A DNA stretch of 47,789 bases from Candidatus Nitrosopumilus sp. (GTDB taxonomy: Archaea > Thermoproteota > Nitrososphaeria > Nitrososphaerales > Nitrosopumilaceae): the NCBI GenBank assembly GCA_003331425.1, contig QOOS01000010.1:1-47789 (forward strand), read 5' to 3'. Position numbers and translations under genes: made by a program. Positions 1-47,789 of the stretch are shown in pieces. Below the pieces are notes generated by a model that saw only the letters and a program-made list of their open reading frames with translations, made no database searches and had not been told where the DNA came from. How positions within the stretch are numbered: position 1 is the first letter of the stretch; every line of letters starts with the position of its first letter.

Positions 1-430
1 GTTTAGAAGTGACTGCCTCTAAATCTACAATAATATTATCAGATTCAGATTGATCTTCAAATTCTACAGCAAATGCTTGAGATGAATAGTAAACATCTCT
101 TAAAGTAGATGATTTTTTTTCATTAGTTAACCTATTTGCAAAAAATGCTAACCACATTAATTGTGTAAATGATCTTAGTTGAGCGGAATTTCGAGAGCTT
201 CTCAAAGCAGCGTTATTTCCTAAAATGTATTGTCTAAGTTTTTTATCATATACAATATTGCTTACAGATCTACTAGGAATAGAGAATTTTGGAAATTGTC
301 CATTATCTAAATCATCATAAATTTTTGCACCATGACTTTTTAGCATTTCAAGAATATTCTTTTGTTTATCATCAGCTTTTTTACTTCGAGCTTTAATCTT
401 ACTTTCTTTTTGTTTTTTACTTGTTGCCAA
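1..430 (-). CDS. top6A: DNA topoisomerase VI subunit A, N-terminal part (cut by window edge)
   Basis: This is the start of the Spo11-like catalytic subunit of topoisomerase VI, which with Top6B makes transient double-strand breaks to pass DNA. Only about 143 residues lie in the window; the C-terminal Toprim region is beyond position 1. The visible part is a Lys-rich N-terminus followed by the winged-helix/CAP region with the motif STLRDVYYSSQ (about residues 108-118), whose tyrosine (Y114 or Y115) would attack DNA. I chose the TTG at 430 because it overlaps the end of top6B by 14 bp and gives the expected spacing to the tyrosine motif. It is the last visible gene of the leftward RIO1-KH-top6B-top6A operon. 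Confidence 0.9.
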   Translation of the reverse strand, partial: MATSKKQKESKIKARSKKADDKQKNILEMLKSHGAKIYDDLDNGQFPKFSIPSRSVSNIVYDKKLRQYILGNNAALRSSRNSAQLRSFTQLMWLAFFANRLTNEKKSSTLRDVYYSSQAFAVEFEDQSESDNIIVDLEAVTSK

Positions 431-2291
431 TTTCTTTTTCCTCCTTTACAGCTTTTTTATTTTCGGTTTCAATTTCAGTTTCCAACATTTTCTTATAATT
501 AGGTTCTTTTTTCTTTCCAGCTAATTCAGTACAAAATTCTGCAATCATTGGAATATATTTTGCATAAAGATTAGCTCGCTTTTTAGCTGCTTCGGCTTGA
601 CCACGTTTTGACATAAAGGAAGACAATTTTCTAGATAAAAATTGCAAAGCTAATCTTAATTCTCTCTCTATTTCTTGTCTATCAGCAACATTTTCTTTTC
701 CAGCAGTTTTGTACGGAATTCTAGTTGAACAGATGTGAGAAACAATAATGAAAGGAGGTTCGCCTTTTACTTTGTATCTTCCCCAATCAGTATCATTTAC
801 AACTTTAATCACAACATCACTTCCTTCATCATAAAGCAGTGGAATTCTGTTTGCATAACGGTAAACATGTGGCCCACCAGATTTAATATCACCACCATAA
901 GCAATTCCCATCTCAATAATGAAAGGGAATCCAGAATAAGCAGAAGCAGGACGCTGAACTACGGCTACAAAGTCAGGATTAAAAAATTTCTTTATTCCTT
1001 TTTCTAGAGGTTCTGCACCTAAAGGTGCTAAACAACTTGAATCAGGAGCCATAAAATCATCAAATTTCTGAAGTGCGTCACTCAGATTGACAAGTTCTTG
1101 GTTGGTCAGGGTTCCCATTCTTTTTTCAGGCTTTAATTTAGCAAATGATGCAAATTTAACAGCAGTTGTAGGACCTACACGCTGAAATCGTTTAGTCAAA
1201 AATGTAGTTAGCGGCTCACCCTGAACAGTATTTGTTAGTTGTTTGTAATATTGACTTTCAGGATCCATATCAACTGATTTTGATTGTGAATCACCAAAGT
1301 CCCAGTAGAATAATTTTTTGTTTGGCATATCAATATCTTCAATTCTAATTTTGTTTAATTTTTCAAAATCCATTTTTAAAAAAGACATCAAAGCAATTAC
1401 AACTCTAACTTGACGTGGAAGCGTTTTCCATTTTTTCTTAGCTTTTTCCATAATGGATGTAAAGCTTAATTTCTTTACAGACAAACCTAAATCTTTTCTA
1501 ACTTTTTCAATCATCGCATCATCAATTGTTGGAATTTCAAATTGAGATTCAACTATCATTCTTCGTATGCGTTCAACATCAATTCCATGTGGATGTGGAC
1601 GAATAATAGTTGGAGGTGGAGGAATATCTTTTACAAATCTAGGATGACTGAATTTGTTTCCTTTAGGATCATCAAAAGTTATTGATGCATAAGGAGTGAT
1701 TAAAGAAGTTTCATAAACATAATCACGAATTTTATTTCCTGCTTTAGAATAATCACCCTCTAAACAAATACTAACACTCAATCCTTTTTTTGCAACTTCT
1801 TTAGTTGTATGTTTTACAATTACAGGTTTGTTTTTTTGGATATCTAGTAAGATTTCAAATTGATTTTGAATTTTTGCATCTGAAGAGCTTTTTACTGTCA
1901 CAGGTTTGTTTGTTGTAATTTGTCCATACAAAATTGCCATAGTTGCACCAAGACCAAACATTCCTCTTGCTTGTTTTAATCCAAATTTTGAACCATACAG
2001 TACAGTTCCAAAAGCAAGTGGAATATGTTCTGCATCAATTCCAGGTCCATTATCTTTTACAGTCAAAATGTAAGGTTTAGGATCTGGTTTATCAGGCTCA
2101 ACAGCCTTAATTGTAAGATGAACATCAGGTAAAATTCCTTTTTGATCACATGCATCTAGTGCATTTTCAACAAATTCTCTAACTGCAGTGTATAATGAAC
2201 GAGTAGGATTACTAAATCCAGCTAAATCCCTATTACTATAAAAAAACTCACTAGGAGAAATTTGATTAAATTTTTCTTTAATAGAAGACAT
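417..2291 (-). CDS. top6B: DNA topoisomerase VI subunit B
   Basis: This is the ATPase subunit of topoisomerase VI, which clamps on the passed DNA segment and drives Top6A. It has a GHKL ATPase fold: EFVENALDACD (about residues 39-49, with the Mg-binding Asn43), DNGPGI (80-85) and the glycine-rich lid GMFGLGATMA (about 110-119). The H2TH and transducer regions follow, then a Lys/Glu-rich C-terminal tail. The 624-residue length is normal for archaea. The ATG overlaps the end of the KH-domain gene by 14 bp and the gene overlaps top6A, so the four genes are probably co-transcribed. Every key GHKL motif is present. Confidence 0.96.
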   Translation of the reverse strand: MSSIKEKFNQISPSEFFYSNRDLAGFSNPTRSLYTAVREFVENALDACDQKGILPDVHLTIKAVEPDKPDPKPYILTVKDNGPGIDAEHIPLAFGTVLYGSKFGLKQARGMFGLGATMAILYGQITTNKPVTVKSSSDAKIQNQFEILLDIQKNKPVIVKHTTKEVAKKGLSVSICLEGDYSKAGNKIRDYVYETSLITPYASITFDDPKGNKFSHPRFVKDIPPPPTIIRPHPHGIDVERIRRMIVESQFEIPTIDDAMIEKVRKDLGLSVKKLSFTSIMEKAKKKWKTLPRQVRVVIALMSFLKMDFEKLNKIRIEDIDMPNKKLFYWDFGDSQSKSVDMDPESQYYKQLTNTVQGEPLTTFLTKRFQRVGPTTAVKFASFAKLKPEKRMGTLTNQELVNLSDALQKFDDFMAPDSSCLAPLGAEPLEKGIKKFFNPDFVAVVQRPASAYSGFPFIIEMGIAYGGDIKSGGPHVYRYANRIPLLYDEGSDVVIKVVNDTDWGRYKVKGEPPFIIVSHICSTRIPYKTAGKENVADRQEIERELRLALQFLSRKLSSFMSKRGQAEAAKKRANLYAKYIPMIAEFCTELAGKKKEPNYKKMLETEIETENKKAVKEEKEIGNK

Positions 2292-2850
2292 CTTGATCTT
2301 CCCACAATTGCATTTTTTCTTGTTTTGTTCTTCTGTTTGCAGCTTCTAATTTGTCATAAACTGCACCATGCATACCTCCACTTGAAATAGCAGAAATTGC
2401 ATCAACTACTAATCTTAATTTACTTGCATCACCAATAATTGAAACCGTTCTACCGTAAACTGAAATGTGTGTACTAGTAAGATTTTCCATATTTTTTCTT
2501 GCTCTACCTCCTTCTCCAATGATCCTCCCTTTTATCCTTTCAACATTTGCATTAGATTTTCCAGCAAATTCTCTAAGATCAATTACATGTAATGTATTTT
2601 CACCTTCTAACAAAGTCATTGCATTTTCAGGAGAAAATCCACGTCCAATTGCGCTAACAATTTCCATTGCTTTGAATGGTTGCATTTTTTCAACATCTCC
2701 AACAGATTTTATAAAAACTTCACCGTTATCACCGTCAATATCAATTGAAACATAGCAAGATTTTTCAATTGAAGATTTAACATTTCCAGATTTTCCAATC
2801 AAAGCACCTATCCTATCATTAGGTATACGAATTAATTTTTCAAAGCTCAT
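2278..2850 (-). CDS. Two-KH-domain RNA-binding protein (archaeal Pno1/Krr1-like)
   Basis: A 190-residue RNA-binding protein with two KH modules. KH1 spans about residues 4-48 with the GxxG loop in IGALIGKSG; KH2 spans about 105-142 with GRIIGEGGRARK and a closing GRTVSIIGD strand. This is the architecture of archaeal homologues of eukaryotic Pno1/Dim2 (Krr1 family), which act with RIO kinases and Nob1 in small-subunit rRNA maturation. It overlaps the RIO1 gene by 11 bp and top6B by 14 bp, so translational coupling is likely. The RIO1 neighbour agrees with a role in 30S assembly; the exact orthology is inferred. Confidence 0.9.
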   Translation of the reverse strand: MSFEKLIRIPNDRIGALIGKSGNVKSSIEKSCYVSIDIDGDNGEVFIKSVGDVEKMQPFKAMEIVSAIGRGFSPENAMTLLEGENTLHVIDLREFAGKSNANVERIKGRIIGEGGRARKNMENLTSTHISVYGRTVSIIGDASKLRLVVDAISAISSGGMHGAVYDKLEAANRRTKQEKMQLWEDQDVFY

Positions 2851-3625
2851 TTACAATTTCCTCAAATACATCAACAGGATCCTCAATGTTCATTCCTCTT
2901 TTCTTAAAGAATCTTGTAATGTTATTAATGTCTCTTTTAAGAAATTCTTTTGAATTAGGATGTCTTAGATCTACAGCAGAACCTAAATCAAATACCACTA
3001 ACCCATCATCAGTTTTAAAAATATTATATTCTGAAAAATCACCATGAACTAACTTTGCTTTATGATATAGATCTTTGATTAAAGAAATTGCTTGCTCATA
3101 ATCACTTTGTTCCACATTTGATGTTAGTAAAGCCCTACAAGGTGCTCCATTTACACCCACAAAATCCATTGCTAGTACATTATTTGTTAGATAAAGAGGT
3201 CTAGGTACAGGAATTCCAGCCTCATAACATTGAGTCAGATTTCGATATTCTTTTTTTGCCCACAAATAGACTAAATTTTTAGTACCTTTTTTGACATGTC
3301 TAAATCTAGGATCCCCTGTAAGATAGGGTTCACGTTTTTTAAAATTAGATGTACTAACCAAGTAAATTTTCAAGGCAACATTAGTATCATCATCAGTAAC
3401 ACCCCAAAAAACAACAGATTCTTTTCCTGCACTGACAGAACCATTAACATATGCAATTACATGGTCTGTAATCATTTTGTATAATGTCATAACTGTAGGT
3501 TTATCTAAAACTTCATTGACAACTTTACCTTTCTTAAATCCGTCATCAAGTTCTCTTCGTTTAGATTTTGAAATTAATTTATCATCAATTTTAGATTCTA
3601 ATTTTCTACTAATAGTATCAGTCAA
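2840..3625 (-). CDS. rio1: RIO1-type serine protein kinase
   Basis: An atypical kinase/ATPase of 261 residues involved in maturation of the small ribosomal subunit. Visible motifs are the P-loop-like GSVSAGKESVVF (62-73), the ATP lysine in VALKIY (K86), the catalytic loop HGDFSEYN (194-201) and the metal-binding Asp in VFDLGSAVD (D213). STxGKE-type spacing of the P-loop fits RIO1 rather than RIO2, and no N-terminal RIO2 winged helix is seen. The start is a TTG at 3625; a TATA-like element at 3647-3654 lies about 25 nt upstream, giving a leaderless message that probably covers RIO1, KH, top6B and top6A. Confidence 0.93.
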   Translation of the reverse strand: MTDTISRKLESKIDDKLISKSKRRELDDGFKKGKVVNEVLDKPTVMTLYKMITDHVIAYVNGSVSAGKESVVFWGVTDDDTNVALKIYLVSTSNFKKREPYLTGDPRFRHVKKGTKNLVYLWAKKEYRNLTQCYEAGIPVPRPLYLTNNVLAMDFVGVNGAPCRALLTSNVEQSDYEQAISLIKDLYHKAKLVHGDFSEYNIFKTDDGLVVFDLGSAVDLRHPNSKEFLKRDINNITRFFKKRGMNIEDPVDVFEEIVNEL

Positions 3626-3645
3626 TAGTTATTATTTCCCATACT

Positions 3646-3656
3646 AGATAAAAGAG
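3646..3656 (-). promoter_or_regulatory. TATA box of the RIO1-KH-top6BA operon
   Basis: Read on the minus strand this is CTCTTTTATCT, centred about 25 nt before the TTG start at 3625. In archaea that spacing matches transcription starting at the start codon. The gap between DUF424 and RIO1 (3626-3706) holds nothing else, so the RIO1 group may have its own promoter separate from aIF2-beta/DUF424. Confidence 0.5.
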
Positions 3657-3706
3657 ATTGCTTTTTAATTAAAATATTAAAAATAGTTAAATTGTAAAAA
3701 TCCATA

Positions 3707-4003
3707 TCAACTATTGAATATAATTAAAAATGGAATATCAGAAATAACTTTAACACCATCTTTAGAACCAATTCCAAGATCAATAGCTAAAGAAATTGTT
3801 TCTTTACCAACTAGATTCATGATGGAAGCAGATTTTAAAAATGAGGTAGCTTCATCTTTGTCTACTATTTGTTTACCATAATAGCTTTCACTAATGTGAA
3901 TTTTTAATTCACCATCAATAACATCTTTTCCTATTAATTCAGCATCACACATATTGACCATTATGTTTTTTTGGTAATCAGAAATTCTTACTGAAAATTG
4001 CAT
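3707..4003 (-). CDS. DUF424 family protein
   Basis: A 98-residue protein of the archaeal DUF424 family, of unknown biochemical function. The family-like features are the early segment ISDYQKNIMVNMCDAELIGK and the following ISESYYGKQIVD, which match the conserved CDxELxGK and (F/Y)YGG-type patterns of the family. Its ATG overlaps the TAA of the aIF2-beta gene by one base (TAATG), so the two are surely translated from one message. Archaeal DUF424 genes are commonly found beside translation-initiation genes, which suggests a role linked to the ribosome; that role is inferred from context only. Confidence 0.82.
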   Translation of the reverse strand: MQFSVRISDYQKNIMVNMCDAELIGKDVIDGELKIHISESYYGKQIVDKDEATSFLKSASIMNLVGKETISLAIDLGIGSKDGVKVISDIPFLIIFNS

Positions 4004-4425
4004 TACGCATATTTACCTTTCAAAGTAGATTTTGCACCACATGCTTCACAAATTAAAAATGAAATACGATTTTCTTTGACAATTTTTGAGTCAGGACTTT
4101 TGCATGTTGGACATTCAACATAGTCTTTAACATAAATTTGAAATAATCTTGTAAAATCATCTGGAGCTCTACGTCCAACAAACATTGCTTTATCACCTAA
4201 TCTTTCTGCTGGAACAGCAAATTCTTTTGATAAGTATTGAAGTACCTTATCAGGTTCTCTTCGTAAAACTTTTGGAAATTCAGAAAAATTACGCAAGAAT
4301 GTTTTTTGTCCTTCCCACATCACATCTACAACAGGTAATTCAAATCTAGTAGAAGATTTTTCAGTTGAATCACCTAATTTGCCCTCAATACGTTTAAGCA
4401 ATTTTTCATAGTCAGATTTAGTCAT
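4003..4425 (-). CDS. Translation initiation factor aIF2 subunit beta
   Basis: The beta subunit of the heterotrimeric aIF2 that brings Met-tRNAi to the ribosome. The protein has an N-terminal helix, a central alpha/beta domain containing RREPDKVLQYLSKEF and RLGDKAMFVGRR, and a C-terminal zinc ribbon with C105-x2-C108 and C126-x2-C129 (CPTC and CEAC). The length of 140 residues is typical for the archaeal protein. The start is the ATG at 4425, with an AT-rich TATA-like stretch near 4450-4458. It is the first gene of the aIF2-beta/DUF424 pair. Confidence 0.96.
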   Translation of the reverse strand: MTKSDYEKLLKRIEGKLGDSTEKSSTRFELPVVDVMWEGQKTFLRNFSEFPKVLRREPDKVLQYLSKEFAVPAERLGDKAMFVGRRAPDDFTRLFQIYVKDYVECPTCKSPDSKIVKENRISFLICEACGAKSTLKGKYA

Positions 4426-4491
4426 AAAAAAACGTGGAGAGTATTCCCTATATTGTTTTTGAAAAAGTGGAATCGAGTAAACTAATGTTCT

Positions 4492-4644
4492 CTATTCTTT
4501 TGGCATTGCGCCAATACGGAATACATTTGTTCCACAAGTTGGACATGTGCCTTTTACAGCTGGACGTCCATTCTTTAACTTGACCTCTTTTGGATCTTTG
4601 ATATCCGTTTTTGCTCTACATTTTACACAATATGCTTGAACCAT
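4492..4644 (-). CDS. Small zinc-ribbon protein (DUF5679-like)
   Basis: A 50-residue protein with two CxxC knuckles, YCVKC near the N-terminus and CPTCG near residue 34, separated by a Lys-rich loop containing KNGRPAVKGTC. This is the pattern of the DUF5679 family of small archaeal/bacterial zinc ribbons. I use the ATG at 4644 (MVQAYCVKC) rather than a possible upstream start at 4707, because the family begins just before the first Cys and the upstream 21 residues look like untranslated promoter DNA. The molecular role is unknown; nucleic-acid binding is plausible. Confidence 0.78.
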   Translation of the reverse strand: MVQAYCVKCRAKTDIKDPKEVKLKNGRPAVKGTCPTCGTNVFRIGAMPKE

Positions 4645-4897
4645 TATGAAATTAAACAAAGTTTGGAAGTATTTAGGCAGAGGCTGTGAAATATTTTTCA
4701 CTATCAAACTAGATGTACGTAGTTTTATTTAGGCACTAAAAATTATCAAATCCAAAAAATTTTGTAAAAATATACATTTTATTATAAAAAAAGCAATTAT
4801 TATCAATTAAAAGTATAGTTTTTTCAAAATATAATTAATTTAGTCATAATTTGAGAAAAATTATCAATTATAAACTAGGTTGTGGTAAGAAGAGAAA

Positions 4898-5395
4898 ATG
4901 GCATCAAAAAAAGGAATTGTGGTAACTGTGATAATTTTGGCTGCAATTACTGGTGCCAGTTTTTCACTATGGTTAATTGAACCTGAAAATGAGACAACAT
5001 TGGTCGTCACAGATTATCAAAATTATCTTGACGGAGTAGAAAATATTCACGAGGTACTACAAGAGTCAATTGATATCGAATATCAAAATCTTCGTGATGG
5101 TAAAATTTCACCAGAAGACTACATTACAGTTACTGAAATAACATCATCACAAGTAACTACACAGATAAGTGAATTCATTACTTCAAAACCATCAGAACAA
5201 TGGCAAGAAAGTTACATCAATTACATGGAAGCAATGAAGAAATTTAATGAATATATTCTAGAAACTAAAGTATTAGCCAATCAAATACAAAATACAAGTC
5301 CAAATGAACAGATTTCACAAACATTAGAGAAAATAGAATCAATAAAAGCAGAATCTATGCAGTACATCAAAAAATCAAATGAATTAAGACCATAG
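4898..5395 (+). CDS. Membrane-anchored or secreted protein of unknown function
   Basis: I do not recognise this 165-residue protein. Residues about 6-25 form one hydrophobic segment after MASKKG, which looks like an uncleaved anchor or signal peptide. The rest is hydrophilic and helix-rich, with regular heptad-like spacing (for example EKIESIKAESMQYIKKSNE near the end), suggesting an extracytoplasmic helical bundle or coiled coil. No Cys or clear catalytic motif is visible. The start is supported by a TATA-like element around 4867-4880, about 25 nt upstream. It stands between divergent DUF5679 and the DUF373 membrane gene. Confidence 0.72.
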   Translation: MASKKGIVVTVIILAAITGASFSLWLIEPENETTLVVTDYQNYLDGVENIHEVLQESIDIEYQNLRDGKISPEDYITVTEITSSQVTTQISEFITSKPSEQWQESYINYMEAMKKFNEYILETKVLANQIQNTSPNEQISQTLEKIESIKAESMQYIKKSNELRP

Positions 5396-5465
5396 GCTCA
5401 AAACCGAATTTTACTAATCAGAAGAGTTGGAAATCATTAAAAACTAATTCCATCTAAATAGGATT

Positions 5466-6605
5466 ATGTCACAAAGGTCTTCTAAAGTACAAAAAGATAT
5501 CAAAAAATCAACAGCTAACAAATTAGTGGTAATTTGTGTCGATAGAGACGATGATGTAGGTGAAAAAACAGGAATCAGTACTCCAGTAATAGGAAGGGAT
5601 GCATGCATAGAAGCAGCACAAAGATTAGCATTAGAAGATCCGGAGGATGCTGATTCTAATTCAATTTTTGCTGCAATTAAGACTTATGAAGATTTGATAA
5701 GTAAAGGCTACCAAGTTGAAGTGGCCACCATTACAGGGGTTAAAGATAGAGGAGTACAAGCAGATGAAAAAATATTACGAGAAGCAAAAATAATTCTAGA
5801 AAAATTTGATGCAAACGGTGCAGTAATTGTTTCAGATGGAGAAGATGATGAAAGTGTAATTCCAGTTATTCAAAATGTGTTACCAGTTGTTTCAGTACAA
5901 AGAGTAGTAATGAAAGTCAGTAGAAGTGTAGAGTATTCTTATGCAGTTTTTGGAAAATATCTAAAAATGATTGCTTATGATACAAAATATTCAAAATTCT
6001 TTTTGGGAGTTCCAGGAATTCTCTTGTTAATTGGAGGAATTGGAACTGTTTTTGGATATACTGCAGAAATTTTTGCAGTACTTGTAAGTATTCTAGGTGG
6101 AGCATTTTTAATCAGAGCATTTGACATAGATAGAGCTTGGTCAAGTTGGTCAAAACCTACACCGACAGGTTTTATCAGAATGTTTACAATGGTTACAGGA
6201 GTATTATTGATTTTATCATCAGTGCCAGCGGGAATTAGTACAATTGATCCTCAAGTAATTGAAGAAAATGGCGGAGTAATTGAAAGTATGTCAAATCAAA
6301 TTGTTATTGGACAATTTGTAGCAGGTTCATTACCAATTTTATGGATTGGTTTAGGAGCAATTTTTGCCGGTACGTTACTTAGTAATTGGATTGGAGGAAT
6401 TCCAAGACAAATTAGTGATATTCTAAGAATTATTGTTTTGATTTCATTATATCCAATAATTGCTCAATTTACCAATATCATGATATTTGATGAAAGTTCA
6501 TTCACATTAATTCCACCATTATTAGGAGGATTAGCAGTAACATTAGTTTCAGCTACAATTCTGTTTAAAAAATATAGAAAACAAAAAGATCAAGAAATGG
6601 TATGA
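5466..6605 (+). CDS. DUF373 family integral membrane protein
   Basis: A 379-residue protein of the archaeal DUF373 family. The N-terminal soluble half (about 1-170) begins LVVICVDRDDDVGEKTG, a conserved family start that resembles a nucleotide- or metal-binding strand-loop with four acidic residues, and includes VIVSDGEDDESVIPVI. The C-terminal half has about six hydrophobic membrane segments, ending in a short Lys-rich cytoplasmic tail. The function is unknown. It is followed by a hairpin with a T-run (6607-6636) and then by the cis-prenyltransferase, so the two could be linked to lipid or envelope biology, but this is speculative. Confidence 0.88.
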   Translation: MSQRSSKVQKDIKKSTANKLVVICVDRDDDVGEKTGISTPVIGRDACIEAAQRLALEDPEDADSNSIFAAIKTYEDLISKGYQVEVATITGVKDRGVQADEKILREAKIILEKFDANGAVIVSDGEDDESVIPVIQNVLPVVSVQRVVMKVSRSVEYSYAVFGKYLKMIAYDTKYSKFFLGVPGILLLIGGIGTVFGYTAEIFAVLVSILGGAFLIRAFDIDRAWSSWSKPTPTGFIRMFTMVTGVLLILSSVPAGISTIDPQVIEENGGVIESMSNQIVIGQFVAGSLPILWIGLGAIFAGTLLSNWIGGIPRQISDILRIIVLISLYPIIAQFTNIMIFDESSFTLIPPLLGGLAVTLVSATILFKKYRKQKDQEMV

Positions 6606-6606
6606 G

Positions 6607-6636
6607 ATCAAATAATTGATTTTTATTTGATTTTTT
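6607..6636 (+). terminator. Hairpin plus T-run after the DUF373 gene
   Basis: An 8-bp perfect inverted repeat (ATCAAATA at 6607-6614 and TATTTGAT at 6624-6631) is followed at once by five T residues. It sits two bases after the DUF373 stop codon. Archaeal polymerase stops mainly on T-runs, so this is a reasonable terminator, although the AT-rich stem is weak. Confidence 0.4.
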
Positions 6637-6680
6637 AAAAAAACACTGATATCATCAGATAACCATCAATTTTCAGGGAA

Positions 6681-7472
6681 ATGAGTAAAGTAAAAGACAT
6701 TGTTTTGCAATTATCCGGATTATACAAAATATATGGAAAAAAACTAGAAAATGAAATTAAAACAGGAGATATTCCCAATCACATTGCATTAATTTTGGAT
6801 GGGAATAGACGATGGGCAAAACGACATTTAGAAATTAATAAAAAAGGACATTGGAAGGGTGCAGATGCAGTTGAGAATTTACTTGATTGGTGTGAGGAAT
6901 TCAATATCAAAATTGTCACACTTTATGCATTGTCAGCAGAGAATTTAGAAAGAAAAGATAGTGAATTAGATGATCTCTATGAGTTAATCAGAATGAGATT
7001 AGAAAAATTATACAACGATCCTAGGATACACAGATGTAAAATGAGAGTTAAAGCAATTGGAAGAATAGAATTACTTCCAGAATCAATTAAAGAAGTTTTA
7101 ACTAGGTTAGATAATGTAACAAAAAATTATGATAATCATTTTCTAAATATTGCATTAGCTTATGGGGGCCAGTATGAATTAGTTGATGCAGTAAAAAAAA
7201 TTGGAGAGAAAATTAAAGATGGTGATTTGGAAATAGATGAGATCACAAAAAAAGAGATTGAATCAAATCTATATACTTCACATTTACCACAATCATCACC
7301 GGATATGATTTTACGCACATCAGGTGAAAAAAGATTAAGTGGATTTTTGATGTGGCAAAGTGCATATAGTGAGTTAGTTTTCATGGATATTTTTTGGCCA
7401 GAATTCAGAAAGATTGATTTAATGAGAGCGATAAGAACATTTCAAGAAAGGAAAAGGAGATTGGGAAAATGA
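6681..7472 (+). CDS. uppS: cis-Prenyltransferase (polyprenyl/undecaprenyl diphosphate synthase)
   Basis: This enzyme condenses isopentenyl diphosphate units in cis to make the long polyprenyl carrier for glycans. It carries the family signature HIALILDGNRRWAKRH (34-49, catalytic Asp40), the later LNIALAYGGQYELVDA segment, and near the C-terminus the RTSGEKRLSGF and YSELVFMDIFWPE motifs that bind IPP diphosphate. The 263-residue length is normal. An AGGGAA stretch precedes the ATG by a few bases. The stop overlaps the Nudix start by four bases (ATGA), so the pair is an operon. Confidence 0.95.
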   Translation: MSKVKDIVLQLSGLYKIYGKKLENEIKTGDIPNHIALILDGNRRWAKRHLEINKKGHWKGADAVENLLDWCEEFNIKIVTLYALSAENLERKDSELDDLYELIRMRLEKLYNDPRIHRCKMRVKAIGRIELLPESIKEVLTRLDNVTKNYDNHFLNIALAYGGQYELVDAVKKIGEKIKDGDLEIDEITKKEIESNLYTSHLPQSSPDMILRTSGEKRLSGFLMWQSAYSELVFMDIFWPEFRKIDLMRAIRTFQERKRRLGK

Positions 7473-7888
7473 TTGAAGAGACATCTGCAGGAATTGTGTT
7501 ATTTAGAAAAGAGGAATCAAAAATTCTATTTCTATTACTACATTATCCATCTGGTCATTGGGATTTTGTAAAAGGGAAAATGGAACAAGGAGAATCAACA
7601 CATCAAACTGCAGTTAGAGAAACAAAAGAAGAAACAGGAATAACAGACATTACATTTGTAGAAAATTTTGAAGAATGGATTGAATATAATTTCAAATATC
7701 AAGGAGAATTAGTTCAGAAAAAAGTAGTATTCTTTTTAGCAGAAACTAAAACTGAAGAAATAAAAATTTCACATGAACATAGTGGTTATACATGGATGGA
7801 TTATAATTCATCAATGGAAAAGACAACATTTGATAATGCAAAGACAGTTCTTACCAAAGCTCAAAAATTGTTATCAAATACTTTGTGA
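7469..7888 (+). CDS. Nudix hydrolase (diadenosine tetraphosphatase-like)
   Basis: A 139-residue Nudix enzyme. The Nudix box runs from G36 to about residue 58 and keeps the Gx5Ex7REUxEExGU pattern (GKMEQGE followed by RETKEETGI). The preceding WDFVKGKMEQGES and the early AGIVLFR strand are typical of bis(5'-nucleosyl)-tetraphosphatase-like Nudix proteins, so Ap4A or a related dinucleotide is a likely substrate; the substrate cannot be proven from sequence. It overlaps uppS by four bases and converges with pyrF, whose 3' end overlaps its own 3' end by 15 bp. Confidence 0.88.
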   Translation: MIEETSAGIVLFRKEESKILFLLLHYPSGHWDFVKGKMEQGESTHQTAVRETKEETGITDITFVENFEEWIEYNFKYQGELVQKKVVFFLAETKTEEIKISHEHSGYTWMDYNSSMEKTTFDNAKTVLTKAQKLLSNTL

Positions 7889-8608
7889 TTGTAATTCTTT
7901 TGCAACGGTAATAGGATTCTTTGCATTCAAAATAGTTCTGCCCACAATAAGATAATCTGTACCAGAAGAAATCACTTCTGATGCATTTCCACCCTGAGTT
8001 CCAACTCCAGGGGAAAATATACTTAAATTTTTTCCTGCTTGTTTTGAACAATATTGTATAATTTTTGGAAATGTAGCACCAACTACAATTCCATCTACTT
8101 TTGCAGTTAATGCCCAATTTAGAAATAATTGGTATAATTGTTGTTTTTTACCTAGTTTAATTTCCATATCATATGATAATCTAGCCTCAGGTGCACTCAT
8201 GTGACATAAAGTAATCACACCGTTTTTTTCTTTATGAGATGATTTTACCAAATTCTTTAAGCTATCTAATCCCATGATAGGATTCGCAATAACAGCATCA
8301 AATCCCAAATTCCATAAATGTTCAGTTGTTACACGATTAGTATTTCCAATATCATTTAATTTGATATCTGCAATTGTTTGTAAGCCATAATCATGTGCCG
8401 TTTTATTGATCTTAATAATTTCTTTAGAACTTAGAGGTAATAATAAATGAAAATTTAATTTAATTGCACAAAGATACGGATTAAGTTTTTTAATATTTTG
8501 AATAGTTTTGCTCTGTAAATTTTTTTCTGAAGAATTGTAATCATTTGCAAGAATTACCTTGCCATTACTTTTTGAGATCTGTGAAAGTCTAGTTTTGAAG
8601 GTGGCCAT
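7874..8608 (-). CDS. pyrF: Orotidine 5'-phosphate decarboxylase
   Basis: Catalyses the last step of UMP synthesis. The active-site tetrad is visible: K50 in CAIKLNF and DxKxxD at 81-86 (DIKLND). The C-terminal phosphate-binding loops GVGTQGG and DYLIVGRTI are also present. At 244 residues it is normal for the family. The start at 8608 (MATFKTRLSQ) overlaps the end of the upstream unknown gene by 20 bp, so the two are probably co-transcribed from a promoter before 9275. Its 3' end overlaps the convergent Nudix gene. Confidence 0.94.
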   Translation of the reverse strand: MATFKTRLSQISKSNGKVILANDYNSSEKNLQSKTIQNIKKLNPYLCAIKLNFHLLLPLSSKEIIKINKTAHDYGLQTIADIKLNDIGNTNRVTTEHLWNLGFDAVIANPIMGLDSLKNLVKSSHKEKNGVITLCHMSAPEARLSYDMEIKLGKKQQLYQLFLNWALTAKVDGIVVGATFPKIIQYCSKQAGKNLSIFSPGVGTQGGNASEVISSGTDYLIVGRTILNAKNPITVAKELQSQSI

Positions 8609-9275
8609 AATCTACTAGTGGATGAGTATCCTTCAATTTTATTATTTTGATATAGGAATAACCATGTTCAGAGGGGTTTTGGACAAACGTTGGTTCAATT
8701 CCGTTTGTAGTAGAAAATTTAATGAATGGATTTTCTGGTTCACTGTTTAATACAACGTGACAAAAATATGATGTTCCTTCATCATTAAAATTCATAAAAA
8801 CACCAAGAAGCCATTTATCATTATGAGGAAATAAGAACAGTGGGAAAGGAACTTCATCAAAACCCCATGTGAGTTTTGCAAGACTAGATAAATCCTCTAG
8901 TTCAATAGGCTGATAACGATCAAGTGTTCCATTACCAGGTTGTAATGTTTTTGGAAGAGACTTTATTCTAATAATTGGAGAGTATAATTTACTAGAATCA
9001 GAAGTAGAATTTACAATTTCTGATTCTTCTTTTCCAGATTTTAATCCATAACAAAGGTAATCACCATTATGCTCTAAAGGAGTATAGTAAACAATTGGTT
9101 TTTCCTTTAATACATCCATTTGTACAGATAAGATTTTTTTGCCATCATGATTGTGTGAAAAAGATACACGTGGTGCACGCTCAAGTGCACAAACTAATCT
9201 TGTAAATTCTAAAGTTGAATGTACTTGGATGTATCGAGGTAATTTATCAACTGTAGGAGTTTCTAATTTGTCCAC
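8589..9275 (-). CDS. Conserved-looking protein of unknown function upstream of pyrF
   Basis: I do not recognise this 228-residue soluble protein. It begins MDKLETPTVDKLPRYIQVHS and contains mixed beta-strand segments such as RVSFSHNHDGKKILSVQMDV and WLLGVFMNFND, with no signal peptide or membrane segment. The start ATG at 9275 has a TATA-like AAGTTTAATTTG about 27 nt upstream on the minus strand. Coupling to pyrF by a 20-bp overlap suggests a shared message, but the protein itself shows no nucleotide-metabolism motif. Confidence 0.72.
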   Translation of the reverse strand: MDKLETPTVDKLPRYIQVHSTLEFTRLVCALERAPRVSFSHNHDGKKILSVQMDVLKEKPIVYYTPLEHNGDYLCYGLKSGKEESEIVNSTSDSSKLYSPIIRIKSLPKTLQPGNGTLDRYQPIELEDLSSLAKLTWGFDEVPFPLFLFPHNDKWLLGVFMNFNDEGTSYFCHVVLNSEPENPFIKFSTTNGIEPTFVQNPSEHGYSYIKIIKLKDTHPLVDYGHLQN

Positions 9276-9324
9276 ATAGATTTGTGAAAGATTATCAAAT
9301 TAAACTTATCCAAAAATCTAGAGC

Positions 9325-10326
9325 CTACTTTCTTCTATCAACAACATCATTGATAGCAGGACCAGTTCCAATAATTGTTACAGGCGTGTTTAATTCATTT
9401 TCTATATTTTTGATAAAGGACTTTGCATCTTCAGATAATTCATCAAAAGATGTTTTTCCCGCACAATCAGTAAAAAGGACATCAAGCTTTGTAATAGAAA
9501 TTTGTGTTGCACCATTAAGCATAATTGCACGCCTAGCTAAATCAAAATCAAAATCAGCTGCACGTCTTTGACGACCAGTTACAGTTCCAAATTCAGACCA
9601 ATTTTTCTTTTCTGCTTCCTCAAGTGATAATTCTTTTGCTAAAGGACCAGTTCCAACACGAGTAACATATGATTTGAAAACAACAATTACTTCATCAACT
9701 TTTGTTGGTCCCAAACCAACATCAGCACAAATTCCAGATGCAGTAACATCTTTAGAAGTAACAAAGGGATATGTTCCGTGCCATAGGGAAAGGAATGTTC
9801 CTTGAGTACCTTCAACTAGAACATTTTGATTTGCAGATAATGCTGAATTAATCTCTTCAGGCACATCAACAATCAAAGAAGATAATGAATCAAAATCTTT
9901 TGCCATTTTTAAAACTCGCATTGCTCTATCAGAATTTGCAGGACCAGTTCCACTACCAGTACTACCAATTTTTTCTTTTAATTCTCCTTTAGAATCTCTT
10001 TGTAAATGAGAATCTTCAATTACACCACAGTGTTTATCGATAAAAACACGACCAGATGCACCAAAATCCTGAATTTCATTAGATAAAACTTCAGGATTAA
10101 TTACAACACCAGGTCCAATCATAACTTTAGCATTTTTATTCAAAAATCCACTTGGAAGCATTCTGACTTTGTAGACTTTGTCACCATCCATAATAGTATG
10201 GCCAGCATTTGGACCTGCACCTCCCCTAACTATAATTTTAGGATCGTCTTTAATTGCTAAATATGAAATAATTTTTCCTTTACCTTCATCACCAAAAAAT
10301 CCTCCAACAACAACAGTGGATGTCAT
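9325..10326 (-). CDS. purA: Adenylosuccinate synthetase
   Basis: Joins IMP and aspartate with GTP in AMP synthesis. It starts MTSTVVVGGFFGDEGKGK, containing the GTP/catalytic loop GDEGKGK, and has GGAGPNAGHT, the QGTFLSLWHGTYPFVTSK segment and VTGRQRRAADFD downstream. The length (333 residues) is the short archaeal form rather than the longer bacterial one. I prefer the ATG at 10326 to the one at 10338, because a TATA element at 10347-10356 lies 25 nt upstream of it. The AMP-branch partner purB is elsewhere in this window (26056-27420). Confidence 0.95.
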   Translation of the reverse strand: MTSTVVVGGFFGDEGKGKIISYLAIKDDPKIIVRGGAGPNAGHTIMDGDKVYKVRMLPSGFLNKNAKVMIGPGVVINPEVLSNEIQDFGASGRVFIDKHCGVIEDSHLQRDSKGELKEKIGSTGSGTGPANSDRAMRVLKMAKDFDSLSSLIVDVPEEINSALSANQNVLVEGTQGTFLSLWHGTYPFVTSKDVTASGICADVGLGPTKVDEVIVVFKSYVTRVGTGPLAKELSLEEAEKKNWSEFGTVTGRQRRAADFDFDLARRAIMLNGATQISITKLDVLFTDCAGKTSFDELSEDAKSFIKNIENELNTPVTIIGTGPAINDVVDRRK

Positions 10327-10346
10327 AATTTTAAACATCCATTTCG

Positions 10347-10385
10347 TTTATTTAAGCTAAAGTATTGTCACATGATTTTATATTC
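10347..10385. promoter_or_regulatory. Divergent TATA boxes for purA and the 10407 gene
   Basis: Two separate TATA-like elements serve a divergent pair. CTTAAATAAA (minus strand, 10347-10356) lies about 25 nt before the purA ATG at 10326. TTTTATATTC (plus strand, 10376-10385) lies about 26 nt before the ATG at 10407. Both distances imply leaderless transcripts and fix the start choices of both genes. Confidence 0.55.
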
Positions 10386-10406
10386 AAGCAACATCAGATT
10401 AGATCG

Positions 10407-10868
10407 ATGTCAGAAGATAATTTTGCTGGAAATATTATTGTAAATTTAGCTAGTCTACCAGATTTTCTTCGAACTCCAATTTTAAAAAAAAGAATGATTG
10501 AGTTTTTTTCAAAAGATGAATCAGATAAAAAGGAAATTATTTTTAATGCGTTAGAGGCAGGTCCAACGATTCCATTTCTTAATTTTTCAAAATTGTTTAA
10601 ATCATGGTTAAAAATTGTTGCAAATCTACCAGAAGATCATAGAGAAGGAATGTTTCAAGCATACATTAAACAATCACTATTAGAACCAGAAAAACTAATT
10701 GCATTTAATCTAGATGGAATTTTAGAAATGTTTTTGCAATTAGAAGAAAATGAGAAAGAGACCATATCAAAAACAATCAAAAGAATAATTGAGAATCTAA
10801 ATGAACAAGATAGGAGAAAAATTCTAATTATTATACCAAACAATGCAAAAATTCATTTAAAAATTTAG
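10407..10868 (+). CDS. Helical soluble protein of unknown function
   Basis: A 153-residue protein that I do not recognise. It is rich in predicted helices (for example IPFLNFSKLFKSWLKIVANL and KLIAFNLDGILEMFLQLEEN) and ends RRKILIIIPNNAKIHLKI. There are no cysteines and no membrane segments. The ATG at 10407 is chosen over an upstream TTG at 10365, because the TATA element at 10376-10385 would lie inside the longer version. Its last bases overlap the convergent YggX-like gene by 4 bp. Confidence 0.7.
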   Translation: MSEDNFAGNIIVNLASLPDFLRTPILKKRMIEFFSKDESDKKEIIFNALEAGPTIPFLNFSKLFKSWLKIVANLPEDHREGMFQAYIKQSLLEPEKLIAFNLDGILEMFLQLEENEKETISKTIKRIIENLNEQDRRKILIIIPNNAKIHLKI

Positions 10869-11146
10869 TTTACTTCAGGCTCATCAGGTTTTCTATTATC
10901 TTCATTGGTATAATCAATGATTTCGCCTTCAGGAGACAATACACCAACAAAGATTTTCTCATGTTTTTTTAATAATTTTCTGTGATCAGCCATAGACATA
11001 TCTAATTTCATTTCATTCATTACCATTATTTGATATTCCTTCCATTCTGCCCAACACTTTGTGCATACAGGATATTTTTCATTAACTGGACCTAATTGTT
11101 CAGTATCAGGAATAGATTCTTTACATTTAGTACATATACGACTCAT
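10865..11146 (-). CDS. YggX-like (Fe(2+)-trafficking family) protein with an N-terminal zinc ribbon
   Basis: A 93-residue protein. Residues 1-31 have two CxxC pairs (C5/C8 and C28/C31), which look like a metal-binding ribbon. The segment EWKEYQIMVMNEMKLDMSMA and the following DHRKLLKKHEKIF (about 34-66) closely resemble the core of bacterial YggX, where the pattern WxxWxxxQTMLINExxLNM...HRKLL is conserved. YggX protects Fe-S proteins and influences iron handling in bacteria. Here the single N-terminal Cys of YggX appears to be replaced by a four-Cys knuckle. The function is inferred. A GATAAAAGG element about 26 nt upstream supports the ATG at 11146. Confidence 0.72.
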   Translation of the reverse strand: MSRICTKCKESIPDTEQLGPVNEKYPVCTKCWAEWKEYQIMVMNEMKLDMSMADHRKLLKKHEKIFVGVLSPEGEIIDYTNEDNRKPDEPEVN

Positions 11147-11222
11147 AAAATCAAGAAGAAATTACTCCTTTTATCTTTTTTTGATGTAAAGTAATAATAA
11201 TTAATGAACAACATTAGATTGT

Positions 11223-11438
11223 ATGAAGATCAAATGTCCAAAATGTAAAGAAAATGCAGAAGTGGCAATGGATTATTCAGTTGTCAAATGTGGTTCATGT
11301 GATTTAGATATGAGTTATGGAGAGTATGTAAAATTTGTAGCACATAATCAACCAAGATATTCAGATATTTTAGGAGATTATGCATCTGGTGGCAGCACAG
11401 AAGGACATACAGCAGGATCCTTGGATGAATGGGATTAA
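11223..11438 (+). CDS. Small zinc-ribbon protein
   Basis: A 71-residue protein with a rubredoxin-like zinc knuckle, C5-x2-C8 (CPKC) and C23-x2-C26 (CGSC). It continues MSYGEYVKFVAHNQPRYSDI and a Gly/Ser-rich acidic tail ending LDEWD. The function is unknown; such ribbons usually bind nucleic acid or protein partners. A TATA-like AATAATTAATG about 25 nt upstream supports the ATG and a leaderless message. It is divergent from the YggX-like zinc protein. Confidence 0.75.
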   Translation: MKIKCPKCKENAEVAMDYSVVKCGSCDLDMSYGEYVKFVAHNQPRYSDILGDYASGGSTEGHTAGSLDEWD

Positions 11439-11498
11439 CAAGATGGTAAAATGATTCATCAGATTAAAATAATTACTTTAAGAAATTACTAAACATCA

Positions 11499-12146
11499 TT
11501 GGAATTTTTATTAGAAAATATATTAAATCTTGTAGGATTTTTGGTTGGACTTGCAATCGGCATTATGTCATTTGTGGGATTTCGAAATACAGGTAGTCCA
11601 ACATTATTTAGATTAACAATTGCATTTTTTTCAATTAGTATAGGATTTTTTGTGATTTGGTCAGGATATATGTTAGAAGATTATGTAATTAAATCTGGAA
11701 GTATAGATAGAGGAATTCAAACATTAGGAATTGTTATTCAAACTGTAGGATATTTTTTTATTGCATTTTCGCACAGTATCAAAGCATTTTTTCCAAAATC
11801 AAATTACTTTAGATCAATAGGAATTTTACCATTTTTCTTAGTATCAACAGTTCAACTAGAACACATTTTCAGATCAATTTCATTTATTTTATTGGTTTAT
11901 GGTGCAATTGAAACAATATTATCATACAGAGACAATAAAAACAAAGGTGCGGTTTCAGTTGCCTTAGGACTTGGACTTTTAGCATTTGGGGAATTTTTGG
12001 GATGGTATTCTTTTGTATTCCCCGAATCAATATTGTACTCAATTTCAATGACAATCAAAATTGCAGGGTTAGTTGCATTATTCATTCCAGTAAGTAAGGT
12101 TCCATTAAAGAGGATAAAATTTGATGATGACTTGGATAAAATTTGA
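11499..12146 (+). CDS. Multi-pass membrane protein of unknown function
   Basis: A 215-residue protein with about seven hydrophobic segments, starting directly with a membrane span (LENILNLVGFLVGLAIGIMS) and ending in a short charged tail RIKFDDDLDKI. No channel, transporter or enzyme motif was recognised. The predicted start is TTG at 11499; an AT-rich TATA-like region lies at about 11465-11482. It lies just upstream of the winged-helix regulator at 12251 but is separated from it by an operator-like palindrome, so it need not be co-transcribed. Confidence 0.72.
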   Translation: MEFLLENILNLVGFLVGLAIGIMSFVGFRNTGSPTLFRLTIAFFSISIGFFVIWSGYMLEDYVIKSGSIDRGIQTLGIVIQTVGYFFIAFSHSIKAFFPKSNYFRSIGILPFFLVSTVQLEHIFRSISFILLVYGAIETILSYRDNKNKGAVSVALGLGLLAFGEFLGWYSFVFPESILYSISMTIKIAGLVALFIPVSKVPLKRIKFDDDLDKI

Positions 12147-12194
12147 GATAGGCTCAAAAATCCAGTGTTGTCAAATTCTTTTATCTTTTTAGTA

Positions 12195-12222
12195 TATACG
12201 AAAATATCAATTGTTTCGTATA
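12195..12222. promoter_or_regulatory. Perfect inverted repeat, likely operator of the winged-helix gene
   Basis: TATACGAAA (12195-12203) and TTTCGTATA (12214-12222) are exact 9-base inverted arms separated by 10 bases, giving about 19-bp centre-to-centre spacing (two helical turns). The site ends 28 bases before the ATG at 12251 and abuts the TATA-like stretch around 12222-12234. A dimeric winged-helix protein bound here would cover the core promoter, so autoregulation by the downstream gene is the simplest reading. Confidence 0.55.
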
Positions 12223-12250
12223 CAGATTTAAGAATAAAAAATACAGAGAA

Positions 12251-12538
12251 ATGGCAGAATATAGAACACAAATGAAAATTATTGGAGATATACTGTCAAC
12301 AACTAGAGACGACCTTCAAGATGAAGATGGAGCAACAGTAACATATCTAATTAGAAAAGCAAATATTTCTCATTCTAGAATTTCTACAATTTTAAAAACA
12401 TTAGTTTCACAAGGCTTGTTAGAACAAGCTGATACACAAGGTTCAAACAGATATAAAATTAGTCAATCAGGAAGAGAGTTTCTTCAAGCATATCATTCAT
12501 TTTCAAAATTTGCAGATAATTTTGGTTTAAATATTTAA
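12251..12538 (+). CDS. Winged-helix transcriptional regulator
   Basis: A 95-residue DNA-binding protein of the small archaeal winged-helix type. Helices 1-3 are followed by the recognition segment ANISHSRISTILKTLVSQGL (about residues 37-56) and a wing containing QGSNRYKISQSGREFL. The C-terminal helix probably makes the dimer. It is a clear paralogue of the protein at 19379-19660 (shared YRTxMxI, ANxSHSRxS and GR(E/Q)(F/Y)L patterns, and matching C-termini ending FGLNI/FGLEL). A perfect palindrome at 12195-12222 lies over its promoter and suggests self-control. No ligand domain is present. Confidence 0.87.
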   Translation: MAEYRTQMKIIGDILSTTRDDLQDEDGATVTYLIRKANISHSRISTILKTLVSQGLLEQADTQGSNRYKISQSGREFLQAYHSFSKFADNFGLNI

Positions 12539-12618
12539 TTTCCTCTTTTATTAAATTAATACGAATTAGAATAACAAAAAGAAAATAATAATTAAAGAAA
12601 TAATGAATATTAATTATA

Positions 12619-13212
12619 ATGAAAGTAAATTGCAATGATGAGGGAATTAGAAAATCAGTAGAAATTATTGAAAATGGTGGAGTTATAATATTTCCAACAG
12701 ATACTGTATATGGAATAGGTTGTAATCCATACGATGCAAATGCAGTAAAGAAAATTTATGAAATTAAATCAAGGGAAAAAATAAAGTCATTACCAGTATT
12801 AGCAAGTTCAATAGAGATAGTAAAACAAATTAGCATAATAGATGAATTTACTGAAAAAATTATTAAAAAATATTGGCCAGGACCACTTACATTAATTTTA
12901 AAATTAAAAGATAAAAATTTGAAAGAATCATTGAATTTAGAAGATAAAATTGCAGTAAGAATTCCAAATTCAGTGTGCACTTTAAAATTATTAAACAAAT
13001 GCAATTTACTTGTTGGAACAAGTGCAAATGTTTCTGGAGATTCATCATTTACAGATCCTCAAGAATGTATGAAAAATGTCAAAAACTATGATATTTTTGT
13101 TGATGGAGGAACAATTACAAGTAAAGGAGAATCCACTATTATTGAAATAGAAAATGAAAAAATTCATGTTATTAGAGAAGGCGCATTAAAAAAAGAGGAT
13201 ATTGTAATTTGA
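12619..13212 (+). CDS. L-threonylcarbamoyladenylate synthase (Sua5/YrdC family)
   Basis: Makes threonylcarbamoyl-AMP, the activated donor used by KEOPS/Kae1 to form t6A37 on ANN-decoding tRNAs. YrdC-fold features are GGVIIFPTDTVYGIGCNPYD (20-39), the KSREKIKSLPVL segment with the conserved Lys/Arg residues, the KYWPGPLTLIL motif, VAVRIPN-like IAVRIPNS and TSANVSGDSS. At 197 residues it is a single YrdC domain without the extra Sua5 domain. The TGA overlaps the ATG of the THUMP gene by one base (TGATG). A KEOPS-subunit gene lies just beyond, in the opposite direction. Confidence 0.93.
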   Translation: MKVNCNDEGIRKSVEIIENGGVIIFPTDTVYGIGCNPYDANAVKKIYEIKSREKIKSLPVLASSIEIVKQISIIDEFTEKIIKKYWPGPLTLILKLKDKNLKESLNLEDKIAVRIPNSVCTLKLLNKCNLLVGTSANVSGDSSFTDPQECMKNVKNYDIFVDGGTITSKGESTIIEIENEKIHVIREGALKKEDIVI

Positions 13213-13733
13213 TGAATCTAATTGTTACTTGTGCAAGAAATTTGGAAGGAGAAGCTGAGGAAGAGATTATGGATATTTTAGATGAACTAGGAGATCCAGA
13301 TGTTAAAATTTCTGTCAGTAATATGTCTGGAATTATTACTGTTCAAACAAAATTGGATCCTATAGAAGTGGTTGGAAAAATGAAGGAGATCTTATTAGAT
13401 GAGCCTTGGAGCATAAGGTACTGTTTAAGAGTAATTCCAATTCAAAAAATCGTTGAAACGAATCTTGAGAAAATTGAAGAGTGTATTTCTAGCATTTCAG
13501 ATAAAATTGAAGACAATGAGTCATATAGAATATTAATTGAGAAAAGAAATTCAGATATTTCAAGTAAAGAAATAATTACAAATATTGCAAATCAAATAAA
13601 GAACAAAGTATCATTAGATTTTCCAGATAAAATTATTTTAATTGAGATATTAGGAATCGTCACAGGAATTTCACTCATTAAAAAATCAGACATACTTAGT
13701 CTAGAAAAAACTAAACGAAGTATGTCAGAGTAA
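13212..13733 (+). CDS. THUMP-domain RNA-binding protein (Tan1-like)
   Basis: A 173-residue protein built of a THUMP domain and its N-terminal ferredoxin-like extension, without an attached methyltransferase or thiolase. It begins MNLIVTCARNLEGEAEEEIM, the usual start of stand-alone archaeal THUMP proteins. The THUMP core is the C-terminal half, including SYRILIEKRNSDISSKEIIT and KIILIEILGIVTGISLIK. Yeast Tan1, of similar build, helps tRNA acetylation (ac4C12). The ATG at 13212 is preferred over a TTG at 13209 since it makes the tight TGATG junction with Sua5. The link to tRNA modification is supported by context; the partner enzyme is unknown. Confidence 0.82.
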   Translation: MNLIVTCARNLEGEAEEEIMDILDELGDPDVKISVSNMSGIITVQTKLDPIEVVGKMKEILLDEPWSIRYCLRVIPIQKIVETNLEKIEECISSISDKIEDNESYRILIEKRNSDISSKEIITNIANQIKNKVSLDFPDKIILIEILGIVTGISLIKKSDILSLEKTKRSMSE

Positions 13734-14498
13734 AATAGAAGCTTTTTCAACTAAAATATCTTCTAGAGGAGTTTTTGAATATACTGAATCAATATGTTTT
13801 TTTGAAATATTGAAATGCTTTTTAATAAATGCAGTATGATTTTTCAAAAATAAATTTACACATAATGGAGACAATTCAGAGTACACAGAATTAAAGTGAT
13901 TTTTATTTCCAATTGCAATTAAAATAAAATTAACAGAAGGTTTCAAACCTACAGAAGAAATTGCATTAGAAATTTGTAATGTGGATGCAAATCTCATCAA
14001 AATATCCGTTTCAAGTTTGTTTGATAGTAAAATATTATTTTTTTCTGCATTTATTGAAATCGATAAAATTTTCTTTAAATGAGAAGCATTTAGAACAAAA
14101 TTACTTGAAACAACTTGGAATTTTAGTTTAGGATATTTTTCCCTTAAATTATCAATAAATTGAATATCAATTTTTTTTTGGGCACAAATTTCAATAATGT
14201 GAATTTGTTTCTTTTCAATTTCAAACGTTAATTTTTTTGTGGAACCACCGTGAATAACAGGGATTATGCTTACAACATCACCATCAGAGATTATAGTATC
14301 CTTTCCATTCATGGCTGAAGAATCAGAGCCATTAATTGCAATTAAGAGATTTTCAATATCAAGTTCAGAAGTATTACTAGGTTTAATTTTTAATAAATGA
14401 TCAAGTAATTCATTCACAGATATATCAGATTTTTCAATTTGAAATTGATCAGAATCAAACGATTTTTTTGCACCTCCAACTAACTTTACAGCAATCAT
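13725..14498 (-). CDS. MoaD/ThiS-like ubiquitin-fold domain fused to KEOPS subunit Cgi121
   Basis: A 257-residue two-domain protein. Residues 1-85 form a beta-grasp domain: strands around MIAVKLVGGAKKSF, an ISVNELLDHLLKI helix, LLIAINGSDS and DGDVVSIIPVIHGG, with the Gly-Gly (84-85) that ends free MoaD, ThiS and SAMP proteins. Residues about 97-257 look like Cgi121, a KEOPS subunit that binds tRNA: FVLNASHLKKILSISI, ILLSNKLETDILMRFASTLQ, QISNAISSVGLKPS and ILIAIG match family patterns. KEOPS acts downstream of Sua5, whose gene is two genes away and convergent. Its 3' end overlaps the THUMP gene by 9 bp. Whether the domains stay joined is unknown. Confidence 0.82.
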   Translation of the reverse strand: MIAVKLVGGAKKSFDSDQFQIEKSDISVNELLDHLLKIKPSNTSELDIENLLIAINGSDSSAMNGKDTIISDGDVVSIIPVIHGGSTKKLTFEIEKKQIHIIEICAQKKIDIQFIDNLREKYPKLKFQVVSSNFVLNASHLKKILSISINAEKNNILLSNKLETDILMRFASTLQISNAISSVGLKPSVNFILIAIGNKNHFNSVYSELSPLCVNLFLKNHTAFIKKHFNISKKHIDSVYSKTPLEDILVEKASILL

Positions 14499-14540
14499 AT
14501 CAACACCTTATTTACAATTTAGAAATTAATATTTAATTAA

Positions 14541-14891
14541 TTATTCAGATTTCTCTTCTACAGATTCTTTTGTAGCAGCAATTGTTTCAACTTCTTCGTT
14601 TGTAAGAGTTATTTCTTCAACTGTTTCAGAAATGTCTTCGGATTCTGCAATCTCTAATGAAGAATCTTGTTCCTCATCATTGGAAGAGTCAACATTGTCT
14701 TGTTTGTATTGTTCGTTGAGAATTTGTTTTTTATTAAATCGTGTAATGTATCCTGCAACTTTATTTTTCAATCCTTTTGAACGGATAATAGAAACTTGAT
14801 TTAGTGCTTTTTTATTTTCAGTAAAATCTTCACCGAATTTTGTCTTATGATCATTTAATACTTCAAATGAAAGACGTTTTATTCTATCCAC
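14541..14891 (-). CDS. rps17e: 30S ribosomal protein S17e with an acidic C-terminal tail
   Basis: The N-terminal 60 residues match S17e: DRIKRLSFEVL, FGEDFTENKKALNQVSIIRS and SKGLKNKVAGYITRF. After about residue 62 comes a tail of some 50 residues rich in Glu, Asp and Ser (for example DSSNDEEQDSSLEIAESED), which normal archaeal S17e lacks. The start is GTG at 14891, set by a strong TATA box (14912-14920) 26 nt upstream. The gene lies downstream of tatD but its own promoter overlaps the end of tatD. Confidence 0.9.
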   Translation of the reverse strand: MDRIKRLSFEVLNDHKTKFGEDFTENKKALNQVSIIRSKGLKNKVAGYITRFNKKQILNEQYKQDNVDSSNDEEQDSSLEIAESEDISETVEEITLTNEEVETIAATKESVEEKSE

Positions 14892-14911
14892 GCATGAATT
14901 AACGAGGGGGG

Positions 14912-14920
14912 TATTTTATA
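14912..14920 (-). promoter_or_regulatory. Strong TATA box for S17e
   Basis: On the minus strand this reads TATAAAATA, the best TATA match seen in the window, centred 26 nt before the GTG start of S17e. It lies next to the tatD stop codon (14922-14924), so S17e has an independent leaderless transcript rather than depending on tatD. Confidence 0.65.
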
Positions 14921-14921
14921 C

Positions 14922-15680
14922 CTATATTCCAAGATAGCGTTTTGTATTTTCTTCTAAAAGACATGACATGTCATCAAATGTTTTTTCAAGAACTTTTGAG
15001 GCACAAAAAATGACGCTAGGGATAAAGCTGATCTGTCCAGATTTCATTTCAAAACATCTGGAAAATCTAACAGGTCCATCAGTCTCAACAAGAATTTTTG
15101 ATTCATTAGCTTTTGACAATAAACTTTGTTTGTCATTTGCATAAATCATTACGGGGCCAAACGATACAAAAAAATCCATATCCATGGCTTTTTGAAGTTG
15201 TTTTTTACTGCCATCAAACCAATGTAGTAAAGCATGTTTTGTATCATATGAAGTCATTATTTCAAAAACATCATCAAGACTTTTTCTGGAATGAATTGAA
15301 ACAGGTTTATGAAATTTTTCTGCAGATGAAAGTAAAGATTCAAAGACATGGATTTGTCTCTGAGTATCATCATTATTTTTACAATAAGTAGGATCTAATC
15401 CTATTTCACCTATTCCAGAAATTACATTTTGATTTAATTCTATTAAATCATTAATTTTTTCAAGATCATTATCATTTGCACATTCAGGATGGATTCCAAT
15501 AAAAGGTAAAACAAGATCACTTTTTTTTGATAAAGATAGCGTTGAGATTGAATTTTCAAAATTCATAGAAACACAACATGCTTTAATTTTGAGTGAATCC
15601 ATTTGAGTTAAAATGAAATCAATTTCAGGTAAATATACAGAATCAGATAGATGTATGTGAGAATCAAATAACCATGTCAT
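14922..15680 (-). CDS. TatD-family metal-dependent hydrolase
   Basis: A 252-residue TIM-barrel hydrolase, probably a DNase or phosphodiesterase. Metal-binding residues are in FDSHIHLSD (H8, H10), GIGEIGLDP (Glu), PVSIHSRKS (His), HALLHWFDG (His) and ILVETDGPV (Asp). These are the classic TatD positions, so activity is likely. Members of this family act in DNA repair or RNA/tRNA turnover; the substrate here is unknown. The gene is leftward, just upstream of S17e and divergent from the histone. Confidence 0.92.
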   Translation of the reverse strand: MTWLFDSHIHLSDSVYLPEIDFILTQMDSLKIKACCVSMNFENSISTLSLSKKSDLVLPFIGIHPECANDNDLEKINDLIELNQNVISGIGEIGLDPTYCKNNDDTQRQIHVFESLLSSAEKFHKPVSIHSRKSLDDVFEIMTSYDTKHALLHWFDGSKKQLQKAMDMDFFVSFGPVMIYANDKQSLLSKANESKILVETDGPVRFSRCFEMKSGQISFIPSVIFCASKVLEKTFDDMSCLLEENTKRYLGI

Positions 15681-15776
15681 AATCTAATAAATTTTGAATG
15701 TTGTCTGTATAAATCGATTCCTTAGTGATATTTTTTCACTCATTAAGTTTTTTCACAAAAAAGAGAAACAAAAATT

Positions 15777-15995
15777 ATGAAATCTTCAGAATTAGGATTA
15801 TCAGCAATGTATAGAATATTAAAAAAATCTGGTGCTGAAAGGGTTAGTGATGAATCTGCAGATGAATTAAGAAGAATCATAGAAGATATTGCTGAAGATA
15901 TTGCAAAAAATGCTGTGGATATGGCATCACATGCAGGTAGAAAAACAATCAAAGCTGAAGATGTAAAATTAGCTTCAAAATCATTTACTAAATAA
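15777..15995 (+). CDS. Archaeal histone
   Basis: A 72-residue single histone fold without tails. The order is helix 1 (SAMYRILKKSGA), loop with RVSDESA, long helix 2 (ELRRIIEDIAEDIAKNAVDMA), then SHAGRKTIKAEDVKLASKSF with the conserved RKTIKxEDV pattern of helix 3. It would form dimers that wrap DNA in extended complexes. The ATG at 15777 follows a short AT-rich leader with a TATA-like CATTAAGTT near 15740-15748. Confidence 0.96.
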   Translation: MKSSELGLSAMYRILKKSGAERVSDESADELRRIIEDIAEDIAKNAVDMASHAGRKTIKAEDVKLASKSFTK

Positions 15996-16037
15996 TAATC
16001 TAAAGAGTTTAATTGTTCATTTCGTGTTTTTCAAAAC

Positions 16038-16109
16038 GGTACTCTGGCAGAACGGTTATGCGTGAGCCTGCAAAGCTTATACAAGGGGGTTCGACTCCCT
16101 CGGGTACCT
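16038..16109 (+). tRNA. tRNA-Cys (GCA)
   Basis: A complete cloverleaf can be folded: acceptor GGTACTC/GGGTACC, D-arm GCA/TGC with loop GG, anticodon stem TGAGC/GCTTA with loop CTGCAAA (anticodon GCA at 16070-16072), and T-arm GGGGG-TTCGACT-CCCTC. The discriminator base is T (U73), an identity element of tRNA-Cys. There is no intron and the CCA is not encoded. The base after the tRNA is the last base of the convergent cupredoxin stop codon. Confidence 0.95.
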
Positions 16110-16550
16110 TTATTCTACAATTACCTGAGCAAACATCCAAGGATGTAATTCGCAAAAGTAATCGAATGTACCGATTTCATCAAAAGATAATGTGTAATAC
16201 TGATATGGATCTAAATAACCACTATCAAAAAGTTCAGTAGGTTCTCCATAAAATCCTGAGGTTACAGTATGAAAAGCAGAATCTTCATTCAACCAGGTAA
16301 CAGAACCTCCTTTTTCTACAATAATTTTCGATGGGATATAACAAATATCTTCAATATCACATCCAGGACGTGAAACCTTTGTTGGTATTATAACATCAGC
16401 ATCCATCACTTCTTCAGTTTGCAAACTAGTTTCTTTAGAGTTAATTTCTTCAGAAATGATTTCTTCAGAATTTAATCCAGAAAAGGATAAACCAATTACA
16501 GTTACAGATATTCCAAAAATTATTGCCAAAGTGATTATTTTTTTTATCAT
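16110..16550 (-). CDS. Secreted/anchored cupredoxin (type-1 copper protein)
   Basis: A 146-residue blue-copper protein, likely an electron carrier outside the membrane. It has an N-terminal hydrophobic segment (about 4-24), a Glu/Ser-rich linker, and a cupredoxin domain with the full type-1 copper set: H94 (AFHTV), C133, H136 and M139 (CELHPWM). C64 and C70 may form a disulfide. Ammonia-oxidising thaumarchaea use many such copper proteins in place of cytochromes. Its stop codon directly abuts the tRNA-Cys gene on the other strand. Confidence 0.93.
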   Translation of the reverse strand: MIKKIITLAIIFGISVTVIGLSFSGLNSEEIISEEINSKETSLQTEEVMDADVIIPTKVSRPGCDIEDICYIPSKIIVEKGGSVTWLNEDSAFHTVTSGFYGEPTELFDSGYLDPYQYYTLSFDEIGTFDYFCELHPWMFAQVIVE

Positions 16551-16595
16551 TTCATTTCACATCCATTTGAGAGTTATTACACAATTACCTAATTC

Positions 16596-16608
16596 TCTAA
16601 ATATATAA
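16596..16608 (+). promoter_or_regulatory. TATA box of the AIPR gene
   Basis: An AT-only stretch CTAAATATATAAT ends about 16 bases before the ATG at 16625, with its centre some 22-25 bases upstream. It suggests a leaderless message for the AIPR-family gene. The shared 74-bp gap also contains a GTAATAACTC element on the other strand for the divergent cupredoxin. Confidence 0.45.
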
Positions 16609-16624
16609 TACATTACAAAAATCA

Positions 16625-18376
16625 ATGTCACAAAATCCCAATGGCCTATTAGAATACATTCCAGGTTCACATGCACTATTGGTACAGAAAAATTCGAGCC
16701 CACCTTTAGAAGGATTTACAGAAAATATCAAAGAAAATATTCATGAGTATGCAGAAGATTCAAAAAGTGAAGTAGAAAAAGGAAATAAATTCCTTCAATG
16801 GATTTTGACAAGAGTTTTTGAGGCTACAGAAGATGATGCCGCAGATGCAATTGTTGATGGTGCAAATGATTTAGGGATTGATGCATACCTACCGGTGGAT
16901 TTTTCAGATAATACTGTTAGATTATTTCAATCAAAATATGGAACATCACATTCACTTGAAGCAATTGCAAAATTCAAAGAGGATGCAAAAAGATTACTTG
17001 CAAAAGACATTACAAAAATGAGACCAGAATTAGCTCAACTTGTTACAAAAATCAAAGAAAAAAATCTAAAAATAAAATGTTGTTATGTTACAGATCAAAA
17101 AGTAGATTATGAAGATGACTTAGTAGAAATAATTGATGAAGAAAAAATTATTCAAAAATTATGGGATAGAATAAAAAAACCAGCTGCAGGAAAAAAATCA
17201 TCAATTAAGTTAGAAAGAATGCTTAGACATGAAAATACCATTTTAGGAATTTTAAAACTCCGTGAATTAACAGATTTTGTGAGTAAAAATCGAGATTATG
17301 TTTTTGAATCAAACATTAGACAATGGATGCAATTTAAGACTACAGTAAACAAAGGATTAAGAGATACTTTACAAACAAATCCAGGAAAATTCTTTTTTTA
17401 TAATAATGGAATTACAATTGTAGTTAGTGATTTTACAGAATTAGGAGAAAATATGATTGAACTTTTTGCTCCACAAATTGTTAATGGTGCACAAACATCA
17501 AATTCAATTTTAGATCATTCAAAGAGAACAAAAAATATGGATGGTTCAATGACAGTCACAATAATAAAAGCTGATGATGAACAAGAGCAGAACAACATTA
17601 CAAAATATAGAAATTCTCAAAATTCAGTTAGAGGAAAAGATTTAGTTTCATTAATGGATTTTCATAAATCAATTAAGTCACAATTAAAAAATTGTGGATA
17701 TTTTTATGAAATCCAAGCAGGTTCGTTTGATACAAAATCAAAATCAAAACAATTAGAATATGCTGGTGATGTAGCCTACAATAATTATCTTCCAGATAAT
17801 CATAAAAAAGTCATTGTTGCAAAAGACGCAATTCAATCACTGGTTGCAGGAATTGAACAAAGACCTACTGAGTCATACAGTTCACCATCTCAGTTTCTTC
17901 CACGAGGTAGCAAATATGATCAAATTTTTAATGATAATCTAAAAGATGATTATAGAATTATACTGTATCCATATCTTGTAAAAGAATTTGCAAAAAAATC
18001 TTTGAAATATGGTAAACAAGGAGGTCATAAAACAAAAAGATATGCAACACTATTCTTTGTGGCTGTTTATTTTAGAATATTACATAAAAAAATTTTAGAA
18101 TCTAAAGGAGATTTTAAATCAGATATTAGAAAATTAGAACCAATTTTTCATAGTTTTAAGCTAAATAATAGAATTTTGAAACTAACAGATGTAATTGTGA
18201 CAAAATTTCTAGAAGATACAGTAGTAGATGATGAAATCGAGTTGGCAAATACAAAACATAATTTCTTCTCCCAACATGTTTGGAATGATACAATGCTCAG
18301 AGTAATAGATAAGAAAATCAGACAAGAAGAAGATGAAATAATAGCACTTAGAAAAATTTCAAATAATTTATTTTGA
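16625..18376 (+). CDS. AIPR-family protein (putative abortive-infection/phage-resistance protein)
   Basis: A 583-residue protein that matches the AIPR family, linked to phage resistance in bacteria. Residues about 55-110 look like a restriction-endonuclease fold: GANDLGIDAYLP with Asp86, then VRLFQSKYG giving QxK at 102-104, a D...QxK arrangement. The AIPR core follows, with KFFFYNNGITIVVSDF, APQIVNGAQTSNSILDH and NSQNSVRGKDL. An RNA- or DNA-targeting nuclease role is inferred. No methylase or toxin-antitoxin partner is adjacent. It may be a stand-alone defence gene in an otherwise housekeeping region; base composition is like the neighbours. Confidence 0.85.
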   Translation: MSQNPNGLLEYIPGSHALLVQKNSSPPLEGFTENIKENIHEYAEDSKSEVEKGNKFLQWILTRVFEATEDDAADAIVDGANDLGIDAYLPVDFSDNTVRLFQSKYGTSHSLEAIAKFKEDAKRLLAKDITKMRPELAQLVTKIKEKNLKIKCCYVTDQKVDYEDDLVEIIDEEKIIQKLWDRIKKPAAGKKSSIKLERMLRHENTILGILKLRELTDFVSKNRDYVFESNIRQWMQFKTTVNKGLRDTLQTNPGKFFFYNNGITIVVSDFTELGENMIELFAPQIVNGAQTSNSILDHSKRTKNMDGSMTVTIIKADDEQEQNNITKYRNSQNSVRGKDLVSLMDFHKSIKSQLKNCGYFYEIQAGSFDTKSKSKQLEYAGDVAYNNYLPDNHKKVIVAKDAIQSLVAGIEQRPTESYSSPSQFLPRGSKYDQIFNDNLKDDYRIILYPYLVKEFAKKSLKYGKQGGHKTKRYATLFFVAVYFRILHKKILESKGDFKSDIRKLEPIFHSFKLNNRILKLTDVIVTKFLEDTVVDDEIELANTKHNFFSQHVWNDTMLRVIDKKIRQEEDEIIALRKISNNLF

Positions 18377-18539
18377 TAAGAAAGGCAGTAGCCTAACCAA
18401 GTAAAAATCTTGCAGGAGGTTTACATTGGTTAAACTAGCTACCTGATTTAATGAGAAATATGTAATATTTAACATAATTTTCTTAATTATCAAGAATCTA
18501 GTATGTTTTTTATATTGATAAAAAATAGAAAAAAACGAA

Positions 18540-18707
18540 TTGGGTTCAAAAGAAAAATGTACCATGTGTGACGAAAAAGTGCAACAACGATACATGCCTA
18601 TGCAAGAATGGGGAATCAAAGGACCATTATGTGGAAAATGTTATTCAAAATTAGTTCACGAACATTATCCAGGGGATCACATCAGAGTTAACAAAGATTT
18701 AGATTAA
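18540..18707 (+). CDS. Small zinc-ribbon protein (55 aa, TTG start)
   Basis: A short gene with TTG start and TAA stop at 18705-18707. The 55-residue product has C7-x2-C10 (CTMC) and C31-x2-C34 (CGKC), spaced as in a zinc ribbon, between them PMQEWGIKGPL, and a tail ending HIRVNKDLD. A TATA-like TTTTTTATATTG at 18506-18516 lies about 28 nt upstream and supports the TTG. The function is unknown. It sits in the gap between the AIPR gene and a convergent gene, which otherwise (18377-18505) holds nothing obvious. Confidence 0.7.
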   Translation: MGSKEKCTMCDEKVQQRYMPMQEWGIKGPLCGKCYSKLVHEHYPGDHIRVNKDLD

Positions 18708-18709
18708 TT

Positions 18710-19294
18710 TTATTCTGTCTTCGAAAATTTATTCACATTAAAACAATTCCATACAAGAGGATCATCTTTAACATCTTTTTCTTCTAAAAATTTGATATCA
18801 GTTATAGTTTTTTTTCTTTTCAATAAATTCACTTGAAAAGTAGAAAATACTTTACAACTACAATCATTGTATAAACAGACATCATCATCACCCTCATCAT
18901 GATCTTGTGCTTCATGACCACAACTACATGAATCATTTTTTTTAGCATCCTTTAGAGATTTTTGTGTATAAACTCCTAATCTAAGATATGCTTCGCCACC
19001 ATGACCCTTTTTGAATCGTTCATAATGTTCAGATTTTGGCAATATTTTGAAAAAAGCTAAATTTGTGTCAGGTTTTTGGGAATCAGATCCCATGATAAAC
19101 CAATAATCATTTTCCATTTCAACAAATCTGATTTTAATTGAGGGATCTACCCACCAATGAATAGTATCATGCCAAAGGGAAGCAGATTGTTTTCTATCAG
19201 CAATTAAAGGAACTACATTCATTCTAAGATCATAGTATCTATATGCAACGCCCACAAAATCATCATACCAAGGTATTGGTGATTGAGAAGACAT
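18710..19294 (-). CDS. Protein of unknown function with a Cys/His cluster
   Basis: A 194-residue protein that I do not recognise. The N-terminal two thirds is a mixed fold with many aromatics (SPIPWYDDFVGVAYRYYDLR and SLWHDTIHWWVD). Near residues 120-148 is a dense cluster: CSCGHEAQDHDEGDDDVC and DCSCKVF, probably a metal-binding knuckle. I take the ATG at 19294 rather than an earlier one at 19435, since a TTATTTATC element (19316-19324) lies 26 nt upstream of it and the longer version would run into the divergent winged-helix gene. Confidence 0.75.
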   Translation of the reverse strand: MSSQSPIPWYDDFVGVAYRYYDLRMNVVPLIADRKQSASLWHDTIHWWVDPSIKIRFVEMENDYWFIMGSDSQKPDTNLAFFKILPKSEHYERFKKGHGGEAYLRLGVYTQKSLKDAKKNDSCSCGHEAQDHDEGDDDVCLYNDCSCKVFSTFQVNLLKRKKTITDIKFLEEKDVKDDPLVWNCFNVNKFSKTE

Positions 19295-19378
19295 TATACA
19301 AAAATGCAAGAGGAGCTTATTTATCTGATCTGAATAAATTGTAATACCCTTATATCTGAGTTTTTCATTATACACCAC

Positions 19379-19660
19379 ATGGTAGCTTACAGAACTAGTA
19401 TGCAAATTGTAGCAGATCTGTTGACAGTCACCCAATTATCAGGTCAAGAAGGCATCAAAACTACATCACTTCTAACTAAAGCAAATTTATCACATTCTAG
19501 ATTATCAAAATTTTTGAATAACTTAACAGGTGCTGGTCTAATTAACAAAATTGAATATGATGGAAAAAATACATTTGTCATTACATCGAAAGGTAGACAA
19601 TACTTAGAATCATATGTTAATTTTTCAAGTATTGCAGAATCATTTGGTTTAGAACTTTAA
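19379..19660 (+). CDS. Winged-helix transcriptional regulator (paralogue of the 12251 gene)
   Basis: A 93-residue winged-helix protein. The recognition region is ANLSHSRLSKFLNNLTGAGL, followed by the wing IEYDGKNTFVITSKGRQYL and a C-terminal helix ending FGLEL. It aligns along its whole length with the protein at 12251-12538. A TATA-like CCTTATATCTGA (19347-19358) lies 26 nt before the ATG. Unlike its paralogue it has no visible palindrome over its promoter. It is divergent from the Cys/His-cluster gene at 19294 and may control it. Confidence 0.87.
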   Translation: MVAYRTSMQIVADLLTVTQLSGQEGIKTTSLLTKANLSHSRLSKFLNNLTGAGLINKIEYDGKNTFVITSKGRQYLESYVNFSSIAESFGLEL

Positions 19661-19662
19661 TT

Positions 19663-19881
19663 CTATTTCTTTTTAGATCTTTTTCTTTTAGCATTAAGTT
19701 TCTCTCGTGCTTTTTTATCTTTGTATCCACCGTAGAAAAGAATGAAGATTATTCCTCCAATAGAACCATAAAATAGTGGAAGTAGTGGTTGTTCGCGTAT
19801 TTCTCCACTCATTGGCGAAACCCAAGCAATTGGAATTCCCACAACCATGAAAATTAAGATGACTGTAAGATACTTGTCCAT
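19663..19881 (-). CDS. Small two-span membrane protein
   Basis: A 72-residue protein with two hydrophobic segments (YLTVILIFMVVGIPIAWVS and LFYGSIGGIIFILFYGG) and a very basic tail rich in Lys and Arg (KKAREKLNAKRKRSKKK), which should face the cytoplasm. No family was recognised. It ends two bases after the convergent winged-helix gene and is divergent from another two-span protein of similar layout at 19942, so the two may be diverged duplicates. Confidence 0.65.
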   Translation of the reverse strand: MDKYLTVILIFMVVGIPIAWVSPMSGEIREQPLLPLFYGSIGGIIFILFYGGYKDKKAREKLNAKRKRSKKK

Positions 19882-19941
19882 ATCTTACCTATTTTACAAA
19901 ACCATATATCTTTTTGATTCCAGAGAATAGAGTAGAAAAAG

Positions 19942-20136
19942 ATGGCAAAATTACTAGAAATGATAGGATTAGTACTTATCTCAATTATGATTTTAGGATT
20001 TGTCGGAGCATTAGATACACTGATACCACTTGGTATTGAGAACGGATTATCACCATTATTTTGGGGATGTGCTGGTGGAACTCTCATAATTATCTTGTAT
20101 AGAAAAAGAAAAAGAAAACAAGCAGGCCTAGAGTAA
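19942..20136 (+). CDS. Small two-span membrane protein
   Basis: A 64-residue protein with two hydrophobic spans (LLEMIGLVLISIMILGFVGA and LFWGCAGGTLIIILYRK) and a short basic tail RKRKRKQAGLE. It resembles the divergent neighbour at 19663-19881 in layout: span, loop with LxPLF, Gly-rich span, basic tail. The function is unknown. Short size lowers certainty, but codon use and an ATG soon after an AT-rich promoter-like stretch support it. Confidence 0.6.
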   Translation: MAKLLEMIGLVLISIMILGFVGALDTLIPLGIENGLSPLFWGCAGGTLIIILYRKRKRKQAGLE

Positions 20137-20224
20137 AAATTATTTTACAAAAAATTATCAAATGATCAATAATTAATCAACCGACAGATCTATTAAGGAG
20201 CATTTTGAAAAAGTAAAAGGGATT

Positions 20225-20302
20225 ATGACAGAACAAACAAAACAATGGTGGATAGGTTTAGGTAAAGAATTAGAAATAGATATTGAAACATTAGATGAAT
20301 AA
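20225..20302 (+). CDS. Possible 25-residue protein
   Basis: An ATG-to-TAA frame encoding 25 residues, MTEQTKQWWIGLGKELEIDI followed by ETLDE. It is amphipathic and acidic, with a Trp-Trp pair. Its codon choice matches neighbouring genes and an AT-rich TATA-like TCTATTAAG lies about 30 nt upstream. Nothing else explains the 20137-20347 gap. The evidence is modest because of the size. Confidence 0.35.
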   Translation: MTEQTKQWWIGLGKELEIDIETLDE

Positions 20303-20347
20303 TCCAATAATTTTTCCAAAAAATTTTAGAATTGAATATAATATGAA

Positions 20348-20421
20348 AGCCTTGAACGGGATCTGAACCCGCGACCTACTGATTACGAATCAGGTGCTCT
20401 ACCAGGCTGAGCTACCAAGGC
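20348..20421 (-). tRNA. tRNA-Thr (CGT)
   Basis: Read on the minus strand: acceptor GCCTTGG/TCAAGGC, D-arm GCTC/GAGC with the GG loop, anticodon stem CCTGA/TCAGT (outer pair mismatched) with loop TTCGTAA, giving anticodon CGT for ACG codons, and T-arm GCGGG-TTCAGAT-CCCGT. There is no intron and no encoded CCA. Confidence 0.93.
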
Positions 20422-20474
20422 ACGTTTGGATTTATCCATCAGAGTTAATAAAAAGCCTTTCCGACTTTGAATAA

Positions 20475-21773
20475 TTGAAAAAAACAATTTCAGGTATAAG
20501 AGGAATTTTTGGAGATGATCTTGATCTAAAAGACATAATTGAATTCACTAATAATTTTTCAGTATTAATAAAATCAAAAAAATGTGTAGTAGGAAGAGAC
20601 ACTAGACCTTCTGGAAAAATAATTCAAGAAACAGTTAGTGCAGTTCTAATGAAAAATGGAATTGATGTGTTTGATTTAGGAATGGTGCCAACTCCGGTAG
20701 TATTTAGAGAATCAAGAAAATATGGTGCAGGGATAATAATTTCTTCGTCCCATAATCCAATAGAATGGAATGGTATGAAATTCATTTTAGAAGGAAGAGG
20801 GATAAACGAAGGAGAACTCCCCAGCATAATTAATCACCAAAAAATTTTAAAATCAAAAATTGGTCAAATTAAGAAAATAAAATCAACATATGTGGAGGAT
20901 GCTAGAAAAATCATTGGTAATGTTACAAATTCACCAAAAATTGTAATAGATAATGGAGGAGGTGCTGCAAAATATTTTGCAGAAAACCTGTTAGAATGCA
21001 TTGGATGTAATGTAGAAATGATTAATCAAGAACTTTTAGATTGTTCTAGAGGTCCAGATCCCACATCAGATGAATTAGTTGAGTTGAGTAATGCTACAAA
21101 TAATAAAGAAATAGGATTTGCATTTGATCTTGATGGAGATCGTTTAGTAGTTGTAAGAAATGGTAAGAAACAGAGTCCAGATGTTACATTAGGTCTAGGG
21201 GTTGCAAAATCATTAGAATTAGGATACAAAAAATTTGTTTTAAGTTTAGACACAAGTGTGTCAATTGAAAAATTCATCAAAGAGAAAGGCGGAATAGTTG
21301 TAAGATCAAAAGTAGGTGAAGCAAATGTTATTGAAGACATGATAAAAAATAATTCTCAAGCTGGTGGAGAAGGAAGTAGTGCAGGATTTATTTTACCAGA
21401 ATTTAATTATTGTAGAGAAGGAATTCTTACAAGTGGTTTGATATCATCAATGTTAAAAAATCCAGAATTTTCTGAAATAATTAATTATATGGAAAATTAT
21501 TTTCAAATTCGAGAAATAATAAGAGTAAATACAAAATTTCATGATAAAATAATTGAAAATATAAAAAATAATTTACTAAAAAAATATTCAGAAGTAGATA
21601 CACGAGATGGTGTTAAAGCAATTATAGATGAAGATACATGGATTTTGATCAGAAAATCAAATACCGAAGATATCATTAGAATTTCAGGAGAATCAAATAA
21701 TGAAGAAAAATGTAAAAATATTATTAAAGACACTACACAAATGGTAAAAGAAAATTATGACAAAATTAGATGA
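20475..21773 (+). CDS. Phosphohexomutase (phosphomannomutase/phosphoglucosamine mutase)
   Basis: A 432-residue alpha-D-phosphohexomutase that moves phosphate between C1 and C6 of hexose phosphates for glycan precursor synthesis. It has VVGRDTRPSG (38-47), the phosphoserine loop IISSSHNPIEWNG (88-100, Ser92 likely catalytic), metal loop FAFDLDGDRLV, sugar-binding EGSSAGF-like GGEGSSAGFI and the C-terminal phosphate loop ISGESNNEE. Which hexose is preferred cannot be told from the sequence. The start is TTG at 20475. Its end overlaps thiL by 17 bp. Confidence 0.92.
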   Translation: MKKTISGIRGIFGDDLDLKDIIEFTNNFSVLIKSKKCVVGRDTRPSGKIIQETVSAVLMKNGIDVFDLGMVPTPVVFRESRKYGAGIIISSSHNPIEWNGMKFILEGRGINEGELPSIINHQKILKSKIGQIKKIKSTYVEDARKIIGNVTNSPKIVIDNGGGAAKYFAENLLECIGCNVEMINQELLDCSRGPDPTSDELVELSNATNNKEIGFAFDLDGDRLVVVRNGKKQSPDVTLGLGVAKSLELGYKKFVLSLDTSVSIEKFIKEKGGIVVRSKVGEANVIEDMIKNNSQAGGEGSSAGFILPEFNYCREGILTSGLISSMLKNPEFSEIINYMENYFQIREIIRVNTKFHDKIIENIKNNLLKKYSEVDTRDGVKAIIDEDTWILIRKSNTEDIIRISGESNNEEKCKNIIKDTTQMVKENYDKIR

Positions 21774-22707
21774 ACTTAAAATAATTAATATTTTTCAAAA
21801 AAAATTAGGAAATAAAAAATTTATTTCTGAAGATGTTGAAAAATTTACCTTAGGGAATACAAAAATTATAGCAAAAACAGATACCATGGTACAAAGTACA
21901 GATATTCCAAATAAAATGGAATTATCTGCGGCTGCACGAAAAAGTGTAATTGCATGTGTAAGTGATTTTGCATGTAAAGGAGTAAAACCAGAATATGGAA
22001 TAATTTCAATTACTCTACCTAAATCAATTTCAACAAAAAAAATTACGAATATTGCAAATGGATTTAAAAATGCATGCAAAGAATACGATATTGCAATAAT
22101 TGGAGGAGATACAAATGAAGGTAAAGAAATTGTCTTTAACGTTTGTATTTTTGGAAATTCAAACAAAATTGTTACTAGAAAAGGTTCCAAAAAAGGAGAT
22201 TTGATATTTACCACAGGCCCATTTGGTTATACGTCAATTGGATTAGGAATTTTATTGGGAAGTAATAACAAAACAAGCAATTTCATAAAAAAATCTGTCA
22301 GAGCCGTAACAAATCCACATCCAAGGCTAAAATATGGTTTAAAAAATAAAAAATATTTTTCAGCATCAATGGATTCCAGTGATGGCTTATCTACTACATT
22401 AAATGAAATGGCAAAACAAAGTAAAAAAAAATTTATTGTTAATAAAATACCAACTAATAGAGATTTAGAAGATTACTGTAAAAAACAGAAAAAGAATTTG
22501 AACTCAGCAGTTTTTCATGGAGGTGAAGAATATGAATTTGTATTCACAGTACCTTCAAAATTTAAAAAAATTATAATTAAAAATGCAAAATTATTGAAAA
22601 CACCAATTTTTGAAATTGGTTATGTAACATTTGGAAATGGAGTATATTTAGAAAACAAAATGGGTGAAACCAAATTGAATGATTTGGGGTGGAAGCATTT
22701 TAAATAA
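21757..22707 (+). CDS. thiL: Thiamine-monophosphate kinase
   Basis: Phosphorylates thiamine phosphate to thiamine diphosphate. The 316-residue protein has the PurM/ThiL fold: AKTDTMVQSTDIPNKM, the ACVSDFACKGVKPEYGIISI segment that binds metal and ATP, IIGGDTNEGKEIV, GPFGYTSIGLGILLG, SMDSSDGLSTTLNEMA with conserved SSDGL, and GGEEYEFVF near the C-terminus. It overlaps the phosphomutase gene, so they are co-transcribed. It is Lys-rich compared with typical homologues. Confidence 0.9.
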   Translation: MTKLDELKIINIFQKKLGNKKFISEDVEKFTLGNTKIIAKTDTMVQSTDIPNKMELSAAARKSVIACVSDFACKGVKPEYGIISITLPKSISTKKITNIANGFKNACKEYDIAIIGGDTNEGKEIVFNVCIFGNSNKIVTRKGSKKGDLIFTTGPFGYTSIGLGILLGSNNKTSNFIKKSVRAVTNPHPRLKYGLKNKKYFSASMDSSDGLSTTLNEMAKQSKKKFIVNKIPTNRDLEDYCKKQKKNLNSAVFHGGEEYEFVFTVPSKFKKIIIKNAKLLKTPIFEIGYVTFGNGVYLENKMGETKLNDLGWKHFK

Positions 22708-23028
22708 TTATTCACCAAAAGTAAAATCTCTTTCAACATTATTTACAATATTAAAAATGGATTCAGTTGGTAAAACGGAAACACATTCTTTCATCCACAG
22801 ATCATCAAGATATAACAGTCGTTTCTTATCATCTTCTAAAAGTTCATCGGGATTTGAATTGGGATATAGTGTGTGCATTCTATATCCTTCATTTGCAATT
22901 TCTTGACATTTTTTTTCTACAGGAGATAAAATCACATCGTTGATCGAGCTAAGAGATTGGATTAAAACAGAACCCAATAAAGCAGCCGCAACAGCAACAA
23001 TAATTACCAAAAAAATAATTGAAGCCAT
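22708..23028 (-). CDS. Small membrane-anchored protein of unknown function
   Basis: A 106-residue protein with one N-terminal hydrophobic segment (SIIFLVIIVAVAAALLGSVL) followed by an acidic domain with two Cys residues (CQEIANEGYRMHT and MKECVSVL). It is probably exposed outside the cell, held by the N-terminal span. No family is recognised. Its stop codon touches the stop of thiL on the other strand, and it is divergent from rps11. Confidence 0.65.
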   Translation of the reverse strand: MASIIFLVIIVAVAAALLGSVLIQSLSSINDVILSPVEKKCQEIANEGYRMHTLYPNSNPDELLEDDKKRLLYLDDLWMKECVSVLPTESIFNIVNNVERDFTFGE

Positions 23029-23142
23029 AAAAATAATTAAAAATCATAGTATATCAACAATGAATGATTTTATGCCAAGTGACCAAAATCAAATGATTTC
23101 AAGAAATCAATGTTTTTTAAACCCTTTAAGATCTGGTAAACA

Positions 23143-23673
23143 TTGTCAGAAATAGAGGCCGAAGTAGAAGCACCAGTTGAAACAACTGAGGCAGTAGTTG
23201 AAACAACTGAGGCAGTAGTTGAAACAACTGAGGCAGTAGTTGAAACAACTGAGGCAGTAGTTGAAACAACTGAGGCTAAAAAAGAAGGCCCTGAAAAATG
23301 GGGAATTGCTCATATTTACAGTAGTTATAACAATACAATTATTCACATGACAGATCTCACAGGTGGTGAAACAGTTGCCATCAGTTCTGGTGGAAACCAT
23401 GTTAATGCAGACAGATACGAATCATCACCATTTGCTGCAATGAAAGCTGCAAATGCAGTAGTTGAATCTACAAGAACAAAAGGGTTCACAGGATTTCACA
23501 TTAGAGTTCGTGCAGTTGGAGGAGTTGGTTCAAGAGTTCCAGGTCCAGGTGCACAAGCAGCTATCAGAGCACTTGCAAGAGGCGGATTTAAAATTGGAAG
23601 AATTGATGATGTAACACCAATTCCTCACGATACTACCAGAAAGAAAGGTGGTAAAAGAGGAAGAAGAGTTTAG
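23143..23673 (+). CDS. rps11: 30S ribosomal protein S11 with a repeat-built N-terminal extension
   Basis: The C-terminal 125 residues are a standard S11: [60 protein letters not shown] and the basic end [15 protein letters not shown]11 sits on the 30S platform. Ahead of this is an extension of about 48 residues made from a seven-residue repeat, VETTEAV, present about five times, encoded by nearly identical 21-bp units. The start is TTG at 23143, supported by TTTTAAAC about 26 nt upstream. The extension is acidic and low in complexity. Confidence 0.95.
23176..23276 (+). repeat. Tandem 21-bp repeats inside rps11
   Basis: Four exact copies of a 21-base unit beginning GTTGAAACAACTGAGGC (23176-23259) are followed by a fifth, partial copy (23260-23276). 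The copies show no third-base drift, so the array is young or kept uniform by slippage or gene conversion. The frame is preserved because 21 is a multiple of three. Confidence 0.95.
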
Positions 23674-23981
23674 TTAATAGAATTTACTTTAACGTTACAA
23701 CCTCTAGCAGCAAAATAATCACTCATAAATTTAGTAAATTTTCCTGCATCATCATTATATTGATATTTTGCAAGAATGTCAGAAAATTTTTCAGATATAC
23801 TAATTTGAAAATTTGACTTGAATTCTAATTTAAAAAATGTCCAACCAAATTTTGATGAAGGTTCACTAAGATTATAGCTAGCATAACAACTCAAAAGACT
23901 TTCCATGTGAGAAAGGTGTTTTTTTATACAGAGTAGATCATCCAAATAATTTTGTGTACCAATTTCTAGAGTAATACTCAT
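23670..23981 (-). CDS. Protein of unknown function downstream of the PDCD5-like gene
   Basis: A 103-residue soluble protein, not recognised. It starts [20 protein letters not shown] and contains [20 protein letters not shown]. Its start overlaps the end of the PDCD5-like gene by four bases (ATGA), so they form an operon. Its own stop overlaps the rps11 stop on the other strand by three bases. Confidence 0.75.
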
Positions 23982-24388
23982 TCTACATCATCTTTAGATT
24001 TGTTACTAAGTTTATCTGTTAAAGAAACAAACTTTCCATCTTGTTGAATGTTAATTTTAGTATCCATCCTTACATTTAATCCAATTGAACGAAACAATCC
24101 TAATAATTTTCCACCATCAAGATTTTCAGTAATTTCTCCATTTTTGATTAATTCATATAATTTATCAATGATCATTTTAGTTTCGTTTGGAAACTGAGAT
24201 TCAGCATTTGTCAAAACTTCCAATCCCCTAAATCCGAGTTGTTTAATCAATATATCTCTAGGATTAACAGTTTTTTCTTTAGATGGTTCTGGAGTTTCAA
24301 CAGAGTCATCTCGTGAAGAAATATTTTTTTGCATTTCAGCTAAACGTTTAGCTTGTAATCTCTGAAGTTCAGAATCATCTTCACTCAA
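23978..24388 (-). CDS. PDCD5-family DNA-binding protein
   Basis: A 136-residue archaeal PDCD5/TFAR19 homologue. The N-terminal charged helix has LQRLQAKRLAEMQKN, as in the family, followed by a three-helix core (PRDILIKQLGFRGLEVLTNA, MIIDKLYELIKNGEITENLD and GGKLLGLFRSIG). The proteins bind DNA in vitro and the function in archaea is unclear. The C-terminal stretch ending SNKSKDDVE is longer than usual. The start is TTG at 24388 with AATATTG about 28 nt upstream. Confidence 0.85.
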   Translation of the reverse strand: MSEDDSELQRLQAKRLAEMQKNISSRDDSVETPEPSKEKTVNPRDILIKQLGFRGLEVLTNAESQFPNETKMIIDKLYELIKNGEITENLDGGKLLGLFRSIGLNVRMDTKINIQQDGKFVSLTDKLSNKSKDDVE

Positions 24389-24476
24389 CCTTTAATCACA
24401 CCTACATGTAGCAATATTGATGTTATATCCGTTCTTACATAATTTACTGTTCATTACAAAAACTAGTTAGTTAGAA

Positions 24477-25667
24477 TTAATCCTCTGGTCGTTCGCCCGA
24501 AGGTGCCATTTTCACTAGTTTTGGATCAAATCGTGCTTGGATGTCTACCAGATCTTGTTGTTCTTCCATGACTTTGTCAATGTTTTTGTAGACTGTTGGT
24601 ACTTCATCTAAGCCAGCTGATAGAAGAGTGACTCCTTTGTTTGCAAGGATCTTGTTTGCATCTTCCCAGTTTAGTTCTCTGTGCGCCCGTTTCCTCGACA
24701 TTACTCTTCCAGCACCGTGAGCAGCAGAATTAAGTGATTCAGGTTGTCCTTTTCCTTTAACAACATAAGCAGGTGACGCCATTGAACCTGGAATGATTCC
24801 TAAAACATTTTTTCCGGCAGGTGTTGCACCTTTTCTATGAACGATAAGTTCCTCACCATGATGTGTTTCTTTCCATGCAAAATTGTGATGGTTTTCAACA
24901 TCAAGTAAAACATTAGAACCCAAGTGGTTTGTTACATGTTTATGGATACAAGCATGATTTGCTTTTGCATATTTTCCCATTAGTTCCATTGCATCCCAGT
25001 ATTCTTCTCCTTCTTCGGTATCAAGATCAAGCCATGCTAAATGTTTCAAACGATCCGGAAGTTCATGGTGCATTTTCATTGCTAGTTTTGAATAGTGGTC
25101 GGCAACTGCTGCACCGACACCTCTACTTCCGGAGTGAGACATGAGTGCTAAGTATTTTCCTGGATTTATCCCAAGATTTTTTTCTTTAATTGTAATGGGT
25201 CCAAATTCTACGAAATGATTACCTGATCCTGATGTCCCTAACTGTGAATGAGCTTTACCTTTCAATTTTTTTGTGATAGGAGATACATCCCAGTCTTCAT
25301 CTATGACAGAATGTTCTCGTCGATCTTTGAATTTTGCTCCTACTCCAAACTTTGTTTCAGTCTCTATTGCTTTGGTTAACTGTTCCATTCCGGATTCATT
25401 TTCAAGCATTTCGGGTGGAAGATCCAAGACGGATAGTTTTACTCTGCACGCGATATCAACACCTACGGCATATGGAATTACTGAATTACGAGTTGCTAAG
25501 ACTCCTCCAATGGGTAAGCCGTAGCCAATATGGGAATCTGCCATGAGTGCTCCTGATTCTGATATTGGTAGTTCACATGCATTCTTCATCTGCTGCTGAG
25601 CTTCTTCCATACAGGTACCCCACTGCTTGAATTCTGCGGGTTTATCTCTAAGTGGTTTGTTTTCCAT
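24477..25667 (-). CDS. rtcB: RtcB-family RNA ligase, short divergent subtype
   Basis: A 396-residue RtcB, shorter than the roughly 480-residue archaeal tRNA-splicing ligase. RtcB joins 2',3'-cyclic-phosphate and 5'-OH RNA ends using GTP and Mn. Catalytic positions are kept: D71 and C74 (GVDIACRVK), N150/H151 (GTSGSGNHFVEF), H178 (SHSGSRGVG), a His in DVENHHNFAWKE and H317 (AAHGAGRVMSR), the probable GMP-accepting His. DIACR replaces the usual DIGCG. The G+C content is plainly higher than that of the neighbours, which suggests a gene taken in from another lineage. A GGAAG precedes the ATG, unlike the leaderless genes around it. Confidence 0.9.
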   Translation of the reverse strand: MENKPLRDKPAEFKQWGTCMEEAQQQMKNACELPISESGALMADSHIGYGLPIGGVLATRNSVIPYAVGVDIACRVKLSVLDLPPEMLENESGMEQLTKAIETETKFGVGAKFKDRREHSVIDEDWDVSPITKKLKGKAHSQLGTSGSGNHFVEFGPITIKEKNLGINPGKYLALMSHSGSRGVGAAVADHYSKLAMKMHHELPDRLKHLAWLDLDTEEGEEYWDAMELMGKYAKANHACIHKHVTNHLGSNVLLDVENHHNFAWKETHHGEELIVHRKGATPAGKNVLGIIPGSMASPAYVVKGKGQPESLNSAAHGAGRVMSRKRAHRELNWEDANKILANKGVTLLSAGLDEVPTVYKNIDKVMEEQQDLVDIQARFDPKLVKMAPSGERPED

Positions 25668-25793
25668 CTTCCTACAGAAGACTAATCATCACAGGGATAT
25701 TAGATATTTGTCTTGTATGAATTTCGTCACTACTAATTTAAACTACAATTGCATCAAAAGTAATTTAAAATTGATCAGATACAATTGTAGCAT

Positions 25794-25946
25794 ATGTTAG
25801 ATAAAGCAACAATTACACAAAAAGCAAATCAATTACTTGCAGAATTAAGAGCAAATCCAGATTGGGCAATTGATGAAAAAAATTTCAAACAAGGTTATTT
25901 GAAAGCTTTAGAATGGGTATTGTCAGATACAGGAATTAAGCAATAA
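25794..25946 (+). CDS. Small helical protein (50 aa)
   Basis: An ATG-to-TAA frame that encodes 50 residues: MLDKATITQKANQLLAELRA, then NPDWAIDEKNFKQGYLKALE and WVLSDTGIKQ. It should fold as two helices. Codon use is like true genes here and a TTTAAA element lies about 26 nt upstream (25763-25772). The role is unknown. It lies between rtcB and purB in a gap that is otherwise regulatory DNA. Confidence 0.65.
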   Translation: MLDKATITQKANQLLAELRANPDWAIDEKNFKQGYLKALEWVLSDTGIKQ

Positions 25947-26055
25947 TAGAGGAAAATTCTCATCAAAAGGATTCTCATTAGTGGTTAATCATATAATGAT
26001 CGCAATAACGAATGAAAAAACAAGTAGATTTATTTTCTAATATACAATTACCAAA

Positions 26056-27420
26056 ATGTTGGCAATTTTACCTATTGATAATGGTCGTTATGGGACCAAA
26101 GAAATGATGGATATTTTCAGTGAACAGAAAAAAGTAGATTATCAATTAGAAATAGAAGGAGCTGCTGCAATTTCTCAAAGTGAAATTGGAATGATTTCAA
26201 AAAAAATAGGTAAAGAAATTCACAGAGCTGCAATGTCAGGTAAAATTACTGCAAAAAGAATTAAACAATTGGAAGCAAAAAGTGATCACGATACAGCAGC
26301 ATTAGTAGAATCACTAAGCGAAAAATGTTCTAAAAATGCAAGACCATGGATTCACTATGGCCTAACAAGTAATGATTTAGTTGATACAAGTAATTCCATG
26401 CAAATGAGGGATGCATTACAAATTATTGAACCTAAAGTTGCAAAAATGGCATCAATTCTTGCAAAAAAATCTGTGAAATATGCAAAGATACCAGCAGTAG
26501 GTAGAACTCATGGACAACATGCAAGTATCATTTCATTTGGATTAAAATTTGCTAATTGGGCAGCAGAAATGGCAAAACATGTAGAACGTATTGAAGAAAT
26601 TAAAAAGAGAATTTTAATTTGTAAAACACTAGGAGTTGTTGGAACAGGTTCTCTAATGGGTGCAAAATCACTAGAAGTACAACAAAGAGCTGCAAAGAGA
26701 TTAAAATTATTCCCAGCAGAAGTTACAACACAAGTTGTACCTAGAGAAAGATATGCGGAATATGTATTTGAATTAGCATTAATCGGAGCAACATTAGAAA
26801 AAATTGCAATAGAAATTAGAAATTTACAAAGAACCGAAATTGGAGAAGTTGCAGAACAATTCAAAAAAGGTCAAATGGGAAGCAGTGCAGTTCCTGTTAA
26901 AAGAAATCCAATAAAGAGTGAACGAGTATCATCATTATCAAAATTAGTAAGAAGTCAAGTTGCATTATCTTTTGAAAACATTCCATTATGGCATGAACGA
27001 GATCTTTCAAATTCAGCTAATGAAAGATTTGTCATTCCAACTGTATCAATCTTGGTAGATGAAATGCTAGAAACAATGACTAGAATTATTTCAAATTTGA
27101 TGGTAAATGAAAAAAGAATTGTAGATAACTTGTACATTACAAAAGGACAGATTTTTGCAGAATTTGTTTTAGAGGCACTCATCAAAAAAGGAATTCCAAG
27201 ATTTGTTGCATATAGAGATGTACAAAGAGTTGCATTTGAGGCAAATGATAAAGGAATGTTGTACAAAGATGCAATTAAAAACGATAAAGCATTTACTTCA
27301 AAATTAACAAATAATGAAATCGATGCAATCTTTTTACCAGAAAAACATCTTGGAGCATCACCAAAAATTATTAGTAATGTAGAAAAATCAGTTCATAAAA
27401 CTGTAAAAAAATTTATCTAG
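26056..27420 (+). CDS. purB: Adenylosuccinate lyase
   Basis: Cleaves adenylosuccinate and SAICAR in purine synthesis. The 454-residue protein belongs to the fumarase/aspartase superfamily: early PIDNGRYGTKEM, the THxQ-type GRTHGQHASIISFGLKFANW, and the flexible signature loop GQMGSSAVPVKRNPIKSE with the catalytic Ser. Its C-terminal domain runs through RDVQRVAFEAND. A GATTTATTTTC element about 25 nt upstream supports the ATG at 26056. Its end overlaps the convergent asparagine-synthase-like gene by 8 bp. Confidence 0.95.
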   Translation: MLAILPIDNGRYGTKEMMDIFSEQKKVDYQLEIEGAAAISQSEIGMISKKIGKEIHRAAMSGKITAKRIKQLEAKSDHDTAALVESLSEKCSKNARPWIHYGLTSNDLVDTSNSMQMRDALQIIEPKVAKMASILAKKSVKYAKIPAVGRTHGQHASIISFGLKFANWAAEMAKHVERIEEIKKRILICKTLGVVGTGSLMGAKSLEVQQRAAKRLKLFPAEVTTQVVPRERYAEYVFELALIGATLEKIAIEIRNLQRTEIGEVAEQFKKGQMGSSAVPVKRNPIKSERVSSLSKLVRSQVALSFENIPLWHERDLSNSANERFVIPTVSILVDEMLETMTRIISNLMVNEKRIVDNLYITKGQIFAEFVLEALIKKGIPRFVAYRDVQRVAFEANDKGMLYKDAIKNDKAFTSKLTNNEIDAIFLPEKHLGASPKIISNVEKSVHKTVKKFI

Positions 27421-28168
27421 TTTTCAGTAAGGATTTATGAATTTTAGAACCATATTGTAATGCTTTTTTTCTTTTACTACAAGAAATTTCAGGAACACCA
27501 ACATCACTAGCTAATTTGCGTATGATATGCTTACGATATAGATCATCAGAACTATGAATTTTTTCAGTAATAGGAACAGTTTTGGCATATTCAATAAATT
27601 TAGCAGATAGTAGGGGTTGTAGAATTTTTACATCAAACTCTGAAGCAATAACATTGACAGCTTTCATCATTTTTAATTCATTTTCTAATTTTGAATCCAT
27701 GACCTCATTAATTTTAGTTTGACCACCAACAAAGGCTTCACGATAGGCATTATATCCACAAAATAATTCATCAATACCATTACCAGTAATTACAACATCA
27801 AGATTCAAACTTTTTGCAAGTTTTGAAACATAATGGAAAGCGATACAATTTTCATTCCAAGATAAATTATCAGTATCAATCACTTTGTGAATGTCAGTAG
27901 TAATTTTAGGAAATGTTTCAGGATCAATCTCTAAAACATGGTGGGAATAATTTAGAAATTCATTTACCTCTTTGGAAAATATAATGTCATGAGATTCAGA
28001 AAATCCAATTGTAAGTAAAACTACATCAAAACCCATATCTGTACAAATTTTTGATACTAATGTGCTATCAACACCACCAGAAAAAGCAATACCTATTTTC
28101 TTTTTAGGAACCACTTCAGAAATAGAATTTTGAATATTTTTCAATAAAATTTGATTAGTTGATTCCAT
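27413..28168 (-). CDS. Asparagine-synthase-type ATP pyrophosphatase domain, no glutaminase
   Basis: A 251-residue protein holding only the synthetase domain of the asparagine synthase B family. It has the PP-loop SGGVDST (30-36), VVITGNGIDELFCGYNAYRE with the (G/D)xxDELF motif, and a C-terminal DDLYRKHIIRKLASDVGVPE segment. The N-terminal Cys glutaminase domain is absent. The family makes amides by adenylating a carboxylate; here ammonia may be used directly, or the substrate may not be aspartate. That ammonia is abundant in an ammonia oxidiser is suggestive only. Confidence 0.85.
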   Translation of the reverse strand: MESTNQILLKNIQNSISEVVPKKKIGIAFSGGVDSTLVSKICTDMGFDVVLLTIGFSESHDIIFSKEVNEFLNYSHHVLEIDPETFPKITTDIHKVIDTDNLSWNENCIAFHYVSKLAKSLNLDVVITGNGIDELFCGYNAYREAFVGGQTKINEVMDSKLENELKMMKAVNVIASEFDVKILQPLLSAKFIEYAKTVPITEKIHSSDDLYRKHIIRKLASDVGVPEISCSKRKKALQYGSKIHKSLLKTR

Positions 28169-28280
28169 GTACCCTCATGAAATATCAAAATAAATTTTAC
28201 ATATATTTCCATAAACTATGTGTGCTTAAAGAAAATAGTCTTAAACACGGTAATAATTAACAATTTTACTGAATAATAAA

Positions 28281-28778
28281 ATGGAGCCTGAAGATGTTTT
28301 TAAAAAAAGAAATTTATCAAAAGTTGACTTTGAATATGAAGAATTAATTGGAAGAAATTTTTCAAATACAAATTTAAAAAATGTTGATCTTAAAAATAGA
28401 GATATTCATAATGCTAATTTTAGTGGAGCTGATTTAAGCGGTTCCAATTTGAGTGACACGATATTATTTAATGTGAAATTAAGAGGAGCAAATTTACAAA
28501 ATACAAATCTAAGTAATGCAAAACTTTGGGATACAGACATGTATGGTGTTGATCTAACAAATGCCAATATCAGTGGAGCTGATTTATTTTATGCAGATTT
28601 AAGAAATGCAGATTTAGCTAACACAAATCTAAGTAATGTAAATTTAAGACATACAAATTTTGATGGGGCTACATTTAGCTCAATAGATTTCACTAATGCC
28701 AATTATGATGTAAAAACATTAGATACAATTTCAAAAGACATTAAATCAATTTTAGAAATGCAAGGTAATCTATGGTAA
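28281..28778 (+). CDS. Pentapeptide-repeat protein
   Basis: A 165-residue protein made mostly of A(D/N)LxN pentapeptides, for example ANFSGADLSGSNLSDTILFN and ADLRNADLANTNLSNVNLRH, which fold as a right-handed square beta-helix. About 20 repeats run from residue 30 to 145. Some members mimic DNA and inhibit gyrase, most have no known function. It begins MEPEDVFKKRNLSK, without signal peptide, so it is cytoplasmic. It precedes the pterin genes without a clear link. Confidence 0.93.
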   Translation: MEPEDVFKKRNLSKVDFEYEELIGRNFSNTNLKNVDLKNRDIHNANFSGADLSGSNLSDTILFNVKLRGANLQNTNLSNAKLWDTDMYGVDLTNANISGADLFYADLRNADLANTNLSNVNLRHTNFDGATFSSIDFTNANYDVKTLDTISKDIKSILEMQGNLW

Positions 28779-28823
28779 GAATGGCGTATCAATCTTTTAA
28801 TTTAGCAAACTCTTAAAATTAGT

Positions 28824-29102
28824 ATGATGAGATTATCAGAGACAGAAATCACAGAAGAATTAAAAAAAATAGAGGGATGGGCTATTAAAGATAATAAATT
28901 GCACAAAGAATTTCAATTCGATAGTTTCAATCAGGCATTTGGATTTATGACAAGAGCTGCCATGGAAATTGAAAAAATGAATCATCATCCAGAGTGGTTC
29001 AATGTGTACAATAGAATTACAGTAGATTTAACAACACATGATGCAGGCGGTATAACAAATAACGATATCAATCTTGCTAGAATTTTAAATTCCTTAGTTT
29101 AA
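28824..29102 (+). CDS. 4a-Hydroxytetrahydrobiopterin dehydratase (PCD/DCoH)
   Basis: A 92-residue pterin carbinolamine dehydratase. The family motif appears as [19 protein letters not shown] followed by TTHDAGGIT, with the catalytic His pair and the later His. The N-terminal part has [17 protein letters not shown]. It recycles oxidised pterin cofactor after aromatic hydroxylation, though in archaea the matching hydroxylase is often unclear. A TTTTAATTTAG element is about 26 nt upstream. A PTPS-family gene follows. Confidence 0.93.
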
Positions 29103-29166
29103 TCATCGAAAAAATATTCAGGCACATTACAGAATTTATATAATATCCATAGCCAAAAAATTTTAC

Positions 29167-29982
29167 ATGACTACAAACCCTACAATTATTGATTCAGATT
29201 TCAAATATATCGATAAAAAAGGAAATTTGCTTAAAACAAGAACGGAGTTAACAGTTGCTCAAATGCTCACATTTTTAGAAAATGAATATCAATACAATTA
29301 TGAAATTAGTCTAAAAAATGGAACAAAAGTCAAAATTGATTTTAAAACAGAAAAAGGATTAATCGAAGTTATTGATAATGATAAAGATATTGAAAAATAC
29401 AGACAACTCAAAGAAGACTTTCCTGAAGAAAAAATAATGGCAATAGGTCATGCAAAATATACTGCACAAATTAAAGAATTACAAGACATAGTATTTTATG
29501 AAAAAACACCTCAAACGGGTTCAATATTTTTAGATGATGCATCATTTGCATTTGATTATGCACATATTCTTCCATTAGTTGAAAAATGTTCTATCTTACA
29601 TGGACATACGTCTTCAGTAATGGTAGAATTAGTAGGACAAATGAAAAATAATTTGTTAGTTGATTTTGGAATAGCAAAAAAAATCATTAAAGAAGTGATT
29701 AATGATTTTGATCATAAATTTTTCATTAATAGAAAATATCTTAAAAAAGAAGACGATACACATTATCAAATTAGTTTTGATGGACCAAAAGGAATGTTTG
29801 ACTTACAAGTCCCAAAACATACAACATATCTTCTTGAAGGAGAAGCAACAGTTGAAAATCTCTCAAGTGAAATTATTAAATTATTAGCTCCAAAAATGCC
29901 TGAAAACGTGGAAGCAGTCGGAGTTTACATTTACGAAGGATACAACAAGGGTTCTCACATAATTTCCAACATCGAAAGATAA
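29167..29982 (+). CDS. 6-Pyruvoyl-tetrahydropterin synthase/QueD-like protein with an extra N-terminal domain
   Basis: A 271-residue protein. The C-terminal half (about 119-271) is a PTPS/QueD fold with zinc ligands H133, H145 and H147 (FDYAHILP, LHGHTS), Cys141 in KCSILHGH, and FDHKFF. Residues 1-115 are an added domain, including KVKIDFKTEKGLIEVIDND, which recalls restriction-endonuclease-like cores (D, then ExK) but with EVI where ExK would be, so it is probably not a nuclease. The substrate (tetrahydropterin, queuosine/archaeosine precursor, or folate side chain) is open. TTTATATAATA (29135-29145) lies 27 nt upstream. valS follows after three bases. Confidence 0.85.
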   Translation: MTTNPTIIDSDFKYIDKKGNLLKTRTELTVAQMLTFLENEYQYNYEISLKNGTKVKIDFKTEKGLIEVIDNDKDIEKYRQLKEDFPEEKIMAIGHAKYTAQIKELQDIVFYEKTPQTGSIFLDDASFAFDYAHILPLVEKCSILHGHTSSVMVELVGQMKNNLLVDFGIAKKIIKEVINDFDHKFFINRKYLKKEDDTHYQISFDGPKGMFDLQVPKHTTYLLEGEATVENLSSEIIKLLAPKMPENVEAVGVYIYEGYNKGSHIISNIER

Positions 29983-29985
29983 AAA

Positions 29986-32304
29986 ATGGAACCTAAAATT
30001 TCAGAAAAAGCATGGAATCCAGAATTAGAAAAAAATATTCTAAAACAGTGGGAAGAGAACAAAGTTTATGATTTTACACCTAAAGAAGATAATTTTACAA
30101 TAGATACACCACCACCATATCCATCAGGTAGACCATGGCATATTGGTGCAGCAGCACATTACTCTCAAATAGATATGATTGCACGTACAGCAAGAATGGC
30201 TGGAAAAAATGTGTATTTTCCAATAGGTATCGATAGAAATGGATTACCAGTTGAGCTCTATACTGAAAAGAAGCACAAAATAAGAATGAGGGAAACAGAA
30301 CGGGGAGAATTTCTTAATTTGTGTAGAGATGCTTTAGATGATTTAGAAGCAGAAATGATTCTAATCATGAAAAGTTTAGGAATTAGTGGCGATTTTGAAA
30401 ATTACTATAGAACAGATTCAGAAGAATATAGATCATTAACACAATCAACTTTCATTAATTTATGGAAGAAAGGAGAAGTTTATCTTGCAAATAGACCAAA
30501 CAACTATGATTGGGTTTCAGGAACCACAATTGCAGATGCTGAAATAATTTATGATGATTTACAAACAAAACTTGTTTACATGAAATTTAAAATTAAAGAT
30601 ACAGATAAAGAAATTATTATCGCAAGTACAAGACCAGAATTACTTTGTGCATGTAGAACAATTATTGTTAATCCAGAGGATGAAAGATATTCAGAATTTA
30701 TTGGTAAAAAAATAATTGTGCCAATCACTAACGTAGAAGTAGAGTTATCAACACATCATTCAGCAAAACAAGAATTTGGTTCAGGTGCAGTAATGGTTTG
30801 TAGTTATGGTGATCAAAATGATGTTGCATTATTTAGAGAATTACAATTAGAAGAAATAGTTGCTATTGGACTAAATGGAAGAATGACCGATGTTGCAGGT
30901 GATTATGCAGGATTAAAACCAAAACAAGCAAGAACAAAAATCATAGAAGATTTAGAAAATAGAGGATTTGTTGAAAAAATTGAGGATATTGTTCATAGAA
31001 CTCCAATTTCAGAAAGAAGTAAAACTCCAATTGAAATAATTCCTATGGAAGAATATTATCTCAAACAAAAAGATAAAATTGAAAAAATGAAAGAAGTTGG
31101 AAAAGAAATTACTTTTCATCCTACAATGCACAAACAAATTTTGATGAATTGGTTAGAATCAATCAATATTGATTGGCCAATCTCAAGAAGAAGATTTTAT
31201 GGGACAGAAATTCCAATTTGGTATTGTAAAGAATGTTCAGAACCACATGTTCCGGAACCTGGAAAATATTATAGACCATGGAATGAAAAATGTCCAATTA
31301 CCAATTGTACAAAATGTAATTCTAGTGAATTTATTGGTGAAGAAAGAACATTTGATACATGGATGGATTCTAGTGTATCACCGTTATTCATAAGTAAATT
31401 TAGTAGAGATGATGAATTTTTCAAAAAAGTTTATCCTGCTACAATTAGACCTCAGGCAAAAGATATTGTGAGAACCTGGTTGTATTACACATTATTGAGA
31501 TGTGAAGAATTAACAGGAGAAAAACCATGGTCTGAAGCTTGGGTTATGGGATATGGATTAGATGAAAAAGGAATGAAAATGAGTAAAAGTAAAGGTAATG
31601 CAATAGATCCATTACCAGTAATTGAAAAACAAGGTGCAGATACTTTTAGATTTTGGAGTGCCAGTGAGATTAACCACGGATATGACTTTAGATGTAATGA
31701 ACAAAAAATTGACTCAACCAAGAAATTTTTAAGCAAATTGTGGAACGTATCCAGATTTTTATCAAGTTTTCCAGTTATTGATTCAGGAGTTCCAACTGAT
31801 ACAGACAAATGGATTTTATCAGAATTAGACAAATTAGTAAAAGAATGTAAAAAAGGATATGAAGAATATAATTTCTTTATTCCAGCAGTTGCAATTAGAG
31901 AATTCACATGGAATGTATTTGCTGCACACTACATTGAAATGGTAAAAGCAAGAGCATATGGAATTGATTTTTCAGATGAGGAAAGAGATGGTGCAATATT
32001 TACACTTCATAAAACCTTATCAACGATTCTAAAATTATTAGCACCAATTACTCCATTTATTACTGAACATCTTTGGAAAACATTGTATTCCAATGAGAGC
32101 ATTCATCAACAAAAACAAGTTGATTTTGAAAATATAGAGGAACAAACAGAAATAACTAAAGCAATATCAGAATTTAATTCTAAAGTTTGGAATGAAAAGA
32201 AATCTCAAAATTTGTCACTAAAAGATTCAATCAAAATAGACATTCCAGAAATTTTACAACCATTCAAAAAAGATTTGAAATCAATGCATAATTTGTTAGA
32301 TTAA
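29986..32304 (+). CDS. valS: Valyl-tRNA synthetase
   Basis: A 772-residue class I synthetase. The ATP site has DTPPPYPSGRPWHIGAAAHY, where HIGA stands for the usual HIGH, and GMKMSKSKGNAIDP (KMSKS). The editing domain shows IASTRPELLCACRTIIVNPE. A zinc-like CKEC and CTKC pair lies in the catalytic insert. The C-terminal anticodon domain is short, as in archaeal ValS. It starts three bases after the PTPS gene, so it is part of that message. Confidence 0.93.
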   Translation: MEPKISEKAWNPELEKNILKQWEENKVYDFTPKEDNFTIDTPPPYPSGRPWHIGAAAHYSQIDMIARTARMAGKNVYFPIGIDRNGLPVELYTEKKHKIRMRETERGEFLNLCRDALDDLEAEMILIMKSLGISGDFENYYRTDSEEYRSLTQSTFINLWKKGEVYLANRPNNYDWVSGTTIADAEIIYDDLQTKLVYMKFKIKDTDKEIIIASTRPELLCACRTIIVNPEDERYSEFIGKKIIVPITNVEVELSTHHSAKQEFGSGAVMVCSYGDQNDVALFRELQLEEIVAIGLNGRMTDVAGDYAGLKPKQARTKIIEDLENRGFVEKIEDIVHRTPISERSKTPIEIIPMEEYYLKQKDKIEKMKEVGKEITFHPTMHKQILMNWLESINIDWPISRRRFYGTEIPIWYCKECSEPHVPEPGKYYRPWNEKCPITNCTKCNSSEFIGEERTFDTWMDSSVSPLFISKFSRDDEFFKKVYPATIRPQAKDIVRTWLYYTLLRCEELTGEKPWSEAWVMGYGLDEKGMKMSKSKGNAIDPLPVIEKQGADTFRFWSASEINHGYDFRCNEQKIDSTKKFLSKLWNVSRFLSSFPVIDSGVPTDTDKWILSELDKLVKECKKGYEEYNFFIPAVAIREFTWNVFAAHYIEMVKARAYGIDFSDEERDGAIFTLHKTLSTILKLLAPITPFITEHLWKTLYSNESIHQQKQVDFENIEEQTEITKAISEFNSKVWNEKKSQNLSLKDSIKIDIPEILQPFKKDLKSMHNLLD

Positions 32305-32381
32305 AAGGAAAAATATAGATAAAATTAGCACTAGAAGAATAAAATATTAGTTTTAAATATACCAAAAAAGTTTTTTGAATA

Positions 32382-32948
32382 TTGACAAAAGAATACGAAA
32401 GTTTCTTAGATGAATTAAAAATTCAATGTCCAGAATTACCTCAAGGTGATGTTAAAAATATCACAGATGATTCAGGATTGTCTACATTAGATGACTTTAC
32501 AAAGGCTAATTTTGTTAATTTTGAGGCAAAAAGAGAGGACCTCTATAGATTAAGTATGGATATTGAAGCATATGCAGTAAAAAATTATGATCCACTACTT
32601 GCTACATTTGAAACTGAAGCACTTTACAAATATGTCCAAAAAAGATATACGGAAATTTTGAAAAAAATTCCTCATGCTTGGGTAATAGGTGGTTTTGATG
32701 ATCCATTTTTGATTCCACCTGATTCAGTTCCACCAACAGCAGAAATTCTAAGTTGTTTAGATACTAACATTGAAAAAATGTGGATTGTTGTTACTAAAGG
32801 ACCAAATGGCCCATTTGGTTTAGTTGCAGAGGATTTAGGCGGAGATAAATTCAGAGGATTCTTTACAATGGATTCAAAAATTATTGAAAAAGTAATAGAT
32901 ATTATTAACAACACAATGCGTATTGAAATTAACTTTTCAAAAGTTTAA
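32382..32948 (+). CDS. Soluble protein of unknown function
   Basis: A 188-residue protein, not recognised. The N-terminal half is helical (SLYRLSMDIEAYAVKNYD-like segment and TEALYKYVQKRYTEILKKIP). The C-terminal half looks like a compact alpha/beta domain with MWIVVTKGPNGPFGLVAEDL and GFFTMDSKIIEKVIDIINNT, a pattern that could be a small-molecule sensing domain. The start is TTG at 32382 with TTTTAAATAT (32349-32360) about 27 nt upstream. No membrane segments. Confidence 0.7.
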   Translation: MTKEYESFLDELKIQCPELPQGDVKNITDDSGLSTLDDFTKANFVNFEAKREDLYRLSMDIEAYAVKNYDPLLATFETEALYKYVQKRYTEILKKIPHAWVIGGFDDPFLIPPDSVPPTAEILSCLDTNIEKMWIVVTKGPNGPFGLVAEDLGGDKFRGFFTMDSKIIEKVIDIINNTMRIEINFSKV

Positions 32949-32997
32949 TAGAAAATTTTTTTTGAAAATATAAGAAAATAATTAAAAAAAATTAAAA

Positions 32998-33366
32998 TTA
33001 GTTATGTCTTGGTGTTGCAGTTCCAGTCACTTTAACAATTTGTGGGTCTGCGCAGACTTTTTCTATATGTCTTATTCCCATTAAGCCTGAAAAGATAACT
33101 CCATCTCCCCACTTGTTTGTGGAAATTTCTATTGGAAATTTATCTCGGGCTTCCTCTTGTTTTATGTGAAGATCTACACCTTGTTCATATGTTACATCAA
33201 GATGAACATGTGGTATATCTGGACCGACATATTTTTTCAAATTTATCTCAAATAACATTACTCGAATTAGCAATTCCGTATCAATTTTGGGATGAGTGTT
33301 TTTGATCTGTTCAAAAAACTGCTCAAAATATGGTGCTATCGAGCCGGTTGTAGTTTGTTCTGTCAT
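32998..33366 (-). CDS. Small soluble protein of unknown function
   Basis: A 122-residue protein with no recognised family. It contains LLIRVMLFEINLKKYVGPDI, a His-containing strand IPHVHLDVTYEQGVDLHIKQ and WGDGVIFSGLMGIRHIEKV. No Cys knuckle or membrane segment. AAATATAATAA about 25 nt upstream on the minus strand supports the ATG at 33366 as leaderless. It lies between a convergent gene and pdxT, and does not look coupled to either. Confidence 0.68.
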   Translation of the reverse strand: MTEQTTTGSIAPYFEQFFEQIKNTHPKIDTELLIRVMLFEINLKKYVGPDIPHVHLDVTYEQGVDLHIKQEEARDKFPIEISTNKWGDGVIFSGLMGIRHIEKVCADPQIVKVTGTATPRHN

Positions 33367-33459
33367 GTACCTTCTTGAATTTTATTATATTTAATTGGTA
33401 ATAAACCTGTAATCTAGTGCCAAAATTATACCCAATAGGGATAATCCTCTATTATTCAA

Positions 33460-34077
33460 TTAGTTTTTCAAAGTATTTGTAAGATTTACAAAATATTTGT
33501 GTAGTGAAATATCACTTGTCAATTCAGGATGAAATGCAACTCCAATAATATTATTTTTTTTAATTGCAACAATTTTTTCATTAAATTTTGATAAAACTTC
33601 AACATCTGAACCCACATCAGAAATCGCTGGGGCTCTAATGAATACACCATTGAATGAAGGAATTCCAATAGAGTTTAGAGAAATATCAGATTCAAAAGAT
33701 TCTCTTTGACGGCCAAAAGAATTTCTTTCTAATTTAATATCTAAGATATCTAATAGAGGTTGATCAATATTTCCTACTACTTTGTCTTGTGCAGTTTTAG
33801 ATAACAAGATCATTCCAGCACATATTCCTAAAACAGGCATCCCTTGATCAATTTTTTCCTTTAAAATTTTCAAAGCACCATTAGCGACGGATAATCTTCC
33901 TATTGTAGTACTTTCACCACCGGGAATAACTAGACCATCAACTTTAGAAATTTCATCAGGGGTCTTAACACTAGTAACAGTTCCATCAATACCTAATGCA
34001 TCAATAGCGGCTTTTACAGCAAGAACATTTTCAAGAACATCTCCCTGAATTGATAAAACTCCAAGAGTAAGACTCAT
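33460..34077 (-). CDS. pdxT: Pyridoxal 5'-phosphate synthase glutaminase subunit
   Basis: Class I glutamine amidotransferase that feeds ammonia to PdxS for PLP synthesis. It has [28 protein letters not shown], the catalytic Cys in [13 protein letters not shown], and the His-Glu pair in VAFHPELT. The 205-residue length is right. The ATG overlaps the pdxS stop by four bases (ATGA), so the two are one operon. Confidence 0.96.
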
Positions 34078-35042
34078 GCTGAACCTCCACGGTCTTGCAT
34101 GCGTAAATCTAATGTTTTAACGTCTAATCCAGGAATAGATTGTCTTTCATCAATCATTTTTTGTGCTTCTTTAACTTTATCAGATTCATTCCAAAAGGTG
34201 GTAGCTAAAACAATTGCATTTGCTCTTTCTTGTGCATCATCTGCACTGAAAATTCCGGAACCAACAAAAATTCCATCACAACCAAGTGACATCAAGTATG
34301 CTGCATCAGCGGGTGTTGCAATGCCACCTGCTGCAAAGTTTACAACAGGTAATCTACCAAGTTTTGCAGTTTGTTCTACAATATCATATGATACTTTGAA
34401 TTCTCTTGCCATTCGTACCAAATCTTGATTATCACCAGAATCATAAATTGATTTTATTGTTCTTAATTCATCATTAACTTTTTTGATATGTGTTATAGCT
34501 TCTGCAACATTTCCTGTTCCAGGTTCACCTTTTGTTCTAATCATAGATGCACCTTCTTCGATTCTTCTTAAAGCTTCAGCCAAGGATCTTGCACCATTAA
34601 CAACAGGTGTTGTAAGATCCCATTTCCAAATATGACGTAATTCATCTGCTGGAGTTAAAACTTCAGATTCATCAATCATGTCAACATCAGTTTCTTGTAA
34701 AACTAATGCTTCGTTAACATGACCAATTCTACATTTTGCCATGACGGGGATAGTAACAGAATCCATAATTTCTTCAATAATTTTTATACTTGCAGTTCGT
34801 GCAACTCCACCAGCTTTTCTAACTTCAGATGGAAGTTTATCTAAAACCATTACAGAAACAGCACCAGCTTCTTGAGCAATTAATGCTTGTTCAACATTTG
34901 TGACATCCATTACAACACCATTTTTTTGCATATGTGCAAAACCTCGTTTTAATGTGCTTGAACCTCGTAAGGTGTCAACAGAATCTAATTTTTCAGAGAT
35001 TATTCCTTTTGCATTAATTCTTTCACCAGAGAGAGGTAACAT
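34074..35042 (-). CDS. pdxS: Pyridoxal 5'-phosphate synthase lyase subunit
   Basis: Makes PLP from ribose 5-phosphate, glyceraldehyde 3-phosphate and ammonia. The 322-residue TIM barrel shows [61 protein letters not shown] and [20 protein letters not shown] with GIFVGSGIF, all family hallmarks, including both lysines that bind intermediates. A TATA-like ACAAATAGG about 27 nt upstream overlaps the end of the previous gene. Confidence 0.97.
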
Positions 35043-35072
35043 ACACTAATTTTTGCTAGAGCCTATTTGTAC

Positions 35073-35606
35073 CTATTCACTAAATTCAGACATTACTTTA
35101 TCTAATTCAGATTCAACCATCGTAATTATGGGCGGAATAAAATCTGGCGTAGCAGATGATTCAGGCCAATGAACTTGATTGACACGTCCATTAAGAGTAA
35201 CTTTTACTGAAGATTTTTGAAAGTCAGTAACATTTTGAAAAACGGAAAAAGAATTTGGATCAATAGATATGAAACCAGTTTCTTTAATCAATGCCTTGAT
35301 TTTATTCAATTGTTGTTCATCAATTTTAGATTTTATATCAGGTTGAGGATATCCCTTTTCAGTTATAGTGTATTTTATTTCTCCATCATTTTTTATTAAA
35401 ATAATTTCAGTTTTTTCAGAACCAGTTCTTTCAGCAATTCCATTAGATATTTTTTTTAATTGATGTTTTGTGTATTCAATTTCTAACTTGTCAAAAGAAT
35501 TTGAAGCTGATACAGGAATTTCATTTTTTGTTACTAATGGTAAAGCAAGTAAAATTGCAACAATTACTGGAATTGCCCCTAATACGAAATAAACTGGTTT
35601 AACCAT
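35073..35606 (-). CDS. Membrane-anchored protein of unknown function
   Basis: A 177-residue protein with one N-terminal span (PVYFVLGAIPVIVAILLALP) followed by an extracytoplasmic domain with a beta/alpha pattern, such as TEIILIKNDGEIKYTITEKG and VKVTLNGRVNQVHWPESS. No Cys, no catalytic motif and no family recognised. It lies 30 bases upstream of pdxS in the same direction, but pdxS seems to have its own promoter. Confidence 0.7.
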   Translation of the reverse strand: MVKPVYFVLGAIPVIVAILLALPLVTKNEIPVSASNSFDKLEIEYTKHQLKKISNGIAERTGSEKTEIILIKNDGEIKYTITEKGYPQPDIKSKIDEQQLNKIKALIKETGFISIDPNSFSVFQNVTDFQKSSVKVTLNGRVNQVHWPESSATPDFIPPIITMVESELDKVMSEFSE

Positions 35607-35694
35607 TGCGTCTTACAACACAGATAATCGATTATTGCAAATAAATCTTGGTTAAAAATAAGTTAAAATTCAAGCAAATTGTTCGGATTCTTGT

Positions 35695-35768
35695 GGGTTC
35701 GTAGCCTAGCCTGGTAGGGCGATGGTCTCCAAAACCATCGATCGTCGGTTCAAATCCGATCGGGCCCA
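35695..35768 (+). tRNA. tRNA-Trp (CCA anticodon)
   Basis: Acceptor GGGTTCG/CGGGCCC, D-arm and GG loop, anticodon stem ATGGT/ACCAT with loop CTCCAAA, giving anticodon CCA, and T-arm GTCGG-TTCAAAT-CCGAT. The discriminator is A, as in archaeal tRNA-Trp. There is no intron, which is notable because many archaeal tRNA-Trp genes carry one that guides RNA modification. It is followed after four bases by the convergent aconitase stop. Confidence 0.95.
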
Positions 35769-35772
35769 TTTT

Positions 35773-38040
35773 TTATTTTTTATTTCTTAAAACATTCAAG
35801 GCAGAGCCATGTTTGAACCACTGAATTTGAGATTCATTATATGAGTGATTTAATACAATTTCTTCTTTATTTCCATCACTGTGAGTTATAACACAAGTTA
35901 CTTGTTTTTGAGGTTCTAAATTATCTAAATTAATTAGACTGATTTTATCATCTTCAAGAATTTTTTCATAATCATTTGGATCATTGAAAGTTAGTGCCAA
36001 AACACCTTGTTTTTTCAAATTTGTCTCATGAATTCTTGCTAGACTTTTTGTAATTACAGCAACACATCCCAAATAACGAGGAGTCATTGCAGCATGTTCT
36101 CTACTACTGCCCTCACCATAATTGTTGTCTCCAATAATTATCCAATTGAGACCTTGTTGTTTGTATTGTCTAGCAATTTTAGAAAAAGGCTCTATCTCAT
36201 TATTTAAAATATTTTTACCATTACCAACTTCATCATTAAAAGCATTAACAGCTCCCAACAACATATTATCACTTAGATTATCCAGATGTCCTCTAAGGGA
36301 CAACCATGCACCTGCTGGGGAAATGTGGTCAGTAGTACATTTTCCTTTTGCTTTAACCATTATTGGAAGTTCAACAAAGTCATCACCATTCCATTTTTCA
36401 AAAGGTGCTAAACGTTGCAGACGTTTACTATTTGGATCAATTACAACATTAACGCTAGTTGAATTAGAAGGAGGAGCGACAAAAATTCCATCAGGTATCT
36501 TAAATCCTTCTTCAGGGACTTCAGGTGCAATTGTTGGTGGTTGTAATTTGAATTTTGTTCCATCTGCTGCAACAAGATCATCTTTTAATGGATTGAAAGA
36601 TAATTTTCCACCCAATGCTAAGGCAATAATCATTTCAGGACTACCAATAAAATTAAGAGTAGATCTTTGTCCATCATTTCGTCCAGGAAAATTTCTGTTA
36701 AATGTAGTTACAATAGAATTTTTTTCATTTTTTTCTAATTCAGGTCTATTCCATTGACCAATACATGGTCCACATGCATTTGCCAAAACAGTTGCACCAA
36801 TTTCTTTTAGAGAATCCATTTGACCATCTCTCTCAATTGTACCTCTAATTTGTTCAGAACCAGGAGTAACAAGTAATGGGATTTTTGATTTAATTCCTTT
36901 AGATTTGGCTTGTTCAGCTAAACTAGCTGCTCTAGACATATCTTCATACGAAGAATTAGTACAACTTCCAATAAGTGCAACAGAAATTGGATCTACATAA
37001 TCATTTGAAGTTACATCATCAGCAAGTTCAGAAATAGTTCGTGCCAAATCAGGTGTATGTGGTCCAACAATATGAGGTTCTAAAGTTGATAAATTAATTT
37101 CAATTATTTTATCAAAATATTTTTCAGGTTCGGATTCAACTTCAGGATCTGCAACTAGTAATTCCTTATTTTGATTAGCAAGCTCTGCAATTTCTTTTCT
37201 ATTAGTATACTTTAGATAAGTTTCCATTCTTTCATCATAAGGAAATACTGAACAGGTGGCTCCAATTTCTGCACCCATATTAGTAATTGTAGCTTTTCCA
37301 GTACAACTAATGGAAGAAGTACCAGGACCAAAATATTCTACAATTGCATTAGTTCCGCCTGAAACAGTTAGTTCCTCTGCAACTTTTAAAATAATATCTT
37401 TAGGTGCTGTCCAACCAGTTAGTTTACCAGTTAATTTTACACCAACTCTTTTCGGATAAAGCAATTCCCAAGGCATTCCAGCCATAGTTTCTGCAGCATC
37501 TAAACCTCCAACACCAATGGCAATCATTCCAAGACCACCTGCATTAGGAGTATGTGAATCAGTTCCAATCATTAATCCACCAGGAAATGCATAATTTTCT
37601 AAAACTACTTGATGTATAATTCCTGCACCTGGTTTCCAAAATCCACATCTATATTTTGCACATGCAGATTGTAAGAACTTGAAGACTTCACTATTTTCAT
37701 CTAATGAAACTTTCATATCAACATCACCCTGAACTTCGGCACGAATTAGGTGATCACAATGAACAGTAGTTGGTAATGCTGTTTCATTTAATTCTGCTTG
37801 CATAAATTGAAGCATAACCATTTGTCCAGTAACATCTTGTAGAGCTACTCGATCAGGTTTTAGAAAAACATAATCTTTTCCTCCAGAAGGATTCTTTTCA
37901 GAAATTTCATTGAAATGACCAGATAGAATTTTTTCGGTTAGTGTTAATGGTCTATCAACAACGTTTCTAAATTTACCAATGTTTTCTTTTAATTTTTGAT
38001 AAACATTAGAAACAAGTTCAGGAGTAGTATCAATTTCCAT
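35773..38040 (-). CDS. acn: Aconitate hydratase
   Basis: Interconverts citrate and isocitrate with a [4Fe-4S] cluster. The 755-residue protein has the Cys in ALIGSCTNSSYEDM and the CxxC pair in ANACGPCIGQW, TDSHTPNAGGLGM near residue 160, the swivel-domain motif GDNNYGEGSSREHAAM and MVKAKGKCTTDHISPAG. Its layout resembles mitochondrial/archaeal aconitase. AAATATTAAATTC about 26 nt upstream marks a leaderless start at 38040. It stands alone, flanked by tRNA-Trp. Confidence 0.96.
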   Translation of the reverse strand: MEIDTTPELVSNVYQKLKENIGKFRNVVDRPLTLTEKILSGHFNEISEKNPSGGKDYVFLKPDRVALQDVTGQMVMLQFMQAELNETALPTTVHCDHLIRAEVQGDVDMKVSLDENSEVFKFLQSACAKYRCGFWKPGAGIIHQVVLENYAFPGGLMIGTDSHTPNAGGLGMIAIGVGGLDAAETMAGMPWELLYPKRVGVKLTGKLTGWTAPKDIILKVAEELTVSGGTNAIVEYFGPGTSSISCTGKATITNMGAEIGATCSVFPYDERMETYLKYTNRKEIAELANQNKELLVADPEVESEPEKYFDKIIEINLSTLEPHIVGPHTPDLARTISELADDVTSNDYVDPISVALIGSCTNSSYEDMSRAASLAEQAKSKGIKSKIPLLVTPGSEQIRGTIERDGQMDSLKEIGATVLANACGPCIGQWNRPELEKNEKNSIVTTFNRNFPGRNDGQRSTLNFIGSPEMIIALALGGKLSFNPLKDDLVAADGTKFKLQPPTIAPEVPEEGFKIPDGIFVAPPSNSTSVNVVIDPNSKRLQRLAPFEKWNGDDFVELPIMVKAKGKCTTDHISPAGAWLSLRGHLDNLSDNMLLGAVNAFNDEVGNGKNILNNEIEPFSKIARQYKQQGLNWIIIGDNNYGEGSSREHAAMTPRYLGCVAVITKSLARIHETNLKKQGVLALTFNDPNDYEKILEDDKISLINLDNLEPQKQVTCVITHSDGNKEEIVLNHSYNESQIQWFKHGSALNVLRNKK

Positions 38041-38195
38041 AATATACAGAAAATTCTCCCTGAATTTAATATTTACAATTTAAAAATTAAAAAAAAGATC
38101 AAAATAGGCATATTAATTCTCAACAATTATAAGCCAAACCCAGCTTAACAATGCGTTGTCAATAAATTCAAAATTTTCTATGGAGATACTATAAT

Positions 38196-38828
38196 TTGGT
38201 CAATAAAGGATTTCCAAAATTTGGTATGTCACAAGCAGGTTCATTTGTTGCTGCATTAAAAAATTATAATTTACCTGATTTTATTTTAGTATTAATTGCA
38301 AAAGAATGCAAATCAGAATTACTTGAAAGAGGTAGAATTGATGATAGATTACAAAGTATGAATGATGATGCATTACATCTATTACACAAAATTTTTGTTG
38401 ATTGTGAAGAAGATGATGCAGGAAAATTTGCACAATACAGATTTTTTGCATATGTATCAAGCATGTATCATAAATGTGAAGTATTAGTTAATGAGACAAT
38501 TCCTGGTCAATCAGGAAAAAATCACAAGATTCTTGTTGCTGTAAAAAATAATGGAATGTATATTTCAGTAGCTCAAAACAAGGCCACAGGAAATCCTGTA
38601 AATAAAAAAGAAACGAATAGATTTTATGAAATGGTAGATGATATTAAAAAAGGAGACCACGGAACAATGTTAACTGATGCAGTTTATGGTTCATCAGTTG
38701 GATTTAGACCAGATGCATTATTAGAACTCAAAGAACTAAGTAAGTCTAGAGATAATGATCCTGAAAATAAATTAGATTTTAAAACTGCAAATTTTGAAAA
38801 TAATATTTATTCAGTTACAAAATGTTAG
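38196..38828 (+). CDS. Soluble protein of unknown function
   Basis: A 210-residue protein, not recognised. The first half is helical (GSFVAALKNYNLPDFILVLI, LLHKIFVDCEEDDAG). The second half holds strands such as HKILVAVKNNGMYISVAQNK and GFRPDALLELKELSKSRDN. The start is TTG at 38196; the promoter is unclear and may be AATTATAAG near 38125-38133, giving a leader of about 40 nt. No membrane or metal motif. Divergent from aconitase. Confidence 0.7.
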   Translation: MVNKGFPKFGMSQAGSFVAALKNYNLPDFILVLIAKECKSELLERGRIDDRLQSMNDDALHLLHKIFVDCEEDDAGKFAQYRFFAYVSSMYHKCEVLVNETIPGQSGKNHKILVAVKNNGMYISVAQNKATGNPVNKKETNRFYEMVDDIKKGDHGTMLTDAVYGSSVGFRPDALLELKELSKSRDNDPENKLDFKTANFENNIYSVTKC

Positions 38829-38840
38829 AATTTTAAAAAA

Positions 38841-39407
38841 TTAATTTTTAAATTTACTAATATCCATTGTCAAAAACATAGGTTTTCCTTCTGTACTTTC
38901 AAAATCTTCCCCATATTGTTGAAATTCTAATTGTTCGTAGAAATGCTTTGTCCAGACATCATGAACTTCATGAATATATTTTTTATTTCCTTTAATTCGT
39001 AACATTTCATGAATAATTTCATGTGAAACTGTAGTGCAGTTTTTTTCAGCTAAAAATAAAATATCATCAGATACATTTGGTTTTTGCCAAAAAATCATTC
39101 CAAAATTTTCTGCATGATAACCTTCGCAAGTACAGTCAGTCCATAGAGGTTTAAAATGAGTCAAGTAGAAATGGTAAGTATCTTTTCCACGTTGCTCATG
39201 ATCACGAACAAGTGTATGTGTATCTAGTTTTTGAAAAATACTCCTAGGTTTTGTAATTAATTCATCACATTGAATTTCATAGTTAATTCCAAAATTATCA
39301 TTAATCCATTTTTTATAAAATTGTGCCATTTTTTTGATATACTCAAATTCAGATTTACGTTTCTGAATATCCTCCTCTTTTATTACAAAAATAAAATGTA
39401 GAAGCAT
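38841..39407 (-). CDS. Putative zinc metalloprotease-like protein (HExxH)
   Basis: A 188-residue cytoplasmic protein with HEIIH (129-133) in TTVSHEIIHEMLRIKG, the zincin signature, and further His residues at 146 and 149 (YIHEVHDVW) that could be the third ligand. There is an upstream CTCEGYHAENFGMIFW segment with two Cys. It is short for a protease and has no signal peptide. The family is unknown to me, and peptidase activity is only inferred from the motif. Confidence 0.68.
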   Translation of the reverse strand: MLLHFIFVIKEEDIQKRKSEFEYIKKMAQFYKKWINDNFGINYEIQCDELITKPRSIFQKLDTHTLVRDHEQRGKDTYHFYLTHFKPLWTDCTCEGYHAENFGMIFWQKPNVSDDILFLAEKNCTTVSHEIIHEMLRIKGNKKYIHEVHDVWTKHFYEQLEFQQYGEDFESTEGKPMFLTMDISKFKN

Positions 39408-39425
39408 GATTAGAAAAAAGGGTGT

Positions 39426-39665
39426 TTATGTTTGGCCTTCAATACCCATCAGGGTAAGTGTAGAACGAATCTTTTCAATTTTTCTGATTTTCCAGGTAAT
39501 TGTTTCTCTCAGTTTTTCAACAGTGTCTGATTCAATCTTGGCCAAAATATCGTATGCACCAAAAGTTCCATGAACTTCTTTTACACCTTCTAAGCCCTTT
39601 AGTTGCCCAATAATAGCTTCTTCAGAACCTAGTTCACAGTTTATTAAAACATAAGCTGTTGCCAT
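39426..39665 (-). CDS. Stand-alone Lrp/AsnC ligand-binding (RAM) domain protein
   Basis: A 79-residue protein that corresponds to the C-terminal RAM domain of Lrp/AsnC regulators without the DNA-binding helix-turn-helix. It begins ATAYVLINCELGSEEAIIGQ and has VKEVHGTFGAYDILAKIESD, the typical GxxDxxxxv pattern. Such small proteins form rings, bind amino acids and may modulate other regulators. Same direction as, and downstream of, the EVE gene. Confidence 0.9.
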   Translation of the reverse strand: MATAYVLINCELGSEEAIIGQLKGLEGVKEVHGTFGAYDILAKIESDTVEKLRETITWKIRKIEKIRSTLTLMGIEGQT

Positions 39666-39707
39666 GATACAATTAGATAATTCTACTATATCAATAAATC
39701 TATTAGA

Positions 39708-40127
39708 CTAGTCTTGTGAAATTTTAATAATTTCATCCCAGATGAGTTTTGGAACAGGCATAACAGATAATCTAGAAATTCTAACTAATTCCCAATCTTT
39801 GAACTTTTTATTATTTTTTATTTCAGTTAATGTAACTGGTCTTTTCAATGTTTTTTTATATTTTACATCAACTACAATAAAACGTTCAACATCCTCTTTT
39901 GGATTAGAATAGGGTTTTGAAGTAACTTGCATTATTCCAACTGCTTGTCTTTCAACACCAGTATGATAAAATAAAATCAAATCACCTGATTTCATTTCTC
40001 TCATATGCTTTAATGCTAAATTATTGTGAACACCATCCCAAACAGTAGTTTTATCTTTTTTTAGTTGTTCAAAATTATACCCTCTAGGTCCACTTGGTTC
40101 TTGTTTTGCTAACCAATAGTTTACCAT
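39708..40127 (-). CDS. EVE-domain protein
   Basis: A 139-residue EVE-domain protein, related to human THYN1 and to PUA folds. The start NYWLAKQEPSGPRGYNFEQL matches the family opening (WLxKxEPxxYs), followed by WDGVHNNLALKHMREMKSGD and LILFYHTGVERQAVGIMQV. EVE domains are thought to bind modified bases in DNA or RNA. I choose the ATG at 40127 over a TTG at 40142, because the CATTAAACG TATA-like element lies about 27 nt upstream of 40127. Confidence 0.9.
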   Translation of the reverse strand: MVNYWLAKQEPSGPRGYNFEQLKKDKTTVWDGVHNNLALKHMREMKSGDLILFYHTGVERQAVGIMQVTSKPYSNPKEDVERFIVVDVKYKKTLKRPVTLTEIKNNKKFKDWELVRISRLSVMPVPKLIWDEIIKISQD

Positions 40128-40176
40128 TATTGTATTTTGCAAATTACTAACGTTTAATGGTTTTTGAGAAATTTAA

Positions 40177-40361
40177 TGTTCCCCGGTTCTGACTCGCAAA
40201 ATTTCATTGGACATAGCCATACGCCTCATCACGTTCTGAAACCGGGGTTGCCCATAATGTAGCACACCTGGGTGAATTAGAAATCATTGGTATCGTTACG
40301 ATCAGCGTCATCCCAATCCGTCTGTGTGCCTGCTCTTGGGCGATTAGTCATTAGATGAACC
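40177..40361 (-). ncRNA. Candidate structured non-coding RNA of unknown family
   Basis: The 40143-40395 gap holds no gene but a G+C-rich island with strong pairing. Helix A: CCCCGGTT (40181-40188) with AACCGGGG (40240-40247), 8 perfect pairs. Nested hairpin B: GCCCA/TGGGC (40250-40254/40337-40341), GCACAC/GTGTGC (40262-40267/40324-40329), ATTGG/CCAAT (40286-40290/40313-40317), ATCG/CGAT (40292-40295/40299-40302). I favour the minus strand because a TATA-like TTTTTTATAAATTT lies just right of it (about 40378-40391), and because on that strand helix A is followed by ACA (40179-40177), and contains GTGATGA (40232-40226), which recall H/ACA and kink-turn elements. No match to tRNA, 5S, SRP or RNase P cores was seen. 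Confidence 0.55.
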
Positions 40362-40377
40362 TACTAAAAACTATTAG

Positions 40378-40391
40378 AAATTTATAAAAAA
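40378..40391 (-). promoter_or_regulatory. TATA-like element beside the structured RNA
   Basis: On the minus strand the stretch reads TTTTTTATAAATTT and ends about 17 bases before the first structured bases at 40361, with its TATA core centred some 22-26 bases from there. It could start the RNA candidate. The same stretch could also help the rightward membrane gene at 40396/40417. Confidence 0.4.
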
Positions 40392-40395
40392 GAAA

Positions 40396-40680
40396 TTGAA
40401 TTTTTGTGAAGGGTTTTTGGAAATTAGAAATCAAAGAAAATTTTTAGTGGGATTAATAATTTTGATTTTAGGTTCATTTGTAATAGTTTTTGATTATCCA
40501 CAAATTGAATATTTTAATAATTTAGAGAGTGATAATTCTATAACATTAGAAATAGAGCAAAAAGAAATTTTTCAAAAAATCCTAATTGAGTTTACAATTG
40601 GAGTAATTCTTTTGATAATTGGTATAGTGCTAATTTTGATATCAATGTTAAAGAGATTTGAGAATAGATTCAGACAATGA
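40396..40680 (+). CDS. Small two-span membrane protein
   Basis: A protein of up to 94 residues with two hydrophobic segments (FLVGLIILILGSFVIVFDYP and IGVILLIIGIVLILISMLKR) and a charged linker. The written start is TTG at 40396; a second TTG at 40417 better fits a TATA-like TTTATAAA centred near 40384, so the true protein may be seven residues shorter. Its last 33 bases overlap the end of pheT on the other strand. Function unknown. Confidence 0.55.
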   Translation: MNFCEGFLEIRNQRKFLVGLIILILGSFVIVFDYPQIEYFNNLESDNSITLEIEQKEIFQKILIEFTIGVILLIIGIVLILISMLKRFENRFRQ

Positions 40681-42291
40681 AATTTCAAATCCAACAACAG
40701 GTACACGGATTTTATAATTTTCAATAATAGTAGAATCAATTTCTCCAATTATTCCAATAATATTTCCATTCAAAATAATATTTGCACAATGTCCATCTTT
40801 AAAACTAGAGTGAGAGATAGTTTTTGTTTGAATTTGAATACTAAAGCCAATTTTTAATAGAGTTTGTAGTACAGATTTAATTTCAGTAAAATTTGCATCT
40901 TTGTGAGCACTAATTACAGCAAGATTAATTTTTTCAGAGATAGGTTGTTCAAGATTGAAAATGTTTCCAGTTTCAAACATTTTTTGAGGATATGATTCAT
41001 GAATATTTCTTGAAAGATTTTCAAGTAATCCAGGAAGTATTGAATCTCGCAAAATAGTATGTTCTTGACTTTTTGAATCAAGGACAGAAATAATATTTTT
41101 AGAATCTCTATTTGTCATTTCATATAATACACGTTTACTGCTCAAACTTGAGTTTAATGCCTCAAGAAATCCCAACCCAATCATTGTTTGATTAAGAGAT
41201 TTCAGATGGAGTGATACAGGGTTAGTTTGTCCTATTGTTTGAGAAGGCGATACAGTAGGCTCAAAATTTTGAATTCCATAACCTAAAGCAACTTCTTCAA
41301 CCAAATCCATTGGACCAAATATATCAAATCTATATGCAGGAATTGTGCAAACAATTTTTTTTCCTTTTGAAATTGCATTCAATCTAGATTTTTTTAATGA
41401 GGAAATAATTTTTGGAGTTGAAAGATCTAAACCAAGAGTCTGATTAATCAAAGAAGAGTCAATGGATAATTTCTTTTCTTGAAGTTTAGGTGAAGAATTT
41501 TTTGCTCCAGAGATTTGGATATTTTCTAAGCTAAATCCTGCACTTTGTAAAATGGTTGCAACAACTGAAAGCATATCTTCAGCATCAGCCTTATTGATTC
41601 CAGTAACTTCTACAAAGAGATTTTTTGTTTTGGTTGTTACAGTAGTTATTCCAGCATTAATTATTGGAGGAAAAGAAACAGTATTCTTATTGGAATCAAT
41701 AATTATTGGAACTTTAGAAGATTGTCCAAGTAAGTGACCATAATCTTTTCCTGTTTCAGTGTCAGAAATTATTTCAGATATTGAAAGTTCTTTTTCAGAA
41801 TTTAATGGAATGAATTTATGGTTTTTATCCACAGTAGTATATGTCAAAGGAAAAGAAATCTTATCCAAATCATGTATTCCAATAGATGATTTTTTTCTTT
41901 TTCTTCCAATTCCAAAGTGAAGATCCTCTTGCATTGTCATTAATTGTTTAATGGTTTTATCATCAATTTTGCCATTTTTAGCAATAATTCCAGTCACAAA
42001 TGGACGAATTTTTGAAACAGTAGGTTTGACAGTTATTGTATAATTTTTAGAACTTTTTACAGTTAATTTCAGTAAACCAGTTTTGATACCAAGTAATCCT
42101 TGTAATCCAAGCGCAATTCCAATGTCAGTTGAATAATCTGGACGATTTGGACTATATTCAATTCGAACTAAGTCTTTATCTTCAGATTCAATATCCAATC
42201 CCAAAAAAGGCAATGAATCAGAAATCTGTTTTTTTGAAACCTTACCAATTAGTTTTTGGAGACGAGAATAAGATAATTCGATTACTGGCAT
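40648..42291 (-). CDS. pheT: Phenylalanyl-tRNA synthetase beta subunit
   Basis: The beta chain of the heterotetrameric PheRS, which carries the B3/B4 editing region and the B5 domains. At 547 residues it is the short archaeal/eukaryotic form. It starts MPVIELSYSRLQKLIGKVSK and includes IEYSPNRPDYSTDIGIALGL, ALNSSLSSKRVLYEMTNRDS and the class II-like C-terminal fold with PQKMFETGNIFNLE. It overlaps pheS by 10 bp and is co-transcribed with it. Confidence 0.95.
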   Translation of the reverse strand: MPVIELSYSRLQKLIGKVSKKQISDSLPFLGLDIESEDKDLVRIEYSPNRPDYSTDIGIALGLQGLLGIKTGLLKLTVKSSKNYTITVKPTVSKIRPFVTGIIAKNGKIDDKTIKQLMTMQEDLHFGIGRKRKKSSIGIHDLDKISFPLTYTTVDKNHKFIPLNSEKELSISEIISDTETGKDYGHLLGQSSKVPIIIDSNKNTVSFPPIINAGITTVTTKTKNLFVEVTGINKADAEDMLSVVATILQSAGFSLENIQISGAKNSSPKLQEKKLSIDSSLINQTLGLDLSTPKIISSLKKSRLNAISKGKKIVCTIPAYRFDIFGPMDLVEEVALGYGIQNFEPTVSPSQTIGQTNPVSLHLKSLNQTMIGLGFLEALNSSLSSKRVLYEMTNRDSKNIISVLDSKSQEHTILRDSILPGLLENLSRNIHESYPQKMFETGNIFNLEQPISEKINLAVISAHKDANFTEIKSVLQTLLKIGFSIQIQTKTISHSSFKDGHCANIILNGNIIGIIGEIDSTIIENYKIRVPVVGFEISLSESILKSL

Positions 42292-43670
42292 TTTGTATTA
42301 CTCCTTAACCATCCTAAATTATTATTATAAAATTCTCTAACATCATCTAAATCATATTTTAGCATAGCAATTCGTTCAATCCCACCACCCCAAGCTAAAA
42401 CAGGTTTAGTGATTCCAAGTGGTTTTGTAACTTCTGGTCTAAAAATTCCCATTCCAAACAATTCGATCCATTTTCCTAATTTTTCATTGTAAACCATTGT
42501 TTGAAGTGATGGTTCAGTGTATGGGAAAAATGTTGGCCAAAATTTTATTTTAGTAATTCCAATTCGCTTATAAAATTCTCTTTGAATACCCATCAAATTT
42601 CTTAAATTAGCATCTTTTCCAACAACAATTCCTTCAATTTGATTAAATTCAACTAGATGTTTGTAACTCACTTTCTCATTTCTAAATACTCTACCTAAAG
42701 AAAAAATTCTTGCTTCATCGGGCTTATTTTCAGCTAAATGTTTTATCGTTACACAAGTAGTGTGAGTTCTTAAAACCATTTTTCGAGCTTCGTTGATATC
42801 CCATTGGTACCTCCAATTTTTCTTATGAGAATCAGAAACTTTTCTAATTTGTTCGGGATTTGCAATTTTTTTTGCAGAGATTCCATCTAAAAAGAAAGTA
42901 TCTTGTAATTCCCTTGCAGGATGATCTTGCGGAGTAAATAAAGCGTCAAAATTCCAAAAACTAGATTGAGTCATGTTTCCAAGAATTTCAGAAAAACCTA
43001 AAGTAACAAAGATTTCACGAATTTCATCAATAGTATCTTTTAACGGATGTGTTCTTGCAACAAAAACTTCAGGTACTTCAGCTTCAACATCAATGGCTCC
43101 AGAAATATTTGAAACGTCTAAAGATTTAGCAGATTGAGTTAGGCTAATTTTTTTATTTTTAATAATATCTTCTAAAATAAAATCAGGTCGTTTCAAAAGT
43201 TCAGATAAATCAATTTTATCAGTTTGTTCTTTTGGTAATTTATTATTTCCAATTAGTTGAAGAGATTTTTCACCAGGTAATTCAGATGGAATTGTTTTAA
43301 GAATTATTTGATCAGAAGAAGTTTCAATCCAATTATTTTTTCGGCATAAACCAATTGCAGGACCAAAAACAAATCCTAATTCTTTTTGAATCTCAGATAA
43401 TTTTTTAGGACCGCTTTTGATTAAATTTAACAATCTTCGTTCAGGTAATCCTTTTTCAAATGAGTCTAAGCCATTTTTTCCTAATCTTAATACACTCGAT
43501 TTTGATTCATCCACAATAGCTAAATCCTTTAATTTTAGCCATTCAATACCACGTCTAATTTGATCAGGTGAAAGTTGAGTTGAATTTTCAAGTGTTTCAG
43601 GAGTCTGAATTGGATTTTCTTTTAAGGAATTAATGATTTTTTTTTCGATATCATGAAATACTTGTGACAA
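42282..43670 (-). CDS. pheS: Phenylalanyl-tRNA synthetase alpha subunit
   Basis: The catalytic chain of PheRS. The 462-residue protein has N-terminal winged-helix domains (about 1-150; PDQIRRGIEWLKLKDLAIVD), which bind tRNA, then the class II core with FNFDALFTPQDHPARELQDTF-like motif region, the motif 2 segment RIFSLGRVFRNEKVSYKHLV and motif 3 VLAWGGGIERIAMLKYDLDD. The start is a TTG at 43670, about 27 nt from the TATA box shared with trpS. Confidence 0.96.
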   Translation of the reverse strand: MSQVFHDIEKKIINSLKENPIQTPETLENSTQLSPDQIRRGIEWLKLKDLAIVDESKSSVLRLGKNGLDSFEKGLPERRLLNLIKSGPKKLSEIQKELGFVFGPAIGLCRKNNWIETSSDQIILKTIPSELPGEKSLQLIGNNKLPKEQTDKIDLSELLKRPDFILEDIIKNKKISLTQSAKSLDVSNISGAIDVEAEVPEVFVARTHPLKDTIDEIREIFVTLGFSEILGNMTQSSFWNFDALFTPQDHPARELQDTFFLDGISAKKIANPEQIRKVSDSHKKNWRYQWDINEARKMVLRTHTTCVTIKHLAENKPDEARIFSLGRVFRNEKVSYKHLVEFNQIEGIVVGKDANLRNLMGIQREFYKRIGITKIKFWPTFFPYTEPSLQTMVYNEKLGKWIELFGMGIFRPEVTKPLGITKPVLAWGGGIERIAMLKYDLDDVREFYNNNLGWLRSNTKCQ

Positions 43671-43691
43671 TAGTTCAAAGATCGAAAAAGA

Positions 43692-43702
43692 CTTTTTAAA
43701 CC
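43692..43702. promoter_or_regulatory. Single TATA box shared by pheST and trpS
   Basis: The 51-bp gap between the TTG of pheS (43670) and the ATG of trpS (43722) contains one TATA-like element, CTTTTTAAACC, which reads GGTTTAAAAAG on the other strand. Its centre (about 43697) is 25-27 nt from both start codons, the leaderless spacing seen across the window. No second TATA box is visible in the gap, so it probably works in both directions. Confidence 0.6.
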
Positions 43703-43721
43703 TTAACCTAAGTCAAGTTGA

Positions 43722-44834
43722 ATGTCAGCTGATGAATTCATTGTAACACCTTGGCACGTTGAGGGCGATATTGACTATGATAAATTAATAAAAAAATTTG
43801 GTACTGAAAAGATATCATCAGAATTACTAGATAAAATCAAGAATATTACAAATGAAGACCACTTTATGCTAAGAAGGGGTATTTTCTTTTCACATAGAGA
43901 AATGAACAGAATAATAGAAGATCATCAAAAAGGTAAAGGATTTTTCCTATATACTGGAAGAGGGCCATCAGGACATACACATATTGGGCATTTAGTTCCA
44001 TGGGTATTTGCAAAATGGTTACAAGAAAAATTTGATGTAAATTTGTATTTTCAATTAACTGATGATGAGAAATTCTATTCAAAATCAAATTTGACTTTAG
44101 AGGAGACAAACAAATTTGCATATGAAAATGCACTGGATTTCATAGCATTAGGTTTCAATCCAGAAAAAACAAAAATAATTATCAATACAAAAAATATTCA
44201 AACATTATATCCAATTGCAGCTCAAGTAGCAAAGAAGATTAATTTTTCAAATACAAAAGCAACTTTTGGATTCACTAATGAAACAAATATTGGAATGATT
44301 TTCTATACATCATTACAATCAGCTCCATGTTTCATTGAAGATAAACCAGTTTTGATACCATTAGGAGTTGATCAAGATCCACATTTTAGATTAACAAGGG
44401 ATATTGCACAAAAAATTGGAAAACAAAAACCAGCTTTAATTCACAATATTATGATTCCAGCATTAACAGGACCGGGAGGAAAAATGTCAGCATCTGAAGA
44501 AAAAGGAACAATATACACCACAGATTCTCCAGATGTGGTTAAAAAGAAAATTAACAAATTTGCATTTTCAGGGGGACAGCCAGATATTGAACAACATAGA
44601 AAACTAGGTGGAAATCCGGATATTGATGTATCATATCAATATTTGAGAATATTTTTCGAGCCTGATGATGAGAAATTAAAGAAAATTTATGATGATTATA
44701 AATCAGGAAAATTACTTTCAGGGGAATTGAAATCAATTCTAATTGAAAAAATTAATGAGTTCCTTAAAACACATCAAGAAAAACGTGAAAAAGCAAAACA
44801 GCAAATAGAACAATTTCTTTTACAAAATAAATGA
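43722..44834 (+). CDS. trpS: Tryptophanyl-tRNA synthetase
   Basis: A class I synthetase of 370 residues, archaeal/eukaryotic type. It has the ATP-site HIGH in YTGRGPSGHTHIGHLVPW (87-90), FQLTDDEKFYSKS, VDQDPHFRLTRDIA and the KMSAS loop GPGGKMSASEEKGTIYTTD. The N-terminal extension FIVTPWHVEGDIDYDKLIKK is characteristic. It charges the tRNA-Trp encoded at 35695-35768. The end overlaps the next gene by four bases (ATGA). Confidence 0.96.
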   Translation: MSADEFIVTPWHVEGDIDYDKLIKKFGTEKISSELLDKIKNITNEDHFMLRRGIFFSHREMNRIIEDHQKGKGFFLYTGRGPSGHTHIGHLVPWVFAKWLQEKFDVNLYFQLTDDEKFYSKSNLTLEETNKFAYENALDFIALGFNPEKTKIIINTKNIQTLYPIAAQVAKKINFSNTKATFGFTNETNIGMIFYTSLQSAPCFIEDKPVLIPLGVDQDPHFRLTRDIAQKIGKQKPALIHNIMIPALTGPGGKMSASEEKGTIYTTDSPDVVKKKINKFAFSGGQPDIEQHRKLGGNPDIDVSYQYLRIFFEPDDEKLKKIYDDYKSGKLLSGELKSILIEKINEFLKTHQEKREKAKQQIEQFLLQNK

Positions 44835-45112
44835 AAACTGATATTGTATGTGACGATGAATATGAAGCTCAAAAATTAATGAGTTTAATTTTCATAAAAG
44901 AGGATAAAGAGACATACATTTCAGGGATTTTAAATATAATAAAAAATGAAATTATAATTTCATTGAAGGATAAATCAGCTCATAGTATTTTACTTAAAGA
45001 TGAAGAAAATGTTGAAAAATTTGCAGATTTCATACAATCAGTATTTGATCAAGAACATGATTTGGTTTCAACTAAAATGAATAAATCAACAATTGAAATT
45101 ATTAAAGAATAA
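44831..45112 (+). CDS. Small protein of unknown function coupled to trpS
   Basis: A 93-residue protein translated from the trpS message through an ATGA overlap. Its layout is a strand (KTDIVC), a helix (EYEAQKLMSLIF), paired strands (IIKNEIIISLKDKSAHSILL) and a helix (EKFADFIQSVFDQ). That order resembles the KEOPS subunit Pcc1, but the sequence match is too weak for a call. No other motif is visible. Confidence 0.65.
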   Translation: MKTDIVCDDEYEAQKLMSLIFIKEDKETYISGILNIIKNEIIISLKDKSAHSILLKDEENVEKFADFIQSVFDQEHDLVSTKMNKSTIEIIKE

Positions 45113-45124
45113 ATGATTTAAAAA

Positions 45125-46069
45125 TTATCTAGGAAAATACTTACTTCTTTTAGATTTATTTCTTGGACGTTCTTCTTGGGTTTTAGGAGCAGGTACAACA
45201 ACATCGTTACAATTTGAACAAAAGACTTTGAGTTCCTTTTTAGCAATATCAGGTGCAGAGATATATTTTCCCCAAGATGTGGCTTTACTACCACGTCTAG
45301 TTTCAGTAGATAATTGATTATTGTTTTCATCACAAATACCTAAAGATCGTTCATCAGTAGAACCACAACTAGAACAGGTTTTTCCTCCTAAAATTTCATA
45401 TAATTTTTTCTGTAACGATTCATTGAATTTTGCAGAGCCACCAGAGTAGAAACTTTCTTGTTTTCTCAAAACTTTCTCACTCCTCCTATTTGATCTAGAA
45501 TTATCTCTGGAATATCTTGAGCCTCTATCGTCTCTGGAATATCGTGAACCTCTATCGTCTCGAGATGGTCTATCATTACCAGAATCATCTGGTTTGTTTT
45601 TTCTAAAGCAATCACTACAGTAAACTGGTTTGTTGCTTCTTGGAACAAATGGAACGGTACATTGATCACCACAATCAGCACAAGTTACAGTTGTTTCTTC
45701 TCTGTCATTGTCTCTGGAATATCGTGAACCTCTATCGTCTCTGGAATATCGTGAACCTCTATCGTCTCTGGAATATCGTGAACCTCTATCGTCTCTGGAA
45801 TATCGTGAACCTCTATCGTCTCGAGATGGTCTATCATTACCAGAATCATCTGGTTTGTTTTTTCTAAAGCAATCACGGCAGTAAACTGGCCTATCAGTTT
45901 TTGGAACAAATGGTATTGTACATTGATCACCACAATCAGCACAAGTTACAGTTGTGTCTTCTCTGTCATTGTCTCTGGAATTTCTAAAAGAACGAGAAGG
46001 TCTATCGTTAAAAGAAGAATTACGATTAGGGTATTTTTTATCAGAATGTTTTGATCTGTATAGGTCCAT
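45125..46069 (-). CDS. Zinc-finger protein with Arg/Ser/Asp-rich tandem repeats
   Basis: A 314-residue protein of alternating modules. Two copies of a C4 finger (C43/C46 with C64/C67, and C130/C133 with C151/C154; CADCGDQC then YCxDCFRK) are each followed by a disordered stretch of the nine-residue repeat RDDRGSRYS (four copies, then two). The C-terminal region has another Cys set (CSSCGS and FCSNCND) and a basic end. The finger type is seen in small CxxC-x17-CxxC zinc proteins. RS/RG-rich repeats usually bind RNA, so an RNA-associated or condensate role is inferred. Confidence 0.8.
   Translation of the reverse strand: MDLYRSKHSDKKYPNRNSSFNDRPSRSFRNSRDNDREDTTVTCADCGDQCTIPFVPKTDRPVYCRDCFRKNKPDDSGNDRPSRDDRGSRYSRDDRGSRYSRDDRGSRYSRDDRGSRYSRDNDREETTVTCADCGDQCTVPFVPRSNKPVYCSDCFRKNKPDDSGNDRPSRDDRGSRYSRDDRGSRYSRDNSRSNRRSEKVLRKQESFYSGGSAKFNESLQKKLYEILGGKTCSSCGSTDERSLGICDENNNQLSTETRRGSKATSWGKYISAPDIAKKELKVFCSNCNDVVVPAPKTQEERPRNKSKRSKYFPR
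45504..45557 (+). repeat. 27-bp tandem repeats, shorter block (2 units)
   Basis: Two 27-base units (coding RDDRGSRYS on the other strand) with a few substitutions in the left unit. They are part of a larger duplication in which finger plus repeat block (about 45504-45720) is copied at about 45711-45980. Confidence 0.85.
45711..45818 (+). repeat. 27-bp tandem repeats, longer block (4 units)
   Basis: Four back-to-back 27-base units starting TCTCTGGAATATCGTGAACC, identical as far as I can read. They encode four RDDRGSRYS repeats on the minus strand. The lack of silent change indicates recent expansion in frame. Confidence 0.93.
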
Positions 46070-46142
46070 TTTATAATAAAGTTGAGAGTTGTTGGATATA
46101 GATACTTAGATCTCTAAGTTGTGCCTAGAATTTAAAAAAATA

Positions 46143-46472
46143 TCAAACTAGAGATTTATCCATTTCTGTAGACATCAATTCTTGAACTTTAAGAAAATAT
46201 AGTTTTGTAGAATATGGCATATCATCTAAATTATTATCAACTACAATCATGAAATACCTAACTGCTCTCTTTGAAATATCTAAATTAAATTTCATTGGAA
46301 GAATAGGATCCTGGTTAACCTTGATTTTGTCTTGAAGCCACGGAGGTGCCATTTCAATTGTTTCTTTGATAATTTTATCATACCAAAATGAAAGATTTTG
46401 GGGTTGGAGACCTTGTTTTAAATTTGATACATCAGTATCAATTTTTTTCATCATATGATTGATTATGGTCAT
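46143..46472 (-). CDS. Small soluble protein of unknown function
   Basis: A 109-residue helical protein, not recognised. It contains FWYDKIIKETIEMAPPWLQD and FNLDISKRAVRYFMIVVDNN, followed by DMPYSTKLYFLKVQELMSTE. No Cys, no signal. It lies between the zinc-finger protein and coaD in the same direction but with gaps on both sides. Confidence 0.68.
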   Translation of the reverse strand: MTIINHMMKKIDTDVSNLKQGLQPQNLSFWYDKIIKETIEMAPPWLQDKIKVNQDPILPMKFNLDISKRAVRYFMIVVDNNLDDMPYSTKLYFLKVQELMSTEMDKSLV

Positions 46473-46524
46473 AAATTTTCATACAATAATTTTGTTTTAT
46501 TCAGATTACTCAAAATACTGTAAG

Positions 46525-47001
46525 CTACTTGTCAATTGGTAGCAAGTTTCCATCAGAATCAATTTCAGAATTTTTTATTCTAGTTGTAGAAATTCTTTTC
46601 CCATCTTTTGCTAAAGTCATTGGGACTACAATTATTTCAACAGGAGAAATATTACGTTCGGTTCTTAACTTATTCAAAATATTTCCTTGATTTTTGGTTT
46701 CATCACTTACAACAAGTGCTTGAACTTCTTTTTCAAAAACTGCAGGTCCAAAATCATTGTTTAATTGACTAATTTCAAAATAAGAATTAGGAAATTTTTT
46801 AAAAATAATTGAAGTCAAGTTTTTGAGACGTTCATCATATTTGTGAATAGGATTTTTTCCCTTTTTTTGTACAAACTCATCACTAGTTAATCCAATAATG
46901 ACTTTTTCAGAAATATCAAATGCAGTAGAAAGTAAAGTGATATGTCCATGATGAATGATATCAAAAGTTCCACCCATGGCAATTAAAGAAAATTTTGACA
47001 T
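46525..47001 (-). CDS. coaD: Phosphopantetheine adenylyltransferase (archaeal type)
   Basis: Transfers AMP from ATP to 4'-phosphopantetheine in coenzyme A synthesis. The nucleotidyltransferase motif is GGTFDIIHHGHITLL (10-24; HxGH at 17-20), followed by IGLTSDEFVQKKGKNPIHKY and VPMTLAKDGKRISTTRIKN, where the last part is the ISSTxIR-like motif. At 158 residues it is the archaeal form. CoA supply matters for the 3-hydroxypropionate/4-hydroxybutyrate cycle expected in this lineage. Confidence 0.92.
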   Translation of the reverse strand: MSKFSLIAMGGTFDIIHHGHITLLSTAFDISEKVIIGLTSDEFVQKKGKNPIHKYDERLKNLTSIIFKKFPNSYFEISQLNNDFGPAVFEKEVQALVVSDETKNQGNILNKLRTERNISPVEIIVVPMTLAKDGKRISTTRIKNSEIDSDGNLLPIDK

Positions 47002-47169
47002 GTATTGATATAAAATTCTTTGAAAATAAATCTACTAGTTTACCAAAATTTGTGCTAATTATCCTTAGGCTCCAAGAGAGATATTATCTTCATTTCAAAC
47101 AAATGTTTCAATGAAAAATTGACTTTTTTGTTCAGGAGTCCAATCTATAGATTAAGAGTTTTGTAATTT
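47002..47169. other. Intergenic stretch with no recognised feature
   Basis: This 168-bp gap lies upstream of coaD and downstream of the PEFG-CTERM gene. It has an AT-rich part near coaD that could hold a promoter. I see no open frame, tRNA or long inverted repeat. Confidence 0.4.
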
Positions 47170-47789
47170 TTAGTATCTTGGAACGATGCTAAGTCTTGAT
47201 TTTGCAGAAATTGCAACTATTGAGATAATTGCGACTGCTAGAATCATGGCTGCAATTGTACCAAACTCTGGAATTACAAAGGTACCGATAATTTCAATTT
47301 GTTCAGTTTCTGCACCAAATGGAACGATAACTGTGTTACCGTTAATTTCTGCATCATCTGATTCCTCGCCATCAACTAATACCATAAAGATACCTTTTTG
47401 TGTTGATGTTGAAGGACTGATTGTCAATACACCATCATCCATTGCGTGAATGTTAATGATGACTGAATTATCATCTAGGTTTACTGTTGCACTTTCGACA
47501 TGTCCATTTGAAATATCATAAGAAGTACAATTACCTCCAATGTTTACTTCACTTGAACCACATTCAACATCATCGTGATGCATTTCGTGATCACCATGAC
47601 CCATGTGTTCTTTCTCAGCAACTGCAACTCCACCATCTAATTCAACTTTGACATTGTTATCTAAACTGCCATAGTTTACTTGAATGGTGTATGTACCATC
47701 GTATTTCCATAAATTACCAGCTGTACTCATTGTTGTCTCAAAACTTCCATCATTTGCAACATTGAATTGATCAATTGTAACAAGTGAGG
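47170..47789 (-). CDS. PEFG-CTERM surface protein with a His-rich loop (N-terminus cut by window edge)
   Basis: The C-terminal 206 residues or so of a larger exported protein; the reading frame stays open to 47789, so the real start is outside. It begins here with VTIDQFNVANDGSFETTMST, then LWKYDGTYTIQVNYGS, a beta-sandwich repeat common in thaumarchaeal surface proteins. A loop EKEHMGHGDHEMHHDDVECG is rich in His and acidic residues and may bind metal. The end has VIPEFGTIAAMILAVAIISI and a basic tail, the PEFG-CTERM sorting signal found in ammonia-oxidising thaumarchaea. Confidence 0.88.
   Translation of the reverse strand, partial: SLVTIDQFNVANDGSFETTMSTAGNLWKYDGTYTIQVNYGSLDNNVKVELDGGVAVAEKEHMGHGDHEMHHDDVECGSSEVNIGGNCTSYDISNGHVESATVNLDDNSVIINIHAMDDGVLTISPSTSTQKGIFMVLVDGEESDDAEINGNTVIVPFGAETEQIEIIGTFVIPEFGTIAAMILAVAIISIVAISAKSRLSIVPRY

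Follow-up and report, generated by a model that had tools for sequence, protein, structure and literature searches.

The minus strand of the gap between pheT and an EVE-domain gene carries an RNA gene of about 174 nt, and this RNA is very probably a two-hairpin archaeal box H/ACA guide RNA. It is assigned to the H/ACA class because the archaeal H/ACA signature is found twice within one RNA. Judged by its sequence it is a guide of known kind and a new family within that kind, without a match in Rfam at gathering score. The gene was found in the window, that is, the whole stretch of 47,789 nucleotides analyzed here, for which an earlier note had pointed to a structured, unannotated RNA on this strand. 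Conservation and covariation bear this out, and the suggestion in the same note that the RNA might be a guide also stands, with its C/D-like flavor giving way to the H/ACA type.

Locus and Gene Extent

The RNA gene corresponds to 40174–40347 of the minus strand, which is the match of covariance model R1 in the gene's own genome; the 192-base query likewise has a single match there. RNA positions (p) are obtained by subtracting the window coordinate from 40348, and the ends of the RNA would lie at about 40341–40345 (5′) and about 40174 (3′). The gene is located 3′ of pheT, with the following features around it:

39708–40142, minus strand: EVE-domain gene (PF01878 match)
40362–40370, minus strand: TATA-like box TTTTTAGTA, located 20 nt upstream of helix P0
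40396–40680, plus strand: open reading frame of 94 aa, between the promoter region of the RNA and pheT, divergent from the RNA gene
40648–42291, minus strand: pheT (Phe-tRNA synthetase beta domains)

The minus-strand TATA-like element proposed earlier is recovered as an AT-rich, TATA-like sequence upstream of the gene, and forms a conserved block in most of the 31 rows viewed of the 73 aligned, being missing in L044–L046, L048, L049 and L051. This block presumably functions as a promoter element, and the RNA is probably transcribed from its own minus-strand promoter after pheT. The 94-aa reading frame has no Pfam match. Over 1.5 kb around the RNA, pheT is present in 84 of 90 loci and the EVE-domain gene in 71 of 90 (some genomes being counted twice), the corresponding numbers for the divergent loci being 25 of 30 and 11 of 30.

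The gap is indeed the G+C-rich island that had been described, with a G+C content of 0.44 in 40155–40324 versus 0.21–0.31 in windows that lie outside the gene or overlap no more than its edge. We consider the gene not to be coding because the open reading frames of at least 30 aa that overlap it are 30, 32 and 35 aa long, and because the homologues in the genus alignment differ among themselves by 1-nt gaps. Three tRNAs are found in the window by ARAGORN and Rfam. Within the gap ARAGORN gives no tRNA and Rfam 15, a check that the earlier note had proposed, gives no RNA at gathering score, so that no known family is assigned; the loci of ten relatives show no Rfam family at gathering score either. 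The best permissive Rfam match, on the minus strand, is to the H/ACA family SNORA62 (26.4 bits versus a cut-off of 80), which proves nothing alone and was kept out of the evidence. The minus strand folds at −54.2 kcal/mol (z −1.72, with 10 of 200 shuffles equally good) and the plus strand reaches z −0.70 (44 of 200); taken by itself, the folding energy exceeds chance by no more than a modest margin, and what places the RNA far above chance is its conservation with covariation.

Conservation and Covariation

The query matches 76 of the 150 genomes searched as relatives (own genome included), all belonging to one genus. Three of these DNA matches are partial (G004, G062 and G080) and were left out, and the remaining 73 loci gave 70 distinct rows (alignment A1) with a mean column identity of 88%. 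In this genus set 96.6% of the cells form standard pairs and 12 of the 42 pairs change on both sides, with 107 both-side change cells versus 30.9 in shuffles (reached by 0 of 500) and with slid registers pairing only 27–50%. Unaided, RNAalifold predicts 31 pairs, including helix P0, both lower stems and the upper stem of hairpin 1; the upper stem of hairpin 2 is not among its predictions from the genus alignment. The order-wide alignment A3 (37 rows) combines 15 of the 70 genus rows with 22 of the 30 divergent loci, L130, L133, L134 and L136–L140 being omitted. Here 91.9% of the cells are paired, both-side changes occur at 34 of the 42 pairs, and 185 both-side cells stand against 54.3 in shuffles (0 of 500), with slid partners at 30–50%, figures to be read with the fact that A3, unlike A1, was built by fitting to the model and is biased in its favor. 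The comparison of relatives' gaps for covarying pairs, likewise proposed in the earlier note, thus returns strong covariation.

In an order-level sample of 400 genomes, model R1 finds the RNA in 252, spread over 43 of 66 genera; the good genomes of the order give 152 of 209, and a phylum sample gives 74 of 398, four of them outside the order. A separate set in which 38 of 38 match is no frequency, all but G309 having already been R1 matches. Model R3, built on hairpin 1, matches 107 of the 398 genomes in a phylum sample, and these represent 36 of 163 genera. The idea that the RNA is lineage-specific does not survive these counts, given the 252 order genomes and the hairpin 1 matches outside the order.

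Some loci depart from the one-copy, two-hairpin arrangement. Genomes G330 and G388 each hold two R1 matches instead of one, possibly a duplicated guide or a mixed assembly. By eye, four loci of family f8 (L133, L134, L138 and L140) hold hairpin 2 only, and none of the six listed genomes of f8 is matched by R3; hairpin 1 may have been lost or moved in this family. Three loci of family f2 (L136, L178 and L179) have a spacer of about 85 nt or more between the P0-closed hairpin 1 and hairpin 2, and because this spacer splits hairpin 1 with P0 from hairpin 2, the two guides can be separate units.

Anatomy of the Two Hairpins

Hairpin 1 and the helix P0 that closes it comprise the following elements, in RNA order:

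40337–40341 (p7–11), minus strand: helix P0, 5′ strand GCCCA, pairs with 40250–40254
40324–40330 (p18–24), minus strand: lower stem, 5′ strand, pairs with 40261–40267
40318–40322 (p26–30), minus strand: pocket 5′ guide GACGG, complementary to 23S CCGUC
40311–40317 (p31–37), minus strand: upper stem, 5′ strand, pairs with 40276–40282
40308–40310, minus strand: K-turn, 5′ strand UGA, tandem G.A (G39-A64, A40-G63)
40283–40286, minus strand: K-turn, 3′ strand UGAU, from the genus alignment
40276–40282 (p66–72), minus strand: upper stem, 3′ strand, pairs with 40311–40317
40268–40273, minus strand: pocket 3′ guide ACCCAG, complementary to 23S CUGGGU
40261–40267 (p81–87), minus strand: lower stem, 3′ strand, pairs with 40324–40330
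40258–40260 (p88–90), minus strand: box ACA, directly 3′ of the lower stem
40250–40254 (p94–98), minus strand: helix P0, 3′ strand UGGGC, pairs with 40337–40341

The hairpin at 40250–40341 noted earlier is closed, on reading the sequence, by GCCCA/TGGGC and has more stacked helices inside. Helix P0 encloses hairpin 1 together with its ACA box, and in the order-wide set of 37 all five of its pairs change on both sides, with 94.0% of cells paired. When P0 strands were swapped between 23 divergent homologues (23 of the 32 hand-picked rows of alignment A4), a homologue's own strands paired better in 413 of 506 comparisons, with means of −13.24 kcal/mol for own versus −7.98 kcal/mol for swapped strands. 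A wider swap test over 35 rows, many of them near relatives, is weaker, own strands averaging −10.95 versus −9.27 kcal/mol and, in 27 of the 35 rows, doing better than the mean of the swapped ones.

The lower stem of hairpin 1 shows GC/CG, CG/UA and GC/AU exchanges in the genus set and both-side changes at six of its seven pairs order-wide. The 3′ side of the pocket reads UCACCCAG (p73–80); its ACCCAG recurs in 36 of the 37 order-wide rows, and GACGG on the 5′ side is exact in 35 of 37. Above the upper stem lie a U.U, a tandem G.A (39.64 and 40.63) and then the apical hairpin, with GA/GA in 70 of 70 genus rows and in 36 and 35 of the 37 order-wide rows; in L124, L128, L131 and L132 a short K-loop (UGA...UGA) seems, by eye, to take the place of the K-turn. 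Box ACA is found in 69 of 70 genus rows, in all 32 rows of A4 and in 33 of the 37 rows of A3, of which three others read AC- through an alignment gap and one reads CCA. The geometry of the hairpin is that of a 10-layer GA stem with 15 nt to ACA.

Hairpin 2 comprises, again in RNA order:

40240–40247 (p101–108), minus strand: lower stem, 5′ strand CCCCGGUU, pairs with 40181–40188
40235–40237 (p111–113), minus strand: pocket 5′ guide AGA, complementary to 23S UCU
40228–40233 (p115–120), minus strand: upper stem, 5′ strand, pairs with 40197–40202
40204–40227, minus strand: K-turn and apical hairpin, G121 A122...AAU-G143 A144, tandem G.A
40197–40202 (p146–151), minus strand: upper stem, 3′ strand, pairs with 40228–40233
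40188–40193 (p155–160), minus strand: pocket 3′ guide GUCAGA, of which the final A pairs as well atop the lower stem
40181–40188 (p160–167), minus strand: lower stem, 3′ strand AACCGGGG, pairs with 40240–40247
40177–40179 (p169–171), minus strand: box ACA, one unpaired base after the lower stem

The lower stem is the 8-bp helix of the earlier note, which reads as perfect (CCCCGGTT/AACCGGGG) and which has the minus-strand ACA just after it, as had been said; within it, pair 107-161 exchanges U-A for G-C and C-G in the genus set. Box ACA is present in 70 of 70 genus rows and 37 of 37 order-wide rows. The upper stem has 80.2% of cells paired and both-side changes at six of six pairs order-wide, and counts 10 layers only if A113.G153 and A114.C152 are included, else 8. 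It leads into the tandem G.A (121.144 and 122.143), accompanied by an AAU bulge and, farther up, a GG/CC stem, with GA/GA in 70 and 68 of 70 genus rows and in 36 and 37 of 37 order-wide rows. In the pocket, AGA is found in 29 of 37 order-wide rows (AAA, GGA or AGU in the other 8), GUCAG in all 37 and GUCAGA in 31. The distance from the pocket-closing pair to ACA is 15 or 14 nt, and 97 of 98 sequences place the start of the guide GUCAG 14 nt from ACA.

Assignment to the H/ACA Class

Both hairpins consist of a lower stem, a pocket and an upper stem, with covarying helices, and both carry the tandem G.A of a K-turn or K-loop in the upper stem. An ACA lies 3′ of each lower stem, after a one-base gap in hairpin 2 and followed by P0 in hairpin 1. 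A GA stem of 10 layers (in hairpin 2 only if the A.G and A.C pairs are counted) and 14 or 15 nt to ACA agree with the expected 10 bp and 14–15 (16) nt. In PMC4652768, productive archaeal guides are described as having a 10-bp GA stem and 14–15 nt from the pocket-closing pair to ACA, and replacement of the K-turn by a K-loop is described for archaeal H/ACA RNAs. The succession of ACA and helix P0 is a departure from the textbook H/ACA form. The genome encodes Cbf5 (TIGR00425, 377.3 bits versus a cut-off of 238.15). L7Ae would bind the K-turns of both hairpins, and Cbf5, with Nop10 and Gar1, the ACA boxes, helix P0 closing hairpin 1 below its box; each pocket would capture rRNA, in which Cbf5 would isomerize the exposed uridine to pseudouridine. 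The size that had been called unusual for a guide would reflect the need to accommodate two H/ACA hairpins.

A box C/D guide was considered and rejected. The GTGATGA at 40226–40232 is present as described in the earlier note, its reading as a box C is not upheld: GUGAUGA is the 5′ strand of the hairpin 2 upper stem plus the GA of the K-turn, and box C is not kept in relatives, which read GCGAGGA or CCAAGGA. No CUGA precedes a terminal stem in the sequence read. SRP RNA, RNase P RNA and tRNA, none of which the earlier note had recognized here, have no match in the gap, and the genome's own RNase P RNA (RF00373) and SRP RNA (RF01857) are found elsewhere.

Candidate rRNA Targets

Site numbers are those of E. 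coli unless they refer to this genome's own rRNA, in whose 23S U2023 is placed at 1921 by alignment, U2025 at 1923 by counting on, and 2678–2693 at 2579–2594 through an offset of 99 taken from two nearby aligned sites; target bases left open in the pocket are bracketed. Within the single genome the best pocket pairings are no better than those with dinucleotide-shuffled rRNA (28 of 100 shuffles for hairpin 1, 67 of 100 for hairpin 2), and no target is therefore claimed from it.

For hairpin 1 we give somewhat better than even credence to the peptidyl-transferase loop of 23S rRNA, CUGGGU[UUAGA]CCGUC, with U2585/U2586 exposed. When up to five open target bases are allowed this loop is the best site, with 11 bp and 1 of 25 shuffles as good, and the pairing uses exactly the conserved GACGG and ACCCAG; it leaves five target bases open, not two, and its helix starts 13 nt from ACA. 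The assignment is put forward as a proposal because the wider opening was tried after the canonical two-base form had failed. In the single genome the best canonical two-base site for hairpin 1, with 10 bp, lies in 16S rRNA, GGUGAA[UA]CGUC at SSU U1317 (E. coli 1376); it also has the best canonical mean over the homologues, and would make the RNA an H/ACA guide of which hairpin 1 serves the small subunit. We consider this unlikely, as the site is no better than shuffled rRNA (28 of 100, 17 of 40 and 12 of 25), needs a U at position 73 where 4 of 37 rows have C, leaves the conserved G30, C78, A79 and G80 unexplained, and lies 16 nt from ACA, opening the top pair of the 10-layer stem.

For hairpin 2 the balance tips slightly in favor of a predicted target in the 23S stretch that separates helix 69 from helix 70, either UCUGAC[U1921 C]UCU or, one register along, U1923. 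Over 40 homologues U2025 and U2023 are the two best sites, with 0 of 40 rRNA shuffles as good; a repeat run is weaker, with 2 of 25 shuffles (2-base gap) or 1 of 25 (wider gaps), and the 5′ guide pairing amounts to only 3 bp. U1921 is favored because the bases complementary to UCUGAC are kept (GUCAG in 37 of 37 rows, GUCAGA in 31) and the three preceding them vary order-wide (CGA in 22 of 37).

Compensatory guide–rRNA change was looked for in the 24 of 30 genomes with a 23S match, of which 23 were read and G110, with a 27-base match, was omitted. The peptidyl-transferase site is identical (GAGCUGGGUUUAGACCGUC) in 19 of the 23, the pattern having missed 2 and hit the wrong place in 2, and the helix 69 site (GUAACUCUGACUCUC) is found in 23 of 23. 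The rRNA sites are invariant where read, leaving no rRNA change for a guide to compensate. At L161 (G091) and L163 (G095) the match to 23S rRNA breaks at query base 77, with foreign sequence after GTAACTCTGACTCTC. An archaeal 23S intron has probably inserted there, within the presumed target of hairpin 2, and the 5′ guide of hairpin 2 would accordingly fit there only after splicing.

The weak 5′ guide of hairpin 2 and the wide target opening of hairpin 1 would also suit an RNA that retains the guide scaffold, has lost modification and serves only as an rRNA chaperone at the peptidyl-transferase center and helix 69/70. We think this improbable, as the ACA boxes, the K-turns and the 14–15-nt spacing are kept, which fits a catalytic particle. 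Even less credible is a role in cis, as an attenuator or sensor at the 3′ end of pheT or in the EVE-gene leader, and not as a guide. Such a role would agree with the common minus-strand orientation of the EVE gene, the RNA and pheT in the window and with the neighbor counts given above, but the RNA persists in 19 of 30 divergent loci in which no EVE gene was found, the hairpins are separated by a spacer (L136, L178 and L179) or hairpin 2 is kept alone, and a cis sensor would need neither ACA boxes nor L7Ae-type K-turns in both hairpins. As for 23S U920 (E. coli 807), GCUCGC[UA]GUUC, to be guided by hairpin 2 via a GCGAGU that is invariant within the genus, it has the top single-genome score when 18 nt to ACA is allowed and was dropped as highly improbable, since the site does lie 18 nt from ACA, 15 of the 37 order-wide rows have TGA, TGG, CGG or TCA in place of the required CGA, and in relatives the 5′ partner is not constant either.

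Relatives outside the Order

The two-hairpin H/ACA guide has partial counterparts beyond its order. Nineteen loci from outside the order (with L199 also fetched and not counted) were obtained on an R1 or R3 match, and the GACGG plus CCCA guide, kept in 19 of 19, is thus shared partly by selection. In 15 of the 19 a different second hairpin is found, with GAGAG and then an ACA-side guide (L167–L170, L189–L193, L195, L197 and L200–L203); none was found in the other 4. The sequence before its ACA is GUUAC in 9 loci, GUUGC in 4, GUCAC in 1 and GUGAC in 1, and the 13 of 19 loci with GUUAC or GUUGC could pair with 23S GUAAC[UCUGA]CUCUC with a five-base opening. This opening lies around U1915 and U1917, the helix 69 site; according to PMC2584109, U1915 and U1917 are pseudouridines in Haloarcula, Psi1915/1917 being known archaeal sites. 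The parallel five-base opening supports that proposed for hairpin 1. Several of the hairpins from outside the order look, by eye, to be closed by a P0-like helix after ACA. We tentatively suggest, at somewhat less than even confidence, that hairpin 1 represents an ancient, phylum-wide guide class with the ACA inside a P0-closed hairpin and a five-base opening (UUAGA at the peptidyl-transferase center, UCUGA at helix 69). If true, one wide-pocket hairpin could modify two uridines (2585/2586; 1915/1917), and search rules built on an ACA at a free 3′ end and a two-base gap could be broadened by taking in P0 and the five-base opening.

Significance and Comparison with Known Systems

The RNA predicts pseudouridines at the peptidyl-transferase center and next to helix 69, and the covariance models find it across the order and hairpin 1 across the phylum. 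If the genome is thaumarchaeal, the RNA would be a defined H/ACA guide for Thaumarchaeota. According to a 2012 Rfam survey, none of the Thaumarchaeota surveyed had annotated snoRNAs and Euryarchaeota were at that time the sole known source of H/ACA RNAs (PMC3486863), and according to another paper the sRNAs of no thaumarchaeote had been studied by 2012 (PMC3432209). The open-access papers of a limited library yielded no description of such a guide in Thaumarchaeota. A genome paper (PMC3043068) speaks of a conserved noncoding RNA, not further specified, that is shared with N. maritimus and could be the RNA of the present gap.

The H/ACA guides of Pyrococcus, Archaeoglobus and Haloferax (Pab/Afu/Hvo), compared here by their published features, likewise have a pocket, a K-turn or K-loop and an ACA, and they share the 10-layer GA stem with 14–15 nt to ACA according to the rule given in PMC4652768. 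Two Haloferax guides have been proposed for the peptidyl-transferase center (2586) and helix 69 (1915/1917), as stated in PMC2584109, and the target areas put forward here are those same two. The RNA described here differs in that hairpin 1 would open five target bases, hairpin 2 would use GUCAGA of its 3′ strand (U1921/1923), helix P0 comes after the ACA of hairpin 1, and there is no Rfam match at gathering score.

Pyrobaculum belongs to the same phylum. Its H/ACA-like RNAs sR201–sR210 are K-turn-bearing guide hairpins, as here (PMC4652768). Their lower stem is as a rule truncated and its ends are free, whereas the lower stems of the present RNA are of 7 and 8 bp. Taken as eukaryotic H/ACA snoRNAs, yeast snR3 and snR84 differ in kind from the archaeal RNA reported here, and the likeness is one of position.

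In yeast, snR3 and snR84 direct Psi2264 and Psi2266 of 25S rRNA. With yeast Psi2258 equivalent to 1915 and Psi2260 to 1917, as given in a table of PMC2584109, these sites correspond by counting on to 1921 and 1923, which are the two candidate sites of hairpin 2.
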